From a virus, in the IMG/VR virus record IMGVR_UViG_3300031612_000080, positions 1-22,600 of that record: a stretch of DNA of 22,600 bases. The stretch is one strand, 5' to 3'. A model generated the notes under the pieces. That model made no database searches, was not told the origin of the DNA, and saw only the letters and a list, made by a program, of their open reading frames with translations. How positions within the stretch are numbered: position 1 is the stretch's first letter; each line of letters opens with the position of its first letter. The translations under genes were made by a program, and so were the position numbers. Below, in pieces: positions 1 through 22,600 of the stretch.

Positions 1-98
1 TGTTTAGCTAAAGTTTCACCAAATACCTTAGGACTTTCTGGATGTGATAAAATTAAGTCCTTAACGTCAGGAATAAATGAGGCCCAATTTGCTGGCAT
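1..98 (-). CDS. Partial CDS, probable tail/baseplate-region protein (N-terminal 32 aa only)
   Basis: An ATG at 96-98 opens a minus-strand frame that stays open to the window edge. The visible N-terminus begins MPANWASFIPDVKDLILS and continues for 32 codons. It starts 10 bases after the stop of the gp5-like gene, so it is co-transcribed with the baseplate module. I do not recognise the family from so short a fragment. Position alone suggests a structural or baseplate assembly protein. The rest of the gene lies outside the window. Confidence 0.7.
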   Translation of the reverse strand, partial: MPANWASFIPDVKDLILSHPESPKVFGETLAK

Positions 99-108
99 AT
101 TTTAAGTT

Positions 109-822
109 TTAGTCGCTTCCGCTAGTTTTAAATTCTTGTTGATATTCTGCATGTTTAAAACCTAGCAAATTTGCTGTTACTGGGTTTATTAAAGTAGTTG
201 AGGGACCAGTACCAGTATTATGAGTATGTGTAGTATAATCATCTAAGAATTCTTGTAGAAACTTCTCTAGACTCTTACCCCTAACTGCAGGTTGCTGTGT
301 ATCTCCTTGATCGTCAGTTGCAATATATACATTTGACGCATATAAGAATATGTCACCTTCTTCAGATAATCTCAACATTGGTTTTCCACCAGATGTAACA
401 CCACTTCCTTCAGGATTACATGATGCTATTATTATACCATCAGTCGGATGTCTGTATATCTTTACATTTCGTTTCTGATCATATACTAATGACACTAAAT
501 CTTCAGGATTTTCTATATCAGTAACAACTTCACTGCTTAACAGATCATTATTATTAATTTGAAATCCATATTCTGGATGATATATGTTTCCGTTGTCAAA
601 TCTAACAGAAACAATCTCGCCAATATTAGGTACATGCCAAGCTCCTGTCATATTCCTATTCATAGGAGTTGCCCATGGGATTGATTCAGTTTCAAGCAAA
701 TCAAATTTACCAAAAACTTTAACCCTACACCTACCTAATTTATCCGGATCTATGTTGTCCACTACTTCCCCAAGCCAATGGGTTTCTCGTAGATTATCTT
801 GATATAGTTCGTTATTTGCCAT
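109..822 (-). CDS. Baseplate central spike protein, gp5-like OB-fold, no lysozyme domain
   Basis: 237 aa. Residues about 16-90 carry the pattern of the phage gp5/VgrG N-terminal OB domain: HWLGEVVDN, then DPDKLGRCRVKVFG, then IPWATP, a W-x-P-N-I-G-E-I-V-V-F-N-G strand series and HPEYGFQ. This domain sits on the hub trimer and starts the membrane-piercing spike. T4 gp5 is much longer, with a lysozyme domain and a beta-helix. Here the protein is short and no lysozyme segment is visible, so cell-wall cutting must be done elsewhere. Near the C-terminus, H199-T-H201 followed by NTGTGP resembles the HxH metal-binding tip of contractile-tail spikes. The start overlaps the end of the upstream 405-aa gene by 11 bases. 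The OB assignment is fairly secure; the tip role is inference. Confidence 0.88.
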   Translation of the reverse strand: MANNELYQDNLRETHWLGEVVDNIDPDKLGRCRVKVFGKFDLLETESIPWATPMNRNMTGAWHVPNIGEIVSVRFDNGNIYHPEYGFQINNNDLLSSEVVTDIENPEDLVSLVYDQKRNVKIYRHPTDGIIIASCNPEGSGVTSGGKPMLRLSEEGDIFLYASNVYIATDDQGDTQQPAVRGKSLEKFLQEFLDDYTTHTHNTGTGPSTTLINPVTANLLGFKHAEYQQEFKTSGSD

Positions 823-2029
823 ATGCGTTACCTAAATTGCCAGCTGTGTTATTAGTACCTAATCCTGCGAGTGCAGCATCATCAAGTGCTTGTTTAGCTG
901 TTTTACCAGCAGATCCAAATACATTGTCTTTTATATTACTTGCAATATCAGTTAAATCAGTTTTTTCATCGAGGTCATTTACAAAGTTCTGGTATATGTT
1001 TTCGAAGTTTGGTACTGTATCTCGTATAACGTTAGACAAACCTTGCTTTAATTCTTGTTCTTTCTTATCGAGGAACAAGTTAGCATCACCTTCTAATCTA
1101 TCAATTGCACTATTTCCAAAATCAGTAAGAACCTGTTTACCGTATTCACCTAAACTATCAGCTGTTCTTGATTCTTTTTCTCCAGCTGGAGATATATTAC
1201 CAGACGTTTTAGCAGATTCTTCTATAATACCATTAAGCATTCTTGCTTCAATTTTACCAACAATATCATAATGGAACGCAATTTCATTAACAGCAAAACC
1301 TTCTGGTGATTTTTTCAAATCTGCAAATGGATTAACACCTGACTTAATATCAAACGTACACTCTCCAAGTTCAAACATAAAGAATGGTCTATTCTCAGTA
1401 CCGCTTATACCGGCATTGCTATTCTCTACATTAATTCCACCATCCAATTTACCATTAGCAACAGTTATATTATTACCAACTTTTGTCATATTCTTAATAG
1501 GTCTAACTTCTGTAACATAAACCCATGCTCTAAACTTTCTCAAATTAACAGGAAGTATGTATTTCCAGTTTACCTCATCAAATACAGCAGTTCTATATAA
1601 GTGCATTAAACCAGAAATAGTAAGATTAAGTGATTCTATTGTTTCTATTTTAATATCACCACCCCAATATGATTCCTCATCATTATACTGCTGAATCACT
1701 TCAAGTCCACTTAATGACTGCCAATACCATGGCATTTCATTGTTTATTTTAGCTAAGGTCAAATTGAAATCATTAAGCGCTTTCAATCTATGTTCATAAC
1801 CTTTATGGTAAACTCTAGAAGAACCTTCTTCCGTTCCGTCATCTTTAGGAGCATCTGACAAGTGTCTTTCATAGAATGCAGCGGCTCCACCACCAAGTAA
1901 TGGTGATTTCTGAGCACTGTTAAAATCGAATATTATCGAAAACGAAAGATATGTAGGGTCAGAATATTCGTTCTTACCACCAAGCTTATAGCCCTTTCTG
2001 AAATCGTTAAATGTACTAAAGTCTGACAT
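812..2029 (-). CDS. Tail-tube-like/baseplate structural protein
   Basis: 405 aa. The N-terminal two thirds (about 1-265) has the character of tube-fold proteins: YSDPTYLSFSIIFDF, then a PWYWQSLSGLE segment, an ESLNLTISGLMHLYRTAVFD segment and a strand series LRKFRAWVYVTEVRPI, all seen in gp19/gp48/gp54-type tube and tube-initiator proteins. The last 130 residues are polar and predicted helical, with many Lys, Glu and Asp and a low-complexity Ala/Gly/Asn end. It lies between the gp27-like hub and the gp5-like spike genes, which supports a place at the tube-baseplate junction. The exact subunit is not assigned. Its start follows the hub gene stop by 15 bases. Confidence 0.82.
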   Translation of the reverse strand: MSDFSTFNDFRKGYKLGGKNEYSDPTYLSFSIIFDFNSAQKSPLLGGGAAAFYERHLSDAPKDDGTEEGSSRVYHKGYEHRLKALNDFNLTLAKINNEMPWYWQSLSGLEVIQQYNDEESYWGGDIKIETIESLNLTISGLMHLYRTAVFDEVNWKYILPVNLRKFRAWVYVTEVRPIKNMTKVGNNITVANGKLDGGINVENSNAGISGTENRPFFMFELGECTFDIKSGVNPFADLKKSPEGFAVNEIAFHYDIVGKIEARMLNGIIEESAKTSGNISPAGEKESRTADSLGEYGKQVLTDFGNSAIDRLEGDANLFLDKKEQELKQGLSNVIRDTVPNFENIYQNFVNDLDEKTDLTDIASNIKDNVFGSAGKTAKQALDDAALAGLGTNNTAGNLGNAYGK

Positions 2030-2044
2030 ACTGTATATATTCTT

Positions 2045-4171
2045 TTAAATTATTGTTCCGTTTGCTAAACCGTCTTCAAGTAACCATTCAGCTTCATCTG
2101 TTAATTCTAGTTGATCACCACTTGATTTTTGTCCGACAATAACAACTACCTGATCAGATACTCTTCTAGTTTGTATGTTACCCATAAATCCAGTCTTTGT
2201 ATAGAAGTGTTCAAATCTACTATCTTTTTCAGATTGTATTGGATTTTCCGGATTAACTTTAGTATCTATCGGAATCTCAATAAATTGACCACCACCAGAT
2301 ATTTCCATATTACCAAGGTTCGCTGTTTCAATATCGACTGGTTCTTCTAAAAATACCTCAATGTTTATATTAACTGAATCTGAACCATCAGGAATTGCAT
2401 CATATCTTGTAACATATTCATCGTCGATTATCATCATCATACCACCTGGAACTTCAACTGTTATTGACTCTCCATTTAGATTACTACCACTAACTGTTAT
2501 TAATTGTGCACTAGAATCTTCACCAACAGTAGCTATAAACCAATTGAAGCTTGAGATACTAGATGTAACACTAGGTTCAATCACTGGAGCCGGTTCCGGT
2601 TCAGGAGTTGGTTCAGGAGTTGGTTCAGGAGTTGGTTGAGGCGTTGACGTAACAACAGGTGGATTATCAGTATTTTCTAAATTATTAACCCTTGTTGGCC
2701 ATTCTCTTCTAAGCAGTGTTAGTTTCTGTGTTAGTTTACCAGTGGAAGCCTTGTATAAAATTTGAATACCACCGACAATATAGTGTGCACTTAAGAAAGA
2801 ATCAACACTTTGTTGACCAGATTCGTATGTTTTTTCAGTGTCTTTTCCACCTTCACTCATGTTATCAAATCCACGTTCCTCTTTAGCAACTTCAACACTT
2901 TCTGCCATCGAGTTTGCACTAAAGCCTTCACTATATAGAACTACAGGTACTTTTTGGTATCTGTATATTCCTGGGTTATATGAATCTAACTCTACTTCTA
3001 ATTGAAGTTTAGAGAGTTCAGCCATGTTTTGTGTATTCTGTATTTCTGCAAATAAATAATTAGGATGCATATTAACTACATTCGTAGAATTAGAAGAACG
3101 TCCAACATATTTATATTTTATCTCATTTAAGTATCTCTCTTCACCTCTCCGACCTTTCAAAGGTTCTTCAATATCTCTCATTACAGAACTGGATAACGCT
3201 TCTATATCATTTGAAACCATTCCAACTGTATCACTACTAGAATTAGGCTCGTTTTCATAAAATTGAACAACTCTCTTATAACCAAACTTTCTAGCAACTT
3301 TTCCAGAACCATACTTTATAGCATATTTGCTTATATGTAAATTAGTTCCTTTACGCGCATCTATATTTGTAAGTATTAAATCAGCACGAGTTTTATCTTC
3401 ATCGCCTATACTTTCGTCAAGAGAATCTTCAAAATTAGTAAACGTCTCATCAATTGTATTTTCAGAATTTATCATTGCATTGACATCAACAAATGTAAGG
3501 TAATAGTATGGGTCTATGAAAAATGTTTGAAAGCTATCTTCTCCAATATATGAATGTAGTACAGTATTAGATACAACGTCAGACACTGTCTGATATGCAA
3601 TAAGTAAATTCATAGAATCAGATTCATGTGAAGTATCTATATTGGATGCATATCCTAATGACATGTCAGTTGCAATAGCTTCTAAATGTGTTAGTACACT
3701 TCCAGTTCCATATGATTTACATTGTTCAGCATAATATCCAGGTATTTTCATCACACCTTTAAATGTATACTTAGAACCACCAGCTCCGTGTTCTTCCGGT
3801 CGTTTAACAGGACTTATTACTGATTCAATATCGAAATCTATTCTAATATCCTTAAATGTATCTGGTTGTCTTGAGGCTATTCTCAAACTCATAACATCAC
3901 CACTCCTTGGATAGTTTTCTACAGCAAAGAATGCGTGTTTATCTATAACTGCAATATCTATCGTTGGAATTATTCCATTAAGATTAAGTAACATTGTAGA
4001 TATACTCTCTCCTTCAAAATCATAACCATTGATACGTAAGAACGGAGTACCCGCCCCATAATCTTTCGATGAATTCATTTCACCGTCTTCCTCGCCATAT
4101 GATTTAAATTCTAAATCGTCAAGTTCAATAGTAGGCTCAGTTCTTGTAAGAATGTGCTTCTCTAATGCCAT
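2045..4171 (-). CDS. Baseplate hub protein (gp27/gpD-like) with PTPE linker and Bacteroidota-type Ig-like domain
   Basis: 708 aa. Residues 1-500 look like a tail hub protein: an N-terminal strand-rich region with FLRINGYDFEG, a middle SYGTGSVLTHLEAIATD (about 153-169), LLIAYQTVSDVV and FFIDPYYYLTFVDV (about 217-230), as in gp27/gpD-type hubs. Residues 504-533 are a Pro-Thr-Glu linker built on PTPE. Residues about 534-638 then match a common Bacteroidota Ig-like pattern (ISSFNW, AQLITVSGSNL, ITVEVPGG). The C-terminal 70 residues follow. T4 gp27 is about 390 aa, so this is a hub plus appended exposed domains. The Ig-like domain may touch the host surface or decorate the baseplate; that is inference. 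The start follows the upstream gp53-like stop by 2 bases. Confidence 0.85.
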   Translation of the reverse strand: MALEKHILTRTEPTIELDDLEFKSYGEEDGEMNSSKDYGAGTPFLRINGYDFEGESISTMLLNLNGIIPTIDIAVIDKHAFFAVENYPRSGDVMSLRIASRQPDTFKDIRIDFDIESVISPVKRPEEHGAGGSKYTFKGVMKIPGYYAEQCKSYGTGSVLTHLEAIATDMSLGYASNIDTSHESDSMNLLIAYQTVSDVVSNTVLHSYIGEDSFQTFFIDPYYYLTFVDVNAMINSENTIDETFTNFEDSLDESIGDEDKTRADLILTNIDARKGTNLHISKYAIKYGSGKVARKFGYKRVVQFYENEPNSSSDTVGMVSNDIEALSSSVMRDIEEPLKGRRGEERYLNEIKYKYVGRSSNSTNVVNMHPNYLFAEIQNTQNMAELSKLQLEVELDSYNPGIYRYQKVPVVLYSEGFSANSMAESVEVAKEERGFDNMSEGGKDTEKTYESGQQSVDSFLSAHYIVGGIQILYKASTGKLTQKLTLLRREWPTRVNNLENTDNPPVVTSTPQPTPEPTPEPTPEPEPAPVIEPSVTSSISSFNWFIATVGEDSSAQLITVSGSNLNGESITVEVPGGMMMIIDDEYVTRYDAIPDGSDSVNINIEVFLEEPVDIETANLGNMEISGGGQFIEIPIDTKVNPENPIQSEKDSRFEHFYTKTGFMGNIQTRRVSDQVVVIVGQKSSGDQLELTDEAEWLLEDGLANGTII
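2600..2635. repeat. Short tandem repeat, 12-bp unit x3, encoding PTPE repeats
   Basis: On the plus strand the unit TTCAGGAGTTGG occurs three times in a row, with diverged units on each side. Read on the minus strand it encodes the Pro-Thr-Pro-Glu linker of the hub protein. Because the unit is a multiple of three, copy-number change would alter linker length without breaking the frame. Confidence 0.85.
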
Positions 4172-4173
4172 TG

Positions 4174-4707
4174 TTATTTTTTAATTTTTTTAGGCGCTTT
4201 GCTTTTTCTCACAGGATTAAGCGATATCTTTTTATTAGCTACTTTGATATTACTCTCACCATGCTTAACCATATTCGGTGGTATTAGTTGACTAGAACCA
4301 TTAGCTTTTGACGCTGCTTTCTTTGCAAGATATTCAACTCTCTTAACATCTTTTGTTGTAAGTCTTTTAGTGTCTATGAATTGTGATCTTACGGGATTCT
4401 CGTTTACGTTAACATCTGCAATATCTTTCCATAGTCTCATTGCAGTTTCCTTTGCTGGTATTTTTAATATGTCACCGACATTAAACGAAAAAGGATTAGA
4501 TATATTATTGAATTTCAATAACATGTCGCCATACCAATCTCCTCCATATTCTCGTAATGCAATTAAATCAATACGTCCTAATTCATCAGCTTGAACTTCC
4601 CTATTTTCAAATACGGAAGTATCAATGTTATCAAACAACATGCTTGGAGTTACCATCCTAACAATGCCATCAGCTATTTTCTTATCATTAAATACACTAA
4701 AATTCAT
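4174..4707 (-). CDS. Baseplate wedge subunit, gp53-like (LysM-like fold)
   Basis: 177 aa. The N-terminal region resembles T4 gp53-type wedge proteins: FENREVQADELGRIDLIALR, then EYGGDWYGDMLLKFNNIS, then NPFSFNVGDILKIP. This is a LysM-like layout in which a protein starts up with 'NNI-NPF-G-L-IP'. Such wedge proteins help join wedges around the hub. The C-terminal 60 residues are basic (KKAASKANG, KSKAPKKIKK) and probably disordered. The ATG overlaps the stop of the 561-aa gene by one base (TAATG), suggesting translational coupling. Assignment to the gp53 family is by motif only. Confidence 0.83.
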   Translation of the reverse strand: MNFSVFNDKKIADGIVRMVTPSMLFDNIDTSVFENREVQADELGRIDLIALREYGGDWYGDMLLKFNNISNPFSFNVGDILKIPAKETAMRLWKDIADVNVNENPVRSQFIDTKRLTTKDVKRVEYLAKKAASKANGSSQLIPPNMVKHGESNIKVANKKISLNPVRKSKAPKKIKK

Positions 4708-6392
4708 TATCCGTTTGTAATTTTTCTAAACTCTTTAGCAATTGCTTTACCACCAGTACTTCTTCCATATGAATCAACATCTGTAGTATCATTAGTATCT
4801 ATTCCATCAGCAGGTTGTACATAGAATCTACCTCTTCCCATGTTAAACATCGCTTCAATATCAGTTTTATCTCGAGGTCGACCTGGTTTTAATGAAATTT
4901 CAATTATCATCTTTTCAGGAAAATCTTGAATACCTAAAGGACCGTCAAACGAAACTTTAGTATCTGTACATGCTAAATTACCAATGACTGCCATTGGATT
5001 TAAAGGGTTACCCACAGTTAAATGCCATTGGCCTGTCGGATCTCCCGATAGCATCGCTATAACAGATTGAGCTCCTTGTGGCGTGTTCATCATTTCCATT
5101 AAAGAACCACCTATCATATTTTTCACAGCTTTACCAATACCTTCTCCGATACCACTTAGGCCATTTCCTCCAGAAAATGAACTTGCCATACCTTTAAGAT
5201 CACCCATAACACTTCCAAGGAATCCGGTAATGTTTCCGCTCTTAAGCATATTAATGTCACCTAATGGCTTCCCAACACTTCCGTCACCGATCCATCTTGT
5301 AGAACCTCCCCAGAATGGAGCTGAACTATATGTTAATACTAATATGTTAGCAAGTTGATCTAACATTAATACCTTTGGATTAGCTCCTCCAATATCTCTT
5401 AATTCATATTCAAATTTAATTGTAAATTCCTGAGAGAAATTCAAACCTTGATCTCTTTGTAAAATACTCTTTATAACATTTAATGGTCCGAATACGTGAT
5501 TAGGATATGTCTCTTTAAATGAATCATAACCTGCATTTGCCTGTGCAGTTGCTACATCATGTGCATTATTACCATTCGAAGAACTTATAGCAGCAGATAG
5601 AAATTTATTACCATCAATCAAATCTCCCATTTTACCCCTCTTAGCACTATTCTTAGAATGCATAGTATTCACATCAGCTTCTACGGGCTTCCAACTATAA
5701 CCATGTGAAAAGTTTAATATATCTTTAAGGTTATTTCCGGTTTGTTCTCCAAGCCATGTTACAGCCCTCGCTATATCGGGCGATGACATCGGGACCGCCT
5801 TACCGTTTTTGTCTAACTCTGTAGGAGAGATAATATCATCAGGAGCGGGATAGGGAAATCTCCTAAGAGTTAGCATTCTGTTATTCGATATCTTATTGAA
5901 ATATTTAGCGAGAGCAAAGTCAGCATAATTATACCTATAGCCTAAGTTGCCACTATATCCTGATGTAATTTCTATTATCTTAGTGACTGAAGGGTTTTCT
6001 AATTCTTCAGGAGATATTTTATTATGAGTAGATCGTCCTCCACTTGGTAAATGCGGAGCATCCATTAAAGAATATTTATTGAATACTGAAAATGGTGCTG
6101 GATCTGGAGTTACGCTCAGTTCCTTTTTACCGTTACCAGCCTCTCTCTTGTATGTAACTGCTTCTTGGTTTTTTGTATAGTATATACTTGAACCATTAGT
6201 TTCATATACTTTAGGATATTGTCCGGGTGATGTTGAATTTGCAGCTACGTCAGAATCGACGTCTGTTTCGGATTTAGTAGCAGCTGTAGTATCACCCTCA
6301 ACACTGTCAGCCGACATGAATTGGCTGAATCTATCAAAAGCATTTATAGCTTCGTCTCCTATTGTTCCTAAATCAATACTAGGTAATCCCAT
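4707..6392 (-). CDS. Large tail/baseplate structural protein (tube-junction type)
   Basis: 561 aa. The first 60 residues are acidic and low-complexity. From about 150 it reads as a virion protein: YADFALAKYFNKISNNRMLTLRRFPYPAPD, a strand-rich FSQEFTIKFEYELRDIGG segment, and a glycine-rich middle (about 380-440, many Gly, Met and Ser). A C-terminal segment has WHLTVGNPLNPMAVIGNLAC, then FPEKMIIEISLKPGRPRDK and FNMGRGRFYV. The 'GNPLNP-IGNL ... FP-I-SLKPGRPRDK' ending is typical of baseplate/tube-junction proteins of contractile phages. No enzyme motif is visible. It is the first gene of the structural block. The start codon sits at the foot of an inverted repeat (see 6392-6417). Confidence 0.82.
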   Translation of the reverse strand: MGLPSIDLGTIGDEAINAFDRFSQFMSADSVEGDTTAATKSETDVDSDVAANSTSPGQYPKVYETNGSSIYYTKNQEAVTYKREAGNGKKELSVTPDPAPFSVFNKYSLMDAPHLPSGGRSTHNKISPEELENPSVTKIIEITSGYSGNLGYRYNYADFALAKYFNKISNNRMLTLRRFPYPAPDDIISPTELDKNGKAVPMSSPDIARAVTWLGEQTGNNLKDILNFSHGYSWKPVEADVNTMHSKNSAKRGKMGDLIDGNKFLSAAISSSNGNNAHDVATAQANAGYDSFKETYPNHVFGPLNVIKSILQRDQGLNFSQEFTIKFEYELRDIGGANPKVLMLDQLANILVLTYSSAPFWGGSTRWIGDGSVGKPLGDINMLKSGNITGFLGSVMGDLKGMASSFSGGNGLSGIGEGIGKAVKNMIGGSLMEMMNTPQGAQSVIAMLSGDPTGQWHLTVGNPLNPMAVIGNLACTDTKVSFDGPLGIQDFPEKMIIEISLKPGRPRDKTDIEAMFNMGRGRFYVQPADGIDTNDTTDVDSYGRSTGGKAIAKEFRKITNG

Positions 6393-6417
6393 ATAAACTA
6401 AATATCTTTAGTCTATA
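6392..6417 (-). promoter_or_regulatory. Inverted repeat abutting the start of the 561-aa structural gene
   Basis: On the plus strand TATA-A-ACTAAA, a 4-base TATC loop, then TTTAGT-C-TATA form 11-base arms with one mismatch. The repeat ends inside the start codon of the downstream gene, so in RNA it could mask the start, or in DNA it could bind a dimeric regulator. There is no T-run after it, so it is not a convincing intrinsic terminator. It lies in the only sizeable gap (38 bases) between the unknown-gene block and the baseplate block. Confidence 0.4.
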
Positions 6418-6430
6418 TATCATATTAAGT

Positions 6431-7018
6431 CTAATCAATCTTATCCAATTCTCTAGAAGGAACTCTATATAACATGTCATCAATAAAGCCATCGTTACCA
6501 TATCCTCTCTCACCTAAAAATTTTAACAGATAAGCTTTAAATACACCTTTACTTTCGTAATAATATGTACCTCCACTATACGGTGTTCTATTACAAAGCT
6601 CGAATAGATCCGAGATAGTCCTTTCTATAAAGAAGTTGTGAATATTATTAAATAACTCCATCATCTCATTCTTATGCTTACAAACCATAGGCCCGTCGAC
6701 TACAACTTTATATAGTTCACCTTTAGCATCTAAAAGATCTTGAAAATCTTGCTTCTTTGTATAGTTTTTACGAGTTAGTTTCCACGTAGTAGTCTTATTA
6801 CCAAAGTCTTTTCTGAATTTCATACCAACGAGAAACCTTCTAATGAAATCAATATCATCATATACTGTCAATATCTTAATTTGATATTCTGTAATCGTAT
6901 CACCATGTTTAACATCATGTATAATCCCCTTAACAGGAAACAACGTATTGTAGTTCCCTGTATTTGAAATTAATGCATGTATTTGTTCTCCTTTAGAATA
7001 TACCTTATTTCTTATCAA
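6431..7018 (-). CDS. Unrecognised phage protein, 195 aa, TTG start
   Basis: I do not recognise the family. The first 90 residues are strand-rich with an SH3/KOW-like feel (LFPVKGIIHDVKHGD, EYQIKILTVYDD). The rest is mixed alpha/beta and ends FIDDMLYRVPSRELDKID. The longest frame starts at a TTG and overlaps the upstream gene's stop by 14 bases. No ATG occurs near the N-terminus, so either TTG is used or the start is further in. It sits immediately upstream of the baseplate genes, so a structural or assembly role is possible but not shown. Confidence 0.72.
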   Translation of the reverse strand: MIRNKVYSKGEQIHALISNTGNYNTLFPVKGIIHDVKHGDTITEYQIKILTVYDDIDFIRRFLVGMKFRKDFGNKTTTWKLTRKNYTKKQDFQDLLDAKGELYKVVVDGPMVCKHKNEMMELFNNIHNFFIERTISDLFELCNRTPYSGGTYYYESKGVFKAYLLKFLGERGYGNDGFIDDMLYRVPSRELDKID

Positions 7019-7412
7019 AATTATATTGTTTGTAGTTACTGAATAAATCTAACACGTCTTCGTCTATTTCTTCGTCTATATTTATTGCAACTAAATTAAC
7101 GTCTTCTAAATCTTCAAACATTTCAAAAACTAAACTTTTAAAATTGTTTACTGTTTCGACATCTAAGTTTTTCAATAAATATATTATTCTATCGCTATTT
7201 TGCTTTTTACGAACGTTGTTTAGCACATTCTTGATAGCCATACCTATAATAAACGGATGAGGTTCTACATCATGAAAATCTGACTTCACCAGTTTCGTAA
7301 TGATAGAGATATAATCCACTTGAGTCGTGGACTTATCACTTTCTATTCTAACGTACTTATTAAATTCACGTTTAGAATAACACCATATACAATCTATCGA
7401 AGTCACTTTCAC
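7005..7412 (-). CDS. Unrecognised phage protein, 135 aa
   Basis: ATG start, MKVTSIDCIWCYSKREFNKY. It contains a helical middle (IIGMAIKNVLNNVRKK), then YLLKNLDVETVNNFKSLVFEMFEDLED and an acidic C-terminal half. Cys8 and Cys11 are the only cysteines, so no complete metal site is seen. The next gene downstream overlaps its stop. No function can be assigned from the sequence. Confidence 0.75.
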   Translation of the reverse strand: MKVTSIDCIWCYSKREFNKYVRIESDKSTTQVDYISIITKLVKSDFHDVEPHPFIIGMAIKNVLNNVRKKQNSDRIIYLLKNLDVETVNNFKSLVFEMFEDLEDVNLVAINIDEEIDEDVLDLFSNYKQYNFDKK

Positions 7413-7414
7413 AG

Positions 7415-7729
7415 TTATTTAAGTCTATTTCTAAGTTCTTTAACTTCGCATTCAATATCTTTAATCCTTGAATGCATTTCCTCATCTGTAGGCTCATAAT
7501 TAATACCCCAATCCTCAGTAATCTTAATCTGATTACGTTGTCTTGAGTTACCGAAGTCCATACCAACATCTAAACAAATGTCTCGTATAAATTCCATTTT
7601 ATTAATCGGGCCACCGCTCCACTCATAAATCCTTACAGATTCATAAGTATCACCACCGGCATTTATATTGTCATCTTGAATTTCTCTAATGACACCGTTT
7701 TCCGCTATTTTAAGAATTATTGTTTGCAT
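7415..7729 (-). CDS. Unrecognised phage protein, 104 aa, C-terminal coiled coil
   Basis: ATG start, MQTIILKIAENGVI. A strand-rich N-terminal half (VRIYEWSGGP) is followed by a charged helical end (DEEMHSRIKDIECEVKELRN) with heptad-like spacing of hydrophobic residues, so a short coiled coil is likely. The start overlaps the end of the upstream gene by 20 bases. I preferred this frame to a 65-aa frame that overlaps it, because it has sensible spacing and protein-like composition. Confidence 0.72.
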   Translation of the reverse strand: MQTIILKIAENGVIREIQDDNINAGGDTYESVRIYEWSGGPINKMEFIRDICLDVGMDFGNSRQRNQIKITEDWGINYEPTDEEMHSRIKDIECEVKELRNRLK

Positions 7730-8117
7730 TAAGTCTTTCAGATTTTAAATTGTTAGCTTCTCTCATTAATCTCTTTGATTCCTTCTTGTCAACTCTATAA
7801 GTTTCCTTATCTTTTATTGTTGTCAATAACCATGCTTCCTCTAATAATTCGATTTCAGCAGTATTATATCCAGTTTCTTTCCAAGACACTTTACTTGCAT
7901 CTAATTTAATTTGAATCTGGTCACTGATAGAATCGTTTGTCTTATTAACATGTAAAGTATGTGCATCATTACCTTCTTGCTTTAATCTATTAGATAGTTC
8001 GCGGCCTTCAGTCGTTTGCATATTCTTTTGCTTCAATAAACCGAATTGATTATACATCTTTCGTTTTTGAGGTCTTGACATTGATGGCATTTGTGGTGAT
8101 TCTTGCTCTTTACTCAT
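7710..8117 (-). CDS. Unrecognised phage protein, 135 aa, charged, mostly helical
   Basis: ATG start. The first 45 residues are basic and Gln/Met-rich (SRPQKRKMYNQFGLLKQK). The C-terminal half is charged and helical (AEIELLEEAWLLTTIKDKET, KKESKRLMREANNLKSERL). It starts 8 bases inside the end of the upstream 169-aa gene. The composition resembles a small scaffolding or chaperone-like protein, but nothing specific is recognised. Confidence 0.74.
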   Translation of the reverse strand: MSKEQESPQMPSMSRPQKRKMYNQFGLLKQKNMQTTEGRELSNRLKQEGNDAHTLHVNKTNDSISDQIQIKLDASKVSWKETGYNTAEIELLEEAWLLTTIKDKETYRVDKKESKRLMREANNLKSERLNANNNS

Positions 8118-8619
8118 AATAATTGTTTATAAAATTAGTAATTTCTGTCTTTAAAAATTCTTGTAGTTTATTTATTTCAATTTGATTTATAGCTGAATCA
8201 ATAACCGTATTTATAATGTCGTTATCTTCGTCGTCAGAATTCTCTATTAACATACTAACGATTTGTTTCTTAGGTATATTGATATTGAATTTCACATCAA
8301 CCTCTTCGTGGTTTTTCTTAGAAAGTTTTTCAACTAAAGATTGCATTGGTGAAACCTCTGAAACCACATTAACGATAGGCTGTGGTGATGGTTTTGTACT
8401 TTGTTTTGATGGATTGTTAATTCCGACAGCTTCAGCCCCGGGATATGGTATTACTCCGTCAACGATTTCTTCAAGAAACTCATTCAATACGTTAGTAAAT
8501 ATTCTACTGCCGTCTGTGAAAACTGTGAAGCTGTCTTCGAAATCCTTAAATTCAACGACCTTTCCAAAGTCATCTCCTTTTTTCCATTGATATTGTTTAG
8601 CCTCTTTGATTTCAGTCAT
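8110..8619 (-). CDS. Unrecognised phage protein, 169 aa
   Basis: The likely start is the ATG at 8617-8619 (MTEIKEAKQYQWKKGDDFG). The frame is open further upstream to an ATG at 8661, but those 14 codons read as AT-rich leader (FLNRIYNLLKQTK) and include the A-rich stretch typical of start sites here. Residues 12-50 look strand-rich (KVVEFKDFEDSFTVFTDGSR), like a small barrel. A Pro/Ser linker follows (KQSTKPSPQP), then an acidic helical C-terminus (ENSDDEDNDIINTVIDSAIN). Function unknown. Confidence 0.75.
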   Translation of the reverse strand: MTEIKEAKQYQWKKGDDFGKVVEFKDFEDSFTVFTDGSRIFTNVLNEFLEEIVDGVIPYPGAEAVGINNPSKQSTKPSPQPIVNVVSEVSPMQSLVEKLSKKNHEEVDVKFNINIPKKQIVSMLIENSDDEDNDIINTVIDSAINQIEINKLQEFLKTEITNFINNYYE

Positions 8620-8664
8620 TTTAGTTTGTTTTAATAAATTATATATTCGATTGAGAAACATCTG

Positions 8665-8859
8665 CTATATTACGTTGAACGATATATTAGATGATTGATA
8701 TTTCTCTAAAAAATCATCGATGAATTCGACAGCTTCGTTAGTACCTATGAACGTATCAGTTTTTTTAACATATAATGAATAGAAGTCTTCACTTCCATTT
8801 GCCATCAATGTATTTTCTAATACTTCCTTTTCTTGTAAATATTTCTTATTAAAGCTCAT
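8665..8859 (-). CDS. Unrecognised small protein, 64 aa
   Basis: ATG start overlapping the end of the deaminase gene by 11 bases. The protein is acidic and helical at both ends (QEKEVLENTLMAN, EAVEFIDDFLEKYQ). No motif is recognised. Tight coupling to the dCMP deaminase gene is the only clue to its role. Confidence 0.68.
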   Translation of the reverse strand: MSFNKKYLQEKEVLENTLMANGSEDFYSLYVKKTDTFIGTNEAVEFIDDFLEKYQSSNISFNVI

Positions 8860-9289
8860 TCCACGTTATTACTTTAGTTATACTTATATCTGCTTTTTCT
8901 AATAATTTCAAACCTTCTTGATCTCTGTACTCTTCGCAATAAAATACTTTCTTAATACCAGATTGTATTATTAACTTAGCACATTGGTAGCATGGAGACA
9001 TCGTAACATATAAGTGAGCTCCATCAGAACTGATTGTAGATTTTGCAAGTTTTGCTAAAGCATTTGATTCAGCATGTAGCACTACATCTCTAGTGACTAA
9101 ACCACCTGATGGTATATCTAAGAACTCACAGCTATTATTGAAACCATGTGGAGTGCCGTTATATCCAAATGATATAATCTGAGCATCTTTTACCACTACA
9201 CTTCCGACTTTACGTCTTTCAGCGTAACTGAGCTTTGCAAATTGATATGCAACGTTCATGTATATTTTTTCTATTGGAATTCTTGGCAT
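8849..9289 (-). CDS. dCMP/cytidine deaminase family enzyme
   Basis: 146 aa, the usual length of phage and ComEB-type deoxycytidylate deaminases, which convert dCMP to dUMP for dTTP synthesis. Visible motifs: RRKVGSVVV at 25-33, the substrate loop GYNGTPHGF at 42-50, H72-A-E74 (zinc ligand and proton-shuttling Glu) and PC100xxC103 (two zinc ligands). All catalytic residues are present, so it should be active. The start at 9289 keeps the N-terminal helix; an internal ATG at residue 11 would remove part of it. It is the first gene after a hairpin that ends 4 bases from the start codon. Strict dCMP specificity cannot be proved from sequence alone. Confidence 0.93.
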   Translation of the reverse strand: MPRIPIEKIYMNVAYQFAKLSYAERRKVGSVVVKDAQIISFGYNGTPHGFNNSCEFLDIPSGGLVTRDVVLHAESNALAKLAKSTISSDGAHLYVTMSPCYQCAKLIIQSGIKKVFYCEEYRDQEGLKLLEKADISITKVITWNEL

Positions 9290-9292
9290 ATT

Positions 9293-9324
9293 AAAAAAGG
9301 TCTATATAATTATATATAGACCTT
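9293..9324 (-). terminator. Hairpin with T-run, probable intrinsic terminator
   Basis: Perfect 12-base arms (plus-strand AAGGTCTATATA at 9297-9308, TATATAGACCTT at 9313-9324) with a 4-base loop. On the minus strand the hairpin is followed directly by TTTTTT. It lies between the stop of the 148-aa gene and the deaminase start. It would end the unit that begins at 11362. Because the T-run runs almost into the next start codon, a role as a regulated leader is also possible. Confidence 0.75.
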
Positions 9325-9346
9325 CGTATTTGTTTATGAATATTTA

Positions 9347-9793
9347 TTAAATTGACTTAGTAAGAGATGACATGAACGCTGATATACCTTCTTGAGAAGT
9401 ACCTGCATTTACAAATGCTTCATTGATCTCTTCTTGAGAATACATCTTCACGCTTTCAGATTCTACAACTTCAGCACCTTCCATTTCAACCATCTCATTA
9501 ATTTTCTTAGAGTAAGCATCTTTAAGTGAATGTACTGCAGTTTCAAATTGCTCTGTCGTATACTCTTCGTTACATTCTTTAAGAACTTTAACTGCGAGAG
9601 CAGCTACTAATGCAGCATTCTCTTTCATATAAGATTCTACAGTATGATCGTCATGTACGTCTCCGTTCCATTCGGTTGCTTCTGTGACAGCGTGTTCGTA
9701 GCATTCATATAGTTTATCGGAAACGTTGAACTTCTTAGATACAGCATCTTCGTTAAGGTATGATTCGAATGTTTTGATTTTATTAAGTTTCAT
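9347..9793 (-). CDS. Small acidic helical protein with capsid-targeting-like N-terminus
   Basis: 148 aa. The N-terminus MKLNKIKTFESYLNE followed by DAV matches the capsid-targeting sequence and cleavage rule known from T4 internal head proteins, where the prohead protease cuts after Glu preceded by a hydrophobic and a small or polar residue. Cleavage here would fall after E15. The rest is acidic and helical (VKVLKECNEEYTTEQFETAV), with no enzyme motif. It starts 2 bases after the hydrolase gene. Two other proteins in the window share the same N-terminal pattern. Packaging into the head is inference; if correct, this is an internal protein ejected with the DNA. Confidence 0.8.
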   Translation of the reverse strand: MKLNKIKTFESYLNEDAVSKKFNVSDKLYECYEHAVTEATEWNGDVHDDHTVESYMKENAALVAALAVKVLKECNEEYTTEQFETAVHSLKDAYSKKINEMVEMEGAEVVESESVKMYSQEEINEAFVNAGTSQEGISAFMSSLTKSI

Positions 9794-9795
9794 AG

Positions 9796-10314
9796 TTATT
9801 GTGTTTTTTTATTTGTATGGAATGCGTTAAAGGATTGTACATTAGATTCGCGTAGATTCATAATATCTGAAACAGCATCTACTAAGACATCATATGGAAC
9901 TCGATGTCCATCATTATATTCTGTATAATAGAAACTACCAGAACCATCATGTCCAAAGTATCTCATTACATCTTGGCCGTTTACAGTCTTGTCTTGCTTA
10001 CCAAGATATACGTTATGGTTCTTACCTTTTAGTTTCGAATCATCTACGACCGGATCGAATGGTCTATCAACTACTGCCGGATTAAACAATACAGTCTTGA
10101 TACCGAGTTTACTTCCAATTAAATATGCAAAGTAACCTCCCATTGAAGATCCAACTATTAAATCAGCACCTTTGCATCCCTTTAAAGTTTCAGCAAACGC
10201 TTTATCGCTTTTGTAGTTTATTTTAGGAGCGTATACATCAAAGTTTTCTTTTAACCATTCGACTTTACGTCCAGTATTTGAGCTTTCAAGTCCGTGTAAG
10301 TATGCTATTTTCAT
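9796..10314 (-). CDS. Alpha/beta hydrolase, YqiA-like esterase family
   Basis: 172 aa, a compact serine hydrolase. Motifs: LHG at 6-8 (oxyanion region), G55-S-S57-M-G59-G (nucleophile elbow, Ser57), GKQD with Asp108, and DGHR with His137. The triad Ser57-Asp108-His137 is complete, with the spacing of YqiA/UPF0227 esterases. The substrate is unknown. A 15-residue polar tail follows the core. The gene overlaps the stop of the upstream 200-aa gene by 4 bases (ATGA), so the two are coupled. Both neighbours have capsid-targeting-like N-termini but this one does not, so it should act in the cytoplasm of the infected cell. Confidence 0.88.
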   Translation of the reverse strand: MKIAYLHGLESSNTGRKVEWLKENFDVYAPKINYKSDKAFAETLKGCKGADLIVGSSMGGYFAYLIGSKLGIKTVLFNPAVVDRPFDPVVDDSKLKGKNHNVYLGKQDKTVNGQDVMRYFGHDGSGSFYYTEYNDGHRVPYDVLVDAVSDIMNLRESNVQSFNAFHTNKKTQ

Positions 10315-10913
10315 ATCTTTGGATTACCTATTAATATTTTAGTATGTGGAGATCCTCCAAGCATTCTAGTGTACCATCCATTACCACTTAGTGATTTGTT
10401 TTCTGGATGCTCGCCGTGCCATTCGATATCTTTACCTTTGAGTAATTTTTCGACATCTTCTTGAACATCGACTGAAGGTACATTGTATTTGTCCATCATA
10501 ATATCTGCTAGTTTTCCACTAACTTCAATATAATATCCAGATTTCTTTAGAACATTAGACGTATGTACCAAATATTCTTTAGTACTATCCTTCATACCGT
10601 CATGACCAACTCCACTGAACTTCACACCGAATTTAGTGTCCGATCCCCATAGAATTACATCTAAATCTGGAGATCCATGTAAATCAACTCCTTGCCAAAA
10701 CGTCCACTTAGTATCTCCGAATACATCTTCAGGTGTTTTGATCTTTACATGTCCACCTATTGTAGAGTATGCAATGTTTATTAGATCAAAGAATTCACCA
10801 GATAGCTCTTTATGTTTTCTCGGATCCACCTTAACCCACTTACCTGGTTTGGTTTTAAGAACATCACCACTGTTTTCAGCAACAAAATCCTCATATAGTT
10901 TAATCTTCTTCAT
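10311..10913 (-). CDS. Conserved phage-type protein with capsid-targeting-like N-terminus, 200 aa
   Basis: The N-terminus MKKIKLYEDFVAE followed by NSG is very close to the T4 capsid-targeting pattern, with predicted cleavage after E13. The body looks like a folded globular domain (FFDLINIAYSTIGGHVKI, DLHGSPDLDVILWG, GYYIEVSGKLADIM, NGWYTRMLGGSPHTKILIG). It resembles an unnamed family I associate with other tailed phages, but I cannot name an activity. No nucleotide-binding loop or clear catalytic triad is visible; the His, Asp and Gly residues in the middle could form a site. It is coupled to the hydrolase gene. A packaged or injected role is inference. Confidence 0.82.
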   Translation of the reverse strand: MKKIKLYEDFVAENSGDVLKTKPGKWVKVDPRKHKELSGEFFDLINIAYSTIGGHVKIKTPEDVFGDTKWTFWQGVDLHGSPDLDVILWGSDTKFGVKFSGVGHDGMKDSTKEYLVHTSNVLKKSGYYIEVSGKLADIMMDKYNVPSVDVQEDVEKLLKGKDIEWHGEHPENKSLSGNGWYTRMLGGSPHTKILIGNPKI

Positions 10914-10957
10914 GTAAATGAAATATGTTTATAATACTATATATTAATTTAATTGCA

Positions 10958-11362
10958 TTACTTTTTTAAACCTAATTCAGCATTATCTGCTCTTACACAA
11001 TCTTCTAATGCACTCAATATGATCGCATCCATTTCAGTTCCACTTAAGCTATTAACAAATGAATTGATAATACCTTCAACGATAGAATCTTTATCTTCGA
11101 CCATCTGAGATATGCTAAAGTTCTCTTCGAACATTTCATAAGCGCTTGATGTGAGTGATGTACAAATTCGAGCAACAACGTTTTCATTGTCATTGAATCG
11201 ACGACCAGATATATTATCTGTGTTTTTGATCTTGTCAAATATAACAGATTCACTGTGTCTCATTCTATATAAAAATACGGTTGTCATTAAAGTTCCACCC
11301 GATGCTTTCATAGCTGGTGTGTGGTAGCCTGTTCCGTTTGATTTGATGTCTGATGCTTTCAT
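10958..11362 (-). CDS. Unrecognised phage protein, 134 aa
   Basis: ATG start, MKASDIKSNGTGYHTPAM. It has a Lys/Ser/Gly-rich first 30 residues, then a helical acidic C-terminal part (YEMFEENFSISQMVEDKD, IILSALEDCVRADNAEL). No family recognised. It is the first gene after a promoter cassette of the shared type (11374-11451) and precedes the 200-aa gene by 44 bases, so it probably heads that unit. Confidence 0.75.
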   Translation of the reverse strand: MKASDIKSNGTGYHTPAMKASGGTLMTTVFLYRMRHSESVIFDKIKNTDNISGRRFNDNENVVARICTSLTSSAYEMFEENFSISQMVEDKDSIVEGIINSFVNSLSGTEMDAIILSALEDCVRADNAELGLKK

Positions 11363-11373
11363 AATAGTTTTTA

Positions 11374-11451
11374 ATGTTGGTTAGTATTAATTGGTTATAA
11401 GTAAATATAATAAATAAATCTGAACTAAAAAAATCTAGAACAGTTTATTTT
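11374..11451 (-). promoter_or_regulatory. Promoter cassette, class B (with inverted repeat)
   Basis: Minus-strand order: AAAATAAAC, a T-rich block (ATTTTTTTAGT), a matching ATTTATTT arm, the core TATATTTAC, then TTATAACCAATTAATACTA before the 134-aa gene. The same ordered elements occur at six other gene junctions. The core TATATTTA differs by one base from the Bacteroidota -7 consensus TAnnTTTG. The first element contains the stop codon of the upstream 59-aa gene. Confidence 0.6.
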
Positions 11452-11624
11452 TGTTTTAGTTTATCAAGTACACACTCTAATCCCATGATCCAACCTTCAT
11501 TAAGTCCATGTGCATTAGCATCGTCTAAATTACCACAGTCCCACCATTCCTCATCAGGTTCAAAACCAACTTTAGCTTTAGTTAATAAGTCTTCAGCATA
11601 TTTAATAATTTCTTCTCTAGTCAT
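11445..11624 (-). CDS. Unrecognised small protein, 59 aa
   Basis: ATG at 11622-11624, TAA at 11445-11447. The N-terminus is MTREEIIKYAEDLLTKAKVG. The middle is acidic with WWDCGNLDDANAHGLNEG and the end is MGLECVLDKLKQK. It starts one base after the stop of the 69-aa gene and follows it in the same unit. Protein-like composition and tight spacing support it as a gene. No function recognised. Confidence 0.72.
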   Translation of the reverse strand: MTREEIIKYAEDLLTKAKVGFEPDEEWWDCGNLDDANAHGLNEGWIMGLECVLDKLKQK

Positions 11625-11625
11625 C

Positions 11626-11835
11626 TTAGTCTTCTTTTAGTATATTGATTCTACTTCTTAACCTTCCTTGTAATTGAAACGATGCCCAATTATTATCTAA
11701 GTATTCCATTTCTTCTACTATTCGCTTATTTGCATATAGTCTAACTAAATCACCTAAATCTACTATGTTGCCTCCATCAATGAATGTTGTTTTTGTATTT
11801 GCTACATAGTAGCTTAACGTTTCTTCTGCTGTCAT
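11626..11835 (-). CDS. Unrecognised small protein, 69 aa
   Basis: I chose the ATG at 11833-11835 (MTAEETLSYYVANTKTTF). The frame stays open for 13 codons upstream, but those codons are the promoter cassette itself, which reads as the same peptide in front of two other genes. The protein is mixed alpha/beta and ends LRSRINILKED. First gene after a class A cassette. Function unknown. Confidence 0.74.
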   Translation of the reverse strand: MTAEETLSYYVANTKTTFIDGGNIVDLGDLVRLYANKRIVEEMEYLDNNWASFQLQGRLRSRINILKED

Positions 11836-11837
11836 CT

Positions 11838-11872
11838 TTGTTAGTTTTAATTGGTTATAAAGTAAATATAAC
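11838..11872 (-). promoter_or_regulatory. Promoter cassette, class A, copy 1
   Basis: Core TATATTTAC followed by TTTATAACCAATTAAAACTA, then six bases and the start codon. GTTATA and TATAAC flank the core as inverted arms. Together with the adjacent terminator it is identical over 83 bases to the copy at 21590-21672. It should drive the 69-aa and 59-aa genes. Confidence 0.65.
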
Positions 11873-11901
11873 AAAAAAACCCGAGACTAAAAAATCTCGG
11901 G
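11873..11901 (-). terminator. Intrinsic terminator, class A, copy 1
   Basis: Minus strand: CCCGAGA stem, 8-base loop, TCTCGGG stem, then seven T residues. GC-rich stem plus T-run is a textbook rho-independent terminator. It lies 30 bases beyond... upstream of the promoter core of the 69-aa gene and downstream of the nucleotidyltransferase gene end (11932), so it ends the long 17807-11932 operon. Confidence 0.88.
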
Positions 11902-11931
11902 CAGTTTATTTTCAAAAAAGTTTAATTAATA

Positions 11932-13005
11932 TTAAATCAGATCATCGACTATCTTGATGTAGTCGTCTATTAAGTTTCTAGCCTTTTGAACAGCAGCATG
12001 TGCGGCTGGCGTATCAGCTTTATTAAATTTAGAAGCATTATATGTAATCATCATAGATGTTCTATATTCACTTGCGATACTATTCATGAAATCATCAGCA
12101 TTTTTGAAATTCAATAAGTCTCCAAATAATCCATTATCTTCTAATGTATCTGCAAGTCCTTTGATTGCTTCTACCATTCTTGGCATATCAAGTCCTTTTA
12201 CTTCAACACCTTTATATTTCTCAAGACCTTTTGACGGTTTCATGTCTCCTTCCTTTTTAAGATACTCAAAAAAGAATACAGCGATATCATGCAAGAAGTT
12301 ATTGAAGTCTAATGAAATAACCTTCTCTTCAACTCCAGATCTCTTAGACCATTGAGATAAAACATCTCCTTTGAATTTACCTCTTACACCTCGATCTTGT
12401 ATTGACAATCCTAAATTACCAGCAAGTGTAGAATACATCTTACCTAATACAAAACCTTTTACGTCTCTCATTGGTGTGTATCTTTGAAGAGCCCATTCCT
12501 CATAAGGAGGATGTGTAGTAACCATATCAGCTTGAATGTGTTCTAGATTACCGTCAACTTCAACTTTAAATAATATCTTAACACTACCAAGAGATGACAT
12601 GTTGTATGTTTCTCCTGCATCGACATAAGATAAGTTTGACATTTCAAGGAATCTGAATAATTCACCGTTATATGTTTTAATAGAAGCAACCTCGTCCTTC
12701 CTAGAACCTTTAGTTTCTATTTGAAGTAATGGATATGAAACTAAATAATCAATATCTCCGTAGATCTTATCTGGCTGATTAATTAAATCATCTTCATACC
12801 AAGAACCAGAACCAATTGCTTTTATAAATTTAAGAGGTGGCAGTCCAGCTGATTTAAGATGTACATTAAATTCTTTATCGAATTCTTTTATCTGTTTGTC
12901 TACTGCTTTTAAAACTTTAGGTGTTAGCTTAGTTTCTTGAGTTTTCGTAGAACTCCATCCACCTTCATTCAAAAATTCATTAAGCGATATAATCTTCCTG
13001 TTCAT
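11932..13005 (-). CDS. Nucleotidyltransferase-fold protein with capsid-targeting-like N-terminus
   Basis: 357 aa. After an N-terminal leader MNRKIISLNEFLNE (predicted cleavage after E14, before GGW) comes a nucleotidyltransferase signature: IGSGSW at 64-69, then GDIDYLV with D84 and D86 as the metal-binding pair, and a third acidic strand HIQADMV with D160. This is the hG[GS]...DxD...D layout of the polymerase-beta-like superfamily, which transfers NMP groups to proteins, RNA or small molecules. The C-terminal half is helical (FNNFLHDIAVFFFEYLKKEG). The substrate is unknown. It is the last gene before a strong terminator and follows a metallophosphoesterase by 2 bases. With the leader it could be packaged and injected, like T4 Alt; that is inference. 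Confidence 0.85.
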   Translation of the reverse strand: MNRKIISLNEFLNEGGWSSTKTQETKLTPKVLKAVDKQIKEFDKEFNVHLKSAGLPPLKFIKAIGSGSWYEDDLINQPDKIYGDIDYLVSYPLLQIETKGSRKDEVASIKTYNGELFRFLEMSNLSYVDAGETYNMSSLGSVKILFKVEVDGNLEHIQADMVTTHPPYEEWALQRYTPMRDVKGFVLGKMYSTLAGNLGLSIQDRGVRGKFKGDVLSQWSKRSGVEEKVISLDFNNFLHDIAVFFFEYLKKEGDMKPSKGLEKYKGVEVKGLDMPRMVEAIKGLADTLEDNGLFGDLLNFKNADDFMNSIASEYRTSMMITYNASKFNKADTPAAHAAVQKARNLIDDYIKIVDDLI

Positions 13006-13007
13006 CG

Positions 13008-13694
13008 TTATATAATTATTTTACAATCTATATATCTTTTTACGTCATCCATGTATTCCTTAACCTCTTCAAAACTAAATGGTCTAAATTCAGAATGGCA
13101 ATCAATACCAATTTCAAGACTCGTTCCATTAGGGAATATCCCGTCCACTTTTTTGTTTTCAGATAGTAACTTGATATCGTCATGTCTTCCTTCATCTAAT
13201 AGCATCTTAAGTGTAGCAGGTTGTATGGAATTCTGTAAGTTTCCATGCGTGTGACCATATAGCATCCAATTTCCATACATAGAACCATTCCATGATTTCA
13301 TAGGATAATGCGATAAAATGATCTTAGTTTCTATTTCGTCGATCCAAAGTTCTCGATATTGAGACACTGATGTGAAGTGTGAATGTACTTCAAGACCCTT
13401 AGTGAATTCTCTATCATGATTTCCAAGAATTAAATGAATCTCTTTACAATTGATTCTATCTCTGAAATCTCCAACAGTTTTTGCAGAACCAAACGACCAA
13501 TCACCTAAGTGGTATAGGACATCATCCTCTCCAACAACACTATTTATATTATTAACTATAGTGTCATTCATTTCTTGTAAAGAAACAAAGTCCCTGCAAC
13601 CTGACGTTCTTGGCCATGTTGTTAGGGACTTTATAATATTTCTATGGTTATAGTGAGTGTCACTGGTGAACCATATTTTTCTATCTTTTTGCAT
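13008..13694 (-). CDS. Metallophosphoesterase (calcineurin-like), 228 aa
   Basis: Complete set of motifs of the two-metal phosphoesterase fold: SDTHYNH with D12 and H14, LGDW with D65, GNHD with N92 and H93, LSHYP with H129 and GHTHG with H148 and H150. Enzymes of this group cleave phosphomonoesters or diesters, often nucleotides; the substrate is not readable here. It sits directly upstream of the nucleotidyltransferase (2-base gap), so it may act on the same kind of nucleotide linkage, which is inference. It is distinct in sequence from the second phosphoesterase at 16717-17526. Confidence 0.9.
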   Translation of the reverse strand: MQKDRKIWFTSDTHYNHRNIIKSLTTWPRTSGCRDFVSLQEMNDTIVNNINSVVGEDDVLYHLGDWSFGSAKTVGDFRDRINCKEIHLILGNHDREFTKGLEVHSHFTSVSQYRELWIDEIETKIILSHYPMKSWNGSMYGNWMLYGHTHGNLQNSIQPATLKMLLDEGRHDDIKLLSENKKVDGIFPNGTSLEIGIDCHSEFRPFSFEEVKEYMDDVKRYIDCKIII

Positions 13695-13724
13695 ATACTA
13701 TTATATACAATAACGAATTAAAGT

Positions 13725-14447
13725 TTAATCATTTTCAGATTTCCATATGTCATACTTTTTAACAATCTTCTTAAGTATATCAGCACGTACAATATCATCT
13801 TCAGTAAAAGCAAAGTTATTTACACCGTTAATACCTTCCATTAATTTAATAAATCCAGGAAGACCAGCACTTTTCTTTGGAATATCATATTGACTTACAT
13901 CTCCAGTAATTAATGTTTTGGATTTCTTACCCATACGAGTAATAAACAACATCAATTGCTTGAACGTAGCATTTTGAGCTTCATCTAAGATCATTAAACA
14001 ATTATCAAAAGTGTCACCTCTCATATATGCAAGTGGTTTAAATACGATGATCTCTCTTTCAATTAATCTCTCTGTAATTTCAGTACCAACTATCTTTTTA
14101 AGGTTAGAAATATAAGACTGCATATATGGATCCATCTTGTCTTCAATTCCACCAGGTAAGAACCCTAACTTTTCACCAGATTCTTGTATTGGTTTACATA
14201 ATACAACTTGCTGTATCTTTCTTTCAGCTAACATTTTTAAAGCAGTGTAACATGCTGTAAATGTTTTACTCGTTCCAGCAGGTCCGTGACAAAATGTTAC
14301 GTCGCTTTCTTCTATTGTTCTTGAGTATTTTTCCTGAGATTGTCTTAGTTTGACATGTTGAATATGTTCAGGCTTAACTCGGATATGAGTAGGTTTTGCT
14401 GTTGGTACTTTAATCTCAGCATTTTTAGTTGGTTTTTTCTTAGCCAT
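13725..14447 (-). CDS. phoH: PhoH-like ATPase
   Basis: 240 aa, a typical length for phage PhoH. Walker A GPAGTSKT at 55-62, followed by the PhoH-specific KPIQESGEKLGFLPGGIEDK (85-104), Walker B LMILDEAQ at 151-158 and the sensor TGDVSQYDIP at 181-190. PhoH proteins are P-loop ATPases of the SF1-like group, linked to RNA metabolism in bacteria and common in marine phages, where the role is still unsettled. All ATPase residues are intact. The first 30 residues are Lys/Pro-rich. It lies in the same operon as bS21 and the DnaJ-like protein. Confidence 0.93.
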   Translation of the reverse strand: MAKKKPTKNAEIKVPTAKPTHIRVKPEHIQHVKLRQSQEKYSRTIEESDVTFCHGPAGTSKTFTACYTALKMLAERKIQQVVLCKPIQESGEKLGFLPGGIEDKMDPYMQSYISNLKKIVGTEITERLIEREIIVFKPLAYMRGDTFDNCLMILDEAQNATFKQLMLFITRMGKKSKTLITGDVSQYDIPKKSAGLPGFIKLMEGINGVNNFAFTEDDIVRADILKKIVKKYDIWKSEND

Positions 14448-14470
14448 TATATGTATATGTTTGTGGAGGT

Positions 14471-14728
14471 TTAATCACCAGCCATTATTATTAACTCTCT
14501 AAGCTTTAATAGTTTTTCACACTTCTCATATTCTTCTATGCTTTCGAAGTATTCGACCATCATATTTATAAATTTACTACGATGTCCAGTGCCATGATGA
14601 ACTTCTATATTTTTACCGTCATTTTGAAATACAATAAACCTGTTAACAGATTTTGTAAAATTACGAGTTAGTATATAGTAGCTAGTTCTCATAAGGGAAT
14701 CCTTGTTATCTTCGCTGCTATCTTTCAT
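14471..14728 (-). CDS. Small protein with C-terminal YEKC module (copy 1), 85 aa
   Basis: The C-terminal part reads MMVEYFESIEEYEKCEKLL (56-74, YEKC at 67-70). The same module ends two other proteins here (15020-15292 and 17526-17807). The N-terminal 50 residues are unrelated to those of the other two (YYILTRNFTKSVNRFIVF). The module is helical and recalls UVR-type helices ('E-YEKA-L'), which mediate protein contacts. Located directly after the bS21 gene with a 96-base gap. Function unknown. Confidence 0.75.
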   Translation of the reverse strand: MKDSSEDNKDSLMRTSYYILTRNFTKSVNRFIVFQNDGKNIEVHHGTGHRSKFINMMVEYFESIEEYEKCEKLLKLRELIIMAGD

Positions 14729-14824
14729 TTAAGTATAGTATTCTTTTTCTTATCTATATATTTCAATAAAGACACGTTGTATCAACCATACTATCATATT
14801 CAATGAAAAAAGTATTATAATATA
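14729..14824 (-). other. Intergenic gap after the bS21 gene
   Basis: 96 bases, unusually long for this operon. It contains a small AT palindrome (TATTATAATA, near the bS21 stop), a T-run and no clear hairpin terminator. It could hold an internal promoter for the 85-aa and phoH genes, but no copy of the cassette core is present. No ORF is seen in it. Confidence 0.4.
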
Positions 14825-15016
14825 TTAATCCGAGGCCTCTTGATTTTTCTGTTGAATGTAAATAGCCTTCTGCATTTTCAATCTATTAACTTCAGATTTC
14901 TTAGAGAAATGAGCCCGTTCTCTTATCTCGTCCCTCTGTTTAGTATTATTGACTTTACGTCTCATCTGCTTTATAGCCTTGTCGATTTTACCGTCTTCTA
15001 CTTTTATTATTAGCAT
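14825..15016 (-). CDS. rpsU: Ribosomal protein bS21 homologue, phage-encoded
   Basis: 63 aa, the usual length of bS21. It begins MLIIKVEDGKIDKAIKQMRR and continues with RERAHFSKKS and QKAIYIQQ, matching the Bacteroidota form of bS21 (MLII start, ID-A-K-RK, R-R-F-K-S, QKA-YIQ). bS21 sits on the 30S platform near the anti-Shine-Dalgarno end of 16S rRNA. In Bacteroidota it is part of the pocket that hides the anti-SD sequence. Phage bS21 could therefore alter mRNA choice on host ribosomes. Its own leader has no SD, only an A-rich stretch. Flanked on both sides by YEKC-module proteins. Confidence 0.92.
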   Translation of the reverse strand: MLIIKVEDGKIDKAIKQMRRKVNNTKQRDEIRERAHFSKKSEVNRLKMQKAIYIQQKNQEASD

Positions 15017-15019
15017 ACT

Positions 15020-15292
15020 TTATTTTATTTTATCGATTATTTTCTTTAATTCCATGCATTTTTCATAATCTTCCGTACTTTCAAAGAAATCTAATATATG
15101 TTGAATAGCAGAAATCTTACTACTACTTGGCGTATCAGCATTCAATACACCTAATTCATTGTTTATTACAGATTTATATACAACGTCCATCATTATTCCT
15201 CTAGAACCTTCCTGCATATCACGAATATAGTCCATTGAATTCCAATCGTCTCCGTTATCAAATTCGAAATACGTTTCATCCTCGCCAATCAT
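15020..15292 (-). CDS. Small acidic protein with C-terminal YEKC module (copy 2), 90 aa
   Basis: The last 28 residues, HILDFFESTEDYEKCMELKK onward (YEKC at 76-79), match the modules of the 85-aa and 93-aa proteins. The first 60 residues are acidic and unlike theirs (FEFDNGDDWNSMDYIRDMQE). It lies immediately upstream of the bS21 gene, whose start codon begins 3 bases after this stop. A role with bS21 or ribosomes is only a positional guess. Confidence 0.78.
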   Translation of the reverse strand: MIGEDETYFEFDNGDDWNSMDYIRDMQEGSRGIMMDVVYKSVINNELGVLNADTPSSSKISAIQHILDFFESTEDYEKCMELKKIIDKIK

Positions 15293-15301
15293 AATCTTAA
15301 T

Positions 15302-16102
15302 TTATTTTTTACCAATATCTTTTATCTCTTCCAATAACTTATATTGTTCTTCGCTTAATTCGGTTATCGCACTACTTAATTTTACCATTAAATTACCATA
15401 ACCTTCTGTCTTATATATTGGAATACCTTTAGATGCTATGCGCAAAACTTTACCAATATGAGAACCTTTAGGTATCTGAACTTTAATAGAATAGAATGCA
15501 TTTGTGATTGTAACTTCTGTACCTAACATCAAATCATAGAATGGTAGAACTACATCTACCCATATATCATTTCCATTTACTATAATCTCAGAACTCGGTA
15601 ATACGTGACATGTAACTATTAAATCTCCATTAGGAGCTTCAGAATTCATAGGGTGTTCACCACCTCTCCCGTTTATTTTAAGACGTGTTCCATTACGAAT
15701 TCCTTTAGGGATCCTTAGATTAAACTTAGAACCTCCAAGATCAAACATTTTCTCAGTACCGTTATACACATCGTGAATGTTCAAATGAACAGATGCTCGA
15801 ATGTCCGGTCCTTTTGCTCTAGTACCGAAAGCTCCATCGAACATGCTCGAAAAGCCTGGACTATTTCTAAAAGCATTAAAGAAATCATTGTTCATTCCAC
15901 CACCCATTGTTTGAGCAGTATCATACTTTTTTCGATTCAAGTCATCCCCAATATGCTCATAAGCCTCAGATATTTCCTTGAACTTATCAGCATTTCCAGT
16001 TTCTTTATCAGGATGGTGTTGTTTAGCTAACTTACGATATGCTTTTTTTATCACATCGCTCGTTGCTTCTTTGTCTACTCCAAGAGTATCATAATAAGAC
16101 AT
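15302..16102 (-). CDS. DnaJ-like co-chaperone (CbpA/type II)
   Basis: 266 aa. A J domain at 1-62 has AYRKLAKQHHPDKE, with the essential HPD at 30-32. A Gly/Phe-rich linker follows (about 66-98), then the C-terminal substrate-binding domains (RIPKGIRNGTRLKINGRGGE, VQIPKGSHIGKVLRIASKGI). There is no zinc-finger CxxCxGxG repeat, so it is the type II/CbpA class. CbpA is about 306 aa; this one is shorter at the C-terminus and may lack the dimer end. It would stimulate host DnaK, perhaps for virion assembly or protein refolding. The symbol dnaJ is avoided because the type differs. Confidence 0.92.
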   Translation of the reverse strand: MSYYDTLGVDKEATSDVIKKAYRKLAKQHHPDKETGNADKFKEISEAYEHIGDDLNRKKYDTAQTMGGGMNNDFFNAFRNSPGFSSMFDGAFGTRAKGPDIRASVHLNIHDVYNGTEKMFDLGGSKFNLRIPKGIRNGTRLKINGRGGEHPMNSEAPNGDLIVTCHVLPSSEIIVNGNDIWVDVVLPFYDLMLGTEVTITNAFYSIKVQIPKGSHIGKVLRIASKGIPIYKTEGYGNLMVKLSSAITELSEEQYKLLEEIKDIGKK

Positions 16103-16104
16103 AA

Positions 16105-16266
16105 CTATTTAGTTTTCTTATTAAAGTTCTTTTTTTCTAAGATTCTCTTCTCTCTAACTCTTTTAATAGTTCGTCGAGATTCACTAACTTCACGTTTCTC
16201 TTTGTTTTCATAACAGTCAGCAATACGTGTAAGCTGTGTTAGTATGTTCTGTAATATATCTTCCAT
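16105..16266 (-). CDS. Unrecognised small basic protein, 53 aa
   Basis: ATG at 16264-16266, TAG at 16105-16107, 2 bases before the DnaJ-like start. The N-terminus MEDILQNILTQLTRIADCYE is a hydrophobic-patterned helix. The rest is strongly basic (SRRTIKRVREKRILEKKN). This suggests a nucleic-acid- or protein-binding helix, but no family is recognised. Spacing to both neighbours supports a real gene. Confidence 0.7.
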   Translation of the reverse strand: MEDILQNILTQLTRIADCYENKEKREVSESRRTIKRVREKRILEKKNFNKKTK

Positions 16267-16277
16267 GTATTATATAT

Positions 16278-16370
16278 CTAAATGAATTGTAAGATGAGTA
16301 TTATGGCCATTATTCCTGCCATCGATATCACTGCGATTCGCATGCTATCTTCGTATTGTCTATGTTTCAT
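16278..16370 (-). CDS. Tiny membrane peptide, 30 aa
   Basis: ATG at 16368-16370, TAG at 16278-16280. After MKHRQYEDSMR comes a hydrophobic stretch, IAVISMAGIMAIILILQFI, long enough for one membrane span, with basic residues before it (cytoplasmic side). It begins 2 bases after the stop of the 45-aa gene. A size of 30 aa makes chance possible, but the charged-then-hydrophobic layout and the spacing favour a real peptide. Confidence 0.55.
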   Translation of the reverse strand: MKHRQYEDSMRIAVISMAGIMAIILILQFI

Positions 16371-16372
16371 AA

Positions 16373-16510
16373 TTATTCTGTATCATTTGGCTGACACATC
16401 TTAGTGAAAGCAGACGTAAGGTCTTTGTGTATATTCCCATTAGATCTATCCATTTCCTCACAGATAAGTTCTCTAATTTCAAATATTTCTTCAGGTGTCA
16501 ATTTTGTCAT
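16373..16510 (-). CDS. Unrecognised small protein, 45 aa
   Basis: ATG at 16508-16510, TAA at 16373-16375. It reads MTKLTPEEIFEIRELICEEM then a polar end (FTKMCQPNDTE). It starts 1 base after the stop of the 64-aa gene and is followed 2 bases later by the 30-aa peptide. Helical and acidic; no function recognised. Confidence 0.62.
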   Translation of the reverse strand: MTKLTPEEIFEIRELICEEMDRSNGNIHKDLTSAFTKMCQPNDTE

Positions 16511-16511
16511 G

Positions 16512-16706
16512 TTATAGTTCTTTAATGAATTTGTTTAATTCTTCGATAGTAATGCTATCACCTTTTGTTCTGTTAAAAAGCTCTGCAAATGCATCCATTC
16601 TATATTCGTCCATTGCATCATGAATTAAATCTTCATGAATACTCACAGTTTCACCGTCATGTTCAATGTACTCATACGTATCTAATATCTCTTCAGCATT
16701 TCTCAT
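16512..16706 (-). CDS. Unrecognised acidic protein, 64 aa
   Basis: I chose the ATG at 16704-16706 (MRNAEEILDTYEYIEHDG), which lies after the stop of the upstream phosphoesterase. A TTG-started extension of 8 codons (to 16730) would overlap that gene by 14 bases and is less likely. The protein is acidic and helical (EDLIHDAMDEYRMDAFAELF), ending in an EELNKFIKEL helix. No function recognised. Confidence 0.7.
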   Translation of the reverse strand: MRNAEEILDTYEYIEHDGETVSIHEDLIHDAMDEYRMDAFAELFNRTKGDSITIEELNKFIKEL

Positions 16707-16716
16707 ATTATTCGTG

Positions 16717-17526
16717 TTATAATTGTTCAATCCTGACTTCTACTAATTCGTCAATATTTAAACACTGATGTGTAAACTTTTTGTTATCGTATTCGAAATG
16801 TTCTTTATGACTCTCATGGAAATGTCCATAGAAGTGTAAGAAAGAATCTTGTTTTTCTTTTATAGAATCAAACATGTCTTTCATCCAAGAACCTTCCTCT
16901 TCGATATCTCTATATAATCCCATGTCTTTTAGCAACCAATGTTCAATACCTGACTTATCAGTAGGCCAAACACCATTAGGTCTAGTATGAGTAACTATAA
17001 TATCTAAATCATTAGGTATCTCATCTAACTGAGATTTACTTAAACATTTAAATGGTTCGTCAGCCCAATATGATTTACCTTCAGTTCTCAATGTTCTATC
17101 AATAGAGTATGCTCCACCATTACAATATATTTTTACAGGCTTTTCTCTACCTTCTATTGTAAGAGCTAGTATCGTATGGTCAGGTACTAGGATGATGTTC
17201 TCGATCTCTCCATCTTTTTTTGTATTTTCCATATACTCATGGTTATTAAACCACTTAGGATCGTCGTGGTTACCCCTGATGATATACAAAAAGGTGTTGT
17301 ACTTCTTTAAACGAGCATTGGCGATATGTAAGGCTTTCATGTCTCCATCGATCGATGAAAAACCTAAACCGAAATCTCCAACATGAACGATCGCTTTAGA
17401 TTTTTCAGTATTATTCAAATCATATCGCATAAGTAATTGAGGAGCTATCTGCAAGGTATTACCATGAGTATCTCCAAGCATCATAAGATGCCCAAATGTT
17501 ATATCATTTTTAATTACTTCGTCCAT
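16717..17526 (-). CDS. Metallophosphoesterase (calcineurin-like), 269 aa
   Basis: Motifs: LGDTHGN with D19 and H21, VGDFG with D51, RGNHDD with N86 and H87, THTRP, and GHFH near the C-terminus. The metal site is complete. The THTRP motif and the insert with CNGGAYSIDR are characteristic of a group of small phage and bacterial phosphoesterases whose substrates are not established. The start overlaps the upstream stop by one base (TAATG). It is the second such enzyme in the operon; the first is at 13008-13694. Confidence 0.9.
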   Translation of the reverse strand: MDEVIKNDITFGHLMMLGDTHGNTLQIAPQLLMRYDLNNTEKSKAIVHVGDFGLGFSSIDGDMKALHIANARLKKYNTFLYIIRGNHDDPKWFNNHEYMENTKKDGEIENIILVPDHTILALTIEGREKPVKIYCNGGAYSIDRTLRTEGKSYWADEPFKCLSKSQLDEIPNDLDIIVTHTRPNGVWPTDKSGIEHWLLKDMGLYRDIEEEGSWMKDMFDSIKEKQDSFLHFYGHFHESHKEHFEYDNKKFTHQCLNIDELVEVRIEQL

Positions 17527-17807
17527 TACACTGTTTTTAAGTTTCCTTTAACTTCATTGAGAGCTTTTAGAATAATCGTACATTTTTCATACTCTTCACT
17601 TTCTGTAAAATGCTCAAGCATATCACTGAGAGTTTTCTCTATTTCATGTTGTTGGTAATCTCCATTCAAATTATTGAAATCTATATCACCACTATTTACA
17701 GCTTCGAAATTCTTTCGAGCAAGAGCATCTTTCATGCGATCTTTCAGCATTGATTGTTCTTGTTCGCTGTACATTTCGTCTTCGAAGTCCATCATTTCAT
17801 CATCCAT
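17526..17807 (-). CDS. Small acidic protein with C-terminal YEKC module (copy 3), 93 aa
   Basis: The C-terminal region LSDMLEHFTESEEYEKCTII (60-79, YEKC at 73-76) matches the modules of the 85-aa and 90-aa proteins. The N-terminus is very acidic and Met-rich (MDDEMMDFEDEMYSEQEQSM). First gene of the long operon, directly after a class B promoter cassette. Function unknown, but the sharing of the module with the two bS21 neighbours ties the three together. Confidence 0.77.
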   Translation of the reverse strand: MDDEMMDFEDEMYSEQEQSMLKDRMKDALARKNFEAVNSGDIDFNNLNGDYQQHEIEKTLSDMLEHFTESEEYEKCTIILKALNEVKGNLKTV

Positions 17808-17810
17808 AGT

Positions 17811-17880
17811 TGTTTGTTTTTAATTATAGTTAAATATAACAAATAAATCTGACAGTAAAAAACTTTTTGGTGTTTATTTT
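17811..17880 (-). promoter_or_regulatory. Promoter cassette, class B, start of the long operon
   Basis: Minus-strand order: AAAATAAAC, a T-run block TTTTTTACTGTCAG, ATTTATTTG, then core TTATATTTA followed by ACTATAATTAAAAA before the ATG at 17807. AAATAAA and TTTATTT are inverted arms around the T-run block. It is the most diverged copy downstream of the core. It precedes the operon that includes bS21, phoH and the nucleotidyltransferase. Confidence 0.6.
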
Positions 17881-18208
17881 ACCACTTTTTTGCTGGACAT
17901 TCTTTTGCTTTAGCAAAAACCATCGCAGGAAATTGGCAACCACATTGATTACATTTGTAACCCGTAACAGCATCATCCTTTTTATGTTCTTTAGGATTAA
18001 ACGCAGCTCTTACTTTATGTTTAGCACCACCTGGCATGAGTTTCTCAATAAACGTAAACGTACCAGATTCTACTAGATTTGGACATGTTTTACAAATTGC
18101 TGCTCTTTTTTCTGCAAGGTCTTTAACATCTTCAGGTAAATTGTCATAGTTTGAAAATGCATTGAGGTAGTTTCCCCATCCGTCTTTAATATCTTTAAAT
18201 ATTCCCAT
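17879..18208 (-). CDS. Zinc-binding Cys-cluster protein, 109 aa
   Basis: C39-x-x-C42 in RAAICKTCPN and C86-x-x-C89-x-C91 in YKCNQCGCQF, plus C104 in ECPAKKW at the C-terminus, give a likely zinc ribbon-type site. The middle is basic (GGAKHKVRAAFNPKEHKK). The end 'CP-KW' recurs in small phage and prophage proteins of Bacteroidota as far as I recall. Likely binds nucleic acid or protein; not assignable further. Starts 2 bases after the 24-aa ORF. Confidence 0.8.
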   Translation of the reverse strand: MGIFKDIKDGWGNYLNAFSNYDNLPEDVKDLAEKRAAICKTCPNLVESGTFTFIEKLMPGGAKHKVRAAFNPKEHKKDDAVTGYKCNQCGCQFPAMVFAKAKECPAKKW

Positions 18209-18210
18209 AA

Positions 18211-18285
18211 TTACTTTTCTGTTTTTTTAATTAATGTTGAGGTTTCGTTTTCTTCAGGAAACCATTCGTTGTAATGTTCGTACAT
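18211..18285 (-). CDS. Tiny ORF, 24 aa
   Basis: ATG at 18283-18285, TAA at 18211-18213. It begins MYEHYNEWFPEENETSTL and ends with a Lys-rich IKKTEK. It lies 11 bases after the exonuclease stop and 2 bases before the next start, which is the usual spacing in this region. The length is short enough for chance, so this is tentative. Confidence 0.45.
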   Translation of the reverse strand: MYEHYNEWFPEENETSTLIKKTEK

Positions 18286-18296
18286 ATTATATATAT

Positions 18297-19043
18297 TTAA
18301 AATGGAGACTCCTCCATAATTACTAATTCCTTGTGTGATAGCTTTAACATGATGTTCATAGTTGCAGCTACATCAGCTTCGCAATATTCTTTGATCTCTT
18401 CGAGACGTCCATTCCAATAAGCTTCAGCAACTTCACCACCATACATGTTTTGTTTAGGTGATGGTATGTTTAATAGATCACAAATCAAACTTAAAGAAGC
18501 TCCACCGTTCCATCCACCTGATTTCCAGATTTCATTGGTATCTAATAAACAGTTCTCCCATGGTTTTAATTTATGCAATTGCATTTTATCTGGAATGTTC
18601 ACGCCATTTATGATAGATCGTTTAATTAGATATGGTAAATCAAAACCTTTCACATTATGTCCAACTAATTTTATATTTGGATTAGCGACAAAGATACGAG
18701 CCATTGCTCCCATAAATTCTTCTAATACGTCTTTCTCATTATCTCCATAAAATGACTTTATCTTAGGGGTCGGCTGTGAGCCTTCAGTGAATGTTATTTG
18801 TCCTATAGTAATAACTACAGTCTTACCGAATTCAGGATAGAGGGCAGCATCTAATTGATATAAGCGATCATCACTATGGTCAATATACTCTGGTGAGTTT
18901 AATCTGACATACTTTGCTTTCTTTTCCCAGTGCTGTTTAGCATTAGGACCTACTATTTTAGCAAACCCGTCTAAATCTTTCGCTGCTGTGCTCGTTTCGA
19001 TGTCAATGAAGAGCATTCCTTTTAATTCTGCGTTATTATACAT
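18297..19043 (-). CDS. 3'-5' exonuclease, DnaQ/PolB-exonuclease-like
   Basis: 248 aa. ExoI motif FIDIET with D14 and E16, ExoII GHNVKGFDLPYL with D135, and ExoIII-type EYCEADVAAT with D224, all set in a stand-alone protein with no polymerase domain. The pattern fits the 'PolB exonuclease-like' family found as single domains in Bacteroidota and phages. It would trim 3' ends of DNA, or possibly RNA. Three of the four acidic ligands are clear, and D168 is a further candidate. It follows a 75-aa gene by 3 bases. Confidence 0.88.
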   Translation of the reverse strand: MYNNAELKGMLFIDIETSTAAKDLDGFAKIVGPNAKQHWEKKAKYVRLNSPEYIDHSDDRLYQLDAALYPEFGKTVVITIGQITFTEGSQPTPKIKSFYGDNEKDVLEEFMGAMARIFVANPNIKLVGHNVKGFDLPYLIKRSIINGVNIPDKMQLHKLKPWENCLLDTNEIWKSGGWNGGASLSLICDLLNIPSPKQNMYGGEVAEAYWNGRLEEIKEYCEADVAATMNIMLKLSHKELVIMEESPF

Positions 19044-19046
19044 TGT

Positions 19047-19274
19047 TTATTTTTTAGGTGATTCGATATGTCTTAGTGTAAAGATACTTACAGGATATTT
19101 AGTACCTTTATTATCTAACATAGTGTACCATGGTTCGTTATATTGGTTTGTAAGTTTTTCATTCTTAGAATATAATGAACCGGAATGAACACTCCCAGCA
19201 AATGAGAACATGTAAGTCTGACCTATTTTAGGTGTCTTAACATAAATCGTAGTATCTTTCTTTGTCTTAGCCAT
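19047..19274 (-). CDS. Unrecognised small protein, 75 aa
   Basis: ATG start, MAKTKKDTTIYVKTPKIG. It is strand-rich with aromatic residues (QTYMFSFAGSVHSGSLY, YNEPWYTMLDNKGTKYPVSI), suggesting a small barrel domain. Lys-rich at the N-terminus. No family recognised. Confidence 0.72.
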   Translation of the reverse strand: MAKTKKDTTIYVKTPKIGQTYMFSFAGSVHSGSLYSKNEKLTNQYNEPWYTMLDNKGTKYPVSIFTLRHIESPKK

Positions 19275-19305
19275 AGGATATTATATAATGGATTGTTAGT
19301 TTGTT

Positions 19306-19470
19306 TTATTTCTGTAAGTTAGTGAGATTTTCAATGTAACATTCGAGAGCTTTCGTGATCTGTGTCCCGATGCGTTTGTTTTCTTTTTTCTTAGCTTTCC
19401 TTGGCAGCTCGTAATAATTAACTGATATGCTAAGTACTATATCTCGATATACTTTTACGTTACTGTTCAT
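19306..19470 (-). CDS. Unrecognised small basic protein, 54 aa
   Basis: ATG at 19468-19470, TAA at 19306-19308. It overlaps the stop of the upstream 74-aa gene by 4 bases (ATGA). It begins MNSNVKVYRDIVLSISVNYY and has a basic middle (PRKAKKKENKRIGTQITKAL). Coupled start and protein-like sequence support it. Function unknown. Confidence 0.7.
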   Translation of the reverse strand: MNSNVKVYRDIVLSISVNYYELPRKAKKKENKRIGTQITKALECYIENLTNLQK

Positions 19471-19691
19471 TTTGTTTTCTTATGATTATTGATGTGATCT
19501 TTAATATCACCTATAGTATAAATACCTTGGTTGCTGTTATCTATGGCTATTATATCTAAATCGTTAGGTAACAATTCTGCCGAATCATCTGTGAAGTATA
19601 CATCGACTTCACCGTTTCCAATACCAACTCTTCGGGCTATTGGTTTTATTTCTCCGGTCAATGGTATTTTAATTCCGAATGTAGTACTCAT
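19467..19691 (-). CDS. Unrecognised small protein, 74 aa
   Basis: ATG start, MSTTFGIKIPLTGEIKPIAR, then GEVDVYFTDDSAELLPNDLD and IDNSNQGIYTIGDIKDH. It is compact, strand-rich and acidic, with the look of a small conserved phage protein. I cannot assign a function. It starts 30 bases after the 71-aa gene and is coupled to the 54-aa gene. Confidence 0.74.
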   Translation of the reverse strand: MSTTFGIKIPLTGEIKPIARRVGIGNGEVDVYFTDDSAELLPNDLDIIAIDNSNQGIYTIGDIKDHINNHKKTK

Positions 19692-19721
19692 ATCATTTAT
19701 TTTAAATTAATCTATTGAACC

Positions 19722-19937
19722 TTATATTATTTTCATATCAACTAACGTATTAACTATTCCCTCTACGTGTTTAGATTCCTTCACGGTTTTACCGTCGAAT
19801 TCCAAGATCCAATTACCTGATACTCTACTGAACCATATATTAACATCATGTTCAGGATGTTCATAGTGAACGAAAGTGTCGCTTACTGCATTTGCATCTT
19901 TAATGTCTTGTACTAATTGTGTAGCAGTGTTTTCCAT
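19722..19937 (-). CDS. Unrecognised small protein, 71 aa
   Basis: ATG start. A helical beginning (MENTATQLVQDIKDANAVSD) is followed by a strand region (HDVNIWFSRVSGNWILEFDG) and a helix. First gene after a class B cassette. No family recognised. Confidence 0.72.
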   Translation of the reverse strand: MENTATQLVQDIKDANAVSDTFVHYEHPEHDVNIWFSRVSGNWILEFDGKTVKESKHVEGIVNTLVDMKII

Positions 19938-19952
19938 GATATTTTAGCGTTT

Positions 19953-20024
19953 AGTTAGTATTAATTGGTTATAAGTAAATATAACAAATAAACTTGACAG
20001 TAAAAAATCCTGTGCGTTTATTTT
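19953..20024 (-). promoter_or_regulatory. Promoter cassette, class B (copy before the 71-aa gene)
   Basis: AAAATAAAC, then CACAGGATTTTTTACTGTCA, then GTTTATTTG, core TTATATTTAC, then TTATAACCAATTAATACTAA. The 8-base arms AAATAAAC and GTTTATTT are perfect inverted repeats around the T-run block. The core 18 bases GTTATATTTACTTATAAC also form an inverted repeat (GTTATA/TATAAC). Confidence 0.62.
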
Positions 20025-20034
20025 CAATTTATTT

Positions 20035-20226
20035 TTAATTAATTGAAGCAACGATCATGCTTGTAAAGTAATCCTTCTCACTAACAGTCGCTTCACTATT
20101 AATTAATATCATTAATTCTTTACTGCTTTTACATGTATCGATTTTATCGTTCCAATCAGCGTTGAGGTTTAATGGCATTCTGCGCATTGTACTTTTTAAA
20201 TGTTCTAATGTTGTTTGATTTTCCAT
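20035..20226 (-). CDS. Unrecognised small protein, 63 aa
   Basis: ATG start, MENQTTLEHLKSTMRRMPLN, with a polar middle (NADWNDKIDTCKSSKELM) and a helical end. It follows the 67-aa gene by 12 bases in the same unit. No function recognised. Confidence 0.68.
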   Translation of the reverse strand: MENQTTLEHLKSTMRRMPLNLNADWNDKIDTCKSSKELMILINSEATVSEKDYFTSMIVASIN

Positions 20227-20238
20227 CTTGTTTTTCTT

Positions 20239-20442
20239 TTAGTTAGATTGTCTTTTTATTTCTGATGTATTAACATCACTTTCATGTTCTCTAAGGAACT
20301 CTATCAATTCGAGTATAGTTTCCTTGGAATCACCACGTTCTATCATATGAGTAACTACTCGTAATATACCGTAACTTCTGAAACAGCTCTCGTGTATATT
20401 ATCTATAGTCGTTGGTCTTGATAGTATTTCTTTTATTTTCAT
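20239..20442 (-). CDS. Unrecognised small protein, 67 aa
   Basis: Start chosen at ATG 20440-20442 (MKIKEILSRPTTIDNIHESC), by analogy with the other cassettes, which keep six bases between AAACTA and the start codon. An ATG two codons earlier is also possible. Mostly helical, with a charged ILELIEFLREHESD segment. First gene after the second class A cassette. Unknown function. Confidence 0.7.
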   Translation of the reverse strand: MKIKEILSRPTTIDNIHESCFRSYGILRVVTHMIERGDSKETILELIEFLREHESDVNTSEIKRQSN

Positions 20443-20444
20443 AG

Positions 20445-20479
20445 TCATTAGTTTTAATTGGTTATAGAGTAAATATAAC
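20445..20479 (-). promoter_or_regulatory. Promoter cassette, class A, copy 2
   Basis: Core TATATTTAC followed by TCTATAACCAATTAAAACTA. One base differs from the other class A copies between the core and TATAACC (C for T). It drives the 67-aa and 63-aa genes. Confidence 0.62.
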
Positions 20480-20508
20480 AAAAAAACCCGAGACTAAAAA
20501 ATCTCGGG
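20480..20508 (-). terminator. Intrinsic terminator, class A, copy 2
   Basis: Same CCCGAGA / 8-base loop / TCTCGGG hairpin and seven T residues as the other class A copies. It lies after the end of the 93-aa gene (20523) and ends its unit. Confidence 0.87.
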
Positions 20509-20522
20509 CAGTTTATTTTCAA

Positions 20523-20804
20523 TTAGAATACTAATAAACTAATAGGAACATTAAGACTTCTGTTACGACTATCACTAACAACAACTTTCGTCTTATTAAT
20601 TTTAATAATTTTGAAATCTGTATTTAAACAACTTCTATCAGCAACTTGAACTGTCATTCCAATCTTAAGGGATGCTTTAGTTATATTATCTGATGTAACT
20701 CTGTTTGAGTTGATAGTGTCAACAACAAGTGTGTTGATGTTTTCTAATTGCTCCGTAGAAAGATTTGAAGTTGCAATTGCTTTAACGATTTGAGAATAAG
20801 TCAT
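20523..20804 (-). CDS. Unrecognised small protein with SH3/KOW-like end, 93 aa
   Basis: ATG start. A helical N-terminal half (MTYSQIVKAIATSNLSTEQL) is followed by a strand-rich segment KIGMTVQVADRSCLNTDFKI onward, ending SLNVPISLLVF. The 'KIGMTVQV ... KIIKINKTKVVV' pattern resembles a KOW/SH3-like barrel, which often binds nucleic acid. Single gene between a class B promoter and a class A terminator. The role is inference. Confidence 0.74.
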   Translation of the reverse strand: MTYSQIVKAIATSNLSTEQLENINTLVVDTINSNRVTSDNITKASLKIGMTVQVADRSCLNTDFKIIKINKTKVVVSDSRNRSLNVPISLLVF

Positions 20805-20811
20805 AGTAGAT

Positions 20812-20879
20812 AGTTTTAATTGGTTATAAGTAAATATAACAAATAAGCTTGACAGTAAAAAATCCTGTGTGTTTATTTT
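20812..20879 (-). promoter_or_regulatory. Promoter cassette, class B (copy before the 93-aa gene)
   Basis: Order as in the other class B copies: AAAATAAAC, ACACAGGATTTTTTACTGTC, AAGCTTATTTG, core TTATATTTAC, TTATAACCAATTAAAACTA. The downstream arm carries one base change (GCTTATTT), so the outer inverted repeat is imperfect. The core inverted repeat is intact. Confidence 0.62.
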
Positions 20880-20891
20880 TAATTTATTTTG

Positions 20892-21107
20892 CTATGCGTT
20901 GTTTTTGAGTTCAGCTATTCTATCTTCTAATCCATATACAACAGCCAAAGCCTCATCGCCAGTTTTAAGAGCATTCTCCAACTCATTTATTACCGAATGC
21001 TTCACATATTGATTTACGCGATCTTCAAGGTCCTTGCAAGCCTTCACTTGTTCACCTTTTCCTTCGGCTACTATAATATTAGCCATAAGTGCTCTAATTC
21101 CGTCCAT
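20892..21107 (-). CDS. Unrecognised small helical protein, 71 aa
   Basis: ATG start, MDGIRALMANIIVAEGKGEQ, then charged helices (DLEDRVNQYVKHSVINELEN) and a coiled-coil-like end GLEDRIAELKNNA. Starts 1 base after the upstream stop. Function unknown. Confidence 0.7.
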   Translation of the reverse strand: MDGIRALMANIIVAEGKGEQVKACKDLEDRVNQYVKHSVINELENALKTGDEALAVVYGLEDRIAELKNNA

Positions 21108-21108
21108 A

Positions 21109-21282
21109 TTAATTTAATTCATATTTTTTTGATAAGCTTTCAGTAACATGAGCTTTGAGTTCTAATGCTTTTAAGTTAGCGTATTCGTCTAACATTATTA
21201 TCATATCTCTATAGCCCATATCATCGGCATTATTTATATTCAACTCAATAAGTTTTGAATTTAAGAATTCTTCTACTCCCAT
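21109..21282 (-). CDS. Unrecognised small helical protein, 57 aa
   Basis: ATG at 21280-21282 (MGVEEFLNSKLIELNINNAD) is favoured because it falls 10 bases after the upstream stop, behind an A-rich stretch. An earlier ATG at 21310-21312 would add ten polar residues and overlap the upstream gene by 20 bases. The remainder is helical (MIIMLDEYANLKALELKAHV). Function unknown. Confidence 0.68.
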   Translation of the reverse strand: MGVEEFLNSKLIELNINNADDMGYRDMIIMLDEYANLKALELKAHVTESLSKKYELN

Positions 21283-21292
21283 ATTATTTGTT

Positions 21293-21592
21293 TTAGTATT
21301 TTGTTGTTTCATCTGATTGTCGAAGTAACCTAGAGAAAACCTCTACGAATTTTTCATTCCGAGACATTGTATGCTCTCCCATTGTATCTAGAATAAAATG
21401 TACCTTTTCGTGGTAATATGTATCTAATATAATCGATTTGTCTAGATTATCTCCTTTGTAGTTTTCACATAAAGTAATTAAATTATCTGTAACATTAGAT
21501 TCTCCTAATACAGATTCGTTACTTAGTCTCAAACTATCATAATTTACAGTAACTGTTGTCGCAAACAGTTTAAAGCTTTTAGGTATATCCAT
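21293..21592 (-). CDS. Small HExxH metallopeptidase-like protein, 99 aa
   Basis: Start at ATG 21590-21592, downstream of a class A cassette. The sequence TYYHEKVHFILDTMGEH contains a HExxH zinc motif (H-E-K-V-H), followed about 18 residues on by NEKFVEVFSRLLRQ, which has a suitable third-ligand Glu. The layout fits small zincins of the ImmA/IrrE-like or phage 'HExxH plus NE' kind. Those often cut regulators, but here nothing shows the target. There are no cysteines for a zinc ribbon except one Cys at LCENY. The small size means it may be a minimal peptidase or an inactive relative; the family is tentative. Confidence 0.78.
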   Translation of the reverse strand: MDIPKSFKLFATTVTVNYDSLRLSNESVLGESNVTDNLITLCENYKGDNLDKSIILDTYYHEKVHFILDTMGEHTMSRNEKFVEVFSRLLRQSDETTKY

Positions 21593-21594
21593 CT

Positions 21595-21629
21595 TTGTTA
21601 GTTTTAATTGGTTATAAAGTAAATATAAC
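21595..21629 (-). promoter_or_regulatory. Promoter cassette, class A, copy 3
   Basis: Core TATATTTAC, then TTTATAACCAATTAAAACTA. Identical to copy 1 across 83 bases, including the terminator and the six bases to the start codon. Drives the 99-aa, 57-aa and 71-aa genes. Confidence 0.65.
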
Positions 21630-21658
21630 AAAAAAACCCGAGACTAAAAAATCTCGGG
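21630..21658 (-). terminator. Intrinsic terminator, class A, copy 3
   Basis: CCCGAGA stem, 8-base loop, TCTCGGG stem, seven T residues. It lies just after the galE stop (21684) and ends that transcript. Confidence 0.88.
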
Positions 21659-21683
21659 CAGTTTATTTTCAATTTATTTTCAA

Positions 21684-22600
21684 TTACATTCGTCTATTCA
21701 TTTCCCAATTCCAGGAATCTTTCATACAATCTCCTAGAGTTTTTTCAGCGAACCATTTAAATTCCTTCTCTATTAAAGAACAATCTGAATATACTTCTAC
21801 AACATCTCCTTCTCGTCTATCACCTATGGTATAATCTATACGTTCTCCAGTTGCCTCTTCAAAACTCTTAATAGCTTCAAGTACACTGACACCCTTTCCA
21901 GTTCCAACGTTAAATACGTATTTACCTTCACGTGAGTTTATATACTTGAGAGCAGATACATGAGATTTAGCTAAATCAACAACATGAATATAATCACGAA
22001 TACATGTTCCATCGATAGTTTCATAATCATCTCCATACACTGTTATTCCATTTCCATATTTCAATGCTGTTGTAATAACTGGTACTAAATTAGAAGGTTT
22101 GTCATTTGACCTATCTCCTATGAGTGCACTTTCATGAGAACCTATAGGATTAAAGTACCTTAAGGCAACGCTGTTTATTTTAATAGATTCGTTTATTATA
22201 TTTTCACAGATCTGTTTTGTTTCAGCGTATGGAGATTCTGCTGGTTTGAACGGTGTGCTTTCAGTTACTGGAAGCTTGTCAGCATTGCCATACACTGAAC
22301 ATGATGATGAGAATATTAGATTGTTAACTTTAAACGTGCTCATCACATCCATCAATGATTCCAATGAACCTATATTGTTCTTAAAATACTTACTAGGATT
22401 TTTTACAGATTCTCCTACAGATTTGAAAGCAGCAAAGTGTATTACACCAGCAATTCCCTCTCCAACATCTTTAAACACATCATACAATGCACTAACATCA
22501 GCACAATCTACGTTATAGTATTTTATACCTGTTGCTATTATTGATTCAATGCCCTTAATGTTATCTTTAGTTGTATTCGAGAAATTATCTACTATTATCG
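21684..22600 (-). CDS. galE: UDP-glucose 4-epimerase, 5' end cut by window edge
   Basis: About 304 aa are visible; a full GalE is about 338 aa, so roughly 30 N-terminal residues (with the Rossmann glycine loop) lie beyond the window. The frame is open to the edge. Visible motifs: VDNFSN, then GVIHFAAFKSVGESV, the SSSCSVYGN segment with the catalytic Ser, PYAETK with the catalytic Tyr-x-x-x-Lys, NPIGSH, TCIRDYIHVVDLA and FNVGTGKGVSVLE. These fit GalE throughout. It interconverts UDP-glucose and UDP-galactose. In a phage this may feed glycosylation of the virion, of DNA or of the host surface; which one is inference. A class A terminator follows. Confidence 0.93.
   Translation of the reverse strand, partial: IIVDNFSNTTKDNIKGIESIIATGIKYYNVDCADVSALYDVFKDVGEGIAGVIHFAAFKSVGESVKNPSKYFKNNIGSLESLMDVMSTFKVNNLIFSSSCSVYGNADKLPVTESTPFKPAESPYAETKQICENIINESIKINSVALRYFNPIGSHESALIGDRSNDKPSNLVPVITTALKYGNGITVYGDDYETIDGTCIRDYIHVVDLAKSHVSALKYINSREGKYVFNVGTGKGVSVLEAIKSFEEATGERIDYTIGDRREGDVVEVYSDCSLIEKEFKWFAEKTLGDCMKDSWNWEMNRRM

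Follow-up and report, generated by a model that had tools for sequence, protein, structure and literature searches.

Three genes of the window and their shared N-terminus

The window, the whole stretch of 22,600 nucleotides analysed here, is part of the IMG/VR contig 3300031647_000033 (G001; 31.7 kb, 49 genes), which belongs to a T4-like phage. On its minus strand three ORFs encode proteins of 148 aa (protein 1; 9347..9793), 200 aa (protein 2; 10311..10913) and 357 aa (protein 3; 11932..13005), confirming the places and lengths given in an earlier note, and their N-termini align as that note had described, on a leader that fits hydrophobic-x-x-[FYL]-x-x-[FY]-[LV]-x-E. The leaders, on the same strand, are MKLNKIKTFESYLNE in protein 1 (9749..9793), MKKIKLYEDFVAE in protein 2 (10875..10913) and MNRKIISLNEFLNE in protein 3 (12964..13005). 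They end in the putative [ILV]-x-Glu processing sites LNE, VAE and LNE, with cuts predicted before Asp16, Asn14 and Gly15, respectively, the P1' residues being D, N and G. The aromatic pair F/Y-x-x-F/Y is present in two of the three, with protein 3 carrying Leu at the first place (LNEF), where its orthologue has Phe.

Behind the leaders the bodies fall into three separate clusters by homology clustering, in agreement with the earlier claim that they are unrelated. No Pfam domain was detected in any of the three, PHROGs gave only weak matches, to families whose function is different or unknown, and no homology to the bodies of the T4 internal proteins IPI, IPII and IPIII was found with Pfam, PHROGs or tblastn against annotated phages. 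The tblastn search returned no match for proteins 1 and 3, and for protein 2 matches in uncultured huge phages only. A structure model of protein 2 (pLDDT 36) was useless. Protein 3 may be a Pol-beta-type nucleotidyltransferase, to judge by the motifs GSGSWY...GDIDYLV...IQADMV (G[SG], D-x-D and a third Asp), also kept in its orthologue; there was no significant profile match, and its model (pLDDT 56) had no significant match in the PDB. Between the genes of proteins 1 and 2 lies a gene for a UPF0227 esterase-like protein of 172 aa (9796..10314, minus strand; Pfam 9e-12).

Conservation and number of the leader

Orthologues of all three proteins begin in register, which supports the start codons of the ORFs. 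Every related contig examined has a member of the protein 1 family. Its leader is of the window's type in G002, G003, G007, G010, G020 and G021 and lies within a longer ORF in G004, and distant orthologues have an acidic stretch. Its orthologues start MINKMKMYEAFVGE, MASIKKFEEFVSE and MSKKILSFEEYVRE, the last two with letters quite different from those of the window, and thus the pattern is kept while the residues change. Relatives of protein 2 were found on 18 further IMG/VR contigs and all 18 have the same leader type ending in Glu (MKKIKLYEQFIEE, MKKIKLYEEFIDE, MIKRVKLFEDFINE and similar), with Ala replacing Ile/Leu/Val before the Glu in two (MKKIKLYEEFANE). The single orthologue of protein 3 lies in G020 (42% identity) and reads MKKVLLFEQFITE|GGW compared to MNRKIISLNEFLNE|GGW in the window.

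The genome-wide scan that the earlier note had asked for used a motif built from the three window leaders and T4, with the expected number taken from the internal match rate in the same proteins. It was run on the parent contig and on four relatives, G010 (236 kb), G007 (145 kb), G020 (167 kb) and G021 (130 kb), that share with it tail, baseplate, PhoH, DnaJ and deaminase genes in synteny. These relatives proved to carry the leader on many proteins that are not related to each other, with tagged genes numbering 23 of 291 in G010 (0.38 expected; P about 6e-33), 17 of 190 in G020, 13 of 154 in G007 and 8 of 144 in G021, with 0.28-0.38 expected per contig and an excess over the internal rate of up to 60-fold. 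Within each of the four contigs all tagged proteins have mutually unrelated bodies. In the 31.7-kb parent contig the strict motif was matched by 3 of 49 genes (0.06 expected; P about 3e-5). The scan recovered IPII and IPIII from T4 as a positive control and found no leader match in lambda.

Further loci were collected by a DNA-pattern scan of IMG/VR for MKHIKLFE-type leaders, and together with the four contigs they brought the tag to 241 distinct proteins in 124 body clusters. An alignment of the 124 cluster representatives was conserved only over MKHIKLFE-x-F-x-N-E, the exact consensus leaning towards MKHIKLFE because the DNA-pattern scan selected such leaders; that pattern did not include residues after the second aromatic. 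Tagged genes were adjacent more often than expected by chance in G010 (13 pairs compared to 1.7 expected) and G020 (6 compared to 1.3), and were not significantly clustered in G007 and G021. Among the 23 leaders of G010 both the codons and the upstream DNA differ, so it is the amino acids that are conserved, and we rejected the idea that the leaders come from a recently duplicated stretch of DNA or from a mobile segment.

The predicted cut site and the head genes of relatives

The residue after the leader Glu (P1') was part of no search pattern and was counted with one representative per body cluster (n = 124). Ala (34), Ser (26) and Gly (14) made up 74 of the 124 residues (60%) compared to a background of 19.6% (P = 1.4e-22), while Ile, Leu, Val, Thr, Pro and the aromatics were jointly depleted (10 compared to about 46 expected). 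Positions P2'-P8' were near background except for a marginal P5', and conservation across the 124 clusters ends just after the Glu. The corresponding sites of T4 IPII, IPIII, IPI and gp23 read E|A at the Glu that is cleaved in T4. These two features, the small P1' residue and the end of conservation, support the earlier proposal of a T4-type leader made for prohead cleavage after Glu. When only the aromatic half was required, 68 of 90 N-termini had the Glu in the expected position, compared to 8 of 38 internal controls; the other 22 leaders lacked it. A later site was present in 10 of 24 leaders with an incomplete site (15% by chance); leaders of this kind can be read as uncut, or as cut further on as in T4 IPI, whose later cut is MKTFKEFTSTTTPVSTITE|A. 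In the T4 leader, residues 4 and 7 act in targeting and 8 and 10 in processing, and Asp at position 10 blocks cutting with targeting intact (PMC9026906). The four positions mapped in T4 are those conserved in the leaders described here.

A gp21-like (S77) protease, which the earlier note had proposed to look for, was present in syntenic relatives; no copy turned up in the window's contig or the 14 contigs of its closest relatives, all of them fragments around tail genes that lack head genes such as those of the capsid. Among 24 related records, 11 carried an S77 protease above the Pfam cut-off; the ORF usually measures about 640 aa, and most of the 11 have a Gp23 shell gene near the protease. 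PHROGs matched the protease ORF to head maturation protease over residues 12-478. This T4-type protease is fused to the scaffold; in Tenacibaculum phage PTm1 the annotation of the corresponding gene reads 'prohead core scaffolding protein and protease'. C-terminal to the protease the ORF carries [FYH]-x-x-[FYH]-[LIVA]-x-E repeats spaced about 14 residues apart, which gives the scaffold itself many leader-like sites. The position between portal and protease that is occupied in T4 by the prohead-core proteins gp67 and gp68 is taken by an acidic tagged protein of 113-134 aa that starts MRYVKLFEQFIKE, MKYVKLFEQFIKE or MKIIKTFEEFTSSLQE|D, and LINE|A and LYE|D sites are conserved in the shell protein before its core.

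Probable packaging, cargo and alternative readings

We consider it very probable, on the sequence evidence above, that the leaders are T4-type capsid-targeting sequences, that an S77 protease cuts them after the Glu and that the body is packed and delivered to the host. The two aromatics (T4 positions 4 and 7) would dock the new protein onto the prohead core during head building, the gp21-type S77 prohead protease would cut after the Glu (position 10) and free the body inside the head, and the freed body would be packed alongside the DNA and pass into the host on infection. We infer docking, cutting, packaging and injection, as well as a protease in the window's own phage. The earlier claim that the shared leader is a sorting tag is supported by the unrelated bodies in relatives, the S77 protease and gp23-type shell protein of those relatives that have capsid genes, the P1' signal and the tagged protein at the prohead-core position.

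The window taken by itself is suggestive, with three matches to a looser motif compared to 0.41 expected (P about 0.009), a figure that would leave some room for three N-termini alike by chance. It is the relatives that make the leader signal decisive: the tag counts there refute a chance resemblance, which the upkeep of the leader in each family and the unselected P1' signal also oppose, and we regard it as next to impossible. It is improbable, too, that the leader is an uncut docking peptide for some other structure (a membrane site, a replication compartment or a host complex) with the Glu as part of an amphipathic helix. A function outside the head is compatible with the sequences, some leaders consist of the aromatic half without the Glu, and cargo such as a DNA ligase and an AAA ATPase would be sensible inside the infected cell as well. 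However, the cut-site reading is favoured because a cut site, unlike an uncut docking helix, would account for the P1' preference and the sharp end of conservation, and the acidic tagged protein in the head gene cluster and the motif repeats in the scaffold also speak against uncut docking.

A more serious alternative, though still a doubtful one, is that the tagged proteins are cut components of head assembly or the core, mostly retained in or lost from the head, and include no host effectors. The T4 core proteins gp67 and gp68 are cleaved or lost (PMC9026906), and protein 1, through its presence in all related contigs and the acidic character of its distant orthologues, resembles such a component. 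Protein 1 may indeed have a core role, and for this protein a structural role in the head is just as likely as delivery as a host-takeover or counter-defence protein. Most tagged genes, however, differ from one relative to the next, and some look like enzymes with host or signalling molecules as substrates; both features fit cargo better than structure. One such case is a tagged relative of the anti-CBASS protein Acb1 in G010 (204974-205516; 31.3 bits compared to a cut-off of 27, with both His motifs), a member of a cluster of six tagged proteins. Most tagged bodies have no family match; other named cargo includes proteins of the ATP-grasp, GNAT and HD-domain kinds, an AAA ATPase and an ATP-dependent DNA ligase. 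With delivery as the preferred reading, a host of these viruses probably receives many finished proteins from them, and it is a reasonable guess that many of the tagged proteins are delivered host-takeover or counter-defence proteins.

The closest known parallel is the capsid-targeting sequence of T4 IPI, IPII and IPIII, MKTYQEFIAE (Mullaney and Black 1996, reviewed in PMC9026906). Both systems have a short N-terminal leader with aromatic-x-x-Phe-[ILV]-x-Glu, unrelated bodies, a small residue after the Glu, several leaders per genome and an S77 protease, whereas the leaders here are 13-15 residues long with an extra MKxIK part, number up to 23 per contig compared to three in T4 and precede cargo unrelated to the T4 internal proteins, and the protease here is fused to the scaffold in uncultured phages that probably infect Bacteroidota. 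The ip loci of T-even phages encode at least 10 internal proteins with one common signal (Repoila et al. 1994, as quoted in PMC12373910), and Ip1-3 inhibit Type IV restriction enzymes according to a passage of the same article. They likewise combine one packaging leader with changing cargo genes in clusters; number and variety are much larger here, in distant phages, with roles predicted from sequence. T4 Alt (PMC9026906), an ADP-ribosyltransferase that is injected and undergoes processing at its two termini, is also an enzyme cargo and a possible parallel to C-terminal tags here, but its leader is MELITELFDE and no Alt relative was found among the window proteins. In the giant Salmonella phage SPN3US head proteins are cleaved at A-x-E; processing was found for eight head proteins only, and most propeptides exceed 100 residues (PMC5694885). 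Common to both would be a prohead protease that is specific for Glu and trims the propeptides of inner head proteins, whereas the leaders here are short.

Injected phage proteins are usually identified in cultured phages, by mass spectrometry of their virions. A real tag would instead yield, for uncultured jumbo phages and from sequence, a list of proteins that are probably injected, mostly of unassigned function and some of them similar to counter-defence enzymes. On the sequence evidence the interpretation is well supported, and it carries a known T4 device over to phages and cargo that are new and far more numerous; the T4 capsid-targeting code would reach distant relatives and offer packaging signals matched to other proteases. 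Opinion is evenly balanced on the broader proposal, that in large T4-related phages, probably of Bacteroidota, one tag in N-terminal, C-terminal or interdomain position loads dozens of enzymes and counter-defence proteins, including the Acb1-type anti-CBASS relative, that reach the host before phage gene expression. The leader was not reported in the literature searched, a collection with few subscription journals.

Range, hosts and a possible C-terminal version

The exact DNA pattern occurred in bacterial genome bins on two contigs only, one in a Bacteroidetes bin, and a comparison by capsid protein gives mostly Bacteroidota phages as the closest relatives with a name. From these two observations we infer that the hosts are probably Bacteroidota. 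Viruses related to these may be covered in a paper of 2025 on jumbo phages that infect aquatic Bacteroidota, and a term search of its text returned no mention of N-termini (PMC12619734). No clear leader set was found in a cultured relative; counts in the scanned parts of PTm1 (2 matches compared to 0.76 expected), Lak-A2 (1 compared to 0.62) and MaF61 (0 matches) were near background. PTm1, an S77-bearing phage of Bacteroidota, has no clear excess in the parts scanned and the leader is therefore not universal in such phages. A 462-kb uncultured phage has another leader dialect, MKYILEYEEFLLE, with 8 copies in one 50-kb stretch (about 0 expected), and a 634-kb phage has a weaker KYxxFI[NK]E (19 compared to 3.5 expected).

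A C-terminal tag is a lead only, since the genome-wide count as a whole was not clearly above chance and the lead rests on three families. T4 Alt is processed at its C-terminus too (PMC9026906). The esterase between proteins 1 and 2 ends NLRE|SNVQSFNAFHTNKKTQ (9799..9846, minus strand), a possible cut site followed by F-x-x-F, as if the leader were turned round. Some of its orthologues end YLNE|MQRIKMFEEFKNLD, and others run on past KIKE|SKVHSFQSFHDNKILEE|N, reading KIKE|SKVHSFQSFH, into another domain. A cytidylyltransferase-like protein of 623 aa ends VTE|SVTNEIMTFEQFINKDI, and a protein of 182 aa ends KKFKSFEDFIKD, its G010 version reading FKSFEQFINE|S and continuing into a new domain.

Leader-bearing proteins and their relatives in other contigs

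A relative of the anti-CBASS protein Acb1 encoded on the 236-kb syntenic contig G010 (204974-205516) carries the probable T4-type capsid-targeting tag, with the leader MKRIKLFEEFLNE, and five further tagged members of its group were found in contigs other than G010. The body of protein 2, the tagged 200-aa protein of the window, is also held by two huge phages, the 735-kb LR756501 (L001, 20001-20501) and the 634-kb LR745206 (L002, 20001-20546). The relative in LR745206 starts MKHLKAFEEYEFPKNKW, displaying the aromatic half of the leader without the cut site.

Leader-like sequences at other positions

Repeats approximately 14 residues apart, each similar to the leader motif, occupy the scaffold part of a prohead protease-scaffold fusion (G010 5510-7432) and its orthologues in the syntenic contigs G007, G020 and G021. 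A cytidylyltransferase-like family (G010 42885-44756; G007 79438-81309; G021 69381-71219; G020 68671-69936, truncated) displays a possible cut site followed by a conserved leader-like C-terminal end, EIMTFEQFINKDI. The C-terminus of a UPF0227-type esterase in the window (9796-10314, minus strand) resembles a reversed copy of the tag, and at this spot extra domains are joined to the esterase in the related contigs G002, G003 and G004.

Intergenic repeat of the window

An intergenic repeat of 84-101 nt occurs seven times between operons of the window (11372-11472, 11833-11933, 17801-17901, 19946-20046, 20440-20540, 20807-20890 and 21590-21690). Several copies contain a CCCGAGA/TCTCGGG hairpin adjoining an AT-rich block, and these two elements probably represent a terminator with a promoter after it. 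Ahead of some genes the 5' part of the repeat can be translated in frame, giving MLYLLYNQLKLTKM, and the TTG starts of these genes are therefore probably wrong.

Follow-up and report, generated by a model that had tools for sequence, protein, structure and literature searches.

Enzymes injected by phages act before phage gene expression, the usual examples being T4 Alt, which modifies host proteins with ADP-ribose as infection begins, and the N4 virion RNA polymerase. To our knowledge few other injected phage enzymes are well characterized, and the T4 internal proteins IPI-IPIII are not known to be enzymes. These internal proteins are packaged by T4, whose protease gp21 cuts after L/I-X-E; the propeptides of mature-virion proteins are 7-65 residues long and ten residues are enough to target IPIII (PMC9026906), with CTS propeptides of T4 given as 10-20 residues (PMC5694885). 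Two further precedents concern nucleotidyltransferases (NTases) themselves, such that T4-GC190 has been detected in virions of S-SM1 (PMC3037559) and the polyvalent proteins, which are predicted to be injected, include Pol-beta NTases among their domains (PMC5512222). Both virion-delivered enzymes and Pol-beta NTases are already known, and their combination has been predicted earlier for other elements.

Here we evaluated a locus in a 22.6-kb viral fragment (the window, meaning the whole stretch of DNA analyzed), in which the original prediction had placed a possibly injected Pol-beta-type NTase. The ORF, its start (ATG at 13005), its length and its motifs were as that prediction gave them when checked in the window, and so was the 2-base gap to the upstream metallophosphoesterase, whose stop ends at 13008 while the NTase start codon begins at 13005 (Table 1). 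D84 and D86 lie within YGDID and D160 within IQADM, and the spaced GS...DxD...D signature was carried by this ORF only among the window's 84 six-frame open stretches with 60 aa or more, with the DNA form of GSGS-x13-YGDID giving 0 matches in 100 shuffles of the window. We refer to this protein and its relatives as family A.

Table 1. Coordinates of the family A gene, its motifs and neighboring genes in the window.
Feature	Position	Strand	Evidence
Family A Pol-beta-superfamily nucleotidyltransferase, 357 aa	11932..13005	-	ORF, alignment, model, fold match
Leader, residues 1-14 (MNRKIISLNEFLNE), predicted capsid-targeting propeptide	12964..13005	-	pLDDT <50, [LIV]xE↓GGW
EGGW....TQ.T...P motif, residues 14-29, spanning the predicted mature N-terminus	12919..12966	-	69-sequence alignment
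GSGSW, residues 65-69, nucleotide-binding GS motif	12799..12813	-	G65, S66 invariant
GDID, residues 83-86, metal-binding D84/D86	12748..12759	-	Both invariant
QAD, residues 158-160, third catalytic Asp D160	12526..12534	-	Q158, D160 invariant
C-terminal helical region, residues 275-357, with invariant K326 and K329	11935..12183	-	Structural matches barely cover it
Calcineurin-like metallophosphoesterase, no leader	13008..13694	-	PF00149 E 1.5e-7; phrog_547; 8/60 loci
200-aa protein with NTase-type leader MKKIKLYEDFVAE	10311..10913	-	Possible co-packaged head protein
148-aa protein with NTase-type leader MKLNKIKTFESYLNE	9347..9793	-	Possible co-packaged head protein

Other parts of the window also drew our attention. 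Relatives of its two other leader proteins (200 and 148 aa) lie near the NTase in other phages, and UPF0227 stands alone at 9796-10314 beside a leader-bearing gene, with another locus (L114:9561-11171) encoding a UPF0227 alpha/beta hydrolase fused to a PAP2 phosphatase domain. Three short ORFs at 11626-11874, 20239-20481 and 21293-21631 share almost the same 5' end, which reads MLYLLYNQLKLTKM or MLYLLYNQLKLMTM and is probably a promoter or leader repeated at the DNA level and not coding sequence.

To place the protein among known folds, we modeled it with AlphaFold2 from a 20-sequence family alignment (A2, see below), which gave a mean pLDDT of 88.4 and a pTM of 0.85, with residues 1-16 falling below a pLDDT of 50; a single-sequence model with a pLDDT of 40 was discarded. 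Foldseek matched 191 PDB chains at E <= 0.001, and all 50 among the matches listed were family X polymerases, with TM-scores over the query of just 0.26-0.34 among those listed. Structural superposition with VIA-align gave Z 10.9 against DNA polymerase beta (rmsd 3.6 A, 188 residues) and Z 10.3 against ASFV Pol X (rmsd 3.0 A, 164 residues), with the structural rows spanning mostly residues 19-274 and the C-terminal helices barely tested. CCA-adding enzymes, AMPylases and MenT-like toxins were absent among the matches listed, and because these lists are saturated with Pol X, the absence of other NTase families from them excludes nothing. Profile searches of PDB sequences returned no Pol X match, one that divergence may hide.

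In a 69-sequence alignment (A5), G65, S66, Y82, G83, D84, D86, Q158, D160, K183, K326 and K329 were invariant (69/69), as were G15, G16, W17, T22, Q23 and P29 around the predicted mature N-terminus, with E14 kept in 68/69. The structure comparison that had been suggested as a check on the original prediction thus returned a Pol-beta palm, that is, an NTase fold, and the Pol-beta NTase assignment was borne out by the AlphaFold2 model, the Z of 10.9 to polymerase beta and the complete catalytic triad. As far as prediction goes, the enzyme class is established.

Standard annotation did not reveal the family, as Pfam, NCBIfam, PHROGs, PDB sequences and tblastn in phages gave nothing usable for the window protein (a phrog_2506 'exonuclease' match at E 0.022 was dismissed as chance), and direct searches retrieved nothing beyond the phage itself (L002, 100%) and a single relative with 76% identity (L004/L005). 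We then scanned viral contigs with a degenerate DNA version of GSGS-x13-YGDID (39-base gap), which yielded 45 stretches. Of these, 11 encoded members of an unrelated family of proteins, two more were chance ORFs (L080 and L101) and L096 was truncated, and leaving them out brought the set to 31. Nineteen of the 31, with near-duplicates out, plus the window protein made up A2, and an A2-based search of viral contigs returned 242 stretches, 235 of them encoding family A relatives. The best 80 of these 235 were dereplicated to 60 loci, one being kept wherever the final 200 residues of the proteins were identical, and A5 combines 59 of the 60 (the window protein standing in for L111, and L139 left out) with 10 sequences from the motif scan.

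Beyond viral contigs, family A was not met in the genome and plasmid collections that we searched. Two peptide patterns run against 84,980 prokaryotic genomes gave 13 stretches and 0 relatives (relatives lacking the patterns would escape), tblastn of four divergent members found none in 50,697 GenBank phage records, tblastn of one member found none in 72,556 plasmids, and a profile search found none in 10 hand-chosen whole phage records. No Pfam or PHROG family was common to 20 members, single-member matches reaching E 0.033 and 0.0032, and PADLOC matches were confined to single members, from five families in all (best E 0.0049), with none common to members. The predicted structure of A0A6J5TD12, from an uncultured Caudovirales phage, did match (E 7.2e-23, TM 0.83 over the query), so the family is present in UniProt, unnamed. 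A description of family A was not found in our family, sequence and literature searches, and as judged from these sequences it is met here solely in uncultured phages.

We next considered the N-terminus, which the original prediction had likened to a capsid-targeting leader. The window protein begins MNRKIISLNEFLNE↓GGW with a predicted cleavage at L12-N13-E14↓G15 (arrow, predicted cut), and [LIV]xE↓GGW was found in 59 of the 60 dereplicated loci, where P3 was L in 31, I in 25 and V in 3. The exception, L161 (L161/L164), starts M-GGW exactly at the predicted cleavage position behind an AAGGAG ribosome site and represents a natural leaderless form. In fusions E↓GGW is kept within a longer chain, the start codons of L131, L166 and L175 being uncertain. 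Because E-GG also aligns between family A and a second family (family B, below), part of this conservation may serve the mature enzyme.

Enrichment of the leader beyond the NTase itself was evaluated with a long-leader pattern, [FYLIVM]xx[FWY][LIVM]xE within residues 2-22. This pattern occurred at 3 of 25 N-termini in the window (expected 0.19 by shuffling, 0.68 from internal windows) and at 41 of 179 in 11 close-relative loci (1.6 and 2.2 expected, respectively); eight of those 41 proteins are family A, and with families A and B taken out the close relatives still showed 33/167 against 1.7 expected. Three head-gene regions of close relatives held 12/53 (0.6 and 1.1 expected), and control PhoH loci showed no enrichment (1/232). 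Among far family loci the long pattern was not enriched (6/529, with 3.3 and 6.9 expected) and three head-gene regions of far relatives held 0/49. A short-leader pattern (M, 2-8 residues, hydrophobic pair, E), written after seeing the far relatives, matched 91/447 of their N-termini versus 9.4 expected, and 26/349 versus 5.7 with the three main families out, some of the 26 being near-identical. In 31 pairs of A and B leaders from one phage, the resemblance did not significantly exceed that of shuffled pairings (p 0.11). Together, the T4-propeptide anatomy, the gp21-type site and the enrichment of the pattern over chance in close relatives uphold the capsid-targeting-like leader of the original prediction.

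If the leader is a propeptide, one would look for its protease, and the large relatives mostly carry one. Of 25 family A records, 9 have Peptidase_S77 and 10 have Gp23, and among the ten records over 120 kb a gp21-like protease was present in 7 and a gp23-like capsid in 8, leaving 3 of the 10 large relatives with no protease match. Peptidase_S77 is not specific to family A, occurring also in 5 of 18 records where family A was not found. A 216-kb relative (L200) encodes a family B protein with leader MRWREIITE↓GGN located 0.4 kb downstream of its gp23-like gene, a 99-aa ORF lying between the two. No head gene was identified in the 22.6 kb of the window, so the protease and capsid of its own phage are deduced from these relatives.

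Evaluating the gene neighborhoods further, we found that the recurring neighbors of family A are a second NTase (family B) and DUF6267, and not the metallophosphoesterase. Family B has the pattern GS...SGDxD...QxD, and hhalign identifies it as remotely homologous to family A (95.4% and 96.4%). It neighbors family A in 33/60 loci, directly upstream in 21, and was found in 19 of the 25 family A records, including 10/10 over 120 kb. By comparison, among 18 records fetched by their PhoH and giving no family A match, six larger than 120 kb, family B was found in 0; a positive control was recovered in the family A search, and the family B search had its positives in the family A records. Four of these six large records are nearly equal in length (270-271 kb), and Fisher's exact test gave p 0.0001, or 0.003 when the four are counted once, with relatedness uncorrected. 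Family B without A, and leaderless, was seen in two isolates of the 10 whole phage records, Atu_ph07 (gp65) and Flavobacterium phage immuto. One further family B match (L236, G038:C1:212-946) has one TGA and two TAG inside, and a 246-aa open frame is also given for it.

DUF6267 (PF19782) neighbors family A in 30/60 loci, directly downstream in 18. Pfam searches of the 25 family A records detected it in 8, all of them outside the close relatives, and it is thus probably missing from the lineage to which the window belongs. Its invariant residues are K53-W-D55, E357-G358 and K369, which we take to resemble ligase motifs I, IV and V; going by these residues we credit DUF6267 with a putative ligase-like motif and make no further assignment. 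As a candidate ligase it was rejected (hhalign to the RNA_ligase-like Atu_ph07 gp66 0.7%, PDB profile search unconvincing), and the literature that we searched held no mention of it. In L139 (8227-10920) DUF6267 is fused to a cytidyltransferase, and tblastn (E 6e-5) placed a homologue of DUF6267 in cyanophage Syn33 beside the T4-GC190 cytidyltransferase, whose N-terminus there reads MKKFSAFLTEA. By analogy, the virion-detected T4-GC190 comes closest to experimental evidence that a nucleotidyltransferase with such a leader is packaged.

Family A also occurs fused to other domains, namely a C-terminal GH19 endolysin-type domain (L071:3257-4957 and L142:5986-7773), ParB_N (L070) and GNAT-like segments that fall below the Pfam cut-off (L082, L169), and this assortment is consistent with delivered proteins. 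The isolate Atu_ph07 offers a separate observation, in that its gp53-gp62 (L223, L225) all begin M[RK]W..L.E, nine of the ten with L[TN]E, and all ten hold a YRG[MI] motif that we presume to be ART-like, such that the region looks, on these motifs, like an injected enzyme array. After gp63 and gp64 come the family B gp65 and the RNA_ligase-like gp66. In this phage gp65 belongs to a cluster of CDS 31-76, from which 29 proteins were detected (PMC6102473); we do not claim gp65 as experimental proof of packaging, as it is leaderless and detection is known at the level of the cluster. In immuto, the leaderless family B gene is followed by immuto35A_182 (L224:9088-11811), a 907-aa protein annotated as an NMN adenylyltransferase with an N-terminal GS...GDLDI NTase-like segment of its own.

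The original prediction had further suggested that the upstream metallophosphoesterase could reverse or trim the modification made by the NTase. The gene is directly upstream in the window and in the 76% relative, and it neighbors family A, on either side, in only 8 of the 60 dereplicated loci. Its family matches 1434 GenBank phage records by tblastn, and it has no leader. With these three observations the proposed role was not borne out, and we rejected the metallophosphoesterase as a specific partner because it is general; it is probably an independent enzyme.

Bringing these lines together, we consider it fairly probable that family A is a leader-targeted, cleaved, packaged and injected Pol-beta NTase that acts early in infection, most likely on a nucleic-acid 3' end. 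Packaging and delivery are likely given the anatomy of the protein and its relatives, and from the same evidence we infer cleavage, ejection and activity. The gene product would be a two-part precursor in which the propeptide (residues 1-14) docks the protein into the prohead core, and a protease of the T4-gp21 type would cut after E14 to release a mature enzyme starting GGW. That enzyme would be packed with the genome and enter the cell with the DNA, where D84, D86 and D160 with two metal ions would transfer a nucleotide before new phage proteins exist. Its likeliest target would be a nucleic-acid 3' end, either the ends or nicks of incoming phage DNA or an RNA such as a tRNA damaged by host defense, and it may work with the second Pol-beta-type NTase of the same phages.

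We hold the target less firmly than the delivery. For the class of substrate, nucleic acid is our best guess, if one held at slightly less than even confidence, with protein a lesser possibility and a small molecule an improbable one. With polymerases the nearest of the listed folds and a second NTase present, we lean toward nucleic-acid ends, and this remains a lean, resting on the resemblance of the predicted fold and on the neighbors. More speculatively, families A and B, joined in many lineages by DUF6267, could form a mostly leader-packaged, virion-delivered kit for nucleotidyl transfer, an idea that we put forward tentatively. DUF6267, which has a ligase-like KWDG motif and stands by itself or in fusion with a cytidyltransferase, would be part of such a kit, whose substrates within minutes of infection would be the ends of the incoming genome or host RNA that has been damaged. 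If real, the kit would be common among uncultured phages and would have escaped notice because the isolates searched lack family A.

Other readings share much of this evidence. The enzyme could be packaged and injected but modify a host protein by NMPylation, bringing early takeover or silencing of a host function, and we treat this as possible, if doubtful. The Pol-beta NTases of polyvalent proteins have been proposed to transfer NMP to proteins (PMC5512222), some family A proteins carry fused GNAT-like segments that score under the Pfam cut-off, and Atu_ph07, which has family B, carries its ten leader-bearing YRG[MI] proteins two genes away. However, the matches listed comprised family X polymerases and no protein AMPylases, in lists that are polymerase-saturated, and no conserved protein partner appeared among the family A neighbors. 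A small-molecule or signaling-nucleotide substrate (NAD metabolism or a defense messenger), handled with the nearby NMNAT-like cytidyltransferase and phosphoesterase genes, would draw on the DUF6267-cytidyltransferase fusion in L139, on the family B gene immuto35A_181 preceding the annotated NMN adenylyltransferase and on the 8/60 loci with a metallophosphoesterase neighbor. We judge this substrate quite unlikely, as no PADLOC family recurs among members and the large helical C-terminus would suggest a macromolecular substrate.

The remaining readings dispense with injection or with catalysis. The protein might be made in the infected cell for replication or repair, its leader serving assembly or some other localization and nothing being injected, and for this one can cite the 1/60 leaderless variant, the adjacent phosphoesterase and PhoH with no leader, and the carry-over of highly expressed proteins into virion preparations, which is described as a caveat for virion enzymes (PMC10665884). 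Such a cellular role is unlikely, given that unlike proteins share the leader, that it is enriched in the head-gene regions of close relatives and that the cleavage site is kept in 59/60. An inactive or structural internal head protein reusing the NTase fold has a precedent in the packaged T4 proteins IPI-IPIII (PMC9026906), but it is very improbable here, because conservation of GS, D84, D86 and D160 in 69/69 sequences down to 25% identity would hardly be expected without catalysis. A packaged and injected NTase that acts early stays our preferred reading, and the core of the original prediction thereby rests on firmer ground than one sequence could have given it. If true, a head-targeted Pol-beta NTase would add new chemistry to the injected phage enzymes. 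The leader with its conserved cleavage site also provides a route for listing candidate injected proteins of large phages from sequence.

Compared with described systems, the closest predicted viral structure is A0A6J5TD12 ('ParB/Sulfiredoxin'), a 1096-aa multidomain protein that evidently contains a family A domain, which its annotation omits. DNA polymerase beta and ASFV Pol X share with family A the palm fold and the GS...DxD...D triad (Z 10.2-10.9 in the rows listed), whereas identity to family X polymerases is 11-15% with no sequence match at the profile level, and family A, unlike them, adds a leader and a C-terminal helical region that the matches barely cover. T4-GC190 is likewise a nucleotidyltransferase with the same leader style, but it is cytidylyltransferase/NMNAT-like, with what we take to be a HIGH-type fold, and not Pol-beta; in Syn33 it has a DUF6267 homologue beside it, as family A has DUF6267 in other phages. 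Its detection in S-SM1 virions (PMC3037559) gives it the experimental footing closest to our proposal. The NTox45-like NTases of polyvalent proteins resemble family A in being Pol-beta enzymes with predicted delivery alongside mobile DNA, and differ in being minimal domains described primarily from Firmicutes mobile elements, family A being larger and leader-bearing (PMC5512222). RlaP (RNA-ligase-associated) is also a Pol-beta NTase and is reported in jumbo phages (PMC7824862); membership of family A in it was rejected, with PF10127 matching 0/20 members and hhalign giving 0.1% to an RlaP protein from a family A-bearing phage. The nearest parallel in delivery is T4, where Alt and the internal proteins, like family A, have a short N-terminal leader ending L-x-E that is common to several different proteins, and where a gp21-type protease and gp23-type capsid correspond to those in most large family A relatives. 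Their chemistry sets them apart, as T4 Alt is an ADP-ribosyltransferase, while the window protein has the predicted fold of a Pol-beta NTase rather than an ART fold and its family is known here from genes alone.

Follow-up and report, generated by a model that had tools for sequence, protein, structure and literature searches.

Chen et al. (2022, PMC9723584) described Bacteroidetes-infecting jumbo phages that encode bS21 with an aromatic residue 54, and the idea of replacement is in the literature as well (PMC9723584, PMC6375957, PMC7162821). In F. johnsoniae, an extended Shine-Dalgarno sequence (SD) mediates the autoregulation of rpsU and is used best by bS21-lacking ribosomes (McNutt et al. 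2023, PMC9976891). According to the same study, extended SDs mark rpsU across Bacteroidota, Tyr54 of F. johnsoniae bS21 stacks on A1534 of the 16S 3' tail, and either Y54A or a C-terminal deletion leads to more translation of SD reporters. The authors also raised the idea that autoregulation might counter phages. The bS21 of the Pelagibacter phage HTVC008M enters E. coli ribosomes, which are then nearly inactive (about 5%), and bS21 makes up 88% of ribosomal proteins in viral metagenomes (Mizuno et al. 2019, PMC6375957).

Here we analyze a bS21 gene found in a 22,600-base fragment of a virus genome (IMG/VR record IMGVR_UViG_3300031612_000080; the whole stretch is referred to as the window). 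Phage bS21 of the Bacteroidota type is already published and the gene adds one more member. A sequence-only reading of the window had likewise regarded the class as not new, in agreement with the Bacteroidetes phages of PMC9723584.

Identity of the gene and of the virus

As judged by profiles, the match to a solved bS21 and the tree, the product of the gene is a bS21 of the Bacteroidia type. The 63-residue protein exceeds the cut-offs of both PF01165 (41.6 bits, E 1e-10; cut-off 27) and the NCBIfam model TIGR00030 (32.1 bits; cut-off 28.95), so the profile searches bear out the bS21 assignment of the sequence-only reading. It also has a weak match to PHROG 21469, 'ribosomal protein S21' (E 0.0017). 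Among solved structures, the bS21 chain of PDB 7jil comes closest (E 2.9e-8); this entry is the F. johnsoniae ribosome according to Chen et al. (PMC9723584). A structure model of the protein (mean pLDDT 83.8) consists of three helices (residues 11-25, 27-36 and 40-62). The third predicted helix contains Tyr53, the residue aligned with F. johnsoniae Tyr54. Foldseek returned 11 weak matches for this model, none with an E-value of 0.001 or better; all 11 were ribosome entries, which does not amount to proof. The MLII start had been read correctly. The QKAIYIQ signature is present too, but it occupies residues 49-55 and is followed by eight more residues, so it is not at the very end of the protein as had been stated.

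The proposed Bacteroidota type also agrees with the phylogenetic analysis. In a tree of 108 bS21 sequences, the protein joins a Tyr54 clade in which 48 rows are from phages and 25 from Bacteroidota hosts (support 100/99), set apart from the E. coli and Arg54 types, and it keeps the Tyr54 equivalent. Its sister is the bS21 of virus L003 (99/87). An all-phage group of 37 rows encloses it at 84/81, which is not firm. As only 64 alignment columns are behind the tree, the finer branching is unsure. In a smaller sequence set there are five phage-host switches and three independent phage-host pairs on firm branches, too few for a sign test to reach 0.05. The same set does not reject a topology with one phage clade (p-AU 0.179). 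Three queries against the phage collection gave 5, 6 and 1 bS21 records. All were uncultured or metagenomic, and there is thus no cultivated Bacteroidota phage with bS21 in this collection. The five relatives of the window protein are encoded by 635-735-kb metagenomic phage genomes (40-52% identity).

The largest differences between phage and host proteins (47 versus 25 rows) are found at positions 28, 23 and 24 in F. johnsoniae numbering, and the main differences fall at positions 5-8, 21-24 and 28. The window protein has the commonest phage letters, Val at 23 and Gln at 28. For their own set, Chen et al. pointed to positions 21, 23, 25 and 28 (PMC9723584). There is no phage-host difference at position 54, and the C-terminal half is conserved with the hosts. 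Phage relatives were gathered with single proteins, small alignments and a QKAIYIQ DNA motif. Since this motif selects for Tyr54, the N-terminal-pattern scans give the fairest view of residue 54, which there is Tyr in 42, His in two and Arg in one of 45 unique proteins.

By gene content the virus is a tailed phage, because the low end of the window and its 9.2-kb continuation (L378) carry baseplate and head-tail genes; it is probably a myovirus. The continuation comes from the 31,666-base record behind L002, which matches the window at 24 of 24 sampled 40-base words within the fetched stretch and extends beyond the low end. The host is probably a member of Bacteroidota. This is consistent with the bS21 tree, with the SD-less genes described below and with the matches of a 561-residue virion protein: 23 of 31 matching phage records are named for Prevotella, Tenacibaculum, Chryseobacterium or Flavobacterium, the remainder being six uncultured ones and two of Sphingomonas phage PAU. 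Neither tRNA genes nor Rfam matches were found in the window. No terminase (PF03237) was found in any of the six related records searched, each of them a fragment; Chen et al. delimit clades by TerL similarity of about 70% or more. A 12-nt tandem repeat was observed inside a 708-residue gene (Table 1), where it encodes a Pro-Thr-Pro-Glu stretch.

Table 1. Positions of the bS21 gene, its surroundings and repeated elements in the window
Feature	Position	Strand	Basis
bS21 gene, 63 aa, ATG start	14825..15016	-	PF01165, TIGR00030, 7jil chain, tree
bS21 initiation region, AT-rich, no SD, 0.0 kcal/mol with 16S tail	15017..15038	-	pairing
90-aa protein, no assigned function, YEKC paralogue, 3 bases ahead of bS21	15020..15292	-	no Pfam match at E 0.1 or better
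DnaJ-type chaperone, 266 aa, with J and DnaJ C-terminal domains	15302..16102	-	Pfam
85-aa protein, no assigned function, YEKC paralogue, downstream of bS21	14471..14728	-	ORF, paralogue comparison
PhoH-like ATPase, 240 aa	13725..14447	-	PF02562, E 1.5e-63
Third YEKC paralogue	17526..17807	-	
Same-strand run of 12 genes including bS21, gaps -14 to 106 bases	11932..17807	-	gaps; repeated module at each end
Module copy ahead of the 12-gene run with bS21, possible promoter	17795..17904	-	inferred
Other module copies	11366..11475, 11827..11936, 19940..20049, 20434..20543, 20795..20904, 21584..21693	-	
12-nt tandem repeat	2586..2645		

Genomic context and transcription

Within the 12-gene run the order is DnaJ, the 90-residue protein, bS21, the 85-residue protein, PhoH and a metallophosphatase, and no structural genes were recognised among the bS21 neighbours in the run. 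We infer that the run is a single transcript. Virus L003 has nearly the same arrangement (DnaJ, 98 aa, bS21, 84 aa, PhoH). Its bS21 is syntenic with that of the window and has an open frame at 61% identity; synteny at this identity argues that the gene is maintained. The sister virus L012 (L011 is the same virus, 99.99%) shares the locus order but is missing bS21. The part of the window unmatched in L012, about 15009-14829, is almost exactly the bS21 gene. No bS21 remnant was found at this locus of L012, whose record is a fragment, so that a copy elsewhere is possible. Loss in the L012 line appears to be the simpler reading, because PhoH and DnaJ of L012 (87% and 71% identity to the window) are closer than those of L003 (77% and 65%).

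Three small proteins are paralogues with a common C-terminal E..YEKC motif. Two of them flank bS21, and all are conserved in L003 and L012. A Pfam search with these paralogues gave no match; the motif is reminiscent of the UVR domain. The contig of the bS21-bearing relative L003 also encodes a ClpA/ClpB-like AAA+ protein (L379, 3598-5595). A phage-encoded protease directed at host bS21 was considered for such phages, as a speculation, by McNutt et al. (PMC9976891).

An intergenic module is present in seven copies (Table 1). In order, it has AAATAAAC, a U-rich stretch or hairpin, and TTTATTTGTTATATTTACTTATAACC. In three copies the hairpin is perfect and followed by a T-rich tail, and all seven have a conserved AT-rich box. 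Every copy stands shortly ahead of a minus-strand ORF, and all lie at 11.4-21.6 kb, the small-gene half. Neither the first 11 kb of the window (the structural region) nor the 9.2-kb continuation nor L003 yielded a copy of the module. It looks like a terminator-plus-promoter unit, and the position of its copies suggests that bS21 would be expressed with DnaJ and PhoH, not with the structural genes. Sigma-70-like promoter hits were at the level of shuffled sequence (55 versus 55.1), and we do not claim such promoters. Among unique phage bS21 genes, 28 of 77 (L206 and similar) have an AT-rich box like TATATTTATT at most 45 nt upstream of the start, as a raw count. This box may be a phage promoter that gives a very short leader.

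Shine-Dalgarno sequences of phage and host bS21 genes

As a measure of SD strength we took the energy with which positions -22 to -4 pair with the 16S tail; positions -44 to -26 were used as a mock region. Ahead of the window bS21 gene the longest pairing run is 3. The sequence-only reading had seen no SD before this gene or the other genes it examined, and the energies lead to the same view: among the 42 window genes tested, none reaches -7 and none reaches even -5 kcal/mol (in the mock region, 5/42 and 8/42, respectively).

For the comparison with hosts we used 253 phage loci left after filters, including five from the phage collection (one search contributed the best 80 of 204), and 173 host loci. 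The latter comprise the best 80 of 506 confirmed (mostly Flavobacterium), three more, and 90 places in genomes among the 148 searched, taken down a score-ranked list (30 + 60). Rows were left out if they had no bS21 hit, a start shift of more than 8 residues, less than 44 nt upstream or fewer than 50 residues, or if they were exact duplicates. A further 3 phage and 59 host rows were removed because position 54 was not Y, H, F or W. Two loci counted as phage need a remark: L262 differs hardly at all from the host genes L334 and L374 and is possibly host DNA, and the record behind L409 carries the label UNVERIFIED.

In the resulting set of unique genes with an aromatic residue 54, an SD of -9 kcal/mol or stronger precedes only 4 of 104 phage genes versus 77 of 86 host genes; none of either kind reaches this level in the mock region. 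After clustering at 90, 80 and 70%, the phage and host fractions become 4/69 versus 29/37, 4/55 versus 13/21 and 4/47 versus 8/15, respectively. With the tail read from a host genome (the pattern matched in one of three genomes) the numbers at -9 stay at 4 and 77; with the 8-nt core of the tail they are 2 and 75. Nine of the 86 host genes have no SD. As a description the contrast is strong, but it is weak evidence that adaptation occurred repeatedly. Because these phages initiate without an SD by default (0/42 in the window), its absence from bS21 does not have to reflect adaptation. We found no report of an SD-less phage rpsU in the part of the literature covered, including a term search of PMC9723584 and PMC9976891; by the term search, the SD of the phage bS21 gene is not treated in the searched text of PMC9723584. 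The phage-host contrast on rpsU is apparently new to the literature.

Four phage lineages have kept an SD on bS21: L006 (3001-3198; copy L028), L205 (3001-3198), L273 (3001-3192) and L281 (3001-3192), with -9.6 to -13.6 kcal/mol. One of these genes belongs to the 735-kb phage LR756501. Among surrounding ORFs of at least 120 residues, -7 kcal/mol is reached by 1/6 (L006), 0/8 (L028), 0/2 (L205), 0/6 (L273) and 0/5 (L281). Since neighbouring ORFs are mostly SD-less, the SD in these exceptions belongs to bS21 and not to a general style of the phage. The SD-bearing phage genes are candidates for still being under host-type feedback. Three Bacteroidota genomes in our sample have two bS21 genes each: G040 (L289, L363), G106 (L365, L366) and G121 (L327, L364). 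In G106 one copy has an SD and the other does not, and in G040 neither has. Second host copies are possibly prophage-derived or specialised.

Possible role and comparison with described systems

We propose that the phage bS21 serves as a replacement for the host ribosomal protein, with the anti-SD still sequestered and synthesis outside the host feedback loop, a reading whose chances we judge to be even. The protein would replace host bS21 on the 30S platform. With the tail-stacking Tyr kept, the anti-SD would stay sequestered, which would suit a phage with SD-less tested genes. The sequence-only reading had raised a possible change in which mRNAs the host ribosome initiates. These same two features, the clamping Tyr and the SD-less genes, sharpen the direction of that idea: most likely the anti-SD is hidden by phage bS21 rather than freed. 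The autoregulatory SD is missing from the initiation region, and for this reason feedback would not act on the phage gene; its mRNA would be translated by bS21-replete ribosomes (by extension from PMC9976891). Once 30S subunits were filled by phage bS21, the bS21-less ribosomes that favour host rpsU would become rare and host resupply would fall (again by extension from PMC9976891). Following a proposal of Chen et al. (PMC9723584), the changes that phage copies share within the N-terminal helix and beyond it might tune which mRNAs are preferred. In favour of replacement we count the family matches, the Tyr54 equivalent together with the F. johnsoniae mutants (PMC9976891), the tree, the mostly Bacteroidota-phage matches of the virion protein, the SD contrast, the synteny with L003 and the entry of the HTVC008M protein into E. 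coli ribosomes (PMC6375957). Against it we count the SD-less default, the mere three firm pairs, the SD-less host genes (9/86), the four SD-bearing phage lineages, the HTVC008M result (~5%) and L012 without the gene.

A rival reading is plain supplementation, in which phage bS21 would keep ribosomes complete as host synthesis falls, mRNA choice would be unchanged and the missing SD would simply be default style. The absence of SDs from all 42 tested genes fits this explanation, as do Tyr54 and the C-terminal half conserved with hosts. However, supplementation does not need the phage differences at 5-8, 21-24 and 28, and four phage lineages keep the bS21 SD though their neighbour genes mostly do without one. 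We consider it possible but tend to doubt it. A bolder form of replacement makes phage bS21 a feedback-free competitor. Lacking the SD that couples bS21 synthesis to bS21-less ribosomes, it would saturate 30S, keep the anti-SD pocket closed and thereby turn down translation of host rpsU in a one-way, self-reinforcing replacement, with SD-bearing phage copies remaining on the host loop; this we hold to be rather unlikely. Poisoning or shut-off, whereby phage bS21 would yield defective ribosomes or a general host block while another factor spared phage mRNAs, seems improbable. The drop of E. coli ribosome translation to about 5% with the pelagiphage protein (PMC6375957) speaks for it, but that result came from a distant-species cross, the window protein retains the residue with which host bS21 binds the tail, and the analysis turned up no second factor. 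That this small gene on a 22.6-kb fragment, absent from the locus in a sister virus, is a decaying or chance host fragment with no phage role is very improbable indeed, as it is contradicted by the open frame at the same locus in L003; the phage baseplate genes in the window and the viral nearest rows in the tree speak against it too.

The contrast between strong host SDs and almost none in phages makes phage bS21 function testable in F. johnsoniae, for which rpsU reporters and Y54A, C-terminal deletion and depletion strains exist (PMC9976891). If phage bS21 lowered rpsU'-gfp but not SD-less reporters, a phage gene would override a known ribosome-based feedback loop.

Among described systems, Al-Shayeb et al. 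(2020, PMC7162821) emphasised N-terminal extensions in the S21 proteins of huge phages, whereas the window protein has none. HTVC008M and the metagenomic viruses of Mizuno et al. (PMC6375957) are likewise aquatic viruses with phage-encoded bS21, but the HTVC008M protein is of alphaproteobacterial origin and the one studied here of Bacteroidota type. The gene encodes the same type of protein as chromosomal Bacteroidota rpsU, including the Tyr clamp on the 16S tail. It differs from the autoregulated genes, whose extended SD is stronger than about -13 kcal/mol as against 0.0 kcal/mol here; with this SD missing, the described autoregulation could not act on it. In clades a-e of Chen et al. (PMC9723584), bS21 is surrounded by TerL, portal, protease and capsid genes, faces the other way and is expressed late, whereas the window gene is on the same strand as DnaJ and PhoH. 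Several features of the phages of Chen et al. do resemble the present case: they have a Bacteroidetes-type bS21 with an aromatic residue 54 (Tyr in 54/61 there), PhoH in the genome and N-terminal divergence from hosts that includes positions 23 and 28 (PMC9723584).
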